64,000 bases of DNA from Acetobacterium sp. KB-1 (GTDB lineage: Bacteria > Bacillota > Clostridia > Eubacteriales > Eubacteriaceae). Positions 1 through 64,000 of the stretch are shown one piece after another. Where the stretch lies: the NCBI RefSeq assembly GCF_003260995.1, contig NZ_CP030040.1, positions 478,979-542,978 on the forward strand, written 5' to 3'. The stretch's first letter is position 1; each line of letters begins with the position of its first letter. A program made the position numbers and the translations under genes. A model generated the notes under the pieces. That model searched no databases. It had not been told where the DNA came from and worked only from the letters and a program-made list of their open reading frames with translations.

Positions 1-1
1 T

Positions 2-376
2 CCCTACGGGATCACCATGATTACCACTAACGATGAATCGCGACTATCAGTGGTAGACACTGTTTTTCTTCAAAATTGGGGAAATGTAGCACCATTTTCA
101 GAGATGGAAAAAAGAGGGGTTCTAGATTTGCTTTACTACGTCAGGAATTCGCCCTCATTCCAAAATATTCAGCCCTGCCGGCTGATTCTGAAAGATGGTT
201 ACGCTGAACTGGCGGTGGTTAATCCAGAACGGGAAGAGAATTATACCGATGCCGGGATTATGCTATTTACCCTTGAAGGACTAGCAAAAGAACTGAGTTT
301 TCCATCAAACTGGCATTTTATCCAGGACGATTCGGGCAGCACTGAGTATCGGCGGGTTGCTCATTTTGATTTGTAA
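2..376 (+). CDS. Putative TM1586-type nitroreductase, C-terminal part (5' truncated by window edge)
   Basis: The reading frame is open to the window edge, so the ATG at 17 is probably internal. The visible part matches the second half of the TM1586-like nitroreductase family as I know it: a short aromatic segment (QNWGN), then a helix leading to SPSFQNIQPCRLIL (the family's APSxxNxQPWR-type segment), then a DAGIMLFTLEGLAKEL helix followed by WHF. Such proteins usually have well over 200 residues, so roughly half is missing. They bind FMN and reduce nitro-type substrates in the cytoplasm; the substrate here is unknown. A rho-independent terminator follows directly, so this is the end of a transcript. 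Confidence 0.65.
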   Translation, partial: PYGITMITTNDESRLSVVDTVFLQNWGNVAPFSEMEKRGVLDLLYYVRNSPSFQNIQPCRLILKDGYAELAVVNPEREENYTDAGIMLFTLEGLAKELSFPSNWHFIQDDSGSTEYRRVAHFDL

Positions 377-415
377 GACTTAGACGCATTGAAAAGTAAC
401 GATAACGAGTAAATT

Positions 416-461
416 TAAAAGGGCTTTGCCATCGGAAACGATGTGTAAAGGCCCTTTTTTA
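416..461 (+). terminator. Rho-independent terminator after nitroreductase fragment
   Basis: An AAAGGGCTTT-type arm pairs imperfectly with AAAGGCCCTTT and is followed by a T run. It separates the first gene from the recQ promoter. Confidence 0.75.
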
Positions 462-531
462 AATGGATATTGGCGATCAGCATTGGGACAATAAAATGAA
501 TGAACAAGATTTTTAAAGTGAGTCACTTTCC

Positions 532-560
532 TTGTCAGGGGCGTTATTTTAACTTATAAT
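532..560 (+). promoter_or_regulatory. Sigma-A promoter of recQ with adjoining palindrome
   Basis: TTGTCA at 532-537 and TATAAT at 555-560 are separated by 17 bases. Directly upstream, 515-529 is a perfect odd palindrome (AAAGTGA-G-TCACTTT), which could be an operator. The predicted start lies about 65 bases before the recQ start codon. Confidence 0.75.
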
Positions 561-632
561 AAAGGATATGACAAAAATCAAGGTTCCCACGGAACCGTCT
601 AATCGGAGACAAGGATTCACAGGAGGTTCATC

Positions 633-2822
633 GTGACACTAAAAAAAAACCTGAGTCAATATTTTGGCTACGATACATTTAAAGAAGGGCAGGAAAAAAT
701 CATTACAGCCGCCATAAATGGTCAGGATGTGCTGGGGATCATGCCCACCGGTGGGGGAAAATCCCTTTGCTATCAGCTTCCGGCGATTCAGATGCCAGGC
801 ATTACGCTGGTGATTTCACCGCTGATTTCATTGATGAAGGATCAAGTCGATGCCCTGGGCGAAATGGGAATCGCTTCCACCTTTTTAAACAGCAGTCTGG
901 ATGATGCTACCTATCAAAAAAGGCTTAAAGGGATCCGGACCAATCAGTACAAACTTCTTTATATCGCCCCGGAACGGCTTTGTGCACCGGCCTTTGTGGA
1001 GTTGGTCCGGGAGCTTGACGTTTCCATGATCGCGGTGGATGAAGCCCATTGTATCAGTCAGTGGGGCCATGATTTTCGCCCCCATTACCGCGAGATTCCC
1101 GCTTTTATCCGGAATATCTCGCCCCGGCCGGTGGTAGCGGCCTATACCGCCACCGCCACAGTCAAGGTTATTCAGGAAATCAGGGAATTGCTGGCGCTTA
1201 AAGATCCGGTGGAATCGATCATCGGATTTGATCGGCCCAATCTGCTTTATCAGGTGGTTAAAACCGGCGATAAGCTTGGTTACGTCAAAAATACCATCAC
1301 CGAGACATTCCCGGATCAGTCCGGTATTATTTATTGCGCCACCCGAAAAACCGTGGAAAGCGTTACTGCCAAGCTTAAAGGCCTTGGGTATTTAGCAGGA
1401 GCCTATCATGGCGGGATGAATTCTGAGACTCGGGAGCAGAATCAGCAGGATTTCATTAATGACCGTCTTCACATCATGGTAGCCACGAATGCCTTTGGCA
1501 TGGGAATCAATAAGCCGGATGTCCGTTTTATTATCCATTACAATATGCCCCAGAATATGGAAGCCTATTATCAGGAAGCCGGTCGTGGTGGCCGGGATGG
1601 CGAACCCAGCCACTGCACTATTCTTTATTCGCCTGCGGATATTGTTAAACAGAAACAGCTGATCCAATTAAATCAGACCTCTCCGGAACGGGAAACCTTA
1701 CTATTTGAAAATCTCCAGTATCTGGTCGATTATTGCCACACCAATGATTGCCTTCGAAAAAGCATCCTTCAGTATTTTGGGGAATCCGCCGACTACAAGC
1801 GTTGCGGCAATTGCGGCAATTGTCTCGATCAGTCGGAAATGGTGGATATCACTCTGGACGCCCAGAAGATTCTTTCCTGTATTTATCGGATGAAAAACCG
1901 CTTTGGCCTGAATATGGTGATTGCGGTGCTCCGGGGTTCAAAAAATAAAAAGGTGCTGGAGTTAGGTTTTGATCAGCTCTCAACCTATGGAATTCTTAAG
2001 GAGCAGAGTGCCGAAAGCCTCCGGGAGATCATCATGACCCTGGTAGCCAAGGGCTATATCATGGTCACTGCCGATGAGTATCCGGTTCTCAAGCTGACCC
2101 CGGCCGCCAGCGGGATTTTAAAGGGCAACGAAACAGTGTTCCATAAAAAACACTTGCTCAATATCAAGGCTGCCAATAAAAAATACTCGGGTAAAGCCAA
2201 ACCGCCGGTGGATTGCGATGAAGCCTTGTTTGAAGAACTGCGAACCCTGAGACGCAGCATTGCCCAGGAAAAGGGATTGCCACCTTATGTGATTTTCCCC
2301 GATGCGACCTTAAAGGAAATGGCAGCCTACTTTCCCCGTTCAGAAGCCGAATTTCTGCAAATCAATGGGGTCGGCCAGGCCCGCTATAATCATTATGGGG
2401 CAGTCTTTATCGAAGCGATTAAGAGCTTTTCCGAAAATCACCCGATCACGATCAGACCCCGGCCGATCGCGACGGATGACCCGGAACCCAGGGTTTCCAG
2501 GCAGCAAAGTAGAGAAAAAGAAGCGAAAGTGCCCTCATGGGAACTCAGCTACGAGTTATTTACAGATGGCATGACCATTGCTGATATCGCCAGGCAGCGT
2601 GAATTAACCGAAAACACGGTGCTTGGTCATTTAATCCGCTGCGACCAGGAAGGAAAAGCGATTGACTGGCGTGATTTTGTGGATACCGAAAAAGAAGTGG
2701 CAATCATCAATGCGATTGGAACCGTTGGTCTGGAAGCACTGCGACCCATCAAGGAAGCCTTGCCGGAGAGTTGCTCCTATAGTGATATAAAAATTGTCAT
2801 TCATAAAAATAGTTTACAGTAG
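633..2822 (+). CDS. recQ: ATP-dependent DNA helicase RecQ
   Basis: RecQ is a 3'-5' DNA helicase for recombinational repair and replication restart. The 729 residues show the full bacterial layout: Walker A (TGGGKS, about 39-44), DEAH box followed by CISQWGHDFRP (about 135-150), helicase C domain with QEAGRGGRDG, a four-cysteine zinc site (C near 373, then CGNCGNC near 394), winged-helix RQC region, and an HRDC domain near 520-600. A further C-terminal helix-turn-helix (SYELFTDGMTIADIARQRELTENTV) is the extension seen in many Firmicute RecQ proteins. The start is GTG at 633, six bases after AGGAGG at 621-626. A TraX-like gene follows after 15 bases and probably shares the transcript. Confidence 0.97.
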   Translation: MTLKKNLSQYFGYDTFKEGQEKIITAAINGQDVLGIMPTGGGKSLCYQLPAIQMPGITLVISPLISLMKDQVDALGEMGIASTFLNSSLDDATYQKRLKGIRTNQYKLLYIAPERLCAPAFVELVRELDVSMIAVDEAHCISQWGHDFRPHYREIPAFIRNISPRPVVAAYTATATVKVIQEIRELLALKDPVESIIGFDRPNLLYQVVKTGDKLGYVKNTITETFPDQSGIIYCATRKTVESVTAKLKGLGYLAGAYHGGMNSETREQNQQDFINDRLHIMVATNAFGMGINKPDVRFIIHYNMPQNMEAYYQEAGRGGRDGEPSHCTILYSPADIVKQKQLIQLNQTSPERETLLFENLQYLVDYCHTNDCLRKSILQYFGESADYKRCGNCGNCLDQSEMVDITLDAQKILSCIYRMKNRFGLNMVIAVLRGSKNKKVLELGFDQLSTYGILKEQSAESLREIIMTLVAKGYIMVTADEYPVLKLTPAASGILKGNETVFHKKHLLNIKAANKKYSGKAKPPVDCDEALFEELRTLRRSIAQEKGLPPYVIFPDATLKEMAAYFPRSEAEFLQINGVGQARYNHYGAVFIEAIKSFSENHPITIRPRPIATDDPEPRVSRQQSREKEAKVPSWELSYELFTDGMTIADIARQRELTENTVLGHLIRCDQEGKAIDWRDFVDTEKEVAIINAIGTVGLEALRPIKEALPESCSYSDIKIVIHKNSLQ

Positions 2823-2837
2823 ATTGGAGAAAGACAG

Positions 2838-3611
2838 ATGAACTCGACAACTTTAAAAGTAATCGCCCTGATTTTGATGTTACTGGACCATGTGGGGCAG
2901 TTTATTCCGGGTGCACCGCTGTGGCTGCACTGGGTGGGCCGGATTTCGGCCCCAGTGTTTATGTTTTGTATGGCCTGGGGTTTTTACTACACCCATGACC
3001 GCAAAAAGTATCTCTTAAGGATGTATTTCTTCGGCCTGGGAATGGGCCTGATAGATGTCATTTGCAACAATATTGTCGCAGACCCTTACGCTATGATATC
3101 CAACAATATTTTTGTAACGCTGTTTTTGGTGGCGGTAATTGTCTGGCTCATCGAAATCAGAAAAACCGATAAGCCCAAAGGCAACAAATACCTCGCCCTG
3201 TTCGCGGTCTATCAGATTCTGACAACAATCCTCTGTATTCTGGCCGGCCAAGTACTTCCCCTCACCGGCATGATGAGCTTTGTGGGGGCCATCACCGGCA
3301 ATCTGATTTTTAACGAGGGTAGTTTTATCTTTGTTTTTCTGGGCGTGTTGATTTACTTTAATCGAACCGACAAAAAACGGCTGATCCTGGCTTATGGGCT
3401 TTACTGCCTGGGTTTTCTTGCTCTGGAATGGGCCATGAATCCGCAACCGACAGCCCTTCTTTACACGAATTATCAATGGATGATGATCGGTTCCCTACCG
3501 CTGATGCTTTCTTATAATGGTGAAAAGGGACGGGGCATGAAATATCTGTTTTATGTTTTTTATCCGCTGCACATCGTGGTATTATTTTTTATCGGCAATC
3601 TATTTTTTTAA
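2838..3611 (+). CDS. TraX-like multipass membrane protein
   Basis: The 257-residue protein begins with LKVIALILMLLDHVGQFI and a later RISAPVFMFCMAWGFYYT, the start pattern of the TraX family. TraX was first described as the F-pilin acetylase of conjugative plasmids, but chromosomal Firmicute members are common and their substrate is unknown. About eight hydrophobic segments fill the length, ending in YVFYPLHIVVLFFIG. No conjugation genes are nearby, so a role in pilin modification cannot be assumed; an acyltransferase-type membrane function is the family inference. It follows recQ closely and is probably co-transcribed. Confidence 0.8.
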   Translation: MNSTTLKVIALILMLLDHVGQFIPGAPLWLHWVGRISAPVFMFCMAWGFYYTHDRKKYLLRMYFFGLGMGLIDVICNNIVADPYAMISNNIFVTLFLVAVIVWLIEIRKTDKPKGNKYLALFAVYQILTTILCILAGQVLPLTGMMSFVGAITGNLIFNEGSFIFVFLGVLIYFNRTDKKRLILAYGLYCLGFLALEWAMNPQPTALLYTNYQWMMIGSLPLMLSYNGEKGRGMKYLFYVFYPLHIVVLFFIGNLFF

Positions 3612-3706
3612 GATCGGTGTTCTAAAACTGATCATTACTAGAAAGAATCAATAAGGTAATAAATCTAGGGAAATGTTGTCGCAATGATTAGAAAGGACGA
3701 TCGCAC

Positions 3707-4738
3707 ATGCTAAAAGCTATTAAAGAGCAGGAAACAATCAAACGCCGCCATGAGATTTTGCTGTGCGGTCAGGAGCAGGGAGTCAGTGCGGCTTGTAAAA
3801 AATATAAAATCTCCCGAACCCTTTACTACCGTTGGCTCAAACGGTTTGATGAAAAGGGTCTGGCCGGCTTGAAGGATCAGGTCCGACATTATGTCCCGCC
3901 CAATAAATCCGATCTGGCGATGGAGCTGGCGGTGCTTGATGCAATCGTTTCCTTTCCGGACTACGGCCCCCAGAGTATCGCCTGGCTGCTTGAAGATCGG
4001 GACCTGATCATCAGTAGCAGCGGGGTTTATAATATTATGTGCCGTCACGATCTTAACCAGAAACAGGCCAGAAAAAATTATAGCCGGAAAATAAGAGCCG
4101 AGCAACATCAATTTGTCGGCCCTGAAATAAAAATCTGGTCGGATCGGGCCCCGGAACCGGAGCATCTGACGGTGGGAGAATGCTGGATGGCCTGGACGGT
4201 GACACGCGGTTATCAACCGGGGATGGGCAATCTTTATCAGTATGCGGTGGTGGACTTAATCAGTGGCATGGCATTTTCCCGACTTTATACGAAAAAAAAT
4301 TCTGACTGTGCTCTGGACCTGCTGCTGGGGGTGGCCGTTCCCATGGGTAATGAGCTGCTGATGCAACCGCGGTGGATTATGACCCCCCATCAAGCGGAGT
4401 ATACCACCGGAAGAATTCACAGCCGCCATCTGTACACCAGAAATCTCCGGGAAATGAACATCAAACAGGTGATTTGGGAAGAAAAAAATAATTTATATTC
4501 AAAAACAGTTCAGGTATTCAATCAGAAAAGTGGGGATTATCTGGAAGCAGCGTTGGAATCGACTCGTTCCTTCGAAGAAATCAAGGATGATTTTCAGCAA
4601 TTTATTCGCAATTATAATTTTGACATGTCTCTGGGTTATGGTAAAAACTGCCAGAAAACGCCCCTCGAAATTGTTGTCGAGGCGAAGGGAACAGGGGTGA
4701 CCCTGCCACTATGGTCTTATGTCAATCGAAAATACTAG
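3707..4738 (+). CDS. Transposase-derived HTH protein with IS481/IS3-like fold but no DDE triad
   Basis: Residues 10-60 form a helix-turn-helix of the insertion-sequence type (GVSAACKKYKISRTLYYRWLKRF, then GLAGLKDQ), and 75-125 the second HTH segment. From about 155 the retroviral-integrase-like core can be followed: W at 160 with WTVT where DIT or DVK is expected, then YQYAVVDLISG. All three catalytic positions appear changed: W163 in place of the first Asp, MTPHQAEY (225-232) in place of TDNGxEF, and FNQKSGDYLE near 271-280 in place of the final NxxxE. The end (IRNYNFDMSLGYGKNCQKTPLEIV) matches the usual transposase tail. It is full length, single copy here, and I see no terminal inverted repeats. 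Most likely a domesticated DNA-binding protein; its role is unknown. Confidence 0.75.
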   Translation: MLKAIKEQETIKRRHEILLCGQEQGVSAACKKYKISRTLYYRWLKRFDEKGLAGLKDQVRHYVPPNKSDLAMELAVLDAIVSFPDYGPQSIAWLLEDRDLIISSSGVYNIMCRHDLNQKQARKNYSRKIRAEQHQFVGPEIKIWSDRAPEPEHLTVGECWMAWTVTRGYQPGMGNLYQYAVVDLISGMAFSRLYTKKNSDCALDLLLGVAVPMGNELLMQPRWIMTPHQAEYTTGRIHSRHLYTRNLREMNIKQVIWEEKNNLYSKTVQVFNQKSGDYLEAALESTRSFEEIKDDFQQFIRNYNFDMSLGYGKNCQKTPLEIVVEAKGTGVTLPLWSYVNRKY

Positions 4739-4804
4739 CGGTTAATAAAAGCAACTAGAATTTTGGAAGCGTCAGAAAAAACAATTTGCCAGGAGGGGAG
4801 AACG

Positions 4805-6034
4805 ATGAAAAAGCGGATAGCGGTGGTAGGCGGTGGTTACAGCGGTTTGGTTCTGGCTTATTTTCTTGAAAAAGCTGGTTATACGGTGACGGTTTTTGAA
4901 CAGGAAGAACGGGCCGGAGGCCATTGCTACACAGTTTTTCATAAAAAAGAGTTTTGTGAGCTGGGAGTGGTGCTGGGAACCTCAGAAGCACTGATGAAAT
5001 TCCTGCGACAGTTGGGTGTTAAGGCGGAATACAAGTATTTTCATCGGAATTTTTTGGGGCCGGATGGTGAAAAACTGGCTCAAATTAATCCCCATGAAAT
5101 CGCTGGCTTTCAGGAACAGCTAAAACGATTGCCGAAAATTCTGGCCCCCTATCAAGCCGCTTTAAATGCTCAGGGCTGGGAAAACGTTCCCGATGCGTTG
5201 ACCCAATCCTTTGAATCCTGGTGTATCGAAAACAAGTTACAAACGTTGATCCGGGTTTATGCACCCCATCTGGTTGCCTTTGGTTTTGGGAAGTCCAGCG
5301 AGATTCCGGCCATCTATGCCTTAAAGTATCTGGATCTGCTGACCCTGTCTTCGATGATTGAGGCCCGAAAGCTGATTGCCTTTACCAACGGGGCCACTGA
5401 GATCATTACAAAATTAGCGCAAAAGCTGGAAGATCTCCGCTTGAATACCCCAGTCACTGGCATTGCTCCCGCAGAGTATCACCGTGTGACCATTGAAACT
5501 CCCGTCGGCAATGAGGAATTTGATGCGGCGGTGATCACGGTGCCACTGAATCGACAAGTGATTAAGTTCCCGGACCATGCCAGCTTAATGGAATCCTATC
5601 AAAGAAAACACTACAATGTGCTGGCTTATGTGGCCCGGGAAAACTACCGGATAACCAGTTATTTCAGTCATAATTTTGATAAAGACGGGCAACTCATGCT
5701 TTTGTTTAGCAGCAAGCCGGATAAGCCGGGACCGCTTCTGACGGCCTATGCAGCCGGAGACCTGCCAATTAAAGAGTTAAAGGCCCTTATTGATGCCGAT
5801 ATGAAACAGGCCGGCTATAAGGCTGAGCGGCTGTTTGCCTACAAACAGTGGCAAACCTTTCCCCATGTCACCGGGACGGAAATAAAAAATGGTTTTTACG
5901 ATCAGGTGAACACCCGCCAGGGCCAGGATGGCATTTATTTTTCAGGAAGTCTGACTTGTTTTCCCACCCTTGATAAACTGACCCAATACCTCAATGATTT
6001 TGCCAACCGTTATTTTTCTCCCGATCAATTATAA
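4805..6034 (+). CDS. FAD-dependent amine-oxidase-family oxidoreductase
   Basis: The 409-residue protein starts with KKRIAVVGGGYSGLVLAYFLEKAGYTVTVFEQEERAGGHCYT, a Rossmann dinucleotide-binding motif (GGGYSG at 8-13) with the acidic end of strand 2 and the following GG motif typical of the flavin amine oxidase/NAD(P)-binding_8 group. The C-terminal end carries IYFSGSLTCFPTLDK, resembling the second FAD-contact segment. The start is the ATG at 4805, seven bases after AGGAGGGG; an upstream TTG at 4763 has no ribosome site. The substrate is unknown; amine, prenyl or carotenoid-like substrates occur in related proteins. It stands between the transposase-derived gene and a strong terminator. Confidence 0.8.
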   Translation: MKKRIAVVGGGYSGLVLAYFLEKAGYTVTVFEQEERAGGHCYTVFHKKEFCELGVVLGTSEALMKFLRQLGVKAEYKYFHRNFLGPDGEKLAQINPHEIAGFQEQLKRLPKILAPYQAALNAQGWENVPDALTQSFESWCIENKLQTLIRVYAPHLVAFGFGKSSEIPAIYALKYLDLLTLSSMIEARKLIAFTNGATEIITKLAQKLEDLRLNTPVTGIAPAEYHRVTIETPVGNEEFDAAVITVPLNRQVIKFPDHASLMESYQRKHYNVLAYVARENYRITSYFSHNFDKDGQLMLLFSSKPDKPGPLLTAYAAGDLPIKELKALIDADMKQAGYKAERLFAYKQWQTFPHVTGTEIKNGFYDQVNTRQGQDGIYFSGSLTCFPTLDKLTQYLNDFANRYFSPDQL

Positions 6035-6087
6035 ATTTATTTTGGCTTGCTGTTTACAGGTTTGTGACAGTTGCTGGATTTTACTTC

Positions 6088-6145
6088 AAACACATCCCGA
6101 TAAGTTGTTAACACCAAGTTAAAACAACTGACGGGATGTGTTTTT
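6088..6145 (+). terminator. Strong rho-independent terminator
   Basis: AAACACATCCCG pairs with CGGGATGTGTTT, and an inner AAGTTGTT/AAACAACT arm extends the stem; a T run follows. It ends the FAD oxidoreductase transcript. Confidence 0.88.
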
Positions 6146-6161
6146 ATGCGCTGTTAAAATG

Positions 6162-6190
6162 TTGTCAAAGTTATTCGCATGGCTTATAAT
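6162..6190 (+). promoter_or_regulatory. Sigma-A promoter of hypB cluster
   Basis: TTGTCA at 6162-6167 and TATAAT at 6185-6190 have a 17-base spacer. It starts the transcript about 45 bases before hypB, just after the preceding terminator. Confidence 0.8.
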
Positions 6191-6242
6191 CAAGCTAATG
6201 AAGAAACTGCAAACAATTACATAAGCGGAAAGCGAGAAAAAG

Positions 6243-6926
6243 ATGGAAGTTTATAAGGTACTGGAAATCAAAAAAAGCGTTTATGAAAATAACGACCGGG
6301 AAGCTGATCAGCTTCGTCAGGAATTAAAAAAGGAGCAGACCTTTCTGCTGAATCTGATGTCGTCGCCGGGTTCGGGAAAAACAACAACCCTGTTGCGAAC
6401 CATTGAAGCTCTAAAGGAAGAATTGAGCATTGCCATTCTGGAAGCCGATATTGACTCAGATGTGGATGCTCACACCGTGGCGAAAACGGGAACCAGGGTG
6501 ATTCAGCTCCATACCGGGGGGATGTGCCATCTGGATGCCAGCATGACCCGCCAGGGTCTGGAGGGGATTGGTACCAGAGAGACCGATCTGGTAGTGCTGG
6601 AAAATGTCGGCAATCTGGTTTGTCCAGCCGAGTTTGATACCGGTGCTTCTAAGAATGCGATGATTCTGAGTGTCCCGGAAGGGGATGATAAACCGCTGAA
6701 ATATCCGCTGATGTTTTCACTGGTGGATGTGCTGCTGATTAATAAAATCGATGTACAGGAGCATTTCGATTTTGATCTGGATATTCTGCGGGAGCGGGTT
6801 AAGAAGATCAACCCCAACCTGGTCGTCATTCCGATATCCGCCAAAACCGGAGAAGGTATTGACGAATGGGCAAACTGGCTACGCAATCAAGTTAATAACT
6901 GGAATCAGCCAGAATTATTGAGTTAA
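6243..6926 (+). CDS. hypB: Nickel-incorporation GTPase HypB
   Basis: HypB is a SIMIBI-class GTPase that works with HypA to deliver nickel to [NiFe] hydrogenase and, in some organisms, to other nickel enzymes. The P-loop is SSPGSGKTTT (about 40-49), followed by ILEADIDSDVDAHTV, the metal-site segment HTGGMCHLDASM (near 89-100), VVLENVGNLVCPAEFDTG (switch II region), and LLINKIDV for guanine recognition. The N-terminal high-affinity CxxCGC nickel motif of E. coli HypB and any histidine tract are absent, as in many short HypB proteins. It is followed after 13 bases by a large oxidoreductase and then by hypA, so nickel delivery and this redox protein appear linked. Confidence 0.95.
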   Translation: MEVYKVLEIKKSVYENNDREADQLRQELKKEQTFLLNLMSSPGSGKTTTLLRTIEALKEELSIAILEADIDSDVDAHTVAKTGTRVIQLHTGGMCHLDASMTRQGLEGIGTRETDLVVLENVGNLVCPAEFDTGASKNAMILSVPEGDDKPLKYPLMFSLVDVLLINKIDVQEHFDFDLDILRERVKKINPNLVVIPISAKTGEGIDEWANWLRNQVNNWNQPELLS

Positions 6927-6939
6927 AGAGGAGATCAAG

Positions 6940-9714
6940 ATGAACAAAAAAACAGAACCGACAAATTTTAGTAAGTCGACACGCTTTAATTTTGCCTTAA
7001 CCTGGGCGGATGTCAATGACCGACCCTATCGTCAGGAAATTGTTGATCTGGCCAATAAAATCGGTCGTACCAAAGCAGGAACCAGTCGGGAAGTCATCCC
7101 CTTCGGTCCGGAGTACTATGCTCTGGAGCCGATTCTTGACGCGTACCAGGCCAAAATTGCCATGTACCTTGAATTTCGAAAAAAACTGAGTGCTGAAGCG
7201 GTAGCCAAAGCAGCGGGGGAACCGCTCGATCTGGTCACCGACGCCCTTTCGTACATTGCCTGGGCCGGGGTTGCGTTTGTCAATACGGTCGATGGGATAG
7301 ATCTATATTGGCAGGATATTTTTGTCCCTGGCCATCTGGAAATGATCAATAATAACAAAGAATTAGTCGCCAAACATCCGGAAGTCGCTGAAGCGTTTTA
7401 TTATTTTGGCGGCAAAAAAGGACCTATGGCCGCTGGGATCATGCCGATTGGCAGCGGTCCGATGCGGGTTTTGCCGATCGAACGGTCGATTGATGGAAAT
7501 TCCCAAAAAGTGACCTATGAAGAAGTATCGCATCATTTAAATGAAGCCAGCATTTTTTCGGTATCGGATTGCTCCTGCCGAACCTCCCGCGAATCCATGG
7601 GTGAAGGTTGTGGCCACTTAAAAGAGGATATGTGCATTCAACTGGGCCATGCTGCTGAGTATTATATCAAAACCGGTCGCGGTCGGGAAATCACCAGAGC
7701 AGAAGCCTTCGAGCTTATTAAAAAGGCGGAAGACAATGGCCTGATGCACTCAATCCCCAATCTGGATACTCCAGGTCACACCCATGCCATCTGCAACTGT
7801 TGTGGTTGTGGTTGCTATGCCATGCGGTTGGCCAACGAATACTTGAACACTGACATCGTCCGGTCGAATTATAAATCGGTAGTCGATGAAAGCAAATGTG
7901 TCGCCTGCGGTGAATGTGTCGATGTCTGTCCGACCAATGCCATCAGACTCGGCCAGAAGCTATGTTCCAAAACGCCCATTGACGAAACGGTAACCAAGGT
8001 GACCCCCCGTAATACCGAATGGCTGGAAGATAAGTGGAACAGCGATTACCGCATCAACCGCAAAAATGCCCTGGATTCAGGAACGGCCCCCTGCATCACC
8101 AAATGTCCAGCCCATATCCCGGTTCAGGGCTACATCAAACTGGCCTCTCAGGGACGCTATACCGAGGCCCTGGAGCTGATCAAGAAACATAATCCGCTAC
8201 CAGCGGTGTGCGGCCGGATCTGTCCGCGATTATGCGAAGAAGACTGTACCCGGGGGGATATTGACGAGGCGGTGGCGGTTGATGATATCAAAAAATTTAT
8301 TGCCCAAAAGGATCTGGAAATGGCATCTCGTTTCATGCCGGTCAAACGACATGATTACAGTGACAAAAAAATTGCCATCATCGGCTCGGGACCGTCAGGA
8401 CTAACCTGTGCTTATGATCTGGCCATTGACGGATATGATGTCACAGTTTTTGAAAAGGAAAGTCGCCTTGGGGGGATGCTGTCCCTAGGGATTCCTTCCT
8501 ATCGGTTGGAGAAAGACGTTTTAGCAGCAGAAATTGATGTGATTCGCGAGATGGGGGTCAAGTTTGTAACCGGTGTGGAAATAGGTCAGGATATTTCCTT
8601 CCAGGACCTGCGAAACTCAGGCTTTAAGGCTTTTTATGTAGCCATCGGGGCTCAAGCGGGACGAACCCTTGGCCTTGACGGCGAAAATGCCGAGGGTGTT
8701 TTTAGTGGCGTGGATTTTCTGCGCCGCACAAACCTGGCCCAAGAAACCAACGTCAAAGGCAAGGTCGTGGTTATCGGCGGCGGAAATGTGGCCATTGATG
8801 TGGCCCGTAGCTCAGTTCGACTAAAAAATGTCGCCCAGACCGATTTATATTGTCTGGAAGCCCGGGATCATATGCCTGCTCATACCGAGGAAGTGGCCGA
8901 GGCACTGAGTGAGGAAATCGGCATTCATAACGGCTGGGGACCGACTCGGGTTGTCACAGAAAGTGGTAAGGTTACCGGGGTTGAGTTTAAGCGTTGCCTG
9001 TCAACCTTTGATGCCGCTGGTCGTTTCAATCCTCAATTTGAAGAAGCGGATCGGATGATTGTGCCCTGTGACAATGTGATCCTGTCAGTGGGACAAACCT
9101 ATGCTTATGGCGATTTGTTTGCCGACGAAGCGGTGTTATTAACCAGTCGCAACACCGTAGCGGTCGATCCGGTCACGCTACAGTCTTCTAAAAATGACAT
9201 CTTTTCAGGAGGCGATGTTGCCAGCGGACCTAAGCTGGCCATTGATGCCATTGCCGCCGGTAAAGAAGCCGCCGTTTCGATTCATCGTTTTGTCCAGAAA
9301 GGTCAATCATTGGTTTTTGGTCGCGATAATCATGCCTATACCATGCTTGATAAGGACAATCTGGATGAGCGAATCGATTATGATGGCACCGAGCGACAAA
9401 GGATTTCGCATGTTGATGGAAAGGTTTCAAGAACAACTTTTAAAGATTTAAGAGGGGTGTTAACCGAAGCGCAAATCCAGAAAGAAACGGCCCGATGCTT
9501 AAGCTGCGGGGCTAGCAAGGTGGATGCGTATTTATGTGTCGGATGCGGTGCCTGTACCCTTAAATGCAAATTTGAGGCCATTCAACTGGAACGGGTTTAT
9601 GATGAGATGGGTTATGAAATCGACGACTTGCAAAAAGCAGTTCTTAAAAAAGCGATTGGTCGAAAAGCAAAAATTGCACTCAATAAGGTCAATCCATTTT
9701 CGGAAACCCGATAA
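6940..9714 (+). CDS. 924-residue Fe-S/FAD oxidoreductase with GltD-like core, between hypB and hypA
   Basis: Three parts can be seen. Residues 1-310 are a domain with unusual cysteine groupings: SDCSCR (211, 213), GCGH (224), MC (232) and CNCCGCGC (285-292). Residues 316-335 are a ferredoxin-type site (CVACGECVDVCP). Residues 380-850 resemble the small subunit of glutamate synthase: N-terminal CxxxCPAHIPVQGYI and CGRICPRLCEEDC for Fe-S clusters, an FAD motif (IIGSGPSG, 480-487), a pyridine-nucleotide motif (VVIGGGNVAIDVARS, near 605-620) and a closing FAD segment (SGGDVASGPKLAIDAIAAGKEAA). The C-terminal end has further clusters (CLSCGA, CVGCGACTLKC). It probably moves electrons between NAD(P)H, FAD and several Fe-S clusters in the cytoplasm. 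The partner is unknown; the hyp context suggests a nickel or metalloenzyme link. Confidence 0.8.
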   Translation: MNKKTEPTNFSKSTRFNFALTWADVNDRPYRQEIVDLANKIGRTKAGTSREVIPFGPEYYALEPILDAYQAKIAMYLEFRKKLSAEAVAKAAGEPLDLVTDALSYIAWAGVAFVNTVDGIDLYWQDIFVPGHLEMINNNKELVAKHPEVAEAFYYFGGKKGPMAAGIMPIGSGPMRVLPIERSIDGNSQKVTYEEVSHHLNEASIFSVSDCSCRTSRESMGEGCGHLKEDMCIQLGHAAEYYIKTGRGREITRAEAFELIKKAEDNGLMHSIPNLDTPGHTHAICNCCGCGCYAMRLANEYLNTDIVRSNYKSVVDESKCVACGECVDVCPTNAIRLGQKLCSKTPIDETVTKVTPRNTEWLEDKWNSDYRINRKNALDSGTAPCITKCPAHIPVQGYIKLASQGRYTEALELIKKHNPLPAVCGRICPRLCEEDCTRGDIDEAVAVDDIKKFIAQKDLEMASRFMPVKRHDYSDKKIAIIGSGPSGLTCAYDLAIDGYDVTVFEKESRLGGMLSLGIPSYRLEKDVLAAEIDVIREMGVKFVTGVEIGQDISFQDLRNSGFKAFYVAIGAQAGRTLGLDGENAEGVFSGVDFLRRTNLAQETNVKGKVVVIGGGNVAIDVARSSVRLKNVAQTDLYCLEARDHMPAHTEEVAEALSEEIGIHNGWGPTRVVTESGKVTGVEFKRCLSTFDAAGRFNPQFEEADRMIVPCDNVILSVGQTYAYGDLFADEAVLLTSRNTVAVDPVTLQSSKNDIFSGGDVASGPKLAIDAIAAGKEAAVSIHRFVQKGQSLVFGRDNHAYTMLDKDNLDERIDYDGTERQRISHVDGKVSRTTFKDLRGVLTEAQIQKETARCLSCGASKVDAYLCVGCGACTLKCKFEAIQLERVYDEMGYEIDDLQKAVLKKAIGRKAKIALNKVNPFSETR

Positions 9715-9741
9715 ATAAAACTAGCGGAGTGTTTCGCTATC

Positions 9742-9931
9742 GTACCGACCAATTGTTAATCTGTTGTTCGCTGCGCCATGCGAAATCCGCTACGCTTCTT
9801 TCGCATAGGTCGCGGGCAGTCGCCAACTATAAACAAGCTTATGATCGGCTCGTTGCCTTCGCGCAGAATCGGACAGGTTGATCAACCTGTCTGCTCCGAT
9901 GCGGACAACATGATGCAACAATTGTCGGTAC
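9742..9931. repeat. Family A hairpin element, copy 1 (190 bp, longest)
   Basis: Left end GTACCGACCAATTGTTA and right end TAACAATTGTCGGTAC-like (GCAACAATTGTCGGTAC) form imperfect terminal inverted repeats. Inside are further hairpins: ATGCGAAA with TTTCGCAT, and the perfect palindrome ACAGGTTGATCAACCTGT at 9873-9890. It lies between the oxidoreductase gene and hypA. It contains no ORF of note. Confidence 0.85.
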
Positions 9932-9978
9932 TAAGTTTGTAGTTTAACTAAAGAAACGAGAAAAAGAGGTGTGAGGCC

Positions 9979-10320
9979 ATGCATGAGCTCGGGATTGTTT
10001 ATGAAGTGATTAAAATCGTCGACGCGTTCGCCGTGGAGAACAATCTGACCAGGGTTGACACGATTATTCTGGAGATCGGACAATTGTCCCAGACCATTCC
10101 CCACTTTGTGGAAGCCTGTTATCCGGCGGCGGTTAGTGAAACCCCCTATGAAGATACAAAGCTTGAAATCATCGTGCTGCCGGCCACCGGGGAGTGCCAG
10201 TCTTGTCATAAAATTTATAATGTGGTTGACCACCGCAAGATTTGTCCAAACTGTCAGGGTGAAGATTTCAGTTTGATCTCCGGCCGGGAATTCAGTATCA
10301 AGGAGGTTGTCGCCTATTGA
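9979..10320 (+). CDS. hypA: Nickel metallochaperone HypA
   Basis: The 113-residue protein has the invariant MHELG start (His2 is the nickel ligand in characterised HypA) and a zinc domain with two CxxC pairs, CQSCHK (near 73) and CPNCQ (near 94), which is the family's standard architecture and length. HypA hands nickel to the target enzyme together with HypB. A ribosome site (AGAGGTGTGAGG region) precedes the ATG at 9979. Separation from hypB by a large oxidoreductase gene and a repeat element is unusual. No hydrogenase structural genes or other hyp genes are present in the window. Confidence 0.95.
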   Translation: MHELGIVYEVIKIVDAFAVENNLTRVDTIILEIGQLSQTIPHFVEACYPAAVSETPYEDTKLEIIVLPATGECQSCHKIYNVVDHRKICPNCQGEDFSLISGREFSIKEVVAY

Positions 10321-10446
10321 TAGAGGCGGCAATTGGAATTAAGTGCTTAATAAAATTATTCTTAATGCAATCAGTTTTAGCTTTAATTTCCCAGGCGTTC
10401 TGGTATACTGGAGTTAGTTTAAACGAAACTAAAAAAAGGAGAACGT

Positions 10447-11217
10447 ATGCCAGATAAATTATTTAACCTGGAGGACTATTTTAAGCGGATTCATTATACC
10501 GGGGGTAGCCAGGTTTCCGCTGAAACCCTGAAACAACTCCATCTTGGCCATGTGATGAACATTCCCTTTGAAAACCTCGATGTTTTTGAAAAGAAGAATA
10601 TTTCTCTTGATCTTGACGATCTTTTCGAGAAGATGGTGAAAAACCATCGCGGCGGTTACTGCTTTGAAATGAATAGTCTCTTTGCGGCGGTGCTGACCGA
10701 GATGGGTTTTCCAGTCACCAGGCATCTGGCCAGAGTCTACCACGGAGGGTTTGATAACTCGGGAAAAACCCATATGGTGTTGCTGGCAGAAGCTGACGGC
10801 CAGAAATGGGTCTGTGATGTAGGTTTTGGCGGCAACAGTCTGGCCGCACCGCTTTTATTTGAGGAAGGTCTGGAGCAGGAGCATCTGGGACGAATTCATC
10901 GGGTGATGGCCGACCCGGTTTACGGTTGCCGAGTAGAGTTCAAAACTGCCACTGGTTTTGAACCCATCTACGCTTTTACCCGGGAAACCTGTTGTCCGGC
11001 GGATTATCTGATTGCAAATCATTTCACTGCCACCTACCCGGAGTCCTTTTTCAGACAGGCGCAGATGTGTGCTTTGGTCACAGAAACCGGCAAGATCACT
11101 TATTTTGATGGCAATTTAAAGATTGCTGACGGTGAGGTGCTGACCGAAACAGCCATCAACGGCGATGCCGCAATCAAAGAAGCCTTAAAAAGCTATTTTG
11201 GGGTGAAGCTAAATTAA
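10447..11217 (+). CDS. Arylamine N-acetyltransferase
   Basis: This family transfers acetyl from acetyl-CoA to arylamines through a Cys-His-Asp triad. All three are present: Cys72 in HRGGYCFEMN, His109 in KTHMVLL and Asp124 in WVCDVGFGG. The N-terminal part (LHLGHVMNIPFENLDV) is also characteristic. The length of 256 residues is slightly shorter than the usual 270-280. It starts with ATG at 10447 after AAAAAAGGAG, and ends just before a strong terminator, so it is probably a single-gene transcript. The biological substrate in an anaerobe is uncertain. Confidence 0.95.
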   Translation: MPDKLFNLEDYFKRIHYTGGSQVSAETLKQLHLGHVMNIPFENLDVFEKKNISLDLDDLFEKMVKNHRGGYCFEMNSLFAAVLTEMGFPVTRHLARVYHGGFDNSGKTHMVLLAEADGQKWVCDVGFGGNSLAAPLLFEEGLEQEHLGRIHRVMADPVYGCRVEFKTATGFEPIYAFTRETCCPADYLIANHFTATYPESFFRQAQMCALVTETGKITYFDGNLKIADGEVLTETAINGDAAIKEALKSYFGVKLN

Positions 11218-11229
11218 AAGCTGGCAATA

Positions 11230-11268
11230 AAAAAGCAACAAACCGATTTGAGGATTGTTGCTTTTTAA
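11230..11268 (+). terminator. Rho-independent terminator after arylamine N-acetyltransferase
   Basis: AAAAAGCAACAA pairs with TTGTTGCTTTTT across a short loop. Its 3' edge touches the next promoter at 11269. Confidence 0.88.
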
Positions 11269-11297
11269 TTGACAAAACCACAGCTTTTGTTTAGAAT
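11269..11297 (+). promoter_or_regulatory. Near-consensus sigma-A promoter
   Basis: TTGACA at 11269-11274 and TAGAAT at 11292-11297 with a 17-base spacer. It drives a leader of roughly 135 bases before the membrane-anchored protein gene at 11440. Confidence 0.8.
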
Positions 11298-11331
11298 GAG
11301 TTCAGCGAAAATCTCAGTAAAAATCAACTTT

Positions 11332-11375
11332 GAGAGTGGTATTGTCGAGACATTGCGAGGCCCACTCTTTTTTTT
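11332..11375 (+). terminator. Leader terminator (possible attenuator)
   Basis: GAGTGG (11334-11339) pairs with CCACTC (11362-11367), flanked by weaker pairs, and eight T follow. It lies inside the leader, after the promoter and before the gene. TCTCA at 11312-11316 can pair with TGAGA at 11331-11335, overlapping the 5' arm, which would give an alternative fold. Confidence 0.55.
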
Positions 11376-11439
11376 GCAGGATTTTATGACGGTTAATGCC
11401 ATTGTAGACAAATTGAGAAATAGAACAGGAGAAGAGTGA

Positions 11440-12054
11440 ATGAAGAAAAAAATTTCGAAGCCGATTCTGATCGGCGGTATTGCGGTGTTAATCGGCATTG
11501 CTGTTCTTGCCGTCATTGTACTGATGATGTTCGGGGGCGGTAAAGAAGAGGTCAGCAAAGATCCCTTAAACTTATACAATAAGATACTAGTGGGGATGCC
11601 TAGAGAGGAAGCTGAAAAAGCTTTGAAAGTCGAAGGATCTGCCAAAGGGAAAGGCTTTAACTATGTCGATGAAAACACCGGCTATGGGGTCACAGTGAGC
11701 TATAATACAATGGTCACAGAAGCTACGGATGGTTCGGAAGAGACAGAAGGTGCGGAGGTAGTGGTGTTTAAATCACTATTTGTCCCGGATAATACCTATC
11801 TCGACGGACTTGTCAACGCCAATGTTACGGCGGATCAGGTTAACACCCTTAAAGAAGGGATGACCTACGAAGAGGTCAAGACTATTTTAGGTGGAGTAGA
11901 CGGTACCGAAATAAATTCTGCCTACAATAAAAAAGATGCTGAAAATTCCTATACGGTGATGGCCTGGTTTAATCCAGATCGATCAGTGGCCTATGTTACT
12001 TTTCTGGGTTATCGGGGAACGGTCATGGTCTTTGAATTTCGTCCCGAGCAATAA
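11440..12054 (+). CDS. Membrane-anchored protein with two SmpA/BLIP-like repeats, unknown function
   Basis: Residues 7-31 are a strongly hydrophobic segment after a KKKISK start, consistent with a signal anchor, so the rest is outside the membrane. The exported part holds two related units: NLYNKILVGMPREEAEKAL with GYGVTVSYN, and VNTLKEGMTYEEVKTILGG with YTVMAWFNPD. The pattern (L..GM..EEV...LG, then two or three beta strands ending in aromatic residues) resembles the small SmpA/OmlA and beta-lactamase-inhibitor-like fold, which binds proteins. The function is unknown. It has its own promoter with a leader terminator and shares a terminator with the convergent DHH gene. Confidence 0.6.
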   Translation: MKKKISKPILIGGIAVLIGIAVLAVIVLMMFGGGKEEVSKDPLNLYNKILVGMPREEAEKALKVEGSAKGKGFNYVDENTGYGVTVSYNTMVTEATDGSEETEGAEVVVFKSLFVPDNTYLDGLVNANVTADQVNTLKEGMTYEEVKTILGGVDGTEINSAYNKKDAENSYTVMAWFNPDRSVAYVTFLGYRGTVMVFEFRPEQ

Positions 12055-12088
12055 AAAAAACGCAACCTGCGACGGTTGCGTTTTTTTA
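12053..12088. terminator. Bidirectional terminator between convergent genes
   Basis: AAAACGCAACC pairs with GGTTGCGTTTT, with an A run before and a T run after, so it can end both the 11440 gene and the minus-strand DHH gene. Confidence 0.9.
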
Positions 12089-12997
12089 TTTGCTTTTAAG
12101 TGCCGCAATGATCTCTTCAATAATGGTGTCAGCATCGTTATACGGGATTTGACAGGTACCGACCATGTGATGGCCGCCGCCCCCATACTTGAGCATCAGT
12201 TTGCCAATATCAGCAGTGCAGCTTCGGTTTAAGATGCTGTAACCGCAGGCAATGGAGACATTTTGTTTTTGCTTGCCGTCAACAATCCAGAGTGATACGT
12301 TTTGATCGGGATAAAGGCTGTAAATCATAAAACGGTTGCCAGTATAAATGGTATCCACATCCCGTAAATCGGTAACAATCACATTATTAATAATTTGAGT
12401 ATGCGCTGTTACCATTTCAGTAAAACGTCGGGCCTGATCGTGGTAAAGATCAATTCGTTCTTTTACGTCCGGCAAGGCCAGAATATCTTCAATGGACAAG
12501 TTTCGAAAAAGATTGATCAGTTCTTCCATTAATTGGTAATTACTGATTCGGAAATCCCGGAATCGACCTAATCCGGTACGAGGGTCAGAAATAAAGCCCA
12601 GTAGGATCCAGCCAGTGGGGTTTAAGATTTCATCCCGGGTAAGCTTCCCGGAGTCCACCTTATCCACCGAAAAAATCATTTCCTCATAATTGGGAAACTT
12701 TGCGGCACTGCCATAATATTCATAAATAATTCGAGCAGCCGAAGGTGCCAGTCGGCTTACGCCTGCCACCCCAGGATGCCATCCCATTCGCTCTTTCTCT
12801 GAAGAATGGTGATCAAACCACATCCCGCAACCGGGCACATAGGGAACATTGGCCAGCACATCATTTTCGGTGGGGGAGAAGAGCCCGTCCTGCAGGTCTT
12901 TTGGATGAACAAAAATCCAATCATCAATGATGTCGGCTTCTTTTAACAGCATACCACAGATTAAACCGTCAAAATCAGATCGAGTAACTAAACGCAT
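12086..12997 (-). CDS. DHH-family phosphoesterase
   Basis: Motifs run in order: RSDFDGLICGMLL near the start (metal-binding Asp), DHHSSE (near 62-67, the DHH signature) and SVDKVDSGKL (third Asp motif), followed by the C-terminal DHHA1 substrate domain ending in GGGGHHMVGTCQ. This places the 303-residue protein in the DHH/DHHA1 group with exopolyphosphatase-like and nanoRNase/cyclic-dinucleotide phosphodiesterase members. The substrate cannot be told from sequence. The start is ATG at 12997 with AGGAGG seven bases upstream. Confidence 0.88.
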   Translation of the reverse strand: MRLVTRSDFDGLICGMLLKEADIIDDWIFVHPKDLQDGLFSPTENDVLANVPYVPGCGMWFDHHSSEKERMGWHPGVAGVSRLAPSAARIIYEYYGSAAKFPNYEEMIFSVDKVDSGKLTRDEILNPTGWILLGFISDPRTGLGRFRDFRISNYQLMEELINLFRNLSIEDILALPDVKERIDLYHDQARRFTEMVTAHTQIINNVIVTDLRDVDTIYTGNRFMIYSLYPDQNVSLWIVDGKQKQNVSIACGYSILNRSCTADIGKLMLKYGGGGHHMVGTCQIPYNDADTIIEEIIAALKSK

Positions 12998-13382
12998 ATG
13001 AAACCTCCTAAGAAAAAATTCTAGCTAAATGCCACCGTAAGTTTAAAAGCCCCTCGGGCTGTTAAGGTCAGTAAGAATTTAGAAACAGTTTTTATATTGT
13101 ACCATTTAAGAAGCAGATTTTCCATCTTTTCAATGAAAAAAAATAAGGAACAATTGGGGCTTTAATTAAAGGGTTTAAGATATTTTTAAAAAAAATTATT
13201 AAAATGTTTGCTTTATTGATTGTTACGTGTTATTATAAGTAAGAACTTAAATTAATAGTAAATGAATTTAACAGTATTATTTTTTAATTGGTACTATGCT
13301 TTACAGTATTATCCTAATTTAGAAATGTAGTTGTTATCCGTATTACAAGGATTTAGGGAATAAAATTAGGAGGTACTCATCA
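12998..13382. other. AT-rich divergent intergenic region with long csp leader
   Basis: The first part is upstream of the minus-strand DHH gene and holds a small AGCCC/GGGCT hairpin near 13048-13060. The rest is very AT-rich. A candidate promoter (see 13208-13236) leaves a leader of about 140 bases before the csp start codon. I see no ORF. Confidence 0.6.
13208..13236 (+). promoter_or_regulatory. Candidate sigma-A promoter of cold-shock gene
   Basis: TTGCTT at 13208-13213 and TATTAT at 13231-13236 with a 17-base spacer. A long untranslated leader is typical of cold-inducible csp genes, where it controls mRNA stability and translation; that role is inferred here. Confidence 0.5.
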
Positions 13383-13580
13383 ATGAATGGTACAGTGAAA
13401 TGGTTTAACTCGGAAAAAGGTTTTGGTTTTATTACAGGGGAAGATGGTAAAGATGTATTTGCACATTTTTCACAAATTCAATCAAGCGGTTATAAATCTT
13501 TAGAAGAAGGCCAAGAAGTTTCTTTTGAAATTACTCAAGGACCTAAAGGCCCACAAGCCGAAAATATTCAAGTTATCTAA
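13383..13580 (+). CDS. Cold-shock protein, CspA family
   Basis: The 65-residue protein is a single cold-shock domain with both RNA-binding motifs: KGFGFIT (RNP1, 14-20) and DVFAHFS (RNP2, 26-32). It starts with NGTVKWFN and ends with [10 protein letters not shown], as in standard CspA proteins, which act as RNA chaperones. A good ribosome site (TTAGGAGG) precedes the ATG at 13383. A terminator follows, and a small gene and a DEAD-box helicase gene come next, which fits a cold-response neighbourhood. Confidence 0.97.
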
Positions 13581-13597
13581 TAACACAGATATTTTAA

Positions 13598-13630
13598 ACT
13601 TATGCCTGAAAACGGCATAAGTTTTTTTTT
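13598..13630 (+). terminator. Terminator after csp
   Basis: ACTTATGCC pairs with GGCATAAGT around a short A-rich loop, followed by nine or more T. Confidence 0.92.
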
Positions 13631-13724
13631 ATACTGTCACAAAATATTGACAGCACTGATCCCTGATCGCGAACGATAATCCCAAGGGGTTACTGAGGTT
13701 TTACGGGGAAAAGGAGGGGATTTT

Positions 13725-13883
13725 ATGTCAACAAACAACATCGAAGCGATGAAAAAAATAATTGACGCGAAGAAAAAGCTAAGTGCACAACAGGGAATAA
13801 AAGCTGATAAACCGAGTCAAAACAAGGTAAGTCATCGAAAAGCATTTAAAACAACAAAACGAGGCGGATTTTTCGATAAATAA
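13725..13883 (+). CDS. Small basic protein of 52 residues, unknown function
   Basis: The ORF starts with ATG at 13725 behind a strong AAGGAGGGG site and runs 52 codons to TAA. The protein begins MSTNNIEAMKKIIDAKKK and ends KTTKRGGFFDK. It is highly charged, lysine-rich, has no hydrophobic segment, and is probably a helix followed by a disordered basic tail. It has its own downstream terminator, which argues that it is expressed. It lies between a cold-shock protein and a DEAD-box RNA helicase, so an RNA- or ribosome-related role is a reasonable guess. I do not recognise the family. Confidence 0.75.
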   Translation: MSTNNIEAMKKIIDAKKKLSAQQGIKADKPSQNKVSHRKAFKTTKRGGFFDK

Positions 13884-13894
13884 ATCTATTTTCT

Positions 13895-13920
13895 AAGGAA
13901 CGCAGACTGCGTTCTTTATT
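13895..13920 (+). terminator. Terminator after 52-residue gene
   Basis: AAGGAACGCA pairs with TGCGTTCTTT around a three-base loop, followed by a T-rich stretch. Confidence 0.75.
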
Positions 13921-13982
13921 TATGATATGGGTTGGTAAACTATCTCAACCCATTCTGCACTTATATTATAAAGGAGAAACTA

Positions 13983-15287
13983 TTGCAATTTGAAAATTTA
14001 AATATTATACAGCCGATTCTGAAGGCTTTAATAGCTGAAGGATACACAGAAGCTACACCAATTCAGGAGAAGGCCATTCCGTCTTTACTGGAAGGCCGGG
14101 ATTTACTGGGATGTGCTCAAACCGGAACGGGCAAAACTGCCGCCTTTGCTATCCCGATTTTACAGGGGCTTTCATACGAGCAGCGAAATCTCAAAGGAAA
14201 CCGACCCATTAAAGCGTTGATACTGGCACCTACCCGAGAACTGGCTCTACAGATCAGTGATTCATTTAAAGCTTATGGCAAATTTTTAGGTTTGCGGACC
14301 TTGGTTATTTATGGAGGTGTATCTCAAAACCCTCAAACCAAGGCATTGTCAGCTGGTGTTGATATTCTGGTGGCAACCCCGGGACGGCTACTGGATTTGA
14401 TTAACCAAAAATACATACGTCTTAATCAAATCAAGTCTTTTGTACTGGATGAAGCAGACATGATGTTGGATATGGGCATGCTTCAGGATGTCCGAAAAAT
14501 TATCAAGCACATGCCGGCCGAGCGTCAAAATATGCTGTTCTCGGCAACTATGCCGATGGAAATAGCCAAACTGGCTGGCACCATCCTCCGAAATCCGGCC
14601 AAGGTAACCATTACTCCGGTTTCATCAACGGTGGAAGTAATTAAGCAAAATGTGTATTATGTAAATAAAAACAATAAAATCAATCTACTCATTCATTTGC
14701 TTAAAAATAAGGAAATTGTCTCTGCACTGGTTTTTTCCCGAACTAAACATGGGGCCGATAAAATTGTTAAGCATCTGGAGCGTTCCGGGTTTAAAGCGCA
14801 GGCGATTCATGGTAATAAATCTCAGAATGCGCGGCAATTGGCTCTGAATAACTTTAAAGAACGAAAAACTCGGATCTTGGTTGCAACAGACATTGCCGCC
14901 CGGGGAATCGATATTGATGAATTGTCACATGTCTTTAATTATGATTTGCCGGAGGTACCGGAAACATATGTGCATCGGATCGGACGTACGGGTCGGGCTG
15001 GCTTTGGCGGCATAGCCATAGCATTTTGTGATCAGGAAGAGATGCCCTTACTGGACGGCATTGAAAAACTTGTGTTGAAATCAATTCCCGTGGTTGAGGT
15101 TCATCCCTTTCCTTTGGTGGAGGTGCCAGCAGAACAAAAAATAGCATCTTCCCGTCGTTTGGCAGCACATCAGCCCACAGCGCCCCGAAATCGTCGCGGA
15201 AGCGGAAGCGGTTCAGGTAAGTCAACTGGTGGGAAAAAAGATCGGGATCGTTTTTATGCGAAAAACAAGAGAAAAGATAATCTGTAA
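13983..15287 (+). CDS. DEAD-box RNA helicase
   Basis: An RNA helicase of 434 residues with all core motifs: TPIQEKAIP (Q motif), AQTGTGKTAAF (Walker A), PTRELALQ, ATPGRLLD, DEADMMLDMG, SATMP, FSRTKHGADK, ATDIAARGIDI and HRIGRTGRAG. The tail after about residue 385 is basic and glycine/serine-rich (RNRRGSGSGSGK), as in RhlE/CshA-like proteins, and would bind RNA. The most likely start is TTG at 13983, six bases after AAAGGAG; the in-frame codons further upstream lack a ribosome site. The position next to csp suggests it helps unwind RNA in the cold. Confidence 0.94.
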   Translation: MQFENLNIIQPILKALIAEGYTEATPIQEKAIPSLLEGRDLLGCAQTGTGKTAAFAIPILQGLSYEQRNLKGNRPIKALILAPTRELALQISDSFKAYGKFLGLRTLVIYGGVSQNPQTKALSAGVDILVATPGRLLDLINQKYIRLNQIKSFVLDEADMMLDMGMLQDVRKIIKHMPAERQNMLFSATMPMEIAKLAGTILRNPAKVTITPVSSTVEVIKQNVYYVNKNNKINLLIHLLKNKEIVSALVFSRTKHGADKIVKHLERSGFKAQAIHGNKSQNARQLALNNFKERKTRILVATDIAARGIDIDELSHVFNYDLPEVPETYVHRIGRTGRAGFGGIAIAFCDQEEMPLLDGIEKLVLKSIPVVEVHPFPLVEVPAEQKIASSRRLAAHQPTAPRNRRGSGSGSGKSTGGKKDRDRFYAKNKRKDNL

Positions 15288-15349
15288 AATTTGTGTATTT
15301 TGAAGTCGTCTGGGTAAAAATTATTACAGAAGATATCCGTAAATAATAC

Positions 15350-15379
15350 TTGACGAATGCTTGTGATAACCATTAGAAT
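15350..15379 (+). promoter_or_regulatory. Sigma-A promoter of receiver-CheX gene
   Basis: TTGACG at 15350-15355 and TAGAAT at 15374-15379 with an 18-base spacer, about 45 bases before the start codon. Confidence 0.65.
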
Positions 15380-15424
15380 TAGTAAATAGGAAAGTTTCGA
15401 TTCGATTAAAAAGGCGGTGGATTT

Positions 15425-16288
15425 ATGGAAAATATTAGAGTGATGATAGTAGACGATTCAACCTTTTCAATAGCAGTTCTTAAACGGATGCTTCAGAAAG
15501 ATGGGATAGAGATCGTTGCCACGGCTCTTAACATGAACGAGGCAATAAAAAAAGCCCAAGAGATCAAACCAGATCTGATTACGATGGATATGACCTTGCC
15601 TGATGGTGATGGAATCGAGTGTTCAAAAGAAATTCTTAAATGTCTGCATGATACAAAAATTATTGCCATCAGCGCAATGATGGATGAAGAAATTATTCAG
15701 CTGGCTAGAAAAGTTGGTATCAAAGGTTACTTGCAAAAACCGGTAGATCAAACGGATTTGGACGCCGCAATTGAGCGACTTTTTGAAGGTGAAGAACTTT
15801 ACGGTGTCTTAAAGAGCAATTTTGAAGAAGCGTTTAAAGAATCAATTTTCAGTTTTTTGAAGCGGGAGATTGGTGGAGAAGTCGTAGTTGAAAAGGTTGA
15901 GGATCATCCGATGACTACAAATTCTTCAGGAATTTCTGTGGCAATTGGGATAATTGGACGGCATGACGGAAGATTGATTATGGATATGTCCGAAGATACT
16001 GCCTTGAGCATGACCCGAAAAATCCTTCAGGATGAAGGCCAGCAAATTGACGAAGCGATTAATTTTCTAAGCGAATTCACAAATGTTATCGCTGGTAATG
16101 CCTGTTCGCTTTTAAATGGACTTAATCGTTCCTTTGGTCTTCGAGTTTCACCACCCACAGTATTCCGAGGTAAAGATATCACGATTTCGATTGGAGATAT
16201 TATGAGCGAATCATTTGTTATTAAAACAGATATGGGTGATGTTTTTATGAATGTTGGCTTTCAAAAGGGGGATGTGGAATGGATTTAA
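15425..16288 (+). CDS. Response regulator with C-terminal CheX-like domain
   Basis: Residues 1-120 form a CheY-like receiver: acidic pair D10-D11, phospho-acceptor Asp55 in LITMDMTLPDGDG, and Lys in GYLQKPVD. Residues 130-287 match the CheC/CheX phosphatase fold, including the helix SEFTNVIAGNACSLLNG, which carries the E..N pair used by these phosphatases, and SPPTVFRGKDI. The protein thus joins a receiver with a CheX-type domain, so phosphorylation may control phosphatase activity or its own dephosphorylation. It overlaps the next gene, a stand-alone CheX, by 10 bases. Confidence 0.88.
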   Translation: MENIRVMIVDDSTFSIAVLKRMLQKDGIEIVATALNMNEAIKKAQEIKPDLITMDMTLPDGDGIECSKEILKCLHDTKIIAISAMMDEEIIQLARKVGIKGYLQKPVDQTDLDAAIERLFEGEELYGVLKSNFEEAFKESIFSFLKREIGGEVVVEKVEDHPMTTNSSGISVAIGIIGRHDGRLIMDMSEDTALSMTRKILQDEGQQIDEAINFLSEFTNVIAGNACSLLNGLNRSFGLRVSPPTVFRGKDITISIGDIMSESFVIKTDMGDVFMNVGFQKGDVEWI

Positions 16289-16737
16289 CAATTATCAATC
16301 CTTTTATTGCTTCAGTGACGGATGTGATGCCTCAATTGGGGTTTGCTAACATTGACCTGAAAGAACAAAGCGAGAAATCAAAAAAAATTGTGGCCAGTGG
16401 AATTGTACTAACTTTGGGGATAGTTGGTGATAAAAAGGGAAATGTAGCCTATGCTATTGATACTGAAGGTGCTAAGCAGATCGCTTCCATTATGATGATG
16501 GGGATGCCGGTGGATGAACTGGATGATATGGCAAAAAGTGCAATTTCTGAGCTTTCCAATATGTTAACTGCCAATGCGGCGATTAATTTTTCCAATGACA
16601 ATGTTACTGTAGATATTTCACCACCAACGATGCTGACGGGAGAAAGTATTGAGCTTAGTATGAGCAAAGACCAAGTCATGTGTGTAGAATTTGATATCGA
16701 TGGCATTAAACTGGAAATCAATGTGGCACTCGATTAA
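16279..16737 (+). CDS. cheX: CheX-type CheY-P phosphatase
   Basis: The 152-residue protein starts with MDLTIINPFIASVTDVMPQLGF, typical of CheX, and has the catalytic helix ISELSNMLTANA with Glu91 and Asn94, followed by SPPTMLTGESIE. CheX removes phosphate from CheY-like receivers to reset signalling. The 10-base overlap with the upstream receiver-CheX gene indicates coupled translation. A bidirectional terminator follows. A giant chemoreceptor is encoded convergently next to it. Confidence 0.88.
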   Translation: MDLTIINPFIASVTDVMPQLGFANIDLKEQSEKSKKIVASGIVLTLGIVGDKKGNVAYAIDTEGAKQIASIMMMGMPVDELDDMAKSAISELSNMLTANAAINFSNDNVTVDISPPTMLTGESIELSMSKDQVMCVEFDIDGIKLEINVALD

Positions 16738-16756
16738 ATGAGAGTTTTAAAGTAAT

Positions 16757-16799
16757 AAAAAAGGAGCATCCCCCTATCAGGGATCATGCTCTTTTTTTT
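16757..16799. terminator. Bidirectional terminator between cheX and chemoreceptor
   Basis: AAAAGGAGCAT pairs with ATGCTCTTTT with inner CCC/GGG pairs; A and T runs flank both sides. Confidence 0.85.
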
Positions 16800-16825
16800 A
16801 TTGTCTAAAACGGGTGGCTTTTGGT

Positions 16826-19801
16826 TTATTTGGTCAATTTAAATTTGCTAACCATATTCTTGAGCAGTTCCGCCTGACTGTAGAGCTCTTCGCTGGCGGC
16901 AGCACTTTCTTCGGCAGTGGCCGAATTGGTTTGAACAACCTGAGACACTTGATCGATGCCGGTATTAATTTGGTTGATAGAAGCGGTTTGTTCATGAGAA
17001 GCGGTATCAATTTTACTGACTAAGACGGCGACTTTGGTAACCCCATCCACAATTTCGTTGAGTGAATCAGCAGTATTATTGGCAATGACAGTGCCCTCGG
17101 AAACTTTGGAAATAGATCCTTCAATCAGTTCGGTGGTTTCCTTAGCTGCTTCGGCACTGCGTCCAGCCAGGGTTCGGACCTCTTCAGCGACGACCGCAAA
17201 ACCCTTGCCTTGTTGTCCGGCCCGGGCAGCTTCCACTGCTGCATTCAAGGCCAGAATATTGGTCTGGAAAGCAATGTCATCGATGACCTTGATAATATTT
17301 GAAATTTTTGCCGAGGAGGCATTGATTTCTTCCATCGATTTTAGCATTTGCTGCATCTGAGTGTTGCCGTTTTCGGCATTTTGCTGAGCGGTCAGAGTCA
17401 ACTGATTGGCCTGATTGGCATTAATGGCATTTTCTTTGGTTTGAACCGCCACCTCATCAATGGAGGCATTGAGCTCTTCCATTGAACTGGCCTGCTCGGT
17501 AGCACCCTGGGCCAGAGCCTGACTGCCGAAGGAGACTTGTCGGGCGCCGGAAGCGACCTCATCAGCTGAGTCATTGATATTTCCAAGAATTTCATTCAGT
17601 GAGTTCATGGTATCATTTAATGAATTTTTAATAATTGCATAGCTACCCAGGTAATCCCCCTCCATGTGGTGGGTTAGCTGTCCAGCAGCCATTTGTTCAA
17701 GTACGACGGCGGCCTCATTGATGGGCTGCTCGATGGCATCCAGAGTTTGGTTAAAGCCATCGACGATATCCCGGTAACCACCAGCAAATTTTGACGCATC
17801 GCTGCGAACGGTCAGGTTGCCGTTGATTCCAGCTTGAGCAAGATTACGGGATTCCTCAATCAAACTGTCAATAGTGGTTAAGGTGGCGATTACCGATGGG
17901 ATCAGTTTATCGTTGTCGGAACGTTTGCCAATGGCGATAAAGTCACTCAAACGACTGGTGTCACCTTGAGAAATACGGATAAAAGCATCCTGAACATTGA
18001 GAAGGCGGGAATGAACCAGGTTGATCTCCTCGGAAAATGCGTTCATATTACCTTTATAATGACCTTCCATGCTAATGGTATAGTCATTAGCGGCCATCTT
18101 GGTCATCACCTGTCGAGCCTCATTGATCGGTGCTAACAGGGAATTTAGCGTATTGTTAAAGCCTTCGATGATTTTTTTGAAATCACCGTTGTGCCGGGTG
18201 GCATCGGCCTGAATTTCTAACTGGCCTTCGGTAGCAGCTTGAGCTAACATATCAACATCAGATACTAAGGCATTGATATTGTCGATGCATGAGTTAAGGT
18301 TTTCTTTAATCGTATTAAAGTCCCCATGATAGGTAGCGGTTATTTTTTCGGGAATATCGCCCCGGCTGATCTTATTGACATAGTCCGCCGACATGTTTAG
18401 CGGCTCAACCACTGCATCAAGGGTATTGTTGACACCAACCACAATATCCCGGTACTTACCCTGGAATTTGGTGGCATCACCTCGAACAGATAAATGACCA
18501 TCGGTGGCTGATTGAGTTAACATTTCTACCTCTGTTTCCAGGTTTTTGAGATTATCAACCACTTCAATAAGACTTTTAGACTGAATATCCTTATCCGATT
18601 TGACATCGACGGCAACATTAAGATTTCCCAGAGAAATCTGTTCCAGGGTGGCAATATTTTCCTGAATATTTTCCGATAGTTTCTGGAAGGAAAGTCCCAG
18701 CTTGCCCAGCTCATCTTCACGGTTGATGATTGCATCAGGAATTTCACTGTCAAAATCACCCAATTCAGCCTTACGAAACAGCTCAGTGATCAGAACGATA
18801 GGATTGACCACCCCTTTGACTTGTTTAACGATGATAAAGCTGAGCACGATCAGGGTTAATAAGAATAATCCGATTAACTGGATGATCAGGGCCATTATCG
18901 GGGCATTGAGTTCACTTTGGGACTCCATAATAGCAAGGGTCCAGCCGGTTGCAGGGATCGGGGCATAATAGATGTTATTTTTGCCGGAATCATCACGGAA
19001 TACCCCGGAACCGGGTTCACCACTGAGCATAGCTTCCCCCAGCGTCGACAAGCTTGGGTTGGGATCTTCAAGCAAGTTGACGGCCATTGCCTTGGAAACA
19101 TCAGCATCAGCAATATAGAGGCCGGTTCGGTCCACCAGAAAGGCGCGACCGGTTTCACCGATTTTGATGTTGCTGACCATTTGTTGAAGACTGGAAAGAT
19201 CGATATCGCCGGTAACCACCCCTTTGAAATTACGATTGGTATCATAGAAAGCGGATGCAGCAGTGACCATCGAAATCCCCAAGGCTTCGTCTTTAAATGG
19301 TGACGACCAGGCAATTTTACCACCAGCGTCTTTACCTACCATGTACCATTCCTGATTGGGATAATCATAATCATCAGTACTAAACAAGGCTTCAGCGTAG
19401 GCGATATTTGAGCTCTCCCGATAGGCGTATGGTCCGAAATATTTAATTTCAGGTAGATAAGCATTGTAGTCATAAAAGACTCCGACACCATAAGTATCGT
19501 CAGTAAGTTCAACATATTGGGTTAAGAGCTTGTTATACTCTGAGGGAGCCATCTGAGTGCCAGTGACGCCGATAGTGGTGCTCAAACTGCTCACCGCTTT
19601 GCTGTGAGTACTGAGTACCTGCTCAATCTCACCAATAGTATTACTAAGCTGGAGATTCATTTGTTCTTCAATTTGCTGATTTTCGGTGTTGATGCTTAAT
19701 GCCGTGACAGTGATGCCAATCACCAACAGGGCCAGGGCCACAAAAATGATCACCATTGAGGTGATTTTATTACCGATTGAGTGCTTGTTAAAAATCTTCA
19801 T
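16826..19801 (-). CDS. Methyl-accepting chemotaxis protein with dCache sensor and serial HAMP-like units (991 aa)
   Basis: The order is: transmembrane helix near 13-36, extracytoplasmic dCache-type sensor (about 40-295, with [21 protein letters not shown]), second membrane helix near 300-325, a HAMP, then a long array of HAMP-like units with recurring A(A)TxGxLxIxADA and FNxTLDA segments (about 350-720), and the signalling domain whose tip [29 protein letters not shown] lies near 850. Most receptors are 550-700 residues; the poly-HAMP array accounts for the extra length. No CheR-docking pentapeptide is seen at the C-terminus (KFKLTK). The ligand is unknown. The second giant receptor at 35560 shares the design. 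Confidence 0.95.
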
Positions 19802-19976
19802 TGTGATTTCCGCCTTTAAATTTTTTAATTAGTGGTCATTTTATACCCCATTCTAAATCATTTTAAACCGAAACGCTACGGTATAATTGTTAAATCGCTG
19901 CTAAAAAGTCGTTATTTTATTACTGAAAAACTGGAGGTGAATTTTTGTAAAAAAAAGTTAAAACGGTAATGTTTTT

Positions 19977-20525
19977 TTACTGGGCCTGGATTTGAGTTTG
20001 AAGCTGTAAAAAATTCTGGCCCAGCGGCTTGCTGATATTGGGCAGACCGATGCGGGTAAAAAGATCCATTAGAGCTGTCCAATAGGGTGGATAGAGTCCC
20101 TGACCCTTAGAAATCAAGGGTTCCTGGTTCTCGATGATTATTTTTAAATCCCAGCCGAAAGCAGTATCACTATTCTCTGAGGTGTTTGCTGACTGATAAT
20201 TGCTTTTCCAGTTCAAGACATAAAGCTGATAGAAATCCTCAAGTAATTGTTGCCACTGGAGCTGGTCAATGTAGATCTCCGGAAGATCCGGGTAATAACA
20301 CAGAAAGGGCCCCTCAATGGTGGCTCCGGCGGCAGTTTTTGTAAAGGTCAAATTTTGACTGGCAATCGCCTTCTGATAGGTATTAAAGATAATCTGGCGG
20401 GTGTCTGCTACGAGTTCATGGTAATCGTGGCCAAATTTGGCTTGGCAGTCCCGGCAAAACAATAAGGGTAAGGTCGCTGGGCTGGTGTTAATGCCGCCGC
20501 ATTTAGGACAGAAGATAGGGCTCAT
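19977..20525 (-). CDS. Zinc-ribbon protein of unknown function
   Basis: The 182-residue protein begins MSPIFCPKCGGI and CRDCQ follows at about 24-27, giving a CxxC...CxxC zinc ribbon. The remaining sequence is a soluble mixed region (LPEIYIDQLQWQQLLEDFYQLYVLNWKSNY; GLYPPYWTALMDLFTRIGLP) that I cannot assign. Its ATG overlaps the stop codon of the PadR gene (TAATG at 20527-20523 on the minus strand), so the two are translationally coupled. It may be the gene controlled by, or working with, the PadR regulator. Confidence 0.7.
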   Translation of the reverse strand: MSPIFCPKCGGINTSPATLPLLFCRDCQAKFGHDYHELVADTRQIIFNTYQKAIASQNLTFTKTAAGATIEGPFLCYYPDLPEIYIDQLQWQQLLEDFYQLYVLNWKSNYQSANTSENSDTAFGWDLKIIIENQEPLISKGQGLYPPYWTALMDLFTRIGLPNISKPLGQNFLQLQTQIQAQ

Positions 20526-21103
20526 TAGGGTCTCCTTTCGTCGACAAAAATTCGGGTATTGGTGGTGACTTCTTCAATGCATTCGTTGAGCCATTCGATG
20601 TAGGATTTTTCGCGTTTGATGGCCGATTTAAGGACAATATAGTCGCCGTATTCGGGACTCTGTATCTTTGAAATGTCTTTAGAGTCCAGTAATATCTGCA
20701 TGTTGTTCTGGAGCTTTTCCAGTTTTTCCTGACGTTGGGTCAGTTGGTAGTGAAAGTGGTTCAGGATTTTGGCATTGGACAGAGATTCGATAAAATAAGC
20801 TTTTAGCCGAAAAATATCCTTGGGAGTAGGCTCCAGTAAATCCTGCTGTAAAATCCAGTTGTGAAATTCCTGTCTGCCTTTTTCTGTAATTGAATAAATT
20901 TTTTTGCGAAGTTTTTCATCCTCGGGTAGTATTTCGTAGGTAATTAGCTTTTCGTCGGTGAGCTTTTTTAATTCCGGGTAGATTTGGCTGTGCTTGGCAT
21001 ACCAAAAATTAACCAGTTCCATATTAAATACTTTCATTAAATCGTAGCCAGTCATAGATTCCCGGTTGATCAAGCCGAGGATGGCATATTTTAGAGTTCT
21101 CAT
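20525..21103 (-). CDS. PadR-family transcriptional regulator
   Basis: The N-terminus MRTLKYAILGLINRESMTGYDLMKVFN and the following YPELKKLTDEKLITYE/KKIYSITEKGRQEFHNW are the winged-helix signature of PadR. A C-terminal helical dimerisation domain (about 85-190) follows, as in the Vir_act_alpha_C group. I place the start at ATG 21103, where PadR proteins normally begin. A GTG 39 bases upstream is in frame but has no good ribosome site. PadR proteins often sense phenolics or antibiotics and repress a neighbour. The zinc-ribbon gene overlaps its stop. Confidence 0.88.
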   Translation of the reverse strand: MRTLKYAILGLINRESMTGYDLMKVFNMELVNFWYAKHSQIYPELKKLTDEKLITYEILPEDEKLRKKIYSITEKGRQEFHNWILQQDLLEPTPKDIFRLKAYFIESLSNAKILNHFHYQLTQRQEKLEKLQNNMQILLDSKDISKIQSPEYGDYIVLKSAIKREKSYIEWLNECIEEVTTNTRIFVDERRP

Positions 21104-21226
21104 GTGTTTAAGCCTTTCGTTTTTTGTCAAATAGTTATCCACTTCTATTTTATCTGATTTTTGTTAGAAATGCATTTATTTTCTTGGCTAGTTTTAATAT
21201 TAACATCAACAAGCAATTTATTTGCC

Positions 21227-21256
21227 TTGACTTGATTAAAAAGAATCATTTACAAT
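21227..21256 (+). promoter_or_regulatory. Sigma-A promoter upstream of rsgA leader
   Basis: TTGACT at 21227-21232 and TACAAT at 21251-21256 with an 18-base spacer. If this is the rsgA promoter, the leader is about 280 bases long and contains repeat copy 2, the upstream ORF and the switch helices. Confidence 0.6.
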
Positions 21257-21283
21257 AATAGTACAGGATATTAATAAACTATC

Positions 21284-21380
21284 ATACCGACCAATTGTTA
21301 ATCTGGTGTTCGCCACAAGATCGGACAGGCTACCGCCGCGTTCGCCTTAATGCGTACAACATGCGAACAATTATTGGTAT
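21284..21380. repeat. Family A hairpin element, copy 2 (97 bp)
   Basis: It begins ATACCGACCAATTGTTA and ends AACAATTATTGGTAT. The outermost base pair is A-T here instead of G-C in other copies, changed on both arms at once, so pairing is kept. It lies in the rsgA leader, downstream of the likely promoter. Confidence 0.85.
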
Positions 21381-21436
21381 TAGGATATGCTCTTTAATAG
21401 GCTGAAATTACGAATTTAAAGTAGAGTGGAGAATTT

Positions 21437-21496
21437 ATGAAAAATATTAGAAAAATGGATAGTGTCGTGACGCCGGAGGGCAAAGAACGATACTAA
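21437..21496 (+). CDS. 19-residue leader peptide upstream of rsgA
   Basis: A short ORF (MKNIRKMDSVVTPEGKERY, stop TAA at 21494) begins at ATG 21437 with GTGGAG about six bases upstream, 47 bases before the rsgA start codon. Its last third covers the 5' arm of a hairpin (GGAGGGC, 21475-21481) whose 3' arm GCCCTCC (21504-21510) can instead pair with the rsgA ribosome site. This arrangement is that of a regulatory leader peptide. Its expression is inferred from the ribosome site and position. Confidence 0.6.
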   Translation: MKNIRKMDSVVTPEGKERY

Positions 21497-21537
21497 GCCT
21501 TTAGCCCTCCAAACGGTCAAAATACTAAATTTGGAGG
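21475..21537 (+). promoter_or_regulatory. Switchable leader structure controlling rsgA ribosome site
   Basis: Helix 1: GGAGGGC (21475-21481) with GCCCTCC (21504-21510), extended by AAAG/CTTT. Helix 2: CCTCCAAA (21506-21513) with TTTGGAGG (21530-21537), which contains the rsgA Shine-Dalgarno sequence. The two share 21506-21510 and cannot form together. A ribosome at the end of the leader ORF would cover the 5' arm of helix 1 and favour helix 2. Confidence 0.65.
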
Positions 21538-21543
21538 AAAAAA

Positions 21544-22620
21544 ATGAATAAAATAGATTTAGAAAATTACGGATTGAATCAGCACCTTAAACAGGAAGCG
21601 AGTTTGTACAGTGACTTGTTCGTAGCCAGGGTGACGGAGCAACATCGGGAACTGTATAAGGTGATCACTGAAAACGGCGAATTGCTGGCTGAGGTGTCCG
21701 GGAAATTTGTGTTTAAGACTGAAGACAATACCAGCTTTCCAGTGGTTGGCGATTGGGTGATGATTGATCGGACCGAGGAAGGTTCGGGCAATGCGGTGAT
21801 CCATCAGGTATTAAGTCGCACCAGCTTGTTTGAACGAAAAGCGGCCGGAACGGGAAATGGAGTTCAGATTGTCGCTGCCAATTTTGATCTGGTTTTTATT
21901 TGCATGTCGTTAAACAATGATTTTAATCTGCGCCGGCTGGAACGCTATTTATCAATTGCCTGGAGTAGTCAGGCCAGGCCAGTGATTGTCCTGACGAAAG
22001 CGGACCTATGCGATGATTTACCGTCGCGTCTAGGTGAAATTTCTGCTGTCCGGGTAGGAACTGATGTGGTGGTTTGCTCCAGTGAGGGCAACCGTGGTTA
22101 TGACGAGATTGCAGCCTATCTGTCGGTGGGAAAAACGAGCGTCTTTCTGGGATCGTCCGGGGTGGGTAAATCCACCATTATCAATCATCTGATGGGGGCA
22201 GAAGTGCTCGAAACCAAAGGCCTGAGAAATGATGATCGGGGCAGGCACACCACCACCCATCGTCAACTTCTGCTATTGCCCGGCGGTGGCGTGGTCATAG
22301 ATACCCCAGGGATGCGGGAACTCCATCTCGAAAAGGCGAATCTTTCCAAGTCCTTTGAGGATATTGAGGCACTGGCCAAGCAATGCCGCTTTGGAGACTG
22401 TCGCCACAGCGGCGAACCGGGTTGTGCGGTCCGAGCTGCCATTGAATCGAAAAACCTCTCGGAAAAACGGTTTGAAAACTATCGCAAGTTGCAAAAAGAA
22501 ATGGACTACGAAGGACTCAATTCACGTCAGCTGGAAGCCGAAAAAATTAAAAAAATGTTTGGCAGTAAAGGCGAAATGAAACAGATCATGCGTCAGGCAA
22601 AAAATAAAAACAAACGCTAA
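21544..22620 (+). CDS. rsgA: Ribosome small-subunit-dependent GTPase RsgA
   Basis: RsgA is a circularly permuted GTPase that checks and matures the 30S subunit. The order of motifs is the permuted one: N-terminal OB fold, then LTKADLCDD (guanine recognition, about 150) before GSSGVGKSTIINHLMG (P-loop, near 199-214), RGRHTTTHRQL (switch I), DTPGMREL, and the C-terminal zinc knuckle CRFGDCRHSGEPGCAV with the KRFENYRKLQKE helix. The length of 358 is slightly above the usual 300-350. The ribosome site GGAGG (21533-21537) is six bases from the ATG and lies within a switchable leader fold. Confidence 0.96.
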   Translation: MNKIDLENYGLNQHLKQEASLYSDLFVARVTEQHRELYKVITENGELLAEVSGKFVFKTEDNTSFPVVGDWVMIDRTEEGSGNAVIHQVLSRTSLFERKAAGTGNGVQIVAANFDLVFICMSLNNDFNLRRLERYLSIAWSSQARPVIVLTKADLCDDLPSRLGEISAVRVGTDVVVCSSEGNRGYDEIAAYLSVGKTSVFLGSSGVGKSTIINHLMGAEVLETKGLRNDDRGRHTTTHRQLLLLPGGGVVIDTPGMRELHLEKANLSKSFEDIEALAKQCRFGDCRHSGEPGCAVRAAIESKNLSEKRFENYRKLQKEMDYEGLNSRQLEAEKIKKMFGSKGEMKQIMRQAKNKNKR

Positions 22621-22662
22621 ATAACGATTAGGTCACAATTTTTAATTCAAAGGAGAAATAAG

Positions 22663-23499
22663 ATGAAGCAACAAAATCTGCCGGAATCTTACAGTAAACA
22701 GGATGCCATTTTAATGGCTGGTTTTAGTTATCAGACCTACCCTTTTTTTGATCAGCAGCAGCTGGCACTGCCAGCCGGTTTTGAGCTTAGGTATTCATTT
22801 AACGGTAAGACCGGGGTGACGGAAAAAACGGAAGAAAATTTTGGCTTTATTGCTGAGTCAGAAGATCGGCTTGTACTGGCTTTTCGGGGGACCGATTCAA
22901 CCCCCAATCTGGATTCGGATTTGGATCTTTTTCAGATTCCCTTTCCCTATGTAAAAAATGCCGGGTCTAGCCATCGAGGCATCACCCGGGTTTATCAGTC
23001 GCTTAGGGAGGAAGTGATAGAGCAGATCAGTCAATTGCCTGACACTAAAAAACTCTACATCACTGGTCACAGTCTGGGGGGTGATCTGTCGATTATGGCG
23101 GCGCTGGATTTTGCTGTTAATACTGCCCGTAAAGAAGCGATTGTTTATACCATTGCGGCAGGTCGGCCCGGTGATCGGGATTTTGTCGGTACTTACAACG
23201 CCCACGTCAAAAACAGTTATCGGATATTTAATGTCCATGATTTTATCCCAACCCTGCCAGCCGCCGAGTATCCGGCTCCTTTCACTGAAGCCGGGTTGTT
23301 CTATGAACACGTGAACGCTTCGGTTCCGATTGGTTTTCAGATGGACAACCTGTTTTTGAATCACCGGATCAACTGTTATTTCCAGAAGCTGGGAGAGCAG
23401 GATATTAATTATATGAATGCTCTGCGCAGCAGTAGTCCAGGCTTTTGTCCGGAACCGATAAATTTGAAGGAATTGGCGGATTCGATGAAAAACAATTAG
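22663..23499 (+). CDS. Class 3 lipase family protein
   Basis: The alpha/beta hydrolase signature GHSLGGDL (catalytic Ser near 134) follows LYIT, and FAFRGT-like LVLAFRGTDS precedes it, as in lipase class 3. The likely acid is the Asp in FNVHDFIPTLP, and a late His (NHRINCYF or YEHVNAS) completes the triad. No signal peptide is visible, so the 278-residue enzyme is probably intracellular. It begins at ATG 22663 after AAAGGAG, 42 bases after rsgA, and is followed 44 bases later by a GNAT gene; these may form one transcript. Confidence 0.85.
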   Translation: MKQQNLPESYSKQDAILMAGFSYQTYPFFDQQQLALPAGFELRYSFNGKTGVTEKTEENFGFIAESEDRLVLAFRGTDSTPNLDSDLDLFQIPFPYVKNAGSSHRGITRVYQSLREEVIEQISQLPDTKKLYITGHSLGGDLSIMAALDFAVNTARKEAIVYTIAAGRPGDRDFVGTYNAHVKNSYRIFNVHDFIPTLPAAEYPAPFTEAGLFYEHVNASVPIGFQMDNLFLNHRINCYFQKLGEQDINYMNALRSSSPGFCPEPINLKELADSMKNN

Positions 23500-23543
23500 G
23501 GATTTGCCAAGTAATCCCAGTTGACATCCCAGGAGAGGTTTAA

Positions 23544-24014
23544 ATGATAAAAAAAATTGAAAATATAGATTTGGAAGCAGCAATAGATCTGGCCAATCAG
23601 GTATTTCATGAATTTATTGCCGATGGCTACACCGAAGAAGGGCGCCAGACCTTTACCGATTATTTGGACTATAAGTTGGAAGAAATGGCTGAGGATTTGG
23701 AAAGCGGCCATAAGAAACTGTGGGGTTTCTATGAAGACAACCGGATCATCGGGGTCATTGGCACCCGGGATCGTTTTCATGTTTCACTTATGTTTGTCGA
23801 TAAGAACCATCACCACCAGGGCATTGCCCGGGCTTTATTTGACACAGTGCTGGCGGATTTAAAAAGCCAGCTACCGGGAAAATTCTTTGTAATGACGGTC
23901 AATTCATCTCCTTATGCGGTGGAAGTTTACCGTCGTTTCGGTTTTGAGGCAACCGCTACGGAACAGGTTAACAAAGGGATTCGGTTTGTACCGATGAAGC
24001 TGACAGTTTGTTAA
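23544..24014 (+). CDS. GNAT-family N-acetyltransferase
   Basis: The 156-residue protein contains the acetyl-CoA-binding motif A pattern (LMFVDKNHHHQGIARALFDTVL, with QGIAR as the pyrophosphate-binding Q/RxxGxG/A), and a final strand-helix with VNSSPYAVEVYRRFGFEA, which is the usual GNAT end. The N-terminal part (DLEAAIDLANQVFHEFIADGYTEEG) is typical of a YafP-like subgroup. The acceptor substrate is unknown. The ribosome site is AGGAG upstream of ATG 23544. Confidence 0.92.
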   Translation: MIKKIENIDLEAAIDLANQVFHEFIADGYTEEGRQTFTDYLDYKLEEMAEDLESGHKKLWGFYEDNRIIGVIGTRDRFHVSLMFVDKNHHHQGIARALFDTVLADLKSQLPGKFFVMTVNSSPYAVEVYRRFGFEATATEQVNKGIRFVPMKLTVC

Positions 24015-24061
24015 GTGGTCCTGGAATTTTCTTAATGATTGCGTTGTCATAAAAAAATAAT

Positions 24062-24090
24062 TTGACAAAAACCGCAATATCGATTAAGCT
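24062..24090 (+). promoter_or_regulatory. Candidate promoter of the trp T-box leader
   Basis: A perfect TTGACA lies at 24062-24067; with 17 bases spacing the -10 would be TAAGCT (24085-24090), a poor match, with TATCTAAT further on as an alternative. It is placed correctly for a T-box transcript starting near 24097. Confidence 0.45.
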
Positions 24091-24129
24091 TTATCTAATT
24101 TAATCGTTCAATCAAACCGTTGACGTGGA

Positions 24130-24400
24130 GATAACGGTGTATCGTGCAGTTACAGAGAGCGGGGAAGGCTGAGAGCCTCGCACAACGCAGATCATCAAAT
24201 GGACCACTGAGGGCGCAGTCAAAGGAAATGTGTATTTCTGAGTATTCTGCGACGTGACGCATACGTCAGTTGCGAGGGATATGTTTGTATCCTGCAGAGT
24301 GTACAGGGATTTTTCTCTGTAAATGAAGGTGGTACCGCGGGCTTAAATTTTTTGCGCTCGTCCTTGATTAATTTTTATTAATCAAGGACGAGCGTTTTTT
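24130..24400 (+). ncRNA. T-box riboswitch, tryptophan type
   Basis: The hallmark T-box sequence AATGAAGGTGGTACCGCGG lies at 24322-24340 and forms the antiterminator whose bulge reads the tRNA acceptor end. Stem I carries the AGAGAGC and GGCTGAGAGCC elements. The likely specifier codon is TGG at 24200-24202 (context CAAATGGACCACTGAGG), read by uncharged tRNA-Trp. The terminator at 24355-24400 follows. Uncharged tRNA-Trp would stabilise the antiterminator and switch on the trp genes that begin at 24678. Confidence 0.93.
24355..24400 (+). terminator. T-box terminator
   Basis: An 18-base-pair perfect stem (CGCTCGTCCTTGATTAAT with its complement) around TTTT, followed by a T run. This is the conditional terminator of the Trp T-box. 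Confidence 0.95.
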
Positions 24401-24461
24401 ATTACTTAAAAAACGTATAAATAGGTGTGGGCACTGATTGGAAGGTTAACTCGTCACTGAC

Positions 24462-24559
24462 GTACCGACCAATTATTAATCTGTTGTTCGCTGCGGGATC
24501 GGACAGGCTTCGCCGTGTTCGCCCCGATGCGTACAACATGATGTAATAATTGTCGGTAC
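24462..24559. repeat. Family A hairpin element, copy 3 (98 bp), between T-box and trpE
   Basis: Left end GTACCGACCAATTATTA and right end TAATAATTGTCGGTAC. Compared with copies 1 and 5 (AATTGTTA/TAACAATT), both arms carry a matching change, keeping the pair. Two GTTCGC direct repeats at 24486-24491 and 24517-24522 bracket the 31 bases absent from short copies. Confidence 0.87.
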
Positions 24560-24677
24560 TGGGTAGTGGTGGGATTTTAGTTTTTGCTCATCACTTTTAA
24601 GCAGCTAATTAACAAAGTTTCATAAGAACTAAAAACTGGATTACGAGATAAATTTTTCTTTACGAAAGGATACGATT

Positions 24678-26141
24678 ATGATTAAACCATCGATGGAAGA
24701 GGCCAGAGGGTATTGTGGGGATTATCAGAGCATCCCGATTAGTCTGGAGCTGTTTTCAGATATTAAGACACCGATTGAGGTGCTTAAAGTTTTAAAAGGA
24801 ACCGGCAAAATGTGTTACTTGTTAGAAAGTGTGGAGGGCGGCGAAAAATGGGGGCGGTATTCCTTTTTGGGTTTTGATCCGACCCTGACGGTGAGCTGTC
24901 TGGATGGCGAAGTGGTGGTTAAAAATGGCAAAATCAAGGACATTCTCGCCGATGACCCACGGACGGTGCTGCGGGAAATTCTGGCCCAGTGGAAAAGCCC
25001 CAAGCTGGATTTTATGCCGGTGTTTACCGGCGGCTTTGTCGGCTATATCTCCTATGATTTTGTTAAATACACCGAAACCAACCTGGTGCTTACAAATGCT
25101 AATGCCGAAAATTTTGATGACATGAATCTGATGCTTTTTGATAAGGTCATCGCCTATGATCATCTGCGCCAGAAAATTGTGGTGATTGTCAATATTAAAA
25201 CCGATAACTTTGAGCAAAACTATATTGACGGGGTGATTGTACTTAAGGAAATTGAAGCGTTGATAAAAAGCGGAAACAGCACCGTGGCGTTTCGGGGTCA
25301 GGTGACATCAAAGTATCGCTCGCTGTTTAGCAAAGAATACTATTGCGAGATGGTAAAAAAAACTCGGGAGCATATTGTTCAGGGCGATATTTTCCAGGCC
25401 GTCATTTCCAACCGGCTGGAAGCTGACTTTGAGGGCGATCTGCTGTCGGCCTATCGGGTGCTGCGAACGGTTAATCCCTCGCCGTACATGTTTTATATCG
25501 ACTTTGACGCGATTCAGGTCGCCGGGGCATCGCCGGAAACCCTGGTGTCGCTGAAAAATTCGCGGCTGGCAACTTTTCCGATTGCTGGCACCTGTCCCCG
25601 CGGCGAGACACCGGAAGAGGACGAGGCCTTTATCGCCGAGTTGCTCAAGGACGAAAAGGAGCTCAGTGAACACAATATGCTGGTCGATCTGGGTCGCAAC
25701 GATCTCGGCAAGGTTAGTGAGTTTGGCTCAGTTGCGGTGACAACCTACCAGGAGGTCGTCCGTTATTCCCATGTTTCACACATTTCTTCCACTGTCACCG
25801 GCACCCTTAAAGCCGGGCTGGATCAGCTCGATGCCCTCGGGGCGGTATTGCCGGCGGGAACCCTGTCCGGAGCGCCGAAAAAACGGGCGATCGAAATCAT
25901 CAATGCTCTGGAAGGCCAGAAGCGTGGCGTTTACGGCGGGGCGGTCGGCTATATCGATTTTTCCGGCAATATGGATATGTGCATTGCGATTCGGATGGCG
26001 GTTCGCAAAAACGACAAGGTTTATGTCTCTGCCGGAGCCGGAATTGTCGCTGACAGCATCCCAGAAAACGAATTTAATGAATCCCAAAACAAGGCCAGAG
26101 CGATGTTTGAAGCCCTCGAACGAGCCCAGGAGGTGGAATAA
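24678..26141 (+). CDS. trpE: Anthranilate synthase component I
   Basis: TrpE makes anthranilate from chorismate with ammonia supplied by TrpG. The 487-residue protein has the tryptophan feedback site motif CYLLESVEGGEKWGRYSFLG near residues 45-65, and the chorismate-binding core with SRNRLE-like ISNRLEADFEGD, AGASPETLVSLK, IAGTCPRGETPEEDE, LVDLGRNDLGKVSE, and LPAGTLSGAPKKRAIEII. The LLES motif indicates end-product inhibition by tryptophan. ATG at 24678 follows GAAAGGA. Its stop overlaps trpG. It is the first gene behind the Trp T-box. Confidence 0.97.
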   Translation: MIKPSMEEARGYCGDYQSIPISLELFSDIKTPIEVLKVLKGTGKMCYLLESVEGGEKWGRYSFLGFDPTLTVSCLDGEVVVKNGKIKDILADDPRTVLREILAQWKSPKLDFMPVFTGGFVGYISYDFVKYTETNLVLTNANAENFDDMNLMLFDKVIAYDHLRQKIVVIVNIKTDNFEQNYIDGVIVLKEIEALIKSGNSTVAFRGQVTSKYRSLFSKEYYCEMVKKTREHIVQGDIFQAVISNRLEADFEGDLLSAYRVLRTVNPSPYMFYIDFDAIQVAGASPETLVSLKNSRLATFPIAGTCPRGETPEEDEAFIAELLKDEKELSEHNMLVDLGRNDLGKVSEFGSVAVTTYQEVVRYSHVSHISSTVTGTLKAGLDQLDALGAVLPAGTLSGAPKKRAIEIINALEGQKRGVYGGAVGYIDFSGNMDMCIAIRMAVRKNDKVYVSAGAGIVADSIPENEFNESQNKARAMFEALERAQEVE

Positions 26142-26722
26142 TGATTTTACTGATTGACAATTACGACAGTTTTTCCTATAACCTGTATCAATATGTGGGA
26201 ATGATCAATCCCGATATCCGGGTGATTAAAAATGATGAACTGAGTTTGGCCGAAATTATTGCTTTAAAACCGGATCATATCATTGTCTCACCGGGGCCGG
26301 GACGACCGGCGGAGGCGGGGATCTGCGAAGAGGTGATCGACACTTTCAAAGACAAAACCCCGATTCTGGGGGTCTGCCTGGGTCATCAGGCGATCTGTGA
26401 GGTTTTTGGCGGTACCATCACCTATGCCAGTACTCTGATGCACGGCAAAAGCAGCAACGTCCATATTGCCAACGGCAGTCCGATCTTTCGGGGTCTGCCG
26501 CCGATTATTGTAGCCGGCCGCTATCATTCCCTCAGTGCCGAGCGCAGCAGTCTGCCGGATGAGCTGCTGATTATCGCCGAGGATGACGATGGTGAGGTGA
26601 TGGCGGTGAAGCATCGCAATTATGATGTTTACGGGGTGCAGTTCCATCCCGAATCGATCCTCACCGATTCGGGCCACACGATGATTGAGAACTTTTTAAA
26701 GATAGGAAACGAAAATGATTAA
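26141..26722 (+). CDS. trpG: Anthranilate synthase component II, glutamine amidotransferase
   Basis: A class I glutamine amidotransferase of 193 residues: LIDNYDSFSYNLYQ start, HIIVSPGPGRP, nucleophile Cys in LGVCLGHQAICE, and the His-Glu pair in GVQFHPESI. It releases ammonia for TrpE. Proteins of this group may also serve para-aminobenzoate synthesis, but the operon position makes TrpG the main role. It starts one base inside the trpE stop and overlaps trpD by eight bases, so translation of the three is coupled. Confidence 0.96.
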   Translation: MILLIDNYDSFSYNLYQYVGMINPDIRVIKNDELSLAEIIALKPDHIIVSPGPGRPAEAGICEEVIDTFKDKTPILGVCLGHQAICEVFGGTITYASTLMHGKSSNVHIANGSPIFRGLPPIIVAGRYHSLSAERSSLPDELLIIAEDDDGEVMAVKHRNYDVYGVQFHPESILTDSGHTMIENFLKIGNEND

Positions 26723-27743
26723 AGCAGCGATATACGATATTGTCAACGGCAAGGATCTGTCCCTGGAGCGCACCCGCGAGGTCATGGATCAGATTATGAA
26801 CGGCCAGGCTACTAACGCCCAGATCGCCTCGTTTCTGACGGCGATGCGGATGAAGGGCGAAACCATCGATGAGATTACCGCCTGTGCGATGGTGATGCGG
26901 GACAAATGCACTAAGATCCTCCCGAAAACCGATGTACTGGATATTGTTGGTACCGGCGGCGATGAGGTGTCGACCTTTAATATTTCGACCGTGGCGGCAC
27001 TGGTGATTGCTGCTGGTGGAGTGCCGGTAGCCAAGCACGGCAACCGCAGCGTCTCCAGCAAATGCGGTTCGGCCGATCTGCTAGAAGCTTTGGGCGTGAA
27101 TATTGAATTGTCGGCGGAGAAAAGTGCCGTAATTCTGGATGAGTTGGGGATCTGCTTTATGTTTGCCCCGACTTATCATACCTCGATGAAATACGCCGGG
27201 CCGGTCCGCAAAGAACTGGGGATCCGGACGATTTTTAATATTCTCGGTCCGCTGGCCAACCCGGCTGGCGCCAATATGCAGTTGCTGGGCGTTTATGACG
27301 AAAACCTGGTCGAGCCACTGGCCAATGTTCTGAACAAATTAAAGGTCAAACGGGGGATGGTGGTTCACGGTCACGACGGCCTGGACGAGATTACCCTGAC
27401 TGACACCACCACCATCTGCGAAATTGCCAATGGCAAGATCAACAGCTTTTTTATCACCCCGGAACAATTGGGACTAAAACGCTGTGAATTATCGGATTTG
27501 ATCGGCGGCGAAAAGGAAGAAAATGCTGTCATCACCCTGAATATCTTAAACGGCGAAAAAGGACCAAAGCGGGATGTGGTGGTGCTGAATTCGGCCTTCT
27601 GCCTGTATATGTCCCACAACGATATCACCCTCCGGGATTGCGTCAAAATGGCCGAGGAGATTATCGATTCCGGCAAGGCTAAGGCTAAACTGGATGAATT
27701 CGTTAAGCGCAGCAATGAGATTACCATCGAGGTGCTGGCATGA
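26715..27743 (+). CDS. trpD: Anthranilate phosphoribosyltransferase
   Basis: TrpD joins anthranilate to PRPP. The 342-residue protein has the glycine-rich PRPP loop VGTGGDEVSTFNIST (near 78-92), KHGNRSVSSKCGSADLLEALG (anthranilate and phosphate contacts), FAPTYHTSMKYAGPVRKELGIRTIFNILGPLANP, and HGHDGLDEIT. These are complete and in order. It overlaps trpG by eight bases and trpC by four. Confidence 0.97.
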   Translation: MIKAAIYDIVNGKDLSLERTREVMDQIMNGQATNAQIASFLTAMRMKGETIDEITACAMVMRDKCTKILPKTDVLDIVGTGGDEVSTFNISTVAALVIAAGGVPVAKHGNRSVSSKCGSADLLEALGVNIELSAEKSAVILDELGICFMFAPTYHTSMKYAGPVRKELGIRTIFNILGPLANPAGANMQLLGVYDENLVEPLANVLNKLKVKRGMVVHGHDGLDEITLTDTTTICEIANGKINSFFITPEQLGLKRCELSDLIGGEKEENAVITLNILNGEKGPKRDVVVLNSAFCLYMSHNDITLRDCVKMAEEIIDSGKAKAKLDEFVKRSNEITIEVLA

Positions 27744-28522
27744 TATTGGATCAAATTGTGGCCTCCACCACTAAACGGGTGGCGGCGCTTAAAGAAACAA
27801 CCACTCTGGCGCTGCTAAAAAGTCAGGCCAAACGCTCGGAAACGCCCTTTGCTTTTGAAAAAGCCCTGGCCAGAAAGTCAGCCGCTGGAGAAATTGCTTT
27901 TATCTGCGAGGTCAAAAAAGCTTCGCCGTCCAAAGGCGTGATTGCGCCAGATTTCCCTTATCTTAAGATTGCCCGGGACTATCAGGCTGCCGGAGCCGAT
28001 GCCATTTCAGTGCTGACTGAACCGGAATTTTTTCAGGGCACGAGTGCTTATCTGACCGAAATCAAAGAACAGGTAAGCATTCCGGTGCTGCGTAAAGATT
28101 TTATTATTGATGCCATCCAGATTTATGAAGCCCGCCTGATCGGCGCCGATGCGATTTTACTGATCTGTTCAATTCTCACCACCGCGCAGATTAAGGACTA
28201 TCTAGGTATTGCTGATGCGCTGGGGCTGTCGGCGCTGGTCGAAGCCCACGATGAAGCAGAAGTTAAGCAAGCCCTGGCCGCCGGCGCCCGGATCATTGGG
28301 GTCAACAACCGCAATCTTAAAACCTTTGAAGTGGATCTCCAAAACAGCATCCGCTTGCGCAAGCTGGTGCCGCCAGAAATCCAGTTTGTTTCGGAAAGTG
28401 GGATACGGACTCCGGAAGACATCGCGAAACTGCGGAAAAATGGGACGAATGCGGTACTGATTGGCGAAACGTTGATGCGTAGTGGGGATAAGAAACAGGA
28501 ACTGGACAAGCTACGGGGGTAG
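27740..28522 (+). CDS. trpC: Indole-3-glycerol-phosphate synthase
   Basis: A TIM-barrel enzyme of 260 residues that closes the indole ring. Motifs: CEVKKASPSKGVI (catalytic lysine of strand 1), ISVLTEPEFFQGT, VLRKDFIIDAIQIYEARLIGADAILLI (second lysine), LVEAHDEAE, GARIIGVNNRNLKTFEVD and SESGIRTPEDI. It is not fused to TrpF, which is a separate gene here. It overlaps trpD by four bases. Directly after its stop the intergenic sequence carries REP-like repeats. Confidence 0.97.
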   Translation: MILDQIVASTTKRVAALKETTTLALLKSQAKRSETPFAFEKALARKSAAGEIAFICEVKKASPSKGVIAPDFPYLKIARDYQAAGADAISVLTEPEFFQGTSAYLTEIKEQVSIPVLRKDFIIDAIQIYEARLIGADAILLICSILTTAQIKDYLGIADALGLSALVEAHDEAEVKQALAAGARIIGVNNRNLKTFEVDLQNSIRLRKLVPPEIQFVSESGIRTPEDIAKLRKNGTNAVLIGETLMRSGDKKQELDKLRG

Positions 28523-28538
28523 CTGCGGCGGTGGTGAG

Positions 28539-28685
28539 GGCGAGGGTCTGACCCCTTGGTCATCACGGATCGCCCCTACGAATTGATGATAGACGGTGCC
28601 GTTTAAATAGTATACACCAATGTGATGTGTTAGGTTGTAGGGGCGGGTAGTACCCGCCCGGAACGTCGATTTTATAGCAAATGTT
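28539..28685. repeat. REP-like pair before trpF, with a 19-bp insertion
   Basis: Two GTAGGGGCG...CGCCC hairpin units lie in opposite orientation. Unit 1 (28539-28620) reads GGGCGA, then the 19-bp cassette, then TCACGGATCGCCCCTAC with an attached tail GATGATAGACGGTGCCGTTT. Unit 2 (28635-28685) has GTAGGGGCGGGTAGTACCCG and a tail ending GCAAATGTTTAT. Related units occur after trpF. Confidence 0.75.
28544..28562. repeat. 19-bp cassette, copy 1
   Basis: GGGTCTGACCCCTTGGTCA sits inside a REP-like hairpin. It contains two overlapping inverted repeats, GGGTC/GACCC and TGACC/GGTCA. An identical 19-mer occurs at 57259-57277 inside a different element. Confidence 0.8.
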
Positions 28686-28731
28686 TATTATAAAATTGGC
28701 GCCGGATGGAATTAAGAGCGAGGAGTTAACC

Positions 28732-29340
28732 ATGACAAAAATAAAAATCTGCGGGTTATCCCGCTTAGAAGATATTGCGGCGGTGAACGCGGCCCGGCCG
28801 GATTATATTGGCTTTGTCTTTGCCACCAGCAGGCGTCAGGTCGATATGGCAACGGCGCGAGTCCTAAAACAAGCGCTTGATCCCGGCATTGCCGCGGTGG
28901 GGGTTTTTGTCAACCACCCGGTGGCCGAGATCATTGCGCTGGCCGAGCAGGGCATTATCGACATCATCCAGCTGCATGGGGATGAGGAGGAAGCCACCGT
29001 CCGGTTGCTGCAAACCCAAACCGGTGTGCCGGTAATCCGGGCGTTGCGGATCAGCAACCCGGTCGACATCCGGGCCAGCACCGCCGATTACCGGCTCTTT
29101 GACACCTACGATCCTTCCCAATACGGCGGTTCCGGGGCGGCCTTCAACTGGGATCTGCTGGCCGGAACCAGCGGCGATTTCTTTCTGGCCGGCGGCCTCA
29201 ACCGCAGCAACATCGCCGCCGCCATCAACCAGGTCAATCCCTACTGTGTCGACTTAAGCAGCGGCGTCGAAACCGCTGGTAAGAAAGACCGGGACAAGAT
29301 TATTGAGATTGTCGAAATGATCAGAAAAATTCGCGGTTAA
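28732..29340 (+). CDS. trpF: Phosphoribosylanthranilate isomerase
   Basis: TrpF catalyses the Amadori rearrangement before TrpC. The protein starts MTKIKICGLSRLEDI (catalytic Cys in KICGL), has GFVFATSRRQV, GVFVNHP, IQLHGDE, LFDTYDPSQYGGSGAAFNWDLL (catalytic Asp) and FLAGGLNRSNI, YCVDLSSGVETAGKKD. I choose ATG 28732, which follows GAGGAG by six bases; an upstream ATG at 28681 lies in repeat sequence. Its base composition is richer in G+C than the rest of the operon, and repeats flank it on both sides, so it may have been moved as a unit. Confidence 0.95.
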   Translation: MTKIKICGLSRLEDIAAVNAARPDYIGFVFATSRRQVDMATARVLKQALDPGIAAVGVFVNHPVAEIIALAEQGIIDIIQLHGDEEEATVRLLQTQTGVPVIRALRISNPVDIRASTADYRLFDTYDPSQYGGSGAAFNWDLLAGTSGDFFLAGGLNRSNIAAAINQVNPYCVDLSSGVETAGKKDRDKIIEIVEMIRKIRG

Positions 29341-29381
29341 TAAAAACTACTGGAATAAATACACTGTCGTAACGCATTATT

Positions 29382-29510
29382 CCGTAGCGGCGGTCATTGA
29401 CCGCCCGCAAGCGTAGATCTTATGCCATGCGTTTATCTTAACAGCAACAGCGTCCGGGCGATTGCGAATCGCCCCTACAAACCGAGGATAGACGATGCAG
29501 TTTAATAAAA
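29382..29510. repeat. REP-like pair after trpF
   Basis: Unit 3 (29382-29437) begins CCGTAGCGGCGGTCATTGAC and ends GCCATGCGTTTATC, matching unit 2 before trpF. Unit 4 (29452-29510) has GGGCGATTGCGAATCGCCCC followed by a GGATAGACGATGCAGTTTAA tail, matching unit 1 but without the 19-bp cassette. Confidence 0.75.
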
Positions 29511-29543
29511 GCATGGAGATTTGATATAAAAAGGAGAAAGAAA

Positions 29544-30728
29544 ATGAGTAAAGGAAAATACGGGATCCACGGGGGGCAGTACACACCAGAAACCCTGATG
29601 AATGCCATTATTGAAGTGGAAAAAGCTTATGAACACTATAAAAACGATCCGGCTTTTCAGGCTGAGTTAACCGAACTGTTAAATGAATACGCCGGTCGGC
29701 CTTCGCGGTTGTATTATGCGAAGAAAATGACCACCGATCTGGGTGGTGCCAAGATCTATCTCAAGCGTGAAGATCTAAACCATACCGGCTCCCATAAGAT
29801 TAACAACGTTCTGGGTCAGGCACTGCTGGCCAAGAAAATGGGGAAAACCCGGCTGATTGCCGAAACTGGTGCCGGTCAACATGGGGTGGCTACCGCCACT
29901 GCCGCCGCTTTGATGGGCTTTGAATGTGAAATCTTTATGGGTAAAGAAGACACTGACCGCCAGGCTCTCAACGTCTTTCGGATGGAGCTGTTGGGTGCCA
30001 TGGTCCATGTAGTTACCTCCGGCACGATGACCTTAAAGGATGCTGTTAACGAAACTTTTCGGGAATGGACAACCCGGGTGGACGATACCCACTACGTCCT
30101 CGGTTCGGTGATGGGGCCGCATCCCTTCCCGGAAATGGTTCGCGATTTTCAGAGTGTCATCAGCAAAGAAGCCCGGGCGCAGATTCTAAAAAAGGAAGGC
30201 AAACTGCCCAGTGCTGTAATCGCCTGTGTCGGCGGCGGCAGTAATGCCATCGGCGCCTTCTATAACTTTATTCCCGACGCCGAAGTCCGGCTGATCGGCT
30301 GTGAAGCGGCGGGCAAAGGGGTCGATACCGCCCTCCATGCGGCCACTATTGCCAATGGCAGTCTGGGGATCTTCCACGGCATGAAATCCTATTTTTGTCA
30401 GGATGAATACGGCCAGATCGCCCCGGTTTACTCGATTTCGGCGGGGCTCGACTATCCGGGCATTGGGCCGGAGCATGCTAATCTCCATGACACCAAACGG
30501 GCTGAGTATGTGCCGATCACTGATGATGAAGCTGTCGCCGCCTTTTTCTATCTGTCTCGGACTGAGGGGATTATTCCGGCCATTGAATCGGCCCATGCGA
30601 TTGCTTATGCAATGGTGCTGGCACCGACGATGAGTAAAGACGAAATCATTATCGTCAATGTTTCCGGCCGGGGCGACAAGGATGTGGCGGCGATTGCCCG
30701 CTACAAGGGGGAAAATATCTATGAGTAA
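29544..30728 (+). CDS. trpB: Tryptophan synthase beta chain
   Basis: TrpB condenses indole and serine on PLP. The 394-residue protein shows [37 protein letters not shown] (PLP lysine in HKINN), [41 protein letters not shown] (phosphate loop) and [12 protein letters not shown]. It is a TrpB1-type protein of normal length. ATG 29544 is preceded by AAAGGAG. The last eight bases overlap trpA, which fits the tight alpha2beta2 complex. Confidence 0.98.
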
Positions 30729-31524
30729 CATAATAGAAGCAAATAAAATCAAAGCAAATAAAATTTCACAAATTTTTGCCGACCAGAAAGCCTTTATTGC
30801 CTTTTTAACGGCTGGCGATCCGAGCCTTGCTAAAACCGAGGAATTTATTCTGGCGATGGCCGCCGCCGGGGCCGATCTGATTGAAATCGGGATTCCTTTT
30901 TCGGACCCCATCGCTGAAGGGCCGGTGATTGAAGCGGCCAACGAACGGGCGCTAAGCATCGGCACCACCACCGATAAGATCTTTGCGATGGTTAAGCGTG
31001 TTCGGGAGAAAACATCAATTCCATTGGTCTTTTTAACCTATATGAATCCTATATTTGTTTATGGGACCGAAACGTTTTTTACCGCTTGTGAAAAAGTGGG
31101 AATCAATGGGGTCATTATTCCAGATCTGCCTTTTGAAGAAAAGAGGGAGGTTCGAGAGACCGCTAAAAACCACGGGCTGGACGTCATCACCCTGATTGCT
31201 CCGACCTCCCAGGATCGGATTCAGATGTTGGCCGTCGATGCCACCGGTTTTATCTATCTGGTGTCATCGATGGGCGTTACCGGGGTGCGCAGCGAGATTA
31301 AAACCGATCTGGCCGCCATTATTGCCGACATCCGCCAGGTAACCCAGACCCCGGTGGCGGTGGGCTTTGGAATCGCCACTCCAGAACAGGCTGCAGTGAT
31401 TTCGCAGCTTGCCGATGGTGTTATCGTCGGCAGCGCCATCGTCCGGATCATCGCCGAGCACGGCGCCGCCGCCACCGACCCACTGTCTGACTACGTCCGC
31501 AAGATGAAGGCGGCGCTGGTTTAG
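30721..31524 (+). CDS. trpA: Tryptophan synthase alpha chain
   Basis: TrpA releases indole from indole-3-glycerol phosphate. Motifs: [37 protein letters not shown] (catalytic Glu and Asp), [44 protein letters not shown] and [12 protein letters not shown]. The start is ATG 30721, inside the trpB end, with AAGGGGG upstream; the longer frame from 30658 is trpB sequence in another frame. It is the last gene of the operon. No terminator with a T run is obvious; a 21-bp palindrome of repeat family A follows. Confidence 0.97.
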
Positions 31525-31545
31525 GGTGTATCGGCAGTAAAGCTA

Positions 31546-31566
31546 GTACCGACAATTGGTCGGTAC
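31546..31566. repeat. Family A element, copy 4 (21-bp remnant)
   Basis: Only the two outer ends remain, directly joined: GTACCGACAATT followed by GGTCGGTAC. It reads as the element in inverse orientation with the whole interior deleted. It forms a near-perfect palindrome after trpA. Confidence 0.7.
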
Positions 31567-31723
31567 GGCAAGATAACGTAATGGTTTAAATATAGCGTTA
31601 ACCAGCATTCAACCCCTATTATCCGCACAAAGTTTACAAAAGATTAACACAAAATTTTTATTTTCAACCGGAATCCTATTGATGTAACGAATTTTTGCAG
31701 GTTTCCTTCAATATTTTTCATGA

Positions 31724-31757
31724 ATCAGTTGATTCCGTCCAAAAAAAATCAATTGAT
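31724..31757. promoter_or_regulatory. Paired ATCARTTGAT sites upstream of dhaK
   Basis: ATCAGTTGAT at 31724-31733 (within the palindrome GAATCAGTTGATTC) and ATCAATTGAT at 31748-31757 are 24 bp apart, on roughly the same helix face. They lie 40-70 bp upstream of the likely -10, suggesting operators for a regulator of the dha genes. Confidence 0.45.
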
Positions 31758-31838
31758 ATCGTTTTTTTACATTCAAAATGGGTAAAAACGTGTTATAGTA
31801 TGGTTAGAGTACTAATAATGTTTGTAGGAGGACGTCTT

Positions 31839-32834
31839 ATGAAAAAATTTATTAATGATGTAGAAAATGTGGAAAATGAAATGCTTGAAGGTATCGTTCT
31901 GGCCCATCCTGAATACGTAGCTCGAGTAGAAGGTTTTGATGTGCTGATTCGTGCTGACAAAAAAGTTGGCAAGGTTGCTTTGGTAAGCGGCGGCGGCAGT
32001 GGACATGAACCCTCTCATGGCGGATTTGTCGGAAAAGGAATGCTTGACGGTGCTGTCGCAGGATCTGTATTTACTTCTCCCACACCAGACCAGGTATTTG
32101 AAGCGATCAAAGCAGTTGATGCCGGTGAAGGTGTATTATTAGTTATCAAGAATTACACTGGTGATATCATGAACTTCGAAATGGCTGCCGAACTGGCTGA
32201 AGCTGAAGGCATCAAAGTGGCCAACGTGGTTACCAATGATGATGTTGCTGTTGAAGATAGTCTTTATACAACCGGACGTCGCGGTGTTGCCGGAACTGTT
32301 TTTGTTCATAAAATCGCCGGTGCAAAAGCTGAAGCTGGTGCTAGCCTGGAGGAAGTCAAAGCCACGGCACTAAAGGTTATTGCTAACGTTCGCACCATGG
32401 GTGTCGCTTTGAAACCTTGTACTGTTCCAGCGGCAGGAAAACCGGGTTTTGAATTATCAGAAGATGAAATGGAACTGGGTATCGGAATCCACGGTGAACC
32501 GGGAACCGAACGAAAACCAATCCAGACAGCTGATGAAATCGTTGATTATCTGATGGATCGAATTTTAAAAGATATGGATCCTAAAGCCGGTGACGAAGTC
32601 GCCGTCATGATCAATGGTGCCGGAGCAACCCCACCAATGGAACTATATATCTTAAACCGTCGAGTTCAACAAATTTTAGCGGACAAAGGCGTTAAAGTAT
32701 TTAAGACTTTTGTGGGTGACTACATGACCTCCATCGACATGGCTGGCGCATCGATTACCTTATTAAAATTAGATGCCGAACTAAAAGATTTATTACTGGC
32801 TCAAGCTGATACCATCGGTTTTAAAATGTACTAA
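31839..32834 (+). CDS. dhaK: Dihydroxyacetone kinase substrate-binding subunit DhaK
   Basis: DhaK binds dihydroxyacetone covalently for phosphorylation by DhaL. From ATG 31839 (seven bases after TAGGAGGA) the protein has 331 residues and reads MKKFINDVENVENEMLEG, with SGGGSGHEPSHGGFVGKGMLDGAVAG, VIKNYTGDIMNFEMA and ELGIGIHGEPG. The histidine in GIHGEPG is residue 218, the same position as the catalytic His of E. coli DhaK. The longer upstream frame has no ribosome site. dhaL and dhaM follow; a family A repeat lies between dhaK and dhaL. Confidence 0.96.
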   Translation: MKKFINDVENVENEMLEGIVLAHPEYVARVEGFDVLIRADKKVGKVALVSGGGSGHEPSHGGFVGKGMLDGAVAGSVFTSPTPDQVFEAIKAVDAGEGVLLVIKNYTGDIMNFEMAAELAEAEGIKVANVVTNDDVAVEDSLYTTGRRGVAGTVFVHKIAGAKAEAGASLEEVKATALKVIANVRTMGVALKPCTVPAAGKPGFELSEDEMELGIGIHGEPGTERKPIQTADEIVDYLMDRILKDMDPKAGDEVAVMINGAGATPPMELYILNRRVQQILADKGVKVFKTFVGDYMTSIDMAGASITLLKLDAELKDLLLAQADTIGFKMY

Positions 32835-32870
32835 AATTTCGCGCTACAATTTGGTAAGTACTTTGCTAAC

Positions 32871-32937
32871 GTACCGACCAATTGTTAATCTGTTGTTCGC
32901 TCCGATGCGTACAAGATGATGTAACAATTGTCGGTAC
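32871..32937. repeat. Family A hairpin element, copy 5 (67 bp), inside dha operon
   Basis: Ends GTACCGACCAATTGTTA and TAACAATTGTCGGTAC. Compared with copy 3 it lacks 31 bases, exactly the segment between two GTTCGC repeats, so it looks like a slippage deletion. It sits between dhaK and dhaL and could act as an intercistronic hairpin. Confidence 0.87.
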
Positions 32938-33003
32938 TTAGTTTGGTGTTAAGATAAAGGTTTTAGAGAACTAATTGAGAAGAACATAGAAACGAGGAAA
33001 GAA

Positions 33004-33642
33004 ATGGCAACAAAGGCAGAAGTACTGGATTTTATCCGGGTTTATGCGGATAAAATGGCAGAACATCGACAAGAATTGACCGATTTTGATCAGGCAATCG
33101 GTGATGGCGATCATGGGATTAACATGAGTCGGGGATTTAAAGCGGTGATGGAAAAATTACCGACTGTTTACGAAAAAAATATTGACGATATCTTAAAAAC
33201 TGTGGGGATGACCCTGGTCTCCACCGTTGGCGGCGCTTCCGGACCACTTTACGGCACCGCTTTTATGAAAGCCGGGGCGGCTGTCAAAGGTAAAGAAGAA
33301 TTGTCCGATGAGGATATTATTCTGGCACTGGATGAAGCTGTCGGTGGCATCCAGTTTAGAGGAAAAGCAGTCGAAGGTGAAAAAACCATCCTCGATAGTA
33401 TGATTCCCGCTATCAATGCCATTAAAGCCAGTATTGCTGACGGCAAAACGATGACCGAGGCTCTGGTTGCCGCTGAAGCCGCGGCTTGGGACGGAGTTGA
33501 ATACACGAAAACTATCATTGCCACCAAAGGACGGGCCAGCTATCTGGGAGAACGGAGTATTGGGCATCAGGATCCCGGGGCGACATCAATGGCATATGCC
33601 TTTCAAGCCATTAAAGAAGTGGCAGAAAAGGTGGGTGTTTAA
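33004..33642 (+). CDS. dhaL: Dihydroxyacetone kinase ADP-binding subunit DhaL
   Basis: DhaL holds ADP as a cofactor that is rephosphorylated by DhaM and passes phosphate to dihydroxyacetone. The 212-residue protein has the Mg-binding motif FDQAIGDGDHGINMSRG (near 27-43), VGGASGPLYGTAF and SIGHQDPGATSM. Ribosome site GAGGAAAG precedes ATG 33004. dhaM starts three bases after its stop. Confidence 0.95.
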   Translation: MATKAEVLDFIRVYADKMAEHRQELTDFDQAIGDGDHGINMSRGFKAVMEKLPTVYEKNIDDILKTVGMTLVSTVGGASGPLYGTAFMKAGAAVKGKEELSDEDIILALDEAVGGIQFRGKAVEGEKTILDSMIPAINAIKASIADGKTMTEALVAAEAAAWDGVEYTKTIIATKGRASYLGERSIGHQDPGATSMAYAFQAIKEVAEKVGV

Positions 33643-33645
33643 CTT

Positions 33646-34029
33646 ATGGTCGGAATTGTAGTTGTTTCTCATAGTCAGAAAGTCGCCGAAGGAGCAGTAG
33701 AACTGGCCAGACAAATGGCGCCAGAAGCTAAAATAGCTGCTGCTGGGGGAATGGAAGATGGTAGCATTGGTACCGACGTTTCTAAAATATTGGCTGGCAT
33801 CGAAGCTGTTCAGGATGGTGATGGTGTGGTAATTCTGGTTGATCTCGGCAGTGCCGTGATGAGTTCGGAAATGGCCATAGAAATGCTGGAAGATAGCAGT
33901 CAGGTAAAGATTATTGATGCACCGATTGTCGAAGGTACAATCTTTAGTTCTGTGGAGGCTTCTATCGGCTCATCATTTGATGAAGTCATCGAAGTGTTGG
34001 CAGGAGCAAAATCTTATAAAAAGTTCTGA
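33646..34029 (+). CDS. dhaM: PTS-dependent dihydroxyacetone kinase phosphotransferase subunit DhaM (single domain)
   Basis: The 127-residue protein is an EIIA-mannose-like domain: MVGIVVVSHSQKVAEG with the phospho-histidine at position 9, then VILVDLGSAVMSSEMAIEML. DhaM passes phosphate from HPr to DhaL-ADP. Unlike E. coli DhaM it has no fused HPr or EI domain, as in Lactococcus-type proteins, so separate EI and HPr are required; they are not in this window. A perfect 18-bp palindrome covers its stop codon and a terminator follows. Confidence 0.93.
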   Translation: MVGIVVVSHSQKVAEGAVELARQMAPEAKIAAAGGMEDGSIGTDVSKILAGIEAVQDGDGVVILVDLGSAVMSSEMAIEMLEDSSQVKIIDAPIVEGTIFSSVEASIGSSFDEVIEVLAGAKSYKKF

Positions 34030-34044
34030 AACCAATTGGTTTCA
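34027..34044. repeat. Perfect 18-bp palindrome at dhaM stop codon
   Basis: TGAAACCAATTGGTTTCA starts with the dhaM TGA stop and is followed three bases later by the terminator stem. It may strengthen the 3' end structure or be a binding site. Confidence 0.7.
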
Positions 34045-34047
34045 TAG

Positions 34048-34074
34048 AAAAAACCCGGGAGACCGGGTTTTTTT
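34048..34074 (+). terminator. Terminator of dha operon
   Basis: AAAACCCGG pairs with CCGGGTTTT around a four-base loop, followed by T residues. Confidence 0.92.
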
Positions 34075-34129
34075 ACTATAAGTACAAATAACGAAAAGAA
34101 AAAAATGTAATGAAATTAAGAATAACTTG

Positions 34130-34138
34130 TGATATAAT
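34130..34138 (+). promoter_or_regulatory. Extended -10 promoter
   Basis: TGATATAAT gives a TGn extension plus a perfect TATAAT (34133-34138); no recognisable -35. It precedes the 34222 gene by about 75 bases. Confidence 0.55.
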
Positions 34139-34221
34139 ATCTAAAATGTAGCGAACGGTTTAAATAGTTTTCTTCACTATTTAATTGTCGGAAGTCATAT
34201 TCCTTTGAAAGGAGAAAAACG

Positions 34222-34761
34222 ATGGATCCAATCACTTTAAATGCAGTTGAACTTCAAGGTTCAGCGCCCACACTTTCAAAAAAAATTGAAGCGGTTACTG
34301 TTAAGCCTACAGCAGATAGCATTAACGGTCAGAACGCTGCTGCTGAAGCCAATTCTTATTATAAATACGATACCATGGAGCTCAGCCGGGAATATGTGGG
34401 GTCTCGGATGAAGAGTGAAAATTCGACCATCAACAGCGATACCGACCAACGTAATTCTATCGTTGATCAAAAACCGTCACGGATACCCAACGAGAACGAA
34501 GAAGAGAACTCTGAAAAAAAGGAAGCCAAGAGCCAAACCGCTGATATAGACGAAAAAGAAGAAGAAAAGGTTAACGGGAATCAGCTGGGTGGATACACCA
34601 ACTCTCAATTAAAGGGTCTGGTTTTATCGGGAAAGATTACTGTGGCTGCTTATAATACTGAAGTGAAAAGGAGACAAAACGACAATGATGCCGCTGAGCC
34701 CCAGAACAAAAAACCGGTGATGGGCCAGTCCGGGAAAAAAGCCACAAACAGTATATTCTAA
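34222..34761 (+). CDS. Hydrophilic protein of unknown function, largely disordered
   Basis: The 179-residue protein starts MDPITLNAVELQGSAPTLSK, continues with SYYKYDTMELSREYVGSRM, has a strongly acidic-basic low-complexity middle (ENEEENSEKKEAKSQ; DEKEEEKVNG) and a short ordered piece near 123-150 (GGYTNSQLKGLVLSGKITVAAYN) that resembles the small SHOCT-like helical hairpin. There is no signal peptide or membrane segment. It has its own promoter and terminator. It lies beside hemerythrin and a giant chemoreceptor, but on the opposite strand; I cannot assign a role. Confidence 0.7.
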   Translation: MDPITLNAVELQGSAPTLSKKIEAVTVKPTADSINGQNAAAEANSYYKYDTMELSREYVGSRMKSENSTINSDTDQRNSIVDQKPSRIPNENEEENSEKKEAKSQTADIDEKEEEKVNGNQLGGYTNSQLKGLVLSGKITVAAYNTEVKRRQNDNDAAEPQNKKPVMGQSGKKATNSIF

Positions 34762-34787
34762 TGCTTTGGTTGACAAGCATAAACCTG

Positions 34788-34838
34788 AAAAGAAGCGAAA
34801 GCCCGGATCTCTATCATCCAGCGGACTGCTTCTTTTTT
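34788..34838 (+). terminator. Terminator after the 34222 gene
   Basis: AAAAGAAGC pairs with GCTTCTTTT around a long loop with possible inner pairs, followed by T. Confidence 0.75.
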
Positions 34839-34960
34839 AATTACAGCTAAATTGACTTGAAAAAGTTAAATGTGTAACAGACTACGATCTAAGCGAAAAT
34901 ATAGGGAATTTATTTACCTTACTTAGACCAATTAGATTATAAAAAGAATGTATCCATAGT

Positions 34961-35007
34961 AAAAGAGCGAGAAGATGATTGTTAACAATCATCTTCCCGC
35001 TCTTTTT
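34961..35007. terminator. Long terminator hairpin for hemerythrin gene
   Basis: AAGAGCG, one mismatch, then GAAGATGATTGTT pairs with AACAATCATCTTC and CGCTCTT; the tip is a GTTAAC palindrome. The minus strand ends in a T run, so it serves the hemerythrin gene; the plus strand also has T. Confidence 0.9.
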
Positions 35008-35010
35008 AGA

Positions 35011-35409
35011 TTATGCTTTGGTGTGAACGCCAATTTTCTTATCCATGACGGAAATATGTTTGGTCAGCCAGTCAACAACCATCTGATTAGCATTGATGAT
35101 CACCGAGATATTACCGCCCGATGTATCATATGCGCTTTTTAGTTTGGCTAGTTCTGCTATGAAGTTTTTGTGAGCAGTCTGCTGATCAGCCAGTCCCGGG
35201 TAATTGATGCTTTTCATGTAGGCTTCCTCATCACTGAAATGCTGTTTGGTATAAGCATCCAAGAAATTCAGTAGCTCACCGACTACTTCTTTGGATTTAC
35301 CGTTTTTACCGGCTTCAAAAAGTTCATCGGCCATTTTAAATAATTGTTGATGCTGCCCATCGATACTGGCGACACCGACAGATAAATCCTGAGTCCATAC
35401 AATAGCCAT
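35011..35409 (-). CDS. Bacteriohemerythrin
   Basis: A 132-residue four-helix protein with the non-heme di-iron ligands: GVASIDGQHQQLF (His20), AYTKQHFSDEEAYM (His and Glu), AHKNFI (His) and WLTKHISVMDKK (His and Asp). It starts with MAIVWTQDLSVGV, as in most bacterial members, and binds dioxygen. In an anaerobe it may carry, scavenge or sense oxygen. AGGAGG precedes its ATG at 35409. It lies directly downstream of a chemoreceptor gene on the same strand, which suggests an oxygen-related link but does not prove it. Confidence 0.95.
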   Translation of the reverse strand: MAIVWTQDLSVGVASIDGQHQQLFKMADELFEAGKNGKSKEVVGELLNFLDAYTKQHFSDEEAYMKSINYPGLADQQTAHKNFIAELAKLKSAYDTSGGNISVIINANQMVVDWLTKHISVMDKKIGVHTKA

Positions 35410-35559
35410 ATTAAATCCTCCTGGGTGTAAAAATTAAATGCAATAAAAATTTACCTGTAAAAATTATAACCCTGTTGAACTAGAAAATCAAGAGTGCTTC
35501 TAAAGTAAATTGGTTTTAGTTAGATTATCACTACTATTAAGAAAACAAAGCTGATGATC

Positions 35560-38500
35560 TTAATATTTGTCATTATCCATTGTCCACTCATCCAGCTCAA
35601 TTTGAGGTATTGATAGGGAAGCAGTAGATTGCGAAGTTTTCCTGATCCCTTCTGAGGAAAAATCGATTTTTTTAGTTTTAATGGTAAATGCACCAACCAT
35701 TTGTTTGAGCATTTCGGCCTGCCCGGAGAGTTCCTCGCTGGCGGCCGCGCTCTCTTCAGCGGTGGCTGAGTTGGTTTGAACCACCTGAGAAACCTGTTCA
35801 ATCCCCTGTGTAATCTGAGCGATTTCCGCGGCCTGATCGTTGGATGCCTGGGTTATGTTCCCTACCAGGGCAGTGACCTTTTCAATATCAGAAAGGATTT
35901 GGGACAGGCTTTCAGCTGTTTCATCGGCAATTTTTGAACCGATTGAAACCTTGTCGATGGAGCCTTCAATCAACCCGGTGGTTTCTTTGGCGGCTTCGGC
36001 CGAGCGGGCGGCCAAGGTGCGGACTTCTTCGGCGACTACCGCAAAGCCTTTACCGTGTTGTCCGGCTCGAGCGGCTTCTACCGCCGCATTCAGAGCCAGA
36101 ATATTGGTCTGGAAGGCAATGTCATCAATCACCTTGATGATTTTTGAAATATTTTGGGATGAGTCATTGATATCTACCATGGCAGTGACCATGCTGTTCA
36201 TTCGGACATTCCCGATTTCGGCGTTGTTACGGACTTCAATGGAGCGTTGGTTGGCTTCATTGGCCCTGATTGCATTTTGCTTGGTTTCCTGGGTCACCTC
36301 CTCAATCGAAGCGGTGAGTTCCTCAATGGCACTGGCTTGTTCCGTAGCACCCTGTGCCAGGGCCTGACCACCGTCAGAAATCTGACGCGCGCCGCTTTCA
36401 ACCTGTCCGGCAGCATTATTAATGTCAAACATGGTTGTGCTGAGGCTGGCGGTTATACGATTGAGAGCGGCTTTAATATTCTGGAAATCGCCCAGATATG
36501 TGGTGGTAATTTCCTGATTCAAGTTCCCTTGGCCAATTTCTTCCAGAGTGTGGGTGATTTCTTCGACATATTCTTTCAGGAAGGCAATGGTCTGATTCAT
36601 ATCTTCTTTAATTTGGCCATGCTGGCCCTTAAAGTCGCCGGTCATGGCGGTGTGGAGATTGCCCTGGGACAGTTCCCGGAGCGTCGCCGAGGCAGCATTA
36701 ATGGGTTCAATAACCACATCCAGGGTCTGATTGAAACCTTCAACCACCTTGGCGTATTCGCCCTGAAATTTAGACACATTGCCGCGGTTGGTCAGATCGC
36801 CAGAAACGGCGATCCGGGTCATCGTCTGGGTTTCTGCTACCAGCAGGGCAATGCTTTCGATCATCGAAATAAAACTGGGCACCAGAGTATCGTTGTCGCT
36901 ACGCTGTCCAATAGCTCTAAGATTGTCCAGATCACAGAGGTTTCCGGCGGCAATGTTGTTGGCAATTTCGACAATGTGAACCATCTGGGCGTGAACTCCG
37001 TTAATCGATTCGCCAATTTCCTGGTAAATACCCTGATAACTGCCTTCAATTTTCTGGGACAGATCATTGGCACAAAGCATTGCCAGCACCTGATTTCCTT
37101 CTGTTAATGCACCCAACCCGTCGATGCAGGCATTGATGTTAGTTTTGAGCGCATTAAAATCACCCTTGTATTCGGTCGTGATGGCGGGTGGAATAACCCC
37201 GTTACCAATTCGCTCAATGGCCTTGCTGGCTACCTTAAGTGGTTTAACAAAGGTGTTAATCATGTTGTTGAGGCTAATAATCATATCCTTGAAAGCACCA
37301 GTGTACTCGGTGGTATTACCCCGGTAATTAAGTTGTCCATCCTGGGCAGCCGTGCCTATTTTTTTGATTCCCGCGTTGACCTTATTCATTTCTGCTACCA
37401 TGTCGATCAGGGCGTAGGCCAGCACATCCTGATCGGATTGGGGGATGATTTCTACGGAGAAGTCACCTCTTGATAAACATTGGGCAGCCTTGGCCTGGTC
37501 TTTACGGTTGGCAATGATGGTGGCGAAAGAATTCATCAGTGCGCCAATTTCGTCTGCGCTGGTAGCAGCGATTTCGAGATCTACATCGCCCAGAGCCATC
37601 TGATTGGCGAGAGAGGTTAAATCAACAATCGGTTTAGTAATTTTTTTAGCCAGATACCAGGCCGCCGTGGCACCGAGAATTAACACTAACAGAGAAATTA
37701 ACATTGTGATATTGCGTAAATGAACCATCGGTGCCAGCACATCACTTTCATATTGAGCAATGATCAGGTTCCAGTTGGTGCCCGAGATCGGCGCCGTGGC
37801 GCCGATTTTAGTATCACCATTTAAAACGTATGTGAGCATTCCGGTTTGTCCGGCACCAAGTTCTTTAAAAGCCAGCCCGAAATTTTTCCAAACACCCTCA
37901 TTGTCAATTTCATTAAAGACATTGGTCTGGTTTAAAATAACCTCATCATTGGGATGGGCCATGAAGCCGCCCTCATTGTTGACGACAAAGCCGTATTGAC
38001 GGTCACCATCACCCATGGCGTTGGTGGTTACTTTTAAGAAGGTCGGGGAACGGCGGCCAACCAATAGCCCAATGACCTGTCCGTTGTTTTTGATGGGGGC
38101 AACCTCAAAGACACAGGGGGCTTTGGTCACCTTACTGATGGCGACATCTGAGATGGCATTTTCTCCCGTGAATCCATTTTCATACCAGAATTCGCCCCAG
38201 GAGTCAAATTCGCCGCCACTGATGAGGTATTTGGCATGACCGTCCATATTCATTACGGCCAGGTCCTCATACCCTAATGTCTCGATATCACTATCGATGG
38301 CTGCCACCTGGGTGGCATAATCCATTGAAGCAATACCATTGCGTTTACTGACTTCTGTGAGGGTTTCCAGATTTCCGGCGATGATAGCAGCCACGTGTGC
38401 GGCACCTTCATTGGTATATTTTTGGGCATCGCTATTGGCCTGTTCCAAAAGGGCTTTTGAGCCCATATTATATGAAACCACGCCAAGGGCGATGACCGCG

Positions 38501-38637
38501 ATGGCCAGAATTGCCAGGGTGAATCCCAACAGTTTGGTGGACAGGTGTTTTTTAATGATTTGCCTGTCTTTACCTACGGCAATAGTCGCGTTTAAAATCG
38601 GTTGAGTGTCAATGGGGGACTGTTTTTTTTCTTTCAT
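35560..38637 (-). CDS. Methyl-accepting chemotaxis protein with dCache sensor and serial HAMP-like units (1025 aa)
   Basis: A cytoplasmic N-terminal stretch of about 32 residues ([12 protein letters not shown]) precedes the first membrane helix (33-55). The dCache sensor (about 60-300) contains [17 protein letters not shown], and the second helix is near 305-325. HAMP and further HAMP-like units with [20 protein letters not shown] and [15 protein letters not shown]-type repeats extend to about 745. The signalling tip [29 protein letters not shown] is near 850. The C-terminus ends EWTMDNDKY, which could be a flexible docking tail, though it is not the classical CheR pentapeptide. It is paralogous to the receptor at 16826. 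Confidence 0.95.
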
Positions 38638-39080
38638 GATGAACCTCTTTCTGTTTTTTTAAACCATTTCTTTGAAATTTTCAACACTATGTTCAATCAA
38701 TTTTGATTGTCACACAACATAGGTTGAATCCTTTTATTGTGCTTGCTATTGGTTTTGCGTAGGTATAAAAATACTAAGCAATGTGTCAGCAACATTACCT
38801 ATTATATCGATTCACCTAACAATTTACCAGTGATAGTGTTAAGAAAATCACAAAAATAAATAAAAATGAATCACTAACTTTCAAAAAGTCAAATAAACTA
38901 ATGTGAATCTTGAGTGATAATATTATCGATCGGTAACATCACAAAATATTACACTTGTAAGAAAACAATAAAAAGATTATGATCATTTAAGATTAAATGA
39001 GTATTCAAAGACATAATTGAATATAAGTCTTTAAGAGAAAATAATAATAACAAGCAATATAAAATAATAGGGGAGGTATT
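38638..39080. other. AT-rich divergent intergenic region
   Basis: This lies between the minus-strand chemoreceptor and the plus-strand HTH protein. It is very rich in A and T, particularly 38820-39075. I find no ORF with a ribosome site, no repeat of the families named here and no clear promoter; a flagellar-type sigma site was looked for and not found with correct spacing. Confidence 0.5.
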
Positions 39081-40562
39081 ATGTCAGTATTTAGTCAGAA
39101 AATAGCAGAATATATTAGTGTAAGCGGTGAAACTATTCAGTCATTGGCGAAAATGGGAAACATCAATCGTACCACCTTGCAGCGGATTAAATCTGGGGAA
39201 CGTTTGCCTACGCGGGCTTTTTTTAAGAAATTGACCCGGGTCCTGCGGCTTTCATCGGTTGAAGAAGCGGAACTGGAATCACTGCTGGAAATCGCTAAGG
39301 TGGGGGAAGGGACCTATGCCAATCGTCAAAAAATTATTGAACTCATCGAAACTATTTCTGAGTTGACCGAATATAAGATTCCCTTTTCGAAGGAGCTCAG
39401 TCCTAAAAGGTTTGCTGCAAATTCAGAGAATCTAGTTAAATCGATGCAGATCGTTTCCGGAGAAAAACAAGTACTGAGCCTGATTGAACAAAGTATTGAT
39501 CGGGAACTGTCTGAGGAAACTGAGCCAATGATAAAACTGGTTATCCCCTATGGCTTTCAGGCGGTATACGATTATTTATTTCAGCAGATGTTGGGGAATA
39601 ATAAGCAATTACGGCTTCAGGATGTACTGAGCCTGCATCGTGAATCCGACGATATCGAGGCTGATCCGATTTTAGGAGCGTTGAAGCATTTGATTGCATT
39701 GACACTGCTGGATAATGTCAATTATCAATCGCATTGTTATGTTCATCAATTAAAGAAAGAGAACAATGGTCAGGAGATTAGTGCTCTGTTCCCGCACTTT
39801 ATTTTAACTTCAAGAGCGGTTATCACCATTTCCCGGAATTTGACCCAGGCCGTGCGATACCAGGACCCTGGCTTTCATAAGCTCTATTTAAACTGTTTTG
39901 AGCAAATGCTTGAGGATACGCAGCCTTTTATTCTGGAGAGTAATGATCTCTTTCAGGTCTTTGATTTGGATCGGAGTTTTAAGGTAGAGGTAGTTGTTGA
40001 GCCACTGCCTTGTTTTGCTTATTACGCTGATAGACAAATGCTTAAGATTAAACTTAATAAAGAATTTCCATATTATGAAGATTTACTTGAGGCGGTAGAT
40101 CGTTATTATAATTATTTCAGGCAAGTAAGCCGGGGAATGCTCAATATTTTTTCACTGAAAAATTTACGGCGGTTTATGGAAGATGGAAGTCTTGTTTTTC
40201 CTGAGGAGATCTATCATCCCTTAACACCGATTGAACGACTCACTACATTAAAACAGGTTCGCGATGATCTCTTAAATAATCGACGGCTTCTTTTTGCCAT
40301 CGATGACGATAAACTGTTTCTAAATTCAGCACCGGAATTTATCTATGAAAGCGCCAGCTGTCTGCGTTTGATTTTGCATTATAAAATTGATGGCCGGGTT
40401 GTCTATAAGACGATTGAGCTTCGGCAACCTTGCATCGTTGCAGCATTTAAAGATTTTTTTACCAATTTACCAGACAGTGATTACGTTCTTCCTACTGAAA
40501 AAACCCTTGCTGAAATGGATAAACTGATTCGGAACTACGAATTGAAGGCGATCTGTGATTAA
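39081..40562 (+). CDS. Large HTH protein with unrecognised C-terminal region, paralog A
   Basis: Residues 1-70 form a Cro/C1-like helix-turn-helix (FSQKIAEYISVSGETIQSLA, then NRTTLQRIKSGERLPT and a third helix ending VLRLSS). The remaining 420 residues are soluble and not familiar to me: a segment with FQAVYDYLFQQMLGN, ALFPHFILTSRAVITISRNLTQAVRYQDP, VVEPLPCFAYYADRQM, NIFSLKNLRRFMEDG and LPDSDYVLPTEKTLAEMD. The same landmarks occur in the gene at 42884. ATG 39081 follows GGGGAGG. It probably binds DNA and senses something through the large domain. No kinase, nuclease or phage-repressor peptidase motif is visible. Confidence 0.75.
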   Translation: MSVFSQKIAEYISVSGETIQSLAKMGNINRTTLQRIKSGERLPTRAFFKKLTRVLRLSSVEEAELESLLEIAKVGEGTYANRQKIIELIETISELTEYKIPFSKELSPKRFAANSENLVKSMQIVSGEKQVLSLIEQSIDRELSEETEPMIKLVIPYGFQAVYDYLFQQMLGNNKQLRLQDVLSLHRESDDIEADPILGALKHLIALTLLDNVNYQSHCYVHQLKKENNGQEISALFPHFILTSRAVITISRNLTQAVRYQDPGFHKLYLNCFEQMLEDTQPFILESNDLFQVFDLDRSFKVEVVVEPLPCFAYYADRQMLKIKLNKEFPYYEDLLEAVDRYYNYFRQVSRGMLNIFSLKNLRRFMEDGSLVFPEEIYHPLTPIERLTTLKQVRDDLLNNRRLLFAIDDDKLFLNSAPEFIYESASCLRLILHYKIDGRVVYKTIELRQPCIVAAFKDFFTNLPDSDYVLPTEKTLAEMDKLIRNYELKAICD

Positions 40563-40591
40563 ACTCGGCATTTCTAATTTAATAGAAAGAC

Positions 40592-40621
40592 TTGTGGTGC
40601 CACCACGAATGGGTTTATAAT
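40592..40621 (+). promoter_or_regulatory. Candidate promoter of MORN protein gene
   Basis: TTGTGG at 40592-40597 and TATAAT at 40616-40621 with an 18-base spacer. The interrupted palindrome GTGGTGCCACCAC overlaps the -35 box (40595-40607) and could be an operator. Confidence 0.55.
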
Positions 40622-40653
40622 ATAACTATCAATAAGTACAAAGTGAGGTAGGT

Positions 40654-41280
40654 ATGGGTGGCATTGTTTTTCTTGTTCTGGTGGTCATCGTCGGTGTCGG
40701 CTTCTGGCTCTATCTAACATCCCAAAACAATAGCCAGGCGAATGGCCAGCAGCCTCAGATAAGAATCCCCTGTAAAGATGGTTACATTATCGGTTATTAT
40801 CAGGGGAATCGCTTTACCGGCCAGCGTTTTATCAACAATCGGCTGGCCTCCGTTGGTTTTTTTGTAAATACCATCCAGGTGGGATCAGGCAAGGAATATT
40901 ACGAAAACGGTATTCTGAAATATGAAGGCAATTTTGTCAACGGTCTGGCCTCCGGTCAGGGTAAACTGTATGAAGAAAACGGCAAACTCAAGTATATCGG
41001 AAATTTTGCCAATGGTTATGCCTCCGGTCAGGGGCGCATTTTTGACGCCAATGGTAAACTCAAATGCGAAGGCAACTTTGCCCGGCTCTCTAGCAATCAA
41101 GTTAATAGTAAAGATCCCTCGGTGCCTAACGGACATTGCAAAGAGTATTACGATAATGGACAGCTCAAATATGAGGGGGAGTTTGTCAATGGGGTCTGGC
41201 ATGGGGAAGGGCGTTCTTATGATCGTAATGGCCGATTGATTTTTAAAGGCAAATTTGCTTACGGAAAGCCTGGAAAATAA
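40654..41280 (+). CDS. Membrane-anchored MORN-repeat protein
   Basis: The 208-residue protein has an N-terminal transmembrane segment (GGIVFLVLVVIVGVGFWLYL, 2-21) and then about five MORN-type units with the pattern YYENGILKYEGNFVNGLASGQGK, YEENGKLKYIGNFANGYASGQGR, FDANGKLKCEGNF, YYDNGQLKYEGEFVNGVWHGEGR and YDRNGRLIFKGKF. Such repeats form beta-hairpin ribbons; in bacteria they include YwqK-like proteins. Orientation of the anchor is not certain, but the repeats are probably outside the cytoplasm. It starts ATG 40654 after GTGAGGTAGGT. It lies between two large HTH paralogs. Confidence 0.85.
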   Translation: MGGIVFLVLVVIVGVGFWLYLTSQNNSQANGQQPQIRIPCKDGYIIGYYQGNRFTGQRFINNRLASVGFFVNTIQVGSGKEYYENGILKYEGNFVNGLASGQGKLYEENGKLKYIGNFANGYASGQGRIFDANGKLKCEGNFARLSSNQVNSKDPSVPNGHCKEYYDNGQLKYEGEFVNGVWHGEGRSYDRNGRLIFKGKFAYGKPGK

Positions 41281-41358
41281 ACCCGGTAATCAAGGCTCTA
41301 TCAGTGCTCGATTTTAATCGATGGATTCAGTTATTTCAATTAGTACGATTCGATTTGC

Positions 41359-41387
41359 TTGTTAATCCGCACCGCTTGTGTTATGAT
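41359..41387 (+). promoter_or_regulatory. Sigma-A promoter of EAL-HDOD gene
   Basis: TTGTTA at 41359-41364 and TATGAT at 41382-41387 with a 17-base spacer. A short hairpin (AAGCGGA/TCCGCTT, 41430-41446) lies just before the ribosome site. Confidence 0.65.
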
Positions 41388-41461
41388 AAACTAAATACTA
41401 CTCACTTAAATATGCCTATTTTAGCTGTGAAGCGGAACCTCCGCTTTAAAAGGGGGAGAAT

Positions 41462-42670
41462 ATGTTTATTGCCAGACAACCGATTTTTAATGCTCAACTT
41501 GAAGTATTCGGATATGAGCTTTTATTTCGGCTTAACAGCCAATCCACTCAATTTGGTGGGGTATCTTCTCAAGGTGCAACCGCCATGGTCATCACCGGTT
41601 TATTTGAATCAGGCCTTGAAAATCTCATTGAAGACAAAATCGCTTTTATCAATTTTGATGAGATCTTCATTCATTCAGAGGCTGTCGAACTGATCAAGCC
41701 GGATCGGATGATTGTAGAAATGCTGGAAAATATCGAAGTCAGTGTAAATCTGATTGAGCGTTTGGTAGACATTAAAAACATGGGTTATAGCATCGCCCTT
41801 GATGATTTTGCCCAAACTTATCAAAGCTACCCCCTGACCCCTTTGGCGGATATTATTAAGTACGATATTATGGTAACACCTCTGGATACCATTGCCAATG
41901 ATGTTCCAGCTGGCCTGGCCCAGGGAAAAACATTATTAGCCGAAAAAGTGGAAACCCAGGATGAATTCATTAAAGCCAAAGAGATGGGTTTTTCCTTGTT
42001 TCAAGGCTATTTCTTCAGTAAACCCCGGATAGCTGGGCGCTCCTTCCAGGCTACCCCATCGCAGATTCAATACCTTCAACTGATGACCGAAATCAATGCC
42101 GATGAACCCTCTTTTGATCGGTTGGCGGATCTTATTGAACAGGATGTAACCCTGACCTATCGATTGCTCAGGTTAGCCAGTTTCCGGGCTGGTAGTGAAT
42201 CAATTTGTAGCATTAAATTTGCCTTGAGTTATATCGGTCTAAGAGAATTCGAACGTTGGATCAGTATCTTAATGATCCATGAAGTAAGTAAGGATAAACC
42301 TACTGAACTCATCAAACTATCGCTGATTCGCACACGTTTTGCTGAGTCTCTGGCTAAAAGAGCTGGGATGATTGAGCAGGAGCATGATGCGGCTTTGATG
42401 GGGCTGTTCAGTGTATTGGACGCCATTTTGGATCAGCCCATGGATATGGTTCTGGCAGAGATCACACTCCCAGAGTCCATTTTTGATGCACTGGTAAAGA
42501 AACAGGGGATCCTTTTTCCAATTCATCAATTAATACTGGCCTATGAAAAAGGTGATTGGTCTCTGGTTGAAACCATAGCTCGGGCTCTAAAAATCGAAGA
42601 TTACTTTATTTACCACGACTACCGGGAGTCGATCAAATGGGCAAATAACGTCATTGGTAATATCGCTTAG
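41462..42670 (+). CDS. EAL-HDOD signalling protein (YuxH-like)
   Basis: Residues 1-200 resemble the EAL c-di-GMP phosphodiesterase domain: MFIARQPIFNAQLEVFGYELLFR start, INFDEIFI, VEMLENIEV, SIALDDFAQ, IIKYDIM, LAEKVETQDEF and FQGYFFSKP. Residues 205-400 are an HDOD domain (LIEQDVTLTYRLLRLASF; SIKFALSYIGLREFERWI). This pair is widespread in regulators of motility and stress. Several metal-binding EAL residues are kept, but ELLFR replaces the canonical EALxR, so phosphodiesterase activity is uncertain. The start is ATG 41462 after AAGGGGGAG; the longer frame at 41304 is a different reading frame and not a gene. Confidence 0.9.
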   Translation: MFIARQPIFNAQLEVFGYELLFRLNSQSTQFGGVSSQGATAMVITGLFESGLENLIEDKIAFINFDEIFIHSEAVELIKPDRMIVEMLENIEVSVNLIERLVDIKNMGYSIALDDFAQTYQSYPLTPLADIIKYDIMVTPLDTIANDVPAGLAQGKTLLAEKVETQDEFIKAKEMGFSLFQGYFFSKPRIAGRSFQATPSQIQYLQLMTEINADEPSFDRLADLIEQDVTLTYRLLRLASFRAGSESICSIKFALSYIGLREFERWISILMIHEVSKDKPTELIKLSLIRTRFAESLAKRAGMIEQEHDAALMGLFSVLDAILDQPMDMVLAEITLPESIFDALVKKQGILFPIHQLILAYEKGDWSLVETIARALKIEDYFIYHDYRESIKWANNVIGNIA

Positions 42671-42701
42671 CATCGGCTAAAAATAGGTAATATCAAATTT
42701 G

Positions 42702-42741
42702 GATAGTTCATCAGTTAAACTGAGGAGACTATCTTTTTTTA
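42702..42741 (+). terminator. Terminator after EAL-HDOD gene
   Basis: GATAGT pairs with ACTATC, with an inner CAGTT/AACTG pair, followed by at least seven T. Confidence 0.85.
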
Positions 42742-42801
42742 TGTAATCAGAAGCCCTGATCGAGCAAGAAAAAAATATGTTGGCACACGAAATGCCACAT
42801 C

Positions 42802-42829
42802 TTGTTTTTAGTGGAGACTTAGCTATAAT
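42802..42829 (+). promoter_or_regulatory. Sigma-A promoter of second HTH paralog
   Basis: TTGTTT at 42802-42807 and TATAAT at 42824-42829 with a 16-base spacer. TGGCA/TGCCA inverted arms lie immediately upstream at 42781-42797. Confidence 0.6.
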
Positions 42830-42883
42830 AAAGAAGTAAGAACTTTAGTAAAGTTTTAAAATCAATCCGAACGGGAGCTGAGC

Positions 42884-44338
42884 ATGACGCAATTTAGCAA
42901 AAAAATAACGGAACTGATTGAAGCGAGTGGAGAAACAATTCAATTCCTGGCAGAAATGGGAAAAATAAACCGTACCACTCTCCAACAGATTAAAACCGGG
43001 GAGCGGCTACCCACTAAAAAAGTTTTTGACAATCTTTCAAAGGTATTACGCCTTTCAAGTGCTGAGGTTGAAGAACTACAAGCCTTGCTGGAAATTATTC
43101 AGGTGGGGGAACGGACTTATTATAACCGTCAAAACATAGTCGAACTAATCGCAATTATTTATGAGTTAACCACCTACCAGATTTCCTTTTCAAAAGAAAT
43201 AAAAATTAGGTGTGAAGCTGCCACTGATGAAAGGGAAAAAATTCAAATTATATCAGGAACCGGACCGGTTCTGGCATTGATTGAAAGCAGTGTCGATCAG
43301 GAACTGTTTTGCAGGGAATGTCCGCATTTAAAACTGGCCATTCCCAGCCATTTTGAAGCGGTTTACCAGCATATATTTCAGCAGATGATGGGAAGCCAGA
43401 AACATTTGACCTTGCAGGATGTGCAGAGTTTTCCGGAAACCGGTGAAGAAACTGCTGCAGATCCAGGACTTGGTGCCCTTAAAACGTTGATCGGGCTGAC
43501 CCTGTTAGACAATGTCACGTATCGTTCGAATTACTATCATCATTCTGTCGGGGATACCCAGGAAATCAATGTTCTCTTTCCTTATTTTATCCTGACCTCA
43601 GTAGATGTGATTACCGTTTCACGGGATTTCAGTCGGGCTATTCGATATCGTGATCCGGAGCTTTTCAAACTTTATCAGACCGGCTTTGTGACAATCCTTC
43701 AGCAAACTGAGCCTTTTATTGAAGAAAGCCGGGACTTATTTGCTATTTACTCACTGGACAGCTCTTATCGGATTCGTCAGGTGGTAGAGCCCTTGCCCTG
43801 TTTTGCTTATTATGCCACCCATGAGTTGGTAGCAGATAAGGTTCGAAAGGATTTTCCTTTTTATGAACAGCTAGTGACAGCCACGAATCGTTTTTATGAC
43901 TATTTTAAACAGGAAAACCGAGCTATGATCAACATATTCTCGCTAAAAAATCTGGCAGCATTTATGGAGAATGGCAACATGTACTTTCCCGAGGAGGTTT
44001 GTGAACCTTTTACTCCGGCAGAACGATTAATGTTGATAAAACGGGTCCGCGATGATATTCACGTAGATGCTCGGAAAACATATGCATTTAATGAAGATAA
44101 GATTGCTTTTAATTCGGCGGTTGAGTTTGTCAATCAAGCTACTTTAGTGCATCTTATCCTTCACTATGAAAAAGCTGGTCAGCAGGTGTTTAAAACCATT
44201 AAATTGAAGGAAGAGAATATTGTTGCGGCTTTTGATGATTTTTTCAGAAGCCTGCCTGACAGCCCCTATGTATTGCCTAAAGAAACGACGGTGGCCGCCA
44301 TGGATCAGCTGATTCACAAATATGAAGATCGACTCTAA
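42884..44338 (+). CDS. Large HTH protein with unrecognised C-terminal region, paralog B
   Basis: It has 484 residues and aligns over its full length with the gene at 39081: FSKKITELIEASGETIQFLA, NRTTLQQIKTGERLPT, VLRLSS in the HTH; then FEAVYQHIFQQMMGS, VLFPYFILTSVDVITVSRDFSRAIRYRDP, VVEPLPCFAYYATHEL, NIFSLKNLAAFMENG and LPDSPYVLPKETTVAAMD. The N-terminal 95 residues are the most alike. Conservation in the large domain shows it is a real fold with shared function. Own promoter and a shared downstream terminator make it an independent unit. The function is not known to me; it is probably a transcriptional regulator with a large effector domain. Confidence 0.75.
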   Translation: MTQFSKKITELIEASGETIQFLAEMGKINRTTLQQIKTGERLPTKKVFDNLSKVLRLSSAEVEELQALLEIIQVGERTYYNRQNIVELIAIIYELTTYQISFSKEIKIRCEAATDEREKIQIISGTGPVLALIESSVDQELFCRECPHLKLAIPSHFEAVYQHIFQQMMGSQKHLTLQDVQSFPETGEETAADPGLGALKTLIGLTLLDNVTYRSNYYHHSVGDTQEINVLFPYFILTSVDVITVSRDFSRAIRYRDPELFKLYQTGFVTILQQTEPFIEESRDLFAIYSLDSSYRIRQVVEPLPCFAYYATHELVADKVRKDFPFYEQLVTATNRFYDYFKQENRAMINIFSLKNLAAFMENGNMYFPEEVCEPFTPAERLMLIKRVRDDIHVDARKTYAFNEDKIAFNSAVEFVNQATLVHLILHYEKAGQQVFKTIKLKEENIVAAFDDFFRSLPDSPYVLPKETTVAAMDQLIHKYEDRL

Positions 44339-44344
44339 ATTGGC

Positions 44345-44378
44345 ACCAAAAGCACACACGTTAAGCATGTGCTTTTGG
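44345..44378. terminator. Bidirectional terminator
   Basis: CCAAAAGCACA pairs with TGTGCTTTTGG. It lies between the second HTH gene and the convergent Ca2+/Na+ exchanger gene. T tracts are embedded in the stem rather than following it. Confidence 0.7.
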
Positions 44379-44387
44379 CGTTTATAG

Positions 44388-45341
44388 CTAGGCAATAGCC
44401 CGCATAATGATAAAGGCCGTATATCCAACATAACCCAGCATCATCACGACGCCTTCAAAACGGCTGATTTTCTTTGAGGTGTACATCATCGGCACCACAA
44501 TCAGCATCGCCGCCAGCAAGATCCAGAGATCGGTGTAGTAGGCAACATCAATATCGATGGGATAAATTACCCCGGAAATGCCCATGACAAAAAGCACATT
44601 AAAAATGCCGGAACCGACAATATTGCCCACAGCAATATCATTTTCACCTTTTTTGGCAGCCACTACTGAGGTGATCAGTTCCGGTAGTGAGGTGCCAATA
44701 GCCACAACGGTTAAACCAATTAGGGTTTCTGATAAACCCAGGATAGCGGCAATTTCGCTAGCGGCTCCCACCACCAGTTCCGCTCCAAAAACAATGGCAA
44801 CCAGCCCCCCAATGGTGAATATTACACTTTTAGGAACTGGAAGTACAATAATTTCTTCTTCGGATTCTTCCTTGCCCAAAACAGAAATTTCTACCATCGA
44901 ATAAAGATAAATTGCAAAAAATAACAGTAATATCCATCCTTCAGAATGGGAAATCACACTGATCGGGGCGCCATTGATCAAGCCATCCATTACCATCAGC
45001 ATTAATGCGATGGTGGTTAGGATTGCAAAGGGCATCTCTTTGAAGATTGTTTTTGACTTGATGCTAATGGGGTTGATAAAAGCTGAGATTCCCAGAATAA
45101 AAAGGATGTTAACAATATTGGAACCCACAACGTTCCCGAAGACGATTCCATTGGTCTGATTAAGAGAACCAGAAACACTGACAGCGAGTTCCGGTGAACT
45201 CGTACCAAAGGCCACCAAAGTCAAACCGATAACCATACTGGGGATATTAAACCGCTTAGCAATGGAGGATGAACCTTCCACAAAATAATCGGCGCCTTTA
45301 ACTAATAGTATCAGTCCGATAATTAAAAATAATATACTCAC
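44388..45341 (-). CDS. Calcium/sodium antiporter, CaCA family (YrbG-like)
   Basis: The 317-residue membrane protein has two homologous halves in opposite topology, each with the alpha-repeat signature: GLTLVAFGTSSPELAVSVSGS with GNVVGSNIVNILFILG, and GLTVVAIGTSLPELITSVVAA with GNIVGSGIFNVLFVMG. An acidic cytoplasmic loop (LGKEESEEEIIVLP) links them. Family members exchange cations such as Na+ or H+ for Ca2+. About ten membrane segments fit the length. ATG 45341 is preceded by AAGGAGG. Confidence 0.95.
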   Translation of the reverse strand: MSILFLIIGLILLVKGADYFVEGSSSIAKRFNIPSMVIGLTLVAFGTSSPELAVSVSGSLNQTNGIVFGNVVGSNIVNILFILGISAFINPISIKSKTIFKEMPFAILTTIALMLMVMDGLINGAPISVISHSEGWILLLFFAIYLYSMVEISVLGKEESEEEIIVLPVPKSVIFTIGGLVAIVFGAELVVGAASEIAAILGLSETLIGLTVVAIGTSLPELITSVVAAKKGENDIAVGNIVGSGIFNVLFVMGISGVIYPIDIDVAYYTDLWILLAAMLIVVPMMYTSKKISRFEGVVMMLGYVGYTAFIIMRAIA

Positions 45342-45630
45342 AATAAATCCTCCTTTTGTAGTACAAGATGCAGAATCAGAATAAAAGTTGTTTCAACCAT
45401 AAAGTGTAAAATTGCATTTGCGCCCTTATAATAATACCAGCAGATTTACTACTGGTCAATTTTATTTTGCAGAAAGTTGTAAAAAAATTACCCGAAACCG
45501 TTTAAAATGCAAAATACGGGCTATACAATGTAACAGAGTGTCATGGTTCTGTAAAATTGATTGAAACAGAAAATAATGGCGCGAACCTCAAACGTTCAGT
45601 TTGCACCAAAACAGAAAAAGGAGTGTAGTG

Positions 45631-46065
45631 ATGCAGATACAACCCTATATTAGTTTTAATGGAAATTGTCAGGAGGCTGTGGAATTCTATGCGGATGTTT
45701 TTGGCACTGATAATCCGGAAATCATCGTATTTGGTGAAATGCTTAACAAACAGGAAGCGGCAGATCTGGATCAATCTGAAAAAGTGGTGATCCGGGCTGA
45801 TTTGGAGACGGATGAAACACGTGTATTACTTTCGGATATCCCCCCCAAACCTCAAGATGTTCAAGGCGATAAGATGACCCTGGTTATCTTTAGTGATGAT
45901 CTGGATGAGATCAAAATTCTTTACTATAAATTAAAAGTTGGGGGTACGGTGGAGATGGAACTCCAGGAAACCTTCTGGAGCAAGGTATACGGATCCCTGG
46001 TCGATAAATTTGGAGTGGGTTGGCAATTAAATTATGATGACGGAAGAATGAGTCAGGTGGTATAA
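45631..46065 (+). CDS. PhnB-like VOC-superfamily protein
   Basis: The 144-residue protein starts MQIQPYISFNGNCQEAVEFYADVFG, the standard opening of PhnB/3-demethylubiquinone-methyltransferase-like VOC proteins, and ends with WSKVYGSLVDKFGVGWQLNY, also typical. Enzymatic activity is rarely known in this group; some members bind metals or antibiotics. ATG 45631 follows AAAGGAG; an earlier GTG is three bases away. It is alone on its strand between the exchanger and a long perfect hairpin. Confidence 0.9.
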   Translation: MQIQPYISFNGNCQEAVEFYADVFGTDNPEIIVFGEMLNKQEAADLDQSEKVVIRADLETDETRVLLSDIPPKPQDVQGDKMTLVIFSDDLDEIKILYYKLKVGGTVEMELQETFWSKVYGSLVDKFGVGWQLNYDDGRMSQVV

Positions 46066-46117
46066 TAGTAGCAATCTTAGACTAACATGTTTACCATTTG
46101 CTGAAGATAGGAATTTT

Positions 46118-46170
46118 CTGTCATACAAATAACACAGGGTAGAGTCTATCCTGTGTTATTTGTATGACAG
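46118..46170. repeat. 53-base near-perfect hairpin without T tract
   Basis: CTGTCATACAAATAACACAGG at 46118-46138 is a 21-base arm (20 bases quoted would suffice) perfectly complementary to 46150-46170; four further pairs reach an AGT loop. No T run follows, so it is not a typical terminator. It lies between the PhnB-like gene and the symporter gene. Confidence 0.85.
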
Positions 46171-46276
46171 CCCCTGGCTATTTCCGAAATTGCGGGTTTT
46201 TATCCAAAGCTTTAAAAAGTCAGCGGCATGGTTCTTAAAGACTGCAGTCATAAGATACATAACACAAGGGGGAACC

Positions 46277-47878
46277 ATGGAAATAAAAAAGATATTACCA
46301 CTGCGTCTGTCGAGCCTTAATCAAGCGAATGCCTTTGTTTCGGAAATGCTTCAAAAATACAAATGTCCTAAAACTGACAATATGAAAGCCCAGCTCTTTG
46401 TAGAAGAAGCCATTGTTTATTGGGCGGAGAAGGCTCAGGACAATGCCCGTTTTGAATTGTCAATTCAGAAACGATTCAGAACCATCACCCTGGCACTAAA
46501 CTACTGGGGAGATCCGGAAAACCCGCTGACCTTACCAGAAACATCAGTAGATGAGGAAGCTGAATACAACCGTATCGGACAAAATATTTTAATCGGCCTG
46601 TCAGCAGTGACCTACTCGTATGAAAAAGGCTGCAATAACGTCTCCTATACACTTAAGCAAAAACCGCTAAACCCGGCGTTAACCACCGCGATTGCCCTGG
46701 TAAGTGCTATTTTTACGGGGCTTATTCTTCAAGCGGTAACACCGGATCTGGGCAAACAGATCGGTAGCGACATTCTGACTCCAATCAGCAGTACCTTTTT
46801 TGGTTTTCTTAACGCCATTGTCATTCCGGTGTTGTTCTTCTCAGCTATCGGTAGCATCTTTAATATGGATAATCTGGCCCAAATGAAACGCATTTTCCGG
46901 CTATTGCTAACCTGGTCGATGGCAGTTATTCTACTGGCTTCAGCAGTTTCTCTGGTTATGGCTCAGATATTTTTGCTGGGCGGGACAGGGTCCACTGCTC
47001 AGGGTGGTCAGAATGAGCTGTGGAATCAGATTGGGACGATGGTCTTTGGAATTATTCCCGCCAATATCATTTCGCCCTTTCTCGACGGTAATACTCTGCA
47101 GATTATCTTTCTGGCCATTATTAGCGGTATTGTCATGCTGACCTTAAAAGGACGGTTTCCCTCCATCACCCGGATTATTACTGAAGCCAATCTGATTTTC
47201 TCAACCATTTTGGATGCAGTCTGCGCACTGATGCCCGGAGTGGTCTTTATCAGCATCCTGAACATGATGATCTCTGGAGAAGGCGCTGCTTTGCTGGGGG
47301 CTTTTCGGCTGATTGCTCTGATTCTCGGTACCTACCTGTTTATCGATTTGGCCATGCTATTGAGCCTGGCTTTTTATGAAAAAACCAGTCCTCTGGCTTA
47401 TTTGAAATCGACTGCGCCATTTTTGCTGATTGCCTTATCGACCGCAAGTTCTAGTGCCACATTTGTAAGCCATACCTCTACAGCGCTGAATAAACAAAAA
47501 ATCCGGGATTACGTGGTGCATTTTTCCATTCCGGTGGGAGTCCTGTTTAATAAGCAGGATGCCATTCCAATGCTGTTGCTTACTTCTTTATTTGTAGGGA
47601 ATATTTATGGCATCGCTTTTTCATTACCAGATATGATTCCGGTGGTGATTTTGTGCATGATTCTTTCAGTAGCAGTTCCGCCATCTCCGGGTATGGGCGC
47701 CTTTCTCTTTACGATTGTGTTCAATCTACTGGGGATTCCACTGGAAGGATTGGCCCTGGCCGTGACCATTGCCATCTTTATGGACTACCCGGCCACTACT
47801 GGTAACGTCATGACCACCAATATCGGGATGGTTCACACCGAACATCGGCTGCGAGCCAGTGAGACAAAAAAACCATGA
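46277..47878 (+). CDS. Dicarboxylate/cation symporter (DAACS) with N-terminal HATPase-like domain
   Basis: Residues 1-135 are soluble and resemble the anti-sigma/HATPase_c_2 type: LNQANAFVSEMLQKYKCP, then KAQLFVEEAIVYWAEKAQDNARFELSI and an end with LIGLSAVTYSYEKGCNNVSY. The asparagine of the N box is not present (EEAIVYW), so ATP binding is doubtful. From about 137 the protein is a DAACS symporter of the glutamate/dicarboxylate type, with about eight membrane segments and two re-entrant parts: LSTASSSATFVSHTS (serine-rich motif) and VPPSPGMGAFLF with MDYPATTGNVMTT. ATG 46277 follows AAGGGGGAA; the upstream frame from 46160 runs into the hairpin and lacks a ribosome site. Confidence 0.82.
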   Translation: MEIKKILPLRLSSLNQANAFVSEMLQKYKCPKTDNMKAQLFVEEAIVYWAEKAQDNARFELSIQKRFRTITLALNYWGDPENPLTLPETSVDEEAEYNRIGQNILIGLSAVTYSYEKGCNNVSYTLKQKPLNPALTTAIALVSAIFTGLILQAVTPDLGKQIGSDILTPISSTFFGFLNAIVIPVLFFSAIGSIFNMDNLAQMKRIFRLLLTWSMAVILLASAVSLVMAQIFLLGGTGSTAQGGQNELWNQIGTMVFGIIPANIISPFLDGNTLQIIFLAIISGIVMLTLKGRFPSITRIITEANLIFSTILDAVCALMPGVVFISILNMMISGEGAALLGAFRLIALILGTYLFIDLAMLLSLAFYEKTSPLAYLKSTAPFLLIALSTASSSATFVSHTSTALNKQKIRDYVVHFSIPVGVLFNKQDAIPMLLLTSLFVGNIYGIAFSLPDMIPVVILCMILSVAVPPSPGMGAFLFTIVFNLLGIPLEGLALAVTIAIFMDYPATTGNVMTTNIGMVHTEHRLRASETKKP

Positions 47879-47918
47879 GTATCCGATAAAGGTTCATACT
47901 CGCCAGTTATTTAGTCAA

Positions 47919-49121
47919 TTAATCACTATGGCCGAGGATGTCAAAGGTGTCCTCGGCAATAATCTGTTCTTCGTTGGCACTGACTACCAGGATCTGAACG
48001 GCAGTATCTGTCGTACTAATCACCCCTTCACCCGATAGATCCCGATTTTTTTGTGGGTCCAACGCGATCCCCATAAATTCAAGCCCAGTGCAGACGGCTT
48101 CCCGGATATACCAGGCATTTTCCCCGACGCCACCAGAAAAGAGCAGCAGATCGAGACCGCCCATTTCAGCCGCATACGCCCCAATATATTTTCGGAAGCG
48201 GTGACAGACAGTGGCAATGGTATCGATGGCCCGCTGGTTTCCATTTAAAGAGGCCTCATATATTTCGCGCATATCATTTCCCATCCCGGATAAGCCCAGC
48301 CAGCCGCTCTTTTTGTTAATCAGGGTGTCGGCATCACTCAAGGTCAGATTCTCCTTCTTCATCAAATAAAGTAATGCGGCAGCATCCATATCGCCTGCTC
48401 GGGTAGATTGGATCAAGCCTTCCTGCGGTGTGAAGCCAGTACTCACATCGATTGATTTTCCATAGTAAACCGCATTGGCGGTGGTTCCGCTGCCTAGCAT
48501 CATGTTGACAATTCGATAGGCTTCATAACCATTTGGCAGAAATTTTTGCGCCTGGGCAACCATGCTCCGAAAAGCGATCCCATGAAACCCATAGCGCCGA
48601 ATTTTATGTTTTTCAGTGAGCTCCAGAGGTAGGGCGTACAAATAGGCATGGCGGGGCAGGGTCATGTGAAAACCATTATCAAAAGCTGCGATTTGGGGAA
48701 TGTCGGGCAGCAGTTTGGCACAGGCATCAATACCAGCCAGGTGATGGGGGTTGTGTAGCGGCGCCAGTTCTTTAATGCTTTCGATATAATCAATGATGGC
48801 TGGCGTAATGAGAAGGGAATCGTTGCATTGTTCACCGCCCTGAACTATCCGATGACCGATGGCAGCGAGATCAGTGAGAACAAATCCTAATGACTTTTCC
48901 CTGATTGTTAAGGTGCTTAGAATTAGATTGATACCGCTTTTGTGATCGTAAATAGGTAATGTTTCCAGGATTTGGACATGATCTTTGATTTGTAATTTGA
49001 ATGCTGCATCAGAGTAGCCGATCTTGCTGATGGACCCTTTAACCAGAACCTGATATTCTGGCATTCGACAAATCTGAAATTTCACCGAAGAACTTCCACA
49101 ATTCAATACAAGAATAATCAT
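47919..49121 (-). CDS. Acetate-kinase-like protein with altered active site
   Basis: The 400-residue protein has the fold landmarks of acetate/propionate kinases: LNCGSSSVKFQ, IGHRIVQGGE, LAPLHNPHHLAG, RRYGFHGIAF, DVSTGFTPQEGLIQSTRAGDMD, LLLFSGGVGENA and VSANEEQ. Numbered as it stands, Arg91, His123, Asp148, His180 and Arg241 fall where Methanosarcina AckA has them. His208 is replaced by Met and Asn211 by Ser (MMLGSGTT instead of HLGNGAS), and His184 by Phe. These are normally near invariant. It may be a kinase with another substrate or altered activity. No pta gene is adjacent. The ATG at 49121 has AAGGGGG upstream within an inverted repeat. Confidence 0.82.
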   Translation of the reverse strand: MIILVLNCGSSSVKFQICRMPEYQVLVKGSISKIGYSDAAFKLQIKDHVQILETLPIYDHKSGINLILSTLTIREKSLGFVLTDLAAIGHRIVQGGEQCNDSLLITPAIIDYIESIKELAPLHNPHHLAGIDACAKLLPDIPQIAAFDNGFHMTLPRHAYLYALPLELTEKHKIRRYGFHGIAFRSMVAQAQKFLPNGYEAYRIVNMMLGSGTTANAVYYGKSIDVSTGFTPQEGLIQSTRAGDMDAAALLYLMKKENLTLSDADTLINKKSGWLGLSGMGNDMREIYEASLNGNQRAIDTIATVCHRFRKYIGAYAAEMGGLDLLLFSGGVGENAWYIREAVCTGLEFMGIALDPQKNRDLSGEGVISTTDTAVQILVVSANEEQIIAEDTFDILGHSD

Positions 49122-49162
49122 GGGTATAACCCCCTTATATATTTTATACAGCTGTTATACCC
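49122..49162 (-). promoter_or_regulatory. Inverted repeat around ribosome site of acetate-kinase-like gene
   Basis: GGGTATAAC (49122-49130) and GTTATACCC (49154-49162) are perfect 9-bp arms 23 bases apart. In the minus-strand mRNA the AAGGGGG ribosome site would lie in the loop, immediately before the ATG. It may be an operator pair or an RNA hairpin. Confidence 0.55.
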
Positions 49163-49215
49163 CAATTAGTGATGTTAATCCACTCATTTTTTGCTAAAAA
49201 AATGGTTAAAAATAA

Positions 49216-49250
49216 TAAAAAAAGCATCCCGTGTTATAAGGATGCTTTTG
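49216..49250 (-). terminator. Terminator of MATE gene
   Basis: On the minus strand AAAAGCATCC pairs with GGATGCTTTT and a T run follows, right after the MATE stop codon. Confidence 0.88.
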
Positions 49251-49258
49251 TGTTATTT

Positions 49259-50632
49259 TCAGACCAGTCCGTCTTCCATAGCCAGGGTGACGGGTTCTTT
49301 TTTACTGGCTTGTAGTTTTCGGTAGGTGACGATGTACATGGAAACCGCCAGGATAATCGAAAAGACGTCTGCCAGAGGTTGGGCCCAGATGACGCCCTGG
49401 AGTTGAAATAGAGCCGATCCGATAATTAGAATCGGGATAAACGCCAATCCCTGTCGGCTAACTGTCAGAATTAGGGAAGGTATGGCTTTACCCAGCGACT
49501 GATATACCGTGGTGACAATAAACTGGAGGCCAAGAAAGGGACTGACCAGCATTTGGATCACCAGGATATAAGCTCCGATTTCAACAACGGCCGGATCATT
49601 GATGAAAAAAGAAACTATTTCAGTATTGAAAATCATCGTGACGACCATGACCACAGCTCCCATGATCATCCCAATAACCGCAGCAAATTTAATCGCATCG
49701 TTCATTCGTTTGTAATTTTGTTGAGCATAATTATAGCCGATAAAGGGTTGTATACCCATGGCAAGACCCAGCGCCAACATGACCACGATCGAAAAGACCC
49801 GGCTGGAAACGCCAAAAGCGGCAATGACAATATCTCCATAAGATGATGCAAAATTATTCAGAATCATCATCGAAAAACTCATCAGAATATTATTGATCGA
49901 GGCTGGAAGTCCAATGGCAAAGGTGTTTTTGGCGATGGCACCTTCCATTCGGAAATCACCAGGAGCTATAGACAATACATCACTATGTTTAAAGATATAA
50001 TAAATAAAATAAATAACCGCGCAGGCATTTCCAATTATTGTCGCCCAGGCAGCCCCGACAACGCCCATATTCAGAGATAAAATCATAATCGGATCCAGAA
50101 TGATATTAATGACGGTCCCGATCATCATCCCAATCATTGACTCTTTGGCCGCGCCGACCGAACGGACAATCTGGGCCAGAGAATTCTGCAGACAGATGGC
50201 AACTGCTCCATAGGCGATAATTGTCAGATATCCTTTGGCAAAGCCAATGGTGTTATCGCTCGCGCCAGCAATTCTAAGAACGGGATCCATAAACAAAAGG
50301 AAAGCTGCCATTCCAATTAAACCCAGGGTAATTGAACCGTAAAAACTAAAGGCAGAAGTGTGTTTAATATCACTAATTTTACGTTCTCCCAAAAGTCGGG
50401 AGATATAGGATCCACCACCGATGCCAAAAATATTACCAAAGGCCATCAGCAAGAAAAAAATTGGCATGGTCAGAGAGACAGCTGCAACTTGATTGGCATC
50501 TCCGGTTTGTCCTACAAAAAAAGTGTCAGCCATGTTGTAGATAATAGTCACCAGCATACTCAGCATGGTGGGTATGGCTAGTGTTAATACCGCTTTAGGA
50601 ATAGGGTACTTTTCAAATAAATCGTTCTTCAT
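49259..50632 (-). CDS. MATE-family efflux transporter
   Basis: The 457-residue protein has about twelve membrane segments in two related halves. It begins KYPIPKAVLTLAIPTMLSMLVTIIYNMADTFFVGQTGD and has NIFGIGGGSYISRLLGE, typical of the DinF/NorM-like MATE group found in Firmicutes, and IQPFIGYNYAQQNYKR at the start of the second half. Such pumps export drugs or metabolites using Na+ or H+. It lies directly downstream of a MarR-type regulator gene on the same strand; a 14-bp palindrome sits in the gap. ATG 50632 has AAAGGAAT upstream. Confidence 0.95.
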   Translation of the reverse strand: MKNDLFEKYPIPKAVLTLAIPTMLSMLVTIIYNMADTFFVGQTGDANQVAAVSLTMPIFFLLMAFGNIFGIGGGSYISRLLGERKISDIKHTSAFSFYGSITLGLIGMAAFLLFMDPVLRIAGASDNTIGFAKGYLTIIAYGAVAICLQNSLAQIVRSVGAAKESMIGMMIGTVINIILDPIMILSLNMGVVGAAWATIIGNACAVIYFIYYIFKHSDVLSIAPGDFRMEGAIAKNTFAIGLPASINNILMSFSMMILNNFASSYGDIVIAAFGVSSRVFSIVVMLALGLAMGIQPFIGYNYAQQNYKRMNDAIKFAAVIGMIMGAVVMVVTMIFNTEIVSFFINDPAVVEIGAYILVIQMLVSPFLGLQFIVTTVYQSLGKAIPSLILTVSRQGLAFIPILIIGSALFQLQGVIWAQPLADVFSIILAVSMYIVTYRKLQASKKEPVTLAMEDGLV

Positions 50633-50658
50633 AAAATAATTCCTTTCGTTGAATCACA

Positions 50659-50672
50659 GTGATCTAGATCAC
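50659..50672. promoter_or_regulatory. Palindrome between marR and MATE gene
   Basis: GTGATCTAGATCAC is a perfect 14-bp palindrome 27 bases upstream of the MATE start codon. It may be an operator, or a processing site between the two cistrons. Confidence 0.5.
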
Positions 50673-50713
50673 CGTAAATTTTAGTGCTTGTGTGTCAGGT
50701 CGTTAATTTGACT

Positions 50714-51163
50714 TTAGTCCTGATCAGCAGTGGGGGTGGTGATGTTTTTTAGGACCTGAATCAGGAGCTCTTCCAGCAGGTCTAAATGCTCGGCGGAAAT
50801 CCCCCTGAGGGTATCGGTTTCCAGGCGGGTGATTTCTTTACACACCAGTGGCTCCAAAGCTTGTCCTTTTTTGGTCAGCTCCAGATAATTAATTCGTCGA
50901 TCCTGGGGATCTAGTCGTCTCAGGATGAAATCTTTTTCAACCAGTCGCTTAACAATGCCAGTAACCGTGGGTCCTTTAAGAAGGAAGGCTTCTTCGATCA
51001 TCTTCTGGTTAATTTCCTGATCCTGATTGTGCAGCAGGTACATAACTACGGAAAACTGGGATGAGGTCAGATCCCATTGCTTCAAAGATTGATTGAATCG
51101 CATTTCCATAATGTTGCTCAATTGTTTCACTGATCGTCCAAAATTAAAGGTTTCTCGTCTCAT
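50714..51163 (-). CDS. MarR-family transcriptional regulator
   Basis: The winged-helix core is clear: LTSSQFSVVMYLLHNQDQEINQKMIEEAFLLKGPTVTGIVKRLVEKDFILRRLDPQDRRINYLELTKKG (about 35-100), with the DPQDRR wing arginine motif. I place the start at ATG 51163, five bases after GGAG; the protein then has 149 residues, usual for MarR. A longer frame from a TTG at 51220 cannot be used because that TTG is part of the -35 box of a near-perfect promoter. A TAGCATGCTA palindrome at the predicted transcription start suggests autorepression. It probably controls the downstream MATE pump. Confidence 0.9.
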   Translation of the reverse strand: MRRETFNFGRSVKQLSNIMEMRFNQSLKQWDLTSSQFSVVMYLLHNQDQEINQKMIEEAFLLKGPTVTGIVKRLVEKDFILRRLDPQDRRINYLELTKKGQALEPLVCKEITRLETDTLRGISAEHLDLLEELLIQVLKNITTPTADQD

Positions 51164-51178
51164 CATTTCTCCAATACT

Positions 51179-51220
51179 TAGCATGCTATCTATTTTATCT
51201 AAAGAATTTTTAATTGTCAA
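51179..51220 (-). promoter_or_regulatory. marR promoter and candidate operator
   Basis: On the minus strand TTGACA (51220-51215) and TAAAAT (51197-51192) have a 17-base spacer. The palindrome TAGCATGCTA (51179-51188) covers the expected transcription start. Confidence 0.75.
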
Positions 51221-51324
51221 GTCAACTTTTGTAAGAATCGTTTTCAGAAATATTACGGTCTATATTATCTTTAAGATAAAAAATACTTCGTTGATAATAT
51301 CGCGGTTATGCCAATTAAACCAGC

Positions 51325-51355
51325 TTGACAATCCCCCGGGTCGACGTGGTAAAAT
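51325..51355 (+). promoter_or_regulatory. Possible promoter of V4R gene
   Basis: TTGACA at 51325-51330 and TAAAAT at 51350-51355, but the spacer is 19 bases, longer than optimal, and GC-rich. Confidence 0.4.
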
Positions 51356-51431
51356 AAAACAATAAAATTACATATCTTTGGCGAAAAAATAAATTATGCA
51401 AACAAGTACCAGGAGTGAGAGGGAATTATCA

Positions 51432-51950
51432 ATGGAAAGAAAATACGCGTTTTCTTGGGATCTGCTGGGTGATATTGAAAAAGGACGTCCGAACTTGGGC
51501 AACACCACCCGGATTGAGGTATATCGACTGATGCAATTCACATTCAGAGATATCATCGAAAAACATGTTGGCAAAGAAGAAACTGATAAAATATTTTATG
51601 AAGCCGGACAGCTGGCAGGAAGCGCATTCTATCAGCATATGATTACGAAAACCGATGATCTCAATAATTTTGTCAATCAATTAAAAGCGGTTCTGAGAGA
51701 GCTCGGCATGGGCATTCTCCGAGTCGAACAAGCGGATATGGAAAAAGGTGAATTAATTTTGACAGTTTCCGAAGATCTGGATTGTTCCGGATTGCCTGAG
51801 CAAGGTTATGAAATTTGCACCTATGATGAAGGTTTTATTTCGGCCCTGCTGGAAAATTATTCTGGCAAACCCTTCATTGTCAAAGAGATTGATTGCTGGT
51901 GTACCGGGGATCGAACCTGCCGTTTTAGTGCCAGAGCAGTCAATCAATAG
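51432..51950 (+). CDS. V4R-domain sensor protein
   Basis: The 172-residue protein FSWDLLGDIEKGRPNLGNTTRIEVYRLMQFTFRDIIEKHVG followed by FYEAGQLAGSAFYQHM and the cysteine-containing end YDEGFISALLENYSGKPFIVKEIDCWCTGDRTCRFSARA matches the V4R/4-vinyl-reductase small-molecule-binding fold. The C-terminal CWC...C cluster is a usual zinc or ligand site of this family. In related bacteria V4R proteins often sit next to, or are fused with, PAS-GGDEF proteins, and here the next gene is of that kind. The start is ATG 51432 after GAGAGGG. Confidence 0.82.
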   Translation: MERKYAFSWDLLGDIEKGRPNLGNTTRIEVYRLMQFTFRDIIEKHVGKEETDKIFYEAGQLAGSAFYQHMITKTDDLNNFVNQLKAVLRELGMGILRVEQADMEKGELILTVSEDLDCSGLPEQGYEICTYDEGFISALLENYSGKPFIVKEIDCWCTGDRTCRFSARAVNQ

Positions 51951-52054
51951 TGGGGAAATAAACCCGAATTTATGGCTGCTCGACAATAATTGTTTGACAT
52001 TTAAAAAATCCAATAACCTGACAGCCTTAACAGAAGGGAGCTAACAAAACAGAT

Positions 52055-53678
52055 ATGATCAGTAAAGACGCAAGCTCAATTTTAGAGTACTTTAAAGCCG
52101 CGCTTAATGACCTTCGGGTCGAAGCGGTTCCTCCTGAAAATATCTGTAGTGATGATACCTTCTTAGAGGTTGATCAAACCATTAAAACAATCAGAGCCGC
52201 ATCGGCAGAATTGGGAAACGGGAATCTGTCACATGATATAAAAGGTAAGGGATATGTAGTGGGGGGCAATTAAAAATCTGCAGGCCTCCCTACGGAACCT
52301 GACCTGGATAACAAAAACGATTGCCTCGGGGGATTTTTCTCAGCGGGTTCATTTTCTAGGCGACTTTTCGGATGCCTTCAACAGAATGGCAGAAAAACTG
52401 GAGTCTTCTATCCGTGAATTGGAAGAAGCGCGCTCCCATTTTGAAATGGTATTTCAGGCGATCCCGGATGCAACCATAATTACAAAAATCGACGATGGCA
52501 CTTTGATGGCATATAACCACGCCTTTATGGAAGCCACTAAATTTACCGATGAAGATTTAACAGTCGGTTCATTTAATATCTGTGATCTTTATAGTGATCA
52601 TAGTCAACGTGAATCCTTCATAAAGAAACTTGAAACGGATGGTTTTGTTGAAAATCTGGAGTTCTCTTTTTATGGAAAAGACAATGAAGAACATATTGGC
52701 CTGATATCATCAAAAAAAATTTTCATTGATAGTATTCCCCATACCCTCAGCGTGATCCGTGATATTACTGAGCTCAAAGCAATAGAAGCAAAACTGCAGC
52801 AGAGTGAAGAACGCCATCGACTGCTGGCTGACAATGCCGCGGATGTTATCTGGACCATGGATCTGGAAGGGCGTTTCACTTATATTAGCCCATCAGTGGA
52901 AAAGCTCCGAGGGTACACGGTTGAAGAGGTCATGACCCAGTCTCAAGAAGAAGTCCTGTGCCCGGGATCTCTGATTCAGATGCATGAGGGTCTGGCGAGA
53001 GCGGTTGAGTCTGTTGAGAAGAACCTGCCTTTTCAAGTGTTTCGGGGAGAGCTGGAACAACCTTGTAAAGATGGTTCAACGGTTTGGACTGAGGCTACGG
53101 TATCTGGTATCTACAATGAAGATGGTCGATTTATTGGTATGTTAGGGGTAAGTCGGGATATTAGTGAAAGGAAGCTGATGGAAAAAGAAATCCGGCGACT
53201 GTCCATCACTGATAAGCTGACACAAAGTTTTAATCGCTTAAAACTGGATGAAACCCTGGAACAACAATTTGAATGGTCAAAAACCAGCTTATCGCCGTTT
53301 GCCATTATCATCTTGGATGTTGATCATTTCAAGCTGGTCAATGATACCTATGGTCATCAGGTCGGGGACCGGGTCCTGATTGAATTGGTAGCAGTCCTAA
53401 ATGAAAATGTCCGCAACCGGGATGTAGTGGGGCGTTGGGGTGGTGAAGAGTTTCTAATCATTCTGCCGGATACGCATGTCACTGAGGCCGTGGTGTTGGC
53501 TGAGCATTTGCGTAAAGCGGTTGAGAAGTATCCCTTTACAACGGCTGGTCAGGTAACGATCAGTCTCGGAGTTTCGGCGTTTAAAACGGACAGTTCTCCG
53601 GAAACGATTGTTTCCCAGGCTGATACGGCCTTATATCAGGCTAAGGAAAACGGTCGTAATCGGGTTGAAGTGATGTAG
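52055..53678 (+). pseudogene. HAMP/PAS/PAS/GGDEF diguanylate cyclase gene with one-base frameshift in a G run
   Basis: The first part (52055-52273) encodes 72 residues ending after ...KGKGYVV. Removing one G from the run of six at 52261-52266 restores frame into IKNLQASLRNLTWITKTIASGDFSQRV and the rest to 53678, giving 540 residues. Domains: HAMP-like region (about 45-115), PAS 1 (FEMVFQAIPDATIITKI), PAS 2 (HRLLADNAADVIWTMDLEGRFTYIS), PAC, then GGDEF with ILDVDHFKLVNDTYGHQVGD and the active-site RWGGEEF; no RxxD inhibitory site is obvious nearby. An internal ATG at 52386 could yield a 430-residue PAS-PAS-GGDEF protein. It may be a true mutation, phase variation or a sequencing error. Confidence 0.85.
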
Positions 53679-53731
53679 CTAGGTTATCTGGTATGTCAAA
53701 CTTCAGGAATTGGATTATTCAGCAAATAAAT

Positions 53732-53774
53732 AAAAAATCCCATCACTATCAAAATCGATGATGATGGGATTTTG
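53732..53774. terminator. Bidirectional terminator between GGDEF and cstA genes
   Basis: AAAATCCCATCA (53734-53745) pairs with TGATGGGATTTT (53762-53773); T runs on both strands. Confidence 0.9.
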
Positions 53775-53807
53775 TCGAAATAGGGTTTTTAAAAATTTAA
53801 TCAGCTA

Positions 53808-55289
53808 TTAAAGTTGAGGAGTGTTAGGATCCCGCCGGCCCTGTTTTAAGACAAACACCATATAGAAGATGGCAGCAGCGGCACCAATTGCATAGGAAAG
53901 GATATAACTGTTGGGGTCAATGCCAATAATAGGGCCAAGTCGGGGTTCAAGACCCAGACCGATGGGGGCATGACAAATATAACTGATCACGATAAAGGTG
54001 TAAAACATTCCCGGGATCAGGGCAATCCAGACAAATTTTTGCTTGCTCATCAAATAGACTGCTGCCATCGCCAATGCGAAAATGGCCACAAACTGATTGG
54101 TAAAACCAAAATACTGCCAGAGCAGGTTAAAACCATTGGGAGCGGTTTTGGCAAACACGAGAATGACGATTGCAGGGATAAAGATGATCTGGGTGGTTAG
54201 TAAGCGTTTTTTAAGGTTGGTCTGATCGATGTTGAAGGTTTCTGCCATCATCAGCCGCAATGAACGAAAAGCGGTATCCCCGGAAGTAATTGGCAATACA
54301 ATGACCCCAAGGATAGCAAAATAGGCACCGATCGGTCCCAAAAATTGTTGCGAGATCAGGCTGACCATGGCGGTCGCTCCGGTAGTTAAATCGACACCCT
54401 GATTAAAGAGAATCATCGCTCCGGCTGCCCAGCACATGGCGATAAATCCTTCCACAATCATCATATTGTAAAAGGTCCCGCGACCCTCTTTTTCTTTGCT
54501 CATCGTCCGCGAAATAAGGGTCGATTGCGTACCATGGAAACCGGAAAGGATCCCGCAGGCGACCGTGATAAAGAAGACCGGAACAAATTTCTGACCGAGG
54601 GGGTGCTGGGGTAATGTTTCCCAGGACAGGTTTACGAGATTAACCCCACCATTTTTTAAAACCCCGATAAAAATTCCAATTGCTGAGAGAATTAAAAAGG
54701 CACCAAAAATCGGATAGACCCGGCCGATTATCTTATCGATCGGGAAAAAAGCAGCAATTATATAATACACGAAGATACCACCATAAACGATCCAGACGGT
54801 TAAGCTCTGGGGGCTGGCATCTTGCTTTAGGATATCTTTGGTAATCAGATCGCCAGGAGTATAGATAAAAACGTCGCCGACTAGAAAAAGCAGTAACCAT
54901 AACACCAGGGTATAAAAGCGCTTAATCTTGGTACCCAGATACTGGCCAATCATCCGGGGCATTTGAGCACCACCGTTTCGGATCGAGATCATTCCGTTAA
55001 GATAATCATGAGCCGCGCCGGCTAGCACGCAGCCGATTGGGATGGTAATAAACGCCAGCGGACCAAATAGAATTCCCTGAATTGGTCCCAGTACCGGCCC
55101 GGTACCGGCAATATTCAGCAACTCGATTAACTGGTTTTTCCATTTGGGCATAACGACAAAATCGACGCCATCGGCCTGACTAATGGCTGGGGTTGCCCGA
55201 TCATCTGGGGCAAATACCCGATCTATTAGCTTGCCGTAGAAAAAACCGCCCAGAATTAGAATAAATAGTCCGATAATAAATGTAATCAT
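53808..55289 (-). CDS. cstA: CstA-family transporter (carbon starvation protein)
   Basis: From ATG 55289 the protein has 493 residues with many membrane segments. Landmarks: GGFFYGKLIDRVFAPDDRATPA, NIAGTGPVLGPIQGILFGP, GCVLAGAAHDYLNGMISIRNGG, GILSGFHGTQSTLISRTM and PITSGDTAFRSLRLMMAE. CstA proteins import pyruvate or peptides during starvation. It is of the shorter type without the long C-terminal extension of E. coli CstA. AAAGGAGG lies five to six bases upstream of the ATG; the longer frame from 55343 has no such site. Confidence 0.95.
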   Translation of the reverse strand: MITFIIGLFILILGGFFYGKLIDRVFAPDDRATPAISQADGVDFVVMPKWKNQLIELLNIAGTGPVLGPIQGILFGPLAFITIPIGCVLAGAAHDYLNGMISIRNGGAQMPRMIGQYLGTKIKRFYTLVLWLLLFLVGDVFIYTPGDLITKDILKQDASPQSLTVWIVYGGIFVYYIIAAFFPIDKIIGRVYPIFGAFLILSAIGIFIGVLKNGGVNLVNLSWETLPQHPLGQKFVPVFFITVACGILSGFHGTQSTLISRTMSKEKEGRGTFYNMMIVEGFIAMCWAAGAMILFNQGVDLTTGATAMVSLISQQFLGPIGAYFAILGVIVLPITSGDTAFRSLRLMMAETFNIDQTNLKKRLLTTQIIFIPAIVILVFAKTAPNGFNLLWQYFGFTNQFVAIFALAMAAVYLMSKQKFVWIALIPGMFYTFIVISYICHAPIGLGLEPRLGPIIGIDPNSYILSYAIGAAAAIFYMVFVLKQGRRDPNTPQL

Positions 55290-55570
55290 TATGCCTCCTT
55301 TGTGGTGGATCGTGCTTTTATAAGACAAAAAAGCCTTGATCACAATCGCTGATTGATTTTATCATTGCTTAAAACAGGTGTCAATGCAGATCCGGAAGCC
55401 CCGATTATTTTTGAGTTCATAACTATTAAGATGGAGTAATAACTGATAATTATCATTGCGCCTAAGAAAATTGCAGTGTAAAATTTAACTATCTGAAACG
55501 ATACCGGGAAATTGATTACAAAACTTGTGGTCTTTTTAAATATCGATACATAATGGAATGGAGAATAGTG

Positions 55571-56299
55571 ATGGAACTTATCGGCAATTTAAACATTACC
55601 GAGAATGATGTGATTACAATTACTGGAGGTGGCGGGAAAACCTCGCTGATGTTTGAAATCAGCAAAGAACTAGCTGCCAGAGAGGTACACCATGTGATGA
55701 CGACAACCGCAAAAATTTGTATTGCCGATGTGCCCGAGCAACAGTGTCTGATCCGCGAAAAACTGGCGGAGGTGATTGAAGCAATCGCGAAAGACCCTAA
55801 ACGGGAATGGATTATTGGCAAAGAAAGGGTGAATGGACAGAAAATTTCAGGCTTTTCCGAAACAGAGCTGATCACTTTAAAAGAGGCGATCGTGCCGTTA
55901 GTTATCATTAACGAAGGAGACGGGTCAAAACGAAAGCCTTATAAATTCTATAACGACTACGAGCCATCAATTCCGAAAATTACTACCAAGCTGATTCACG
56001 TCATGGGAGCCGAGATTCTATTTAAAAAAATTGACGAAGCGACCTTTCATCGATCAGAATTGTTTGGAAATGATCAAATTATTTTTGATGAAGACGTTTT
56101 ACAGCAGACGCTTGAGAATTTTATTCACAATAAACTAAACAATACCCTGGATAAAAATGCTACCCGGATTCTTTTTATCAACAAAGCTGAAGGAGAAAAC
56201 CTGAAAAATGCCCAGATCATCGCAAAAATCGGGGCAAGCTTGTTTGACTATTGTCTGCTGGGTTCCCTCAAAGAGGGTTGGATTGAGCAAGCTAAATAA
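55571..56299 (+). CDS. yqeC: YqeC-like selenium-dependent hydroxylase accessory protein
   Basis: The 242-residue protein has an N-terminal P-loop (ITITGGGGKTSLMFEISKEL), VMTTTAKICIADV, INEGDGSKRKPYKFYNDYEPSIP, and GAEILFKKIDEATFHRSELF. This order belongs to the YqeC family linked with selenium-dependent molybdenum hydroxylases such as xanthine dehydrogenase and purine hydroxylase. Its precise step is not established. No hydroxylase genes are in the window. I choose ATG 55571 with GGAG upstream; ATG 55553 is in frame but is not preceded by a ribosome site. Confidence 0.88.
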   Translation: MELIGNLNITENDVITITGGGGKTSLMFEISKELAAREVHHVMTTTAKICIADVPEQQCLIREKLAEVIEAIAKDPKREWIIGKERVNGQKISGFSETELITLKEAIVPLVIINEGDGSKRKPYKFYNDYEPSIPKITTKLIHVMGAEILFKKIDEATFHRSELFGNDQIIFDEDVLQQTLENFIHNKLNNTLDKNATRILFINKAEGENLKNAQIIAKIGASLFDYCLLGSLKEGWIEQAK

Positions 56300-56381
56300 A
56301 CATCGAGCAAAAACTTTGTTGTCGCGCCAACAAACCGGCGGCGAAGCCCGTGGCAGAAATTAAATAAATGAAGGAGCTAAT

Positions 56382-57182
56382 ATGAAAATAAAATTTACCG
56401 CAATTGTTTTATCGGTACTCTGCGTGGTTACGCTGGGGGGCTGTGCCGGGACAACCACTAGCACTAGTAGTGACGCTGTCGCTTCAAAAGAGGAAACCCT
56501 CTTCCAGGCATCAACCATTAATTCCCTGCTGGCCGGGAATTACGATGGTTTTATGAGCTTTGGCGAATTGAAGCAGCATGGAGATGTCGGAATTGGTACC
56601 TTTGATGCCTTAGACGGCGAGCTGGTGATGATTGAGAACACAATCTACAAGGTCAAAGCCAGCGGCGAAGTGGTGGAAGTCCCGGATACCGATACGACCC
56701 CCTTTGCCGCCGTCACTTATTTTAATGAGGATGTGACTAAATCATTAGAAAAAACCGCCAGTCTGGACGCCCTCGAACAGGAACTGGACAAACTGATGAC
56801 CGATCCGGCGTCCTTTTATGTGTTCCGGATTGATGGCACCTTCAACACCGTTAAAGCCCGTTCGGTTCCCAGTCAGCAAAAACCTTATTCGGTTCTTTCC
56901 GAGGCTGTGAAAAATCAATCCATCTTTGACTATCAAAAGATTTCCGGAACCCTGGTGGGCTTGTGGTGCCCGGAAGACATCGGCGACTTAAATGTGAAAG
57001 GCTATCATTTTCATTTTATTTCTGATGACCGCAGCAAAGGCGGGCATCTGCTGGATGTCAGCTTCGACAGCGCCAAGGCCTTTATGGATCAGACCGACGG
57101 TTTTTTCATGACGCTGTCTCCAACCAGTCCAGAAGGAACTGTTGACGATGCGGAATCTGCCATCGATGCGGTGGAAAAATAA
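56382..57182 (+). CDS. Alpha-acetolactate decarboxylase with lipoprotein signal
   Basis: Acetolactate decarboxylase makes acetoin from acetolactate. The catalytic region is complete: FMSFGELKQHGDVGIGTFDALDGELVMIENTIYKV at the start, FYVFRIDGTFNTVKARSVP, and the zinc site GYHFHFISDDRSKGGHLLDV with three His. Before it, residues 1-21 form a signal sequence ending in the lipobox LGGC, then a Thr/Ser linker (AGTTTSTSSD). The enzyme should therefore be tethered outside the membrane rather than cytoplasmic as in most characterised cases. ATG 56382 follows GAAGGAG. The terminator for this gene lies inside the convergent MocR gene. Confidence 0.92.
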   Translation: MKIKFTAIVLSVLCVVTLGGCAGTTTSTSSDAVASKEETLFQASTINSLLAGNYDGFMSFGELKQHGDVGIGTFDALDGELVMIENTIYKVKASGEVVEVPDTDTTPFAAVTYFNEDVTKSLEKTASLDALEQELDKLMTDPASFYVFRIDGTFNTVKARSVPSQQKPYSVLSEAVKNQSIFDYQKISGTLVGLWCPEDIGDLNVKGYHFHFISDDRSKGGHLLDVSFDSAKAFMDQTDGFFMTLSPTSPEGTVDDAESAIDAVEK

Positions 57183-57217
57183 CCAGTTTCCAATGAATTT
57201 GTTAAGGTTAAATTACC

Positions 57218-57303
57218 GTACCGATTAATTGTTAATCTGTTGTCCGCCCCGATGCGTAGGGTCTGACCCCTTGGTCACAACATGATGTAACAATTTCCGG
57301 TAC
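57218..57303. repeat. Family A hairpin element, copy 6 (86 bp, with 19-bp insertion)
   Basis: It starts GTACCGATTAATTGTTA and ends with TAACAATTTCCGGTAC, so the arms are partly decayed. The 19-bp cassette at 57259-57277 is inserted after GATGCGTA; removing it gives 67 bp, the exact length of copy 5. Confidence 0.85.
57259..57277. repeat. 19-bp cassette, copy 2
   Basis: GGGTCTGACCCCTTGGTCA, identical to 28544-28562. Here it interrupts a family A element between GCGTA and CAACATG, which are adjacent in the other copies. Confidence 0.8.
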
Positions 57304-57307
57304 TGGG

Positions 57308-58762
57308 TTATTTTTTATTTGATTCGACACTCATGGGAGTGTCTTTTTTGTGTTCGAGATTCAAAAGTGCACAACAGAGCCGGGTGATGCCCATGGAGAT
57401 TTCGGCAAAGCTTAAATGCGCATAACCGAGAAGGATATCGCTGGTGTAGGCCGCCTTATTTCCAAAAACATAGTTTGCAATCGGATAGACCCGGACTTGC
57501 TGAGAATTGATGTGATTGATCAGCGTGTCATCAAAAACAACACCGTTAAAATGAACGACCATGTGAAGACCAGCGGCATGACCTTTTATTTCGAAATCAT
57601 TAGGATAGCAGCGGGATAGTTCAGCAATCAGGTGCTGTCTTTTTTTTGTATAGATTTTTTTCATCTTCCAGATATGCTTTTCCAGCTCGCCATTTTCAAT
57701 AAACTCGGACAAAGCGTATTGGGTAAAGGCTTCACTATGGACATCTGAATATTTTTTTAGTTCCAGATAGGGTTCAATGAGTTTATCCGGGAGAATAAGA
57801 TAACCCAGACGAATGGCCGGGGTGAGGATTTTACTCAAGGTCCCAAGATAGATAACCCGGTCAGGATTTAGCTCATAGAGTGATGACACCGGTTGTCCTT
57901 CAAAGCGGAACTCGCTGTCATAGTCATCTTCAAGCAGATAAGCATCATGTGCAATGGCATACTGGATAAGTTTCTGACGGCGTTGGATCGGGAGGATGCC
58001 ACCGAGAGGGTATTGATGGGAGGGGGTCGTATAGATAAAAGCTGGGGATAAAAAAGGGGTGATTAAATCTGTCACCATGCCACGGTCATCGACCGGAATT
58101 CCAATTAGACTTAGTTTTGAGCGCTCAATAATTTTTCGCAATCCGGGATGGGTAGGGTCTTCAATCAGTACAGATTGCTGCTGATCATGAAATAAAGCTG
58201 ATATCAGCGCAAGGCCCTGTGTTGCACCAGAAACAATCACAATGTTGTCCGGTTGACAATGGAGTCCTCGGGTTCGCAGCAAATAATCGGCAATCGTCCG
58301 GCGCAATTTAAGCACACCAGCACAGGGATGATAATAAAAAGCCGTTTCGGATATCTGATCAAAGCTGCGCTGGTAGGCTTTCTTCCACTGTCGCAATGGG
58401 AACAGTGACGAATCAATAACGCCGGACTGGAAATCAATGACCATGGTTTCTGGTTCTTTTTTTAGTGTAACGGATAAATCATGTTTTTTATCAGGCTTTT
58501 TAAGAGGGATAAAAAAAATATCAATACCGCCGGAGACCACCGTACCGGAGCCATGATTTCCTTGTAAGTAGCCCTCGGCAATCAATTGATTGTAGGCATC
58601 CAGAACGGTACTTCGGGATATCCCCAGATTCATGGCCAGTTTTCTGGTTGATGGCAGCTTCTCATCTGCGGCAAGCTGGCCGTCTAAAATCAGGTGTTTG
58701 ATCTGATTATAGAGCTGCCGTATCAAGGGCGTGTTACTATTTTTGTCGATATTAATCCACAT
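57308..58762 (-). CDS. MocR-type GntR/aminotransferase regulator
   Basis: Residues 1-75 are a GntR winged helix (PLIRQLYNQIKHLILDGQLAADEKLPSTRKLAMNLGISRSTVLDAYNQLIAEGYL). After a linker, residues 105-465 are a class I aminotransferase fold: VIVSGATQGLALISALF, EDPTHPG, YTTPSHQYPLGGILP, LLEDDYDSEFRF and YLGTLSKILTPAIRLGYLI with the PLP lysine in SK. MocR proteins such as PdxR and GabR control vitamin B6 or amino-acid genes. The start is ATG 58762, after AGGAGG. A divergent EamA transporter gene is the likely target, with repeated operator-like sites in the gap. Confidence 0.93.
   Translation of the reverse strand: MWINIDKNSNTPLIRQLYNQIKHLILDGQLAADEKLPSTRKLAMNLGISRSTVLDAYNQLIAEGYLQGNHGSGTVVSGGIDIFFIPLKKPDKKHDLSVTLKKEPETMVIDFQSGVIDSSLFPLRQWKKAYQRSFDQISETAFYYHPCAGVLKLRRTIADYLLRTRGLHCQPDNIVIVSGATQGLALISALFHDQQQSVLIEDPTHPGLRKIIERSKLSLIGIPVDDRGMVTDLITPFLSPAFIYTTPSHQYPLGGILPIQRRQKLIQYAIAHDAYLLEDDYDSEFRFEGQPVSSLYELNPDRVIYLGTLSKILTPAIRLGYLILPDKLIEPYLELKKYSDVHSEAFTQYALSEFIENGELEKHIWKMKKIYTKKRQHLIAELSRCYPNDFEIKGHAAGLHMVVHFNGVVFDDTLINHINSQQVRVYPIANYVFGNKAAYTSDILLGYAHLSFAEISMGITRLCCALLNLEHKKDTPMSVESNKK
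57326..57349 (+). terminator. Plus-strand terminator embedded in the 3' end of the MocR gene
   Basis: GACACTC pairs with GAGTGTC around ATGG, followed by six T. It is placed to end the decarboxylase transcript, and lies inside the coding sequence of the convergent regulator. Confidence 0.75.
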
Positions 58763-58775
58763 CGTGCTCCTCCTA

Positions 58776-58820
58776 AAGTGGTTTGCAAAAAAAACGTTTA
58801 AGTGGTTCTTTACAAACCAC
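58776..58820. promoter_or_regulatory. MocR operator region: two direct and one inverted repeat
   Basis: AAGTGGTTTG (58776-58785) and AAGTGGTTCT (58800-58809) are direct repeats 24 bp apart; CAAACCAC (58813-58820) is the inverted form. Two direct plus one inverted site is the arrangement reported for several MocR regulators. A TTTACA box (58809-58814) overlaps the inverted site, with TAAGAT 16 bases on, a likely promoter of the EamA gene. Confidence 0.65.
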
Positions 58821-58873
58821 ATCTATCAGGTAAGATTTTATCATAAGTATATCGATTAGAAAAGAGGGTTATT

Positions 58874-59800
58874 ATGCGGAAAAAACTTAGAGCCTATATG
58901 GATTTAACATTGGCGATGTTTATCGCCGGCAGCGCGGTTGTGGTAAGTAAAATGATGGTGACAAGTGTTCCGGTATTCTTGGCCACTGAATTGGGGATCC
59001 TGATTGGTTTGATTTTTTTGTTGATCGTCACCTTTGTTATCAAAAAAGAGCACCATCAGTTGGATATAAAAACTGTTGGCGTTCTGTTGGGTCAGGCTCT
59101 GGCTGGGATTGTCCTCTACCGGGTCTTCATTTTCTGGGGATTGCAGCTGACATCCGCCGCCAACAGCGGCTTGATTTCAAGCTCGGGACCAGCCATTGTT
59201 GTGATTCTGGCATTCTTTTTACTAAAAGAGACCATCTCAAAAAACAACGCGATCGGGCTGGCTTTGGTCATTGTCGGTTTGTTATGCATCAATCTTTACA
59301 CGTATTTTAAAGAAGGGGCTCTTGACAGTTCGGTATTGGGGAATTTTCTGATTTTGATCGCAGTGATTGGCGAAGGATTATTTTCGGTGCTCAGTAAAAT
59401 AAAGTGCATCCGAATGTCCCCGGTGTACCGGACGACACTTGTGGCGGCGATGGCATTTATCTGCTTATTACCCTTTGCGATTCATGATGCCTGGGACTTT
59501 CCATTTGCAAAAATGTCGCTACAAACTATTTTGTGTATTTGTTATTATGGTGTCTTTGTTTCATTTATTTCTTATGTCCTGTGGTTTCAAGGGATTGAAA
59601 AGGTAACGGCCAGTAACGCGGCCATCTTCACCAGTGTAGTTCCGGTCAGTAGTATTATCTTGGCCGCTATCCTGCTTAATGAAAAAATACAGCTCAGTCA
59701 TTTGCTGGGGATGAGTCTGATTGTGTGCGGCATTCTCATTGCAACAAAAAAGTCTCCAGTCATTCATACAGAAATTAATTGCAAAAAGATAAAAAAATAA
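58874..59800 (+). CDS. EamA-family (DMT superfamily) transporter
   Basis: The 308-residue protein contains ten membrane segments in two EamA repeats, with FIFWGLQLTSAANSGLISSSGPAIVVILAFFLLKETI at the end of the first and LWFQGIEKVTASNAAIFTSVVPVSSIILAAILLNEKIQ in the second. Members export amino acids and other metabolites. It is divergent from a MocR regulator and shares its operator region, so it is probably controlled by it, perhaps in response to an amino acid or PLP-bound ligand. ATG 58874 follows AGAAAAGAGGG. Confidence 0.93.
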   Translation: MRKKLRAYMDLTLAMFIAGSAVVVSKMMVTSVPVFLATELGILIGLIFLLIVTFVIKKEHHQLDIKTVGVLLGQALAGIVLYRVFIFWGLQLTSAANSGLISSSGPAIVVILAFFLLKETISKNNAIGLALVIVGLLCINLYTYFKEGALDSSVLGNFLILIAVIGEGLFSVLSKIKCIRMSPVYRTTLVAAMAFICLLPFAIHDAWDFPFAKMSLQTILCICYYGVFVSFISYVLWFQGIEKVTASNAAIFTSVVPVSSIILAAILLNEKIQLSHLLGMSLIVCGILIATKKSPVIHTEINCKKIKK

Positions 59801-59827
59801 AGACTAAAAGTATCGAAATAGAATGAT

Positions 59828-59862
59828 AAAAAAAGAGCAACACTGAGAAGCGTTGCTCTTTT
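59828..59862. terminator. Bidirectional terminator
   Basis: AAAAGAGCAAC pairs with GTTGCTCTTTT, flanked by A and T runs; it ends both the EamA gene and the minus-strand small genes. Confidence 0.9.
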
Positions 59863-59866
59863 GCCA

Positions 59867-59965
59867 CTAACGGGCAGTTTTTGAAACGGCAATAATGCTT
59901 AAGGTCAGGGCTGCGGCTCCCAGTAAAAGGGCAACCATGCTGGATACAAAAGCGGCTACTTTCAT
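59867..59965 (-). CDS. 32-residue small membrane protein
   Basis: On the minus strand a 33-codon ORF starts ATG at 59965 behind AAGGAGGT and ends TAG at 59867. The protein begins MKVAAFVSSMVALLLGAAAL and ends TLSIIAVSKTAR, so almost all of it is one hydrophobic helix with a short basic tail. It is followed at once by a strong terminator. It lies 35 bases downstream of a small acidic protein gene on the same strand. I do not recognise the family; a single-helix membrane regulator or subunit is plausible. Confidence 0.7.
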   Translation of the reverse strand: MKVAAFVSSMVALLLGAAALTLSIIAVSKTAR

Positions 59966-60000
59966 CGAACTACCTCCTTATTTGTTTTTTTCAATTGGCT

Positions 60001-60183
60001 TCAATCTTCGTCATAAAAACCGCTCATGGAGTAATCTTCAAGCGCTTCCAATAAAAAGACCAGACTCCCGGTCATACTTTCGGCGGTGGTTACGACAATT
60101 TCTTTTTCTTCTTCAGTCAGCTCCATGAATTCTTCTTCAAGATCACATAGGCGCTTAATTAGAAATAATAATTCTGTTTTCAT
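60001..60183 (-). CDS. 60-residue acidic protein, unknown function
   Basis: From ATG 60183, six bases after AGGAG, the protein reads MKTELLFLIKRLCDLEEEFM and ends LLEALEDYSMSGFYDED. It is strongly acidic, probably two helices, with no membrane segment. An upstream in-frame ATG-like start at 60198 has no ribosome site. It is followed by the 32-residue membrane protein on the same strand and both appear to share a terminator. Confidence 0.65.
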   Translation of the reverse strand: MKTELLFLIKRLCDLEEEFMELTEEEKEIVVTTAESMTGSLVFLLEALEDYSMSGFYDED

Positions 60184-60374
60184 AGTTCTCCTGTCCACTG
60201 TCTATTCTAACTATAATACTATCGGCTTATCTCAAAAATTGCAAGAAAAATTGTGTTTAAATCATCTAATTGAATTTTTTTAACGGTAGTGATGGCCAAG
60301 TTGGTGACGATTTTCTGTAATTATCATCGCATAACTGATATAATGGTTTTATCGCAAACAAAGGAGAAAACGCA

Positions 60375-60965
60375 ATGAGTAAAACAAAATGGCCAGGATC
60401 CGTGTTGCTGGCACCGGTTCCTCCAGTCCTGGTAACTTGTGGCGAGGACGCGTTAGCAAATATCTTAACCGTGGGATGGACTGGGATTCTCAATACCAAA
60501 CCGCCAATGACTTATATTTCACTACGGCCCAGCCGTTTATCCTACGAGATTATCACAAAAACCCGGGAGTTCACTATCAATCTGTCCACAGTGGAGCTGG
60601 TGAAAGCAGTCGATTTCTGTGGGGTGCGCTCTGGCCGGGAGATGAATAAATTCGAATTGCTGGCGCTGGCGTCAGTTCCCGGTGATATGGTGAAGTGTCC
60701 GATGCTGGTAGCCAGTCCCTTGAGTATGGAATGTCGGGTCAAAGAAATTATCCCACTGGGTACTCATGATCTGTTTATGGCCGAGATTCTAGCAGTTCAT
60801 GTGGCTGACACTCTAATTGACGCCAACGGTAAACTTCATTTGGATCAAGCCAATCTATTAGCCTACGTTCATGGCGAATACTTTGGGCTGGGAGAGAAGG
60901 TTGGCAGCTTCGGGTATTCGATCCGCAAAAAGAAAAAGAAGAAACGGCCTGTTCAGCAAAAATAA
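60375..60965 (+). CDS. Flavin reductase-like FMN-binding protein
   Basis: The 196-residue protein begins PGSVLLAPVPPVLVTCGEDALANILTVGWTGILNTKPPMTYISLRPSRLSYEII, the flavin reductase/flavoredoxin start, with REFTINLSTVELVKAVDFCGVRSGREMNKFE as the following landmark and a HGEYFGLGEKVGSFGYS end. Such proteins bind FMN and transfer electrons; clostridial members are linked with flavoredoxin roles. The tail is an unusual lysine run (RKKKKKKRP). AAAGGAG precedes ATG 60375. Confidence 0.92.
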   Translation: MSKTKWPGSVLLAPVPPVLVTCGEDALANILTVGWTGILNTKPPMTYISLRPSRLSYEIITKTREFTINLSTVELVKAVDFCGVRSGREMNKFELLALASVPGDMVKCPMLVASPLSMECRVKEIIPLGTHDLFMAEILAVHVADTLIDANGKLHLDQANLLAYVHGEYFGLGEKVGSFGYSIRKKKKKKRPVQQK

Positions 60966-60967
60966 AG

Positions 60968-61001
60968 CAAAAACGATGGGGAATAAATCCATCGTTTTTC
61001 T
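60968..61001. terminator. Bidirectional terminator
   Basis: AAAAACGATGG pairs with CCATCGTTTTT; it separates the flavin reductase gene from the convergent ilvE gene. Confidence 0.88.
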
Positions 61002-61027
61002 TTTGGAAATAATTAATGACAAGACAG

Positions 61028-62050
61028 TTATAGCTTGGTAATCCAGCCTTCCGGACCGGCCAGATCGCCGAGTTGGATGGCGGTGAGGGTATCGTAGAGT
61101 TTTTTGGTTACTGGGCCCACTTCGGATTCGCTGTAAAAAATGTGTAGCCGGTTGTGATGAAAAATACCGCCGATGGGGGTTATCACGGCTGCGGTACCAC
61201 AGGCGCCAGCTTCGGTAAACTGATCAAGCTCATCAATAAAAACATCTTCTTCCGAGACTGCCATTCCCAAAACATGTTCAGCCAGATAAAGCAGGGAATA
61301 TTTGGTGATGCTGGGTAAGATGGAGGGGGAAGCGGGGGTGACAAAACGGTTGTCTTTGGTGATGCCAAAGAAATTGGCGGCTCCGACTTCTTCAATTTTG
61401 GTGTGGGTAGTGGGATCCAGATAAATGCAATCCGCATAGCCTTTTTCAACGGCAATTTGGTGAGCCAGCATCGAGGCCGCATAGTTGCCACCAACCTTTT
61501 GTTGGCCGGTGCCGTTACTGGCAGCCCGATCATAGTCGGAGACCATAAAATTAACCGGCGTTAGGCCACCCTTGAAATAAGCACCCACCGGCATACAAAA
61601 AACTGTGAAGATATATTCATTGGCCGGTTTGACCGCCACGCTGTTGCCTACCCCAATCATCATCGGACGGATATATAGCGAACCGCCGGTGCCGTAAGGC
61701 GGAATATAGGCTTCATTGGCCTTGACTACATCCACACATGCTTTGATAAACGTTTCTTCAGAAATTGTTGGCATTAATAGCCGATCGCAGGAATCCTGTA
61801 GTCGCCGGGCATTCTGGTCAATCCTGAATAACTGGATGTCCCCGTTTTTCGTCCGATAGGCTTTCAGTCCTTCAAAGCATTGCTGCCCGTAGTGCAAACA
61901 GGGGGCAGCTTCGCCCAGGTGCAGGACATTGTCCTCGGTCAGAGTTCCGCCATCCCATTGATCATCTTTCCAGAAAGACAGATATCGATAATCTGTTTTT
62001 ATATAGTCAAATCCCAATTGATCCCAATTAATTGCTGCTTTTTTAGTCAT
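61028..62050 (-). CDS. ilvE: Branched-chain amino acid aminotransferase
   Basis: A fold-type IV PLP enzyme of 340 residues: YLSFWKDDQWDGG, LHYGQQCFEGLKAYRTKNG, LFRIDQNARRLQDSCDRLLMP, YIRPMMIGVG, QQKVGGNYAASM (PLP lysine in KVGGNY), VGAANFFGIT, and EAGACGTAAVITPIGGI. This is the bacterial IlvE class II type. It catalyses the last step of valine, leucine and isoleucine synthesis. AAAAAGGAG precedes the ATG at 62050. A DUF445 gene ends 33 bases upstream on the same strand, so the two may be transcribed together. Confidence 0.97.
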   Translation of the reverse strand: MTKKAAINWDQLGFDYIKTDYRYLSFWKDDQWDGGTLTEDNVLHLGEAAPCLHYGQQCFEGLKAYRTKNGDIQLFRIDQNARRLQDSCDRLLMPTISEETFIKACVDVVKANEAYIPPYGTGGSLYIRPMMIGVGNSVAVKPANEYIFTVFCMPVGAYFKGGLTPVNFMVSDYDRAASNGTGQQKVGGNYAASMLAHQIAVEKGYADCIYLDPTTHTKIEEVGAANFFGITKDNRFVTPASPSILPSITKYSLLYLAEHVLGMAVSEEDVFIDELDQFTEAGACGTAAVITPIGGIFHHNRLHIFYSESEVGPVTKKLYDTLTAIQLGDLAGPEGWITKL

Positions 62051-62083
62051 TTTAACTCCTTTTTAAATATTTGTTCTGAGGCC

Positions 62084-62980
62084 CTAAACAAAGGACATCA
62101 CCAGTCCCATAATGCAGCCCAATAATCCACCCAACCAGACAATTGCGCTTAGTTCTTTGTGCATGATTTCCAGGATCATTTTTTCAAAAGTCAGGACATC
62201 ATAGCCGTTTATCTGATCTTCGACCAGTTTTGATAAGTTTAGGGCATTAATTAGACTGCCAATGTTTTTTTCAATTAGCTGATGATAGCTCGATATAATC
62301 CAGGTGACAAATTCCGGAATGCGGTCTTCATATTCGTTATAAAGATCACATAGTCGCTTGCCTAAAAGATTATTACCTTCTTTTTCAATGATATTACCCA
62401 GGATGCCCTCTCCTTTTTCGACCACCATTCGTTCAATAATTTCAGACATTTTGACCTTGGCAGAACTGATCAAGTTTCCATTGATCAACATGGCAAACAT
62501 TGAGCCCTGTAGATTGCTGACAATTTCAGTGACTGCTATTTCAGATAATAGCGGTCCCAACTCCATTTTTACCATTCGCTCGTAAGAAAAATCGACAATT
62601 TTCGTGCTGACCTCAGTGATAATTTGCTCACCACGCTGATCGCCGGAAAACGAGTAAAACAGCTCCCGTAGGGTTTCTTCGCTGGTGCTTTTTTTAGCGA
62701 TCAGTCCATTGACGGCATTAGCAATCTTATCATCCACTTCTTTGGACAATAAGCCGTTTTTTATCACGTTCTCATTTAGTAGGTTGTTGGCAACCACATT
62801 CCCCAATGATTTGGCGATTCTAGGTTTTTCTTTGGGAATTAAACCCGGGGTAAAGGGTAAGGTCAGCCCGAAAACCTTGATGGCTTCTAATGGGCGAAAA
62901 AGCATCCGTATGGCGATGCCGTTGGTAATCAGTCCGATAATGCCTCCCAGTATCGGTCCAATAAAAAATGATAAATTCAT
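62084..62980 (-). CDS. DUF445-family membrane protein
   Basis: The 298-residue protein starts FIGPILGGIIGLITNGIAIRMLFRPLEAI, followed by GLTLPFTPGLIPKEKPRIAKSLGNVV, the signature of DUF445 (YheB-like). A second hydrophobic helix is at the C-terminus (AIVWLGGLLGCIMGLVMSFV), and the middle 220 residues are helical and polar. The function of the family is not known. AGGAGG precedes the ATG at 62980. It is upstream of ilvE on the same strand. Confidence 0.9.
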   Translation of the reverse strand: MNLSFFIGPILGGIIGLITNGIAIRMLFRPLEAIKVFGLTLPFTPGLIPKEKPRIAKSLGNVVANNLLNENVIKNGLLSKEVDDKIANAVNGLIAKKSTSEETLRELFYSFSGDQRGEQIITEVSTKIVDFSYERMVKMELGPLLSEIAVTEIVSNLQGSMFAMLINGNLISSAKVKMSEIIERMVVEKGEGILGNIIEKEGNNLLGKRLCDLYNEYEDRIPEFVTWIISSYHQLIEKNIGSLINALNLSKLVEDQINGYDVLTFEKMILEIMHKELSAIVWLGGLLGCIMGLVMSFV

Positions 62981-63060
62981 GGTTTCCTCCTGTTGAAACT
63001 TCTGGTTAGTAGCTATTTGTATATTTTAATCTTTTTAAAACAAGCTGTCCAGTAGAATGA

Positions 63061-63098
63061 TAAAAACCAGTAATCGTTATAGCGATTACTGGTTTTTA
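63061..63098. terminator. Hairpin between DUF445 and MFS genes
   Basis: AAAAACCAGTAATCG pairs perfectly with CGATTACTGGTTTTT; T follows. It lies between two divergent starts, so it ends nothing visible on the plus strand and is more likely a leader or insulator element. Confidence 0.7.
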
Positions 63099-63101
63099 TT
63101 A

Positions 63102-63130
63102 TTGTGTTTACTTTAGCTAGCTGATACAAT
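63102..63130 (+). promoter_or_regulatory. Candidate promoter of MFS gene
   Basis: TTGTGT at 63102-63107 and TACAAT at 63125-63130 with a 17-base spacer, about 30 bases before the start codon. Confidence 0.55.
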
Positions 63131-63164
63131 AAAGCAAGGAAATTTTAGGAAGAAGAGGAAAATG

Positions 63165-64000
63165 ATGAAAAATGAGAATTTAAAACGCTGGATTTATCTG
63201 GCGGTAGCGACCATTATGCTAATGTTTCTGGGATTACTGTATGCCTGGTCAATTTTTAGAGCACCACTGAACAAGGTCTTTGAAAGTTGGACAGTTACGG
63301 ACTTATCACTTAATTTCACCATTTCAATTATCTTTTTTTGTATTGGCGGTTTTGTTAGTGGTCAATTAACCCGATTCATTAAAAGCCAAACCATTGTGTT
63401 AATGGTAGCGGCGATGCTATTTATTGGTTTTTTTGGTGTTTCGAAAATTGATCCGACCCAACCGGGTCAAAGTTTAATCCTTTTGTATGTTTTTTATGGT
63501 GTGCTTTGCGGAACCGGCGTCGGTATGGGATACAATTCAATTATCAGTGCTGTAGTGCCCTGGTTTTCTGAGAAAGCCGGTTTAGCTTCAGGAATTTTAT
63601 TAATGGGTTTTGGTCTGGGGGGGCTGATTCTCGGTACTCTGATCAGCTCGTTAGTCGGGAGTGTTGGCGTATTGGAAACTTTCTTCTATCTGGCGATCAT
63701 GGGAGCGATAGTCATGGCTTTAGGATCGTTCTTTATTAAGAAACCTGAAATGGCTGCGAAAAAAGCGGCCACTGCTCAGGGTGAAGCAAGTCAGAAGAAA
63801 GAGTATTCGGCTGGGGAAATGTTAAAGACCGGCGTTTTCTGGACATACTTTTTCTGGGGAATCATGATTACCGCATCAGGATTGCTAATTATTGGCAGTG
63901 CGGCAACTATCGCGATGGCCTTTGGGGCGCCGGCCCAATTGGGTTTGCTGGTTTCTGTTTTTAATGGCGGCGGCCGGGTTGTCATAGGCAGCTTGTTTGA
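63165..64000 (+). CDS. MFS transporter of the OFA (oxalate/formate antiporter) type, 3' truncated by window end
   Basis: The open frame runs to the edge of the window. The visible 278 residues start [20 protein letters not shown], have [15 protein letters not shown] (the OFA start signature), seven or more membrane segments including [42 protein letters not shown], then a cytoplasmic loop ([15 protein letters not shown]) and the first segments of the second half ([20 protein letters not shown]). OFA members exchange organic acids. Start ATG 63165 is six bases after AGAGGA; ATG 63162 is adjacent and in frame. Confidence 0.9.

Follow-up and report, generated by a model that had tools for sequence, protein, structure and literature searches.

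In the leaders of ermC, ermA and cat-86, a short ORF lies among alternating helices. The OFF fold sequesters the Shine-Dalgarno sequence (SD) of the gene, and a ribosome stalled in the 5' arm frees it. Leaders with chloramphenicol-type stalling carry KTD or KNAD. In SecM and MifM, long arrest peptides that sense protein export, the nascent-chain stall alters the exposure of a downstream ribosome site. In Bacillus subtilis vmlR, antibiotic-induced stalling on an upstream ORF (uORF) is reported to switch RNA folds ahead of a ribosome-protection gene, and transcription attenuation is combined with translation attenuation at a predicted three-codon uORF (PMC9226507).

The window (the whole 64,000-nucleotide stretch of Acetobacterium sp. 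KB-1 DNA that was analyzed) has a leader of related layout in front of a gene for an RsgA paralogue. On comparative and modelled grounds it is read here as a probable erm-type translational attenuator that is switched ON by ribosomes stalling at a conserved codon triplet, with a probability of roughly 0.6. The ORF, the triplet, the helices and the gene association come from comparison, and the effect of ribosome position is modelled. A drug or stress would be what stalls ribosomes at the triplet. The features are the following.

21227 to 21256, forward strand: candidate sigma-A-type promoter, TTGACT, 18 nt, TACAAT (pattern scan)
21428 to 21431, forward strand: SD of the leader ORF (sequence; GGAG invariant in an 11-sequence genus alignment)
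21437 to 21496, forward strand: leader ORF MKNIRKMDSVVTPEGKERY, 19 codons, stop at 21494–21496 (peptide core conserved in 68 non-redundant leaders)
21458 to 21466, forward strand: codon triplet D-S-V, in general [E/D]-[I/S]-[V/A], the proposed stall site (conserved; at the modelled switch point)
21460 to 21468, forward strand: segment A, 5' arm of helix P1 in the OFF fold (folds; own-versus-swapped z 3.6 for P1)
21460 to 21465, forward strand: the part of segment A that is also the 5' arm of helix H0 in the ON fold (folds; own-versus-swapped z 4.3)
21475 to 21485, forward strand: segment B, 5' arm of helix 1 (H1), GGAGGGC (21475–21481) plus AAAG (21482–21485) (sequence, pair changes, folds)
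21487 to 21495, forward strand: segment C, 3' arm of P1 (folds, own-versus-swapped pairing)
21499 to 21510, forward strand: segment D, 3' arm of H1, CTTT (21499–21502), a bulged A and GCCCTCC (21504–21510) (sequence, pair changes, folds)
21506 to 21513, forward strand: 5' arm of helix H2, CCTCCAAA, the anti-Shine-Dalgarno (sequence, folds, pairing test)
21522 to 21527, forward strand: segment E, 3' arm of H0, within the H2 loop (constrained fold; z 4.3 over 68 leaders)
21530 to 21537, forward strand: segment F, the rsgA SD region TTTGGAGG, 3' arm of H2 (sequence, folds)
21544 to 22620, forward strand: gene for the RsgA paralogue, 358 aa, ATG at 21544, the putatively regulated gene (PF03193, TIGR00157)

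A sequence-only reading had proposed a short ORF with its own ribosome site before rsgA and two mutually exclusive helices, one of which hides the rsgA SD. Re-reading of the sequence showed its positions for the ORF, the helix arms and the SD region to be exact; the ORF is conserved, and the two exclusive helices were borne out by folds and by pairing tests on 68 leaders. The core of helix 1, GGAGGGC/GCCCTCC, had been drawn correctly. Its extent was understated, as AAAG and CTTT also pair across the bulged A. Two helices were absent from that reading, P1 (21460–21468 with 21487–21495) and H0 (21460–21465 with 21522–21527). In folds and constrained folds, P1 formed together with the SD helix H2, and H0 together with helix 1. 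The predicted ON fold consists of H0 and H1 and the predicted OFF fold of P1 and H2, four alternating helices in which the CCTCC of segment D of the window leader doubles as part of the 5' arm of H2.

Folded alone, the leader adopted the SD-hiding fold with an energy of −29.9 kcal/mol, which none of 200 shuffles equaled (z −3.2). Constrained folding with helix 1 forced gave −25.7 kcal/mol compared with −28.8 kcal/mol for the SD-hiding fold; H1 then had 11 pairs with one bulge and was enclosed by H0. The shuffles, the conservation within and outside the genus and the pair changes place the leader beyond chance.

In the proposed mechanism, when no ribosome is held on the ORF, or when it is read through to the stop, the OFF fold would be favored, with P1 between segments A and C and H2 between the CCTCC of D and the rsgA SD. 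A ribosome paused with the [E/D]-[I/S]-[V/A] codons at its center would cover A and leave the GGAGG of B free ahead of its leading edge. The freed B would pair with D (H1), exposing the rsgA ribosome site. A would hold the stall codons, with B and D acting as anti-sequestor and D and F as sequestor. Stalled ribosomes are predicted to turn on the RsgA paralogue here; at other loci the proteins turned on would be one with an RNHCP domain and a GNAT acetyltransferase.

Scanning the window's leader (21143–21560) detected no terminator-like sites, and control is therefore likely to be translational; transcription attenuation of the vmlR/bmrCD type was set aside for the same reason. The pattern scan gave 2 promoter matches, about the number expected from shuffled sequence (1.8), and a promoter pattern lies within 600 nt of rsgA at 11 of 13 genus loci. 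A dispersed repeat at 21300–21385, with 24 matches in the same genome including itself, separates promoter and leader ORF in the window; no inverted repeat of 10 or more was found within it. In genome G003 this repeat is absent and promoter and leader are close together. The G003 leader ORF is near the start of the predicted transcript because the promoter is directly upstream.

RsgA is a family of 30S GTPases, recognized by circularly permuted G motifs (TKxD, then GxxGxGKS, then DTPG) and a CxxxxCxHxxxxxC zinc site. Both marks are present in the 21544–22620 protein, as judged by eye on the translation and from invariant columns. It scored 169.7 bits with PF03193 (cut-off 30) and 159.7 bits with TIGR00157 (cut-off 100), and below the cut-offs of NF008931 and NF008932. 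The housekeeping rsgA (yjeQ/cpgA) of the same genome is at C1:254861, flanked by genes for a PASTA-type kinase and a thiamine-pyrophosphokinase-like protein (assigned by eye), and its product is 33% identical to the paralogue over residues 37–321. The role of the paralogue may differ from that of the 30S-dependent assembly GTPase.

Two covariance models were used to search for further leaders, R1 built from 19 leaders and R2 from 75. In its own genome, R2 matched the window copy only, with no match at the housekeeping rsgA. Within Acetobacterium, R2 found the leader in 17 of 19 genomes. All 13 close orthologues of the window RsgA in genus genomes (at least 76% identity) have it, and the two leaderless genomes are without such a paralogue (G007, 30% match only; G018, 81% complete, no match). 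The leader precedes an RNHCP gene in nine genus genomes, followed by an rsgA paralogue in eight (G002, G003, G004, G006, G008, G012, G014 and G015); G010 has leader and RNHCP, with no rsgA paralogue in the 1500 nt read downstream. At L014 (G012) and L015 (G008), an insertion of about 100–200 nt separates the CCTCC arm from the rsgA SD in an otherwise intact leader. The sequence-only reading had suggested examining related rsgA leaders for a conserved peptide and covarying helices; on alignment, the peptide core was conserved and both helices co-varied outside their invariant cores.

Outside the genus, the leader reappears in Clostridia, in Bacilli, in Negativicutes and in bins of Synergistaceae. 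Among 391 class genomes R1 matched in 25, and among 398 phylum genomes in 19 (own genome included in both). R2 matched in 23 of 40 relatives, in 10 of the 11 genomes from which named loci came, in 34 of 391 class genomes and in one of four genomes of another class. Applied to the best 80 of at least 564 RsgA-relative loci, R1 gave 32 matches at E ≤5. The leader was accepted in 29 of these best 80 loci, 28 of them R1 matches accepted by reading and one (L144) by eye; four accepted loci have E >0.1 or are odd (L123, L124, L126 and L130). RsgA relatives with no recognized leader are common, 51 of the best 80 of at least 564 loci not being accepted. Two further loci, L170 and L172, conform to a plain GGAGG-CCTCC-GGAGG pattern and were not accepted as leaders. 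The accepted loci include the Bacilli Peribacillus cavernae and Lactococcus formosensis, as well as Ectobacillus, Fontibacillus, Viridibacillus, Clostridium thermobutyricum, Sedimentibacter, Anaerovorax, Synergistaceae bins and Fusibacter, where the leader precedes RNHCP. Plasmids carry it before rsgA in Peptoclostridium acidaminophilum and before GNAT in Selenomonas ruminantium (Negativicutes). RsgA relatives occur on 184 plasmid records, all below 60% identity, RNHCP on 4 and GNAT on 53, four of the latter at 60–80% identity. In L127 (Fontibacillus panacisegetis) the motif of the leader peptide is doubled, SIVASIVADREG. L085 and L095 (G212) have lost the GGAGG arm and kept the motif and the SD helix, and are predicted to be stuck. 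No description of the leader was found in the portions of open-licence literature retrieved on RsgA with leader peptides or attenuators, on translational attenuation in Firmicutes and on Acetobacterium leader peptides.

R1 and R2 matched 89 distinct places, of which 88 were examined, a contig-end match in G269 being left out. Downstream of 85 of the 88, on the same strand, was one of three families: the RsgA paralogue (53), RNHCP (18; PF12647) or one GNAT family (14). The distance from match to gene was at most 60 nt in 77 of the 85; far targets were those of L079 (301 nt) and L211 (386 nt), the L211 match not being itself the leader. The R1 training set held 16 of the 53 RsgA leaders and none of the RNHCP or GNAT leaders, and 38 of the 40 R1 matches outside it precede the three families (RsgA 22, GNAT 9, RNHCP 7). 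The three exceptions among the 88 are L107 (G813; an rsgA remnant, by eye), L114 (G510; a solo leader copy with no gene) and L252, which is probably a false match. At L211 (G044), a divergent leader, MFNNYGKSELAVSLGVFK, was seen by eye directly before GNAT; it has a different helix 1 sequence in the same layout and was missed by the model. At L234 (G399) the leader is intact and the GNAT gene apparently broken, its match being in pieces.

The three families also meet one another. Leader loci have the order RNHCP then RsgA in nine cases and RsgA then GNAT in one, and a plasmid of Vibrio coralliilyticus has overlapping RNHCP and rsgA genes. RsgA–RNHCP fusions were found at L243 (454 aa frame, confirmed by Pfam) and L242 (521 aa frame, by eye). 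Roseburia sp. 831b has a GNAT–RsgA fusion (L254:2986–4566) annotated simply as rsgA, with no leader visible at that locus. RNHCP is sparse, occurring in 9 of 299 phylum genomes (8 above the cut-off) and not in the genome of the window, and no relevant paper on it was found among the open-licence papers searched. The GNAT family has only remote likeness to named acetyltransferases. The leader was present in one of 20 loci read for GNAT relatives (L258), and a GNAT locus 76% identical to the query was without it. PADLOC returned nothing for the RsgA paralogue, RNHCP and GNAT proteins. Fusions and operons tie the three families together, and they probably form a ribosome protection or repair set.

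The peptide and the helices were compared in a set of 78 leaders, reduced to 68 by an 85% identity filter; leaders found later were left out. Excluded were those of G008 and G012 (CCTCC–SD insertion; L115 is that of G012); L079, L107 and L114, whose gene is distant, a remnant or missing; L085 and L095, which have lost the arm; L111, whose excised stretch contains no SD; L130, for its odd spacing; and L118 and L123, as near-duplicates. Manual placement was used for ten start codons and one arm. Peptides in the 78 leaders are 11–23 residues long. In the long form, the 63 leaders before rsgA read through GGAGG, mostly with 18–19 codons. The short form, which stops just before GGAGG, is that of all eight GNAT leaders and three of seven RNHCP leaders (for example MKKNNTLDIVA and MKHQNKKEIVR). 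Both forms carry [E/D]-[I/S]-[V/A], the middle codon starting 13–15 nt before GGAGG.

Among the 68 leaders, E/D was found in 54, I/S/L in 64 and V/A in 63 at the respective positions, while residues at the neighboring codons vary widely (diversity 0.84 to 0.92). At the E/D codon, base diversity was 0.61 at the third base compared with 0.22 and 0.24 at bases 1 and 2; the third base of the Glu codon inside the GGAGG arm had a diversity of 0.04. Third-base variation was highest at the E/D and V/A codons and not at the I/S codon, which is mostly ATT. Serine at this middle codon is written AGT/AGC in six leaders and TCG/TCA in four. Since the triplet lies within the RNA arms pairing A with C and A with E, and the middle codon is mostly ATT, its conservation may partly serve pairing. 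Chloramphenicol-type stalling was considered and not adopted, as the residue before E/D is most often L, A, M, V or T and not only A/S/T; the drug is left unnamed.

The effect of ribosome position was modelled on the 68 leaders by forcing 30 nt unpaired, with the edge at P+15, and reading out the chance that the SD of the gene is open. With the ribosome at the E/D codon, modelled mean openness was 0.27; it fell to 0.05 when the ribosome moved to the second codon of the triplet and to 0.01 when it reached the third. The three codons preceding the triplet gave 0.22–0.23, and RNA without a ribosome 0.17 (median 0.03). A ribosome at the E/D codon was predicted to leave the SD more open than one at the last codon in 65 of 68 leaders, and more open than no ribosome in 46 of 68, with a rise from below 0.1 to at least 0.3 in 12. 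Divided by gene, openness changed between free RNA and the E/D codon from 0.19 to 0.22 for the 53 rsgA leaders, from 0.03 to 0.36 for RNHCP and from 0.13 to 0.56 for GNAT. The window's own leader gave 0.01 free, 0.06 at the D codon and a maximum of 0.29 two codons before it. Where the modelled drop fell depended on the edge assumed, ranging from the V/A codon for P+11 to the E/D codon for P+17 and staying within the triplet or at its 5' border. In this model the switch is clear relative to read-through but weak for rsgA leaders relative to naked RNA. Since the SD is almost as open with the ribosome upstream of the triplet as with it at the E/D codon, the model shows the point at which the switch closes and not where the ribosome stops.

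The folding model agrees with the direction given in the sequence-only reading, in which the rsgA site stays hidden when a ribosome reads the ORF to its end. That reading had gone on to propose feedback on ribosome assembly by active ribosomes. In such a scheme the leader would sense general translation activity, busy ribosomes keeping RsgA low and slow translation raising it, as a homeostatic 30S feedback. The direction fits the anatomy, since in the model the site is hidden beyond the triplet and about as open before it as at its first codon, and RsgA belongs to the 30S GTPase family. Nevertheless, the gene is a paralogue belonging to a three-family set, with the same leader before RNHCP and GNAT and none matched at the housekeeping rsgA, which weakens this scheme; it also leaves the conserved triplet with its fixed spacing unexplained, and we consider it unlikely. 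That a conserved triplet coincides with the switch point is suggestive of a specific stall, and not of a read-out of overall ribosome activity.

Pairing was tested on the 68 leaders by comparing own with swapped arms, shifts allowed. Arms were placed for the best helix 1 pairing, so that placement leans to helix 1. The z values were 8.8 for the H1 extension, 5.4 for the H2 extension, 4.3 for H0, 3.6 for P1 and −0.4 for the control. The first arm placement, differing in six leaders, gave 7.4, 5.7, 4.3 and 3.3 for H1, H2, H0 and P1 (control −0.3) and the same conclusions; a 65% identity filter (52 leaders) gave 7.8, 5.3, 3.6 and 2.8 (control −0.6). For the 15 non-rsgA leaders, z was 2.4 for H1 and 3.4 for H2 (control −1.5), and weak for H0 (1.4) and P1 (1.8). 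The GGAGG/CCTCC/SD cores are nearly invariant and therefore uninformative on covariation. The H1 pair just inside the core was present in 57 of 68 leaders (40.9 in shuffles) and that just outside in 44 (31.2 in shuffles), with none of 1000 shuffles as high in either case. In the 68 leaders, significance was reached neither by the next H1 pair toward the outside nor by the pairs two and three steps deeper inside. H2 showed no co-variation in the core and no enrichment of outward pairs in this set; its inward pairs were modestly enriched (0.004 to 0.023).

Four alternating, co-varying helices, with a possible pseudoknot in the P1 state, could also belong to an RNA switch that binds a ligand or protein (a riboswitch or RsgA autoregulation), the ORF being incidental. 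At gathering score, nevertheless, Rfam gave no family match in the window and no leader match in 15 leader-bearing loci, where the sole match was a tRNA. Three weak matches to eukaryotic or viral families at a loose threshold were all below gathering score and were rejected. The ORF is kept with its SD and stop across classes, even in the short form that ends before GGAGG, and free third bases in the E/D and V/A codons argue for a peptide; an RNA switch of this kind is improbable. Translational coupling or constitutive damping, in which ORF and helices merely fix a low RsgA level, would agree with an SD mostly closed in the modelled free RNA but would need H2 alone, and with two exclusive folds under selection it seems very improbable.

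As a stall-responsive attenuator, the leader would offer a concrete control switch for the RsgA paralogue. From its recurrence before RNHCP and GNAT, together with the fusions, RNHCP proteins are predicted to share a function directed at the ribosome. More tentatively, and with somewhat less than even confidence, an undescribed, widespread stall-sensing leader may govern the set of RsgA paralogue, RNHCP and GNAT joined by fusions and operons, which would protect or repair ribosomes when a particular inhibitor or stress halts them at [E/D]-[I/S]-[V/A]; this would be the first regulon and functional lead for RNHCP. Leaders of such type usually report the drug or stress of their gene, and so identifying the inducer of the [E/D]-[I/S]-[V/A] peptide would tell which threat the set guards against.

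With vmlR (PMC9226507) the leader shares a fold switch by stalling on a uORF, here proposed; unlike vmlR, which also uses transcription attenuation, the window's leader showed no terminator-like site. The housekeeping rsgA of the same genome encodes a member of the same GTPase family, but with 33% identity, in a kinase–rsgA cluster and with no leader match. Stall-dependent SD exposure, proposed here, resembles that of SecM and MifM, whose peptides are long, whereas those found here have 11–23 residues. With ermC, ermA and cat-86 the leader shares the short ORF, the alternating helices, the sequestered SD and, as proposed, its release by a stall. To our knowledge, the [E/D]-[I/S]-[V/A] peptide motif does not occur in those leaders. 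Unlike them, the present leader has as its targets an RsgA paralogue, RNHCP and GNAT, and is built on a near-invariant GGAGG/CCTCC/GGAGG triple.
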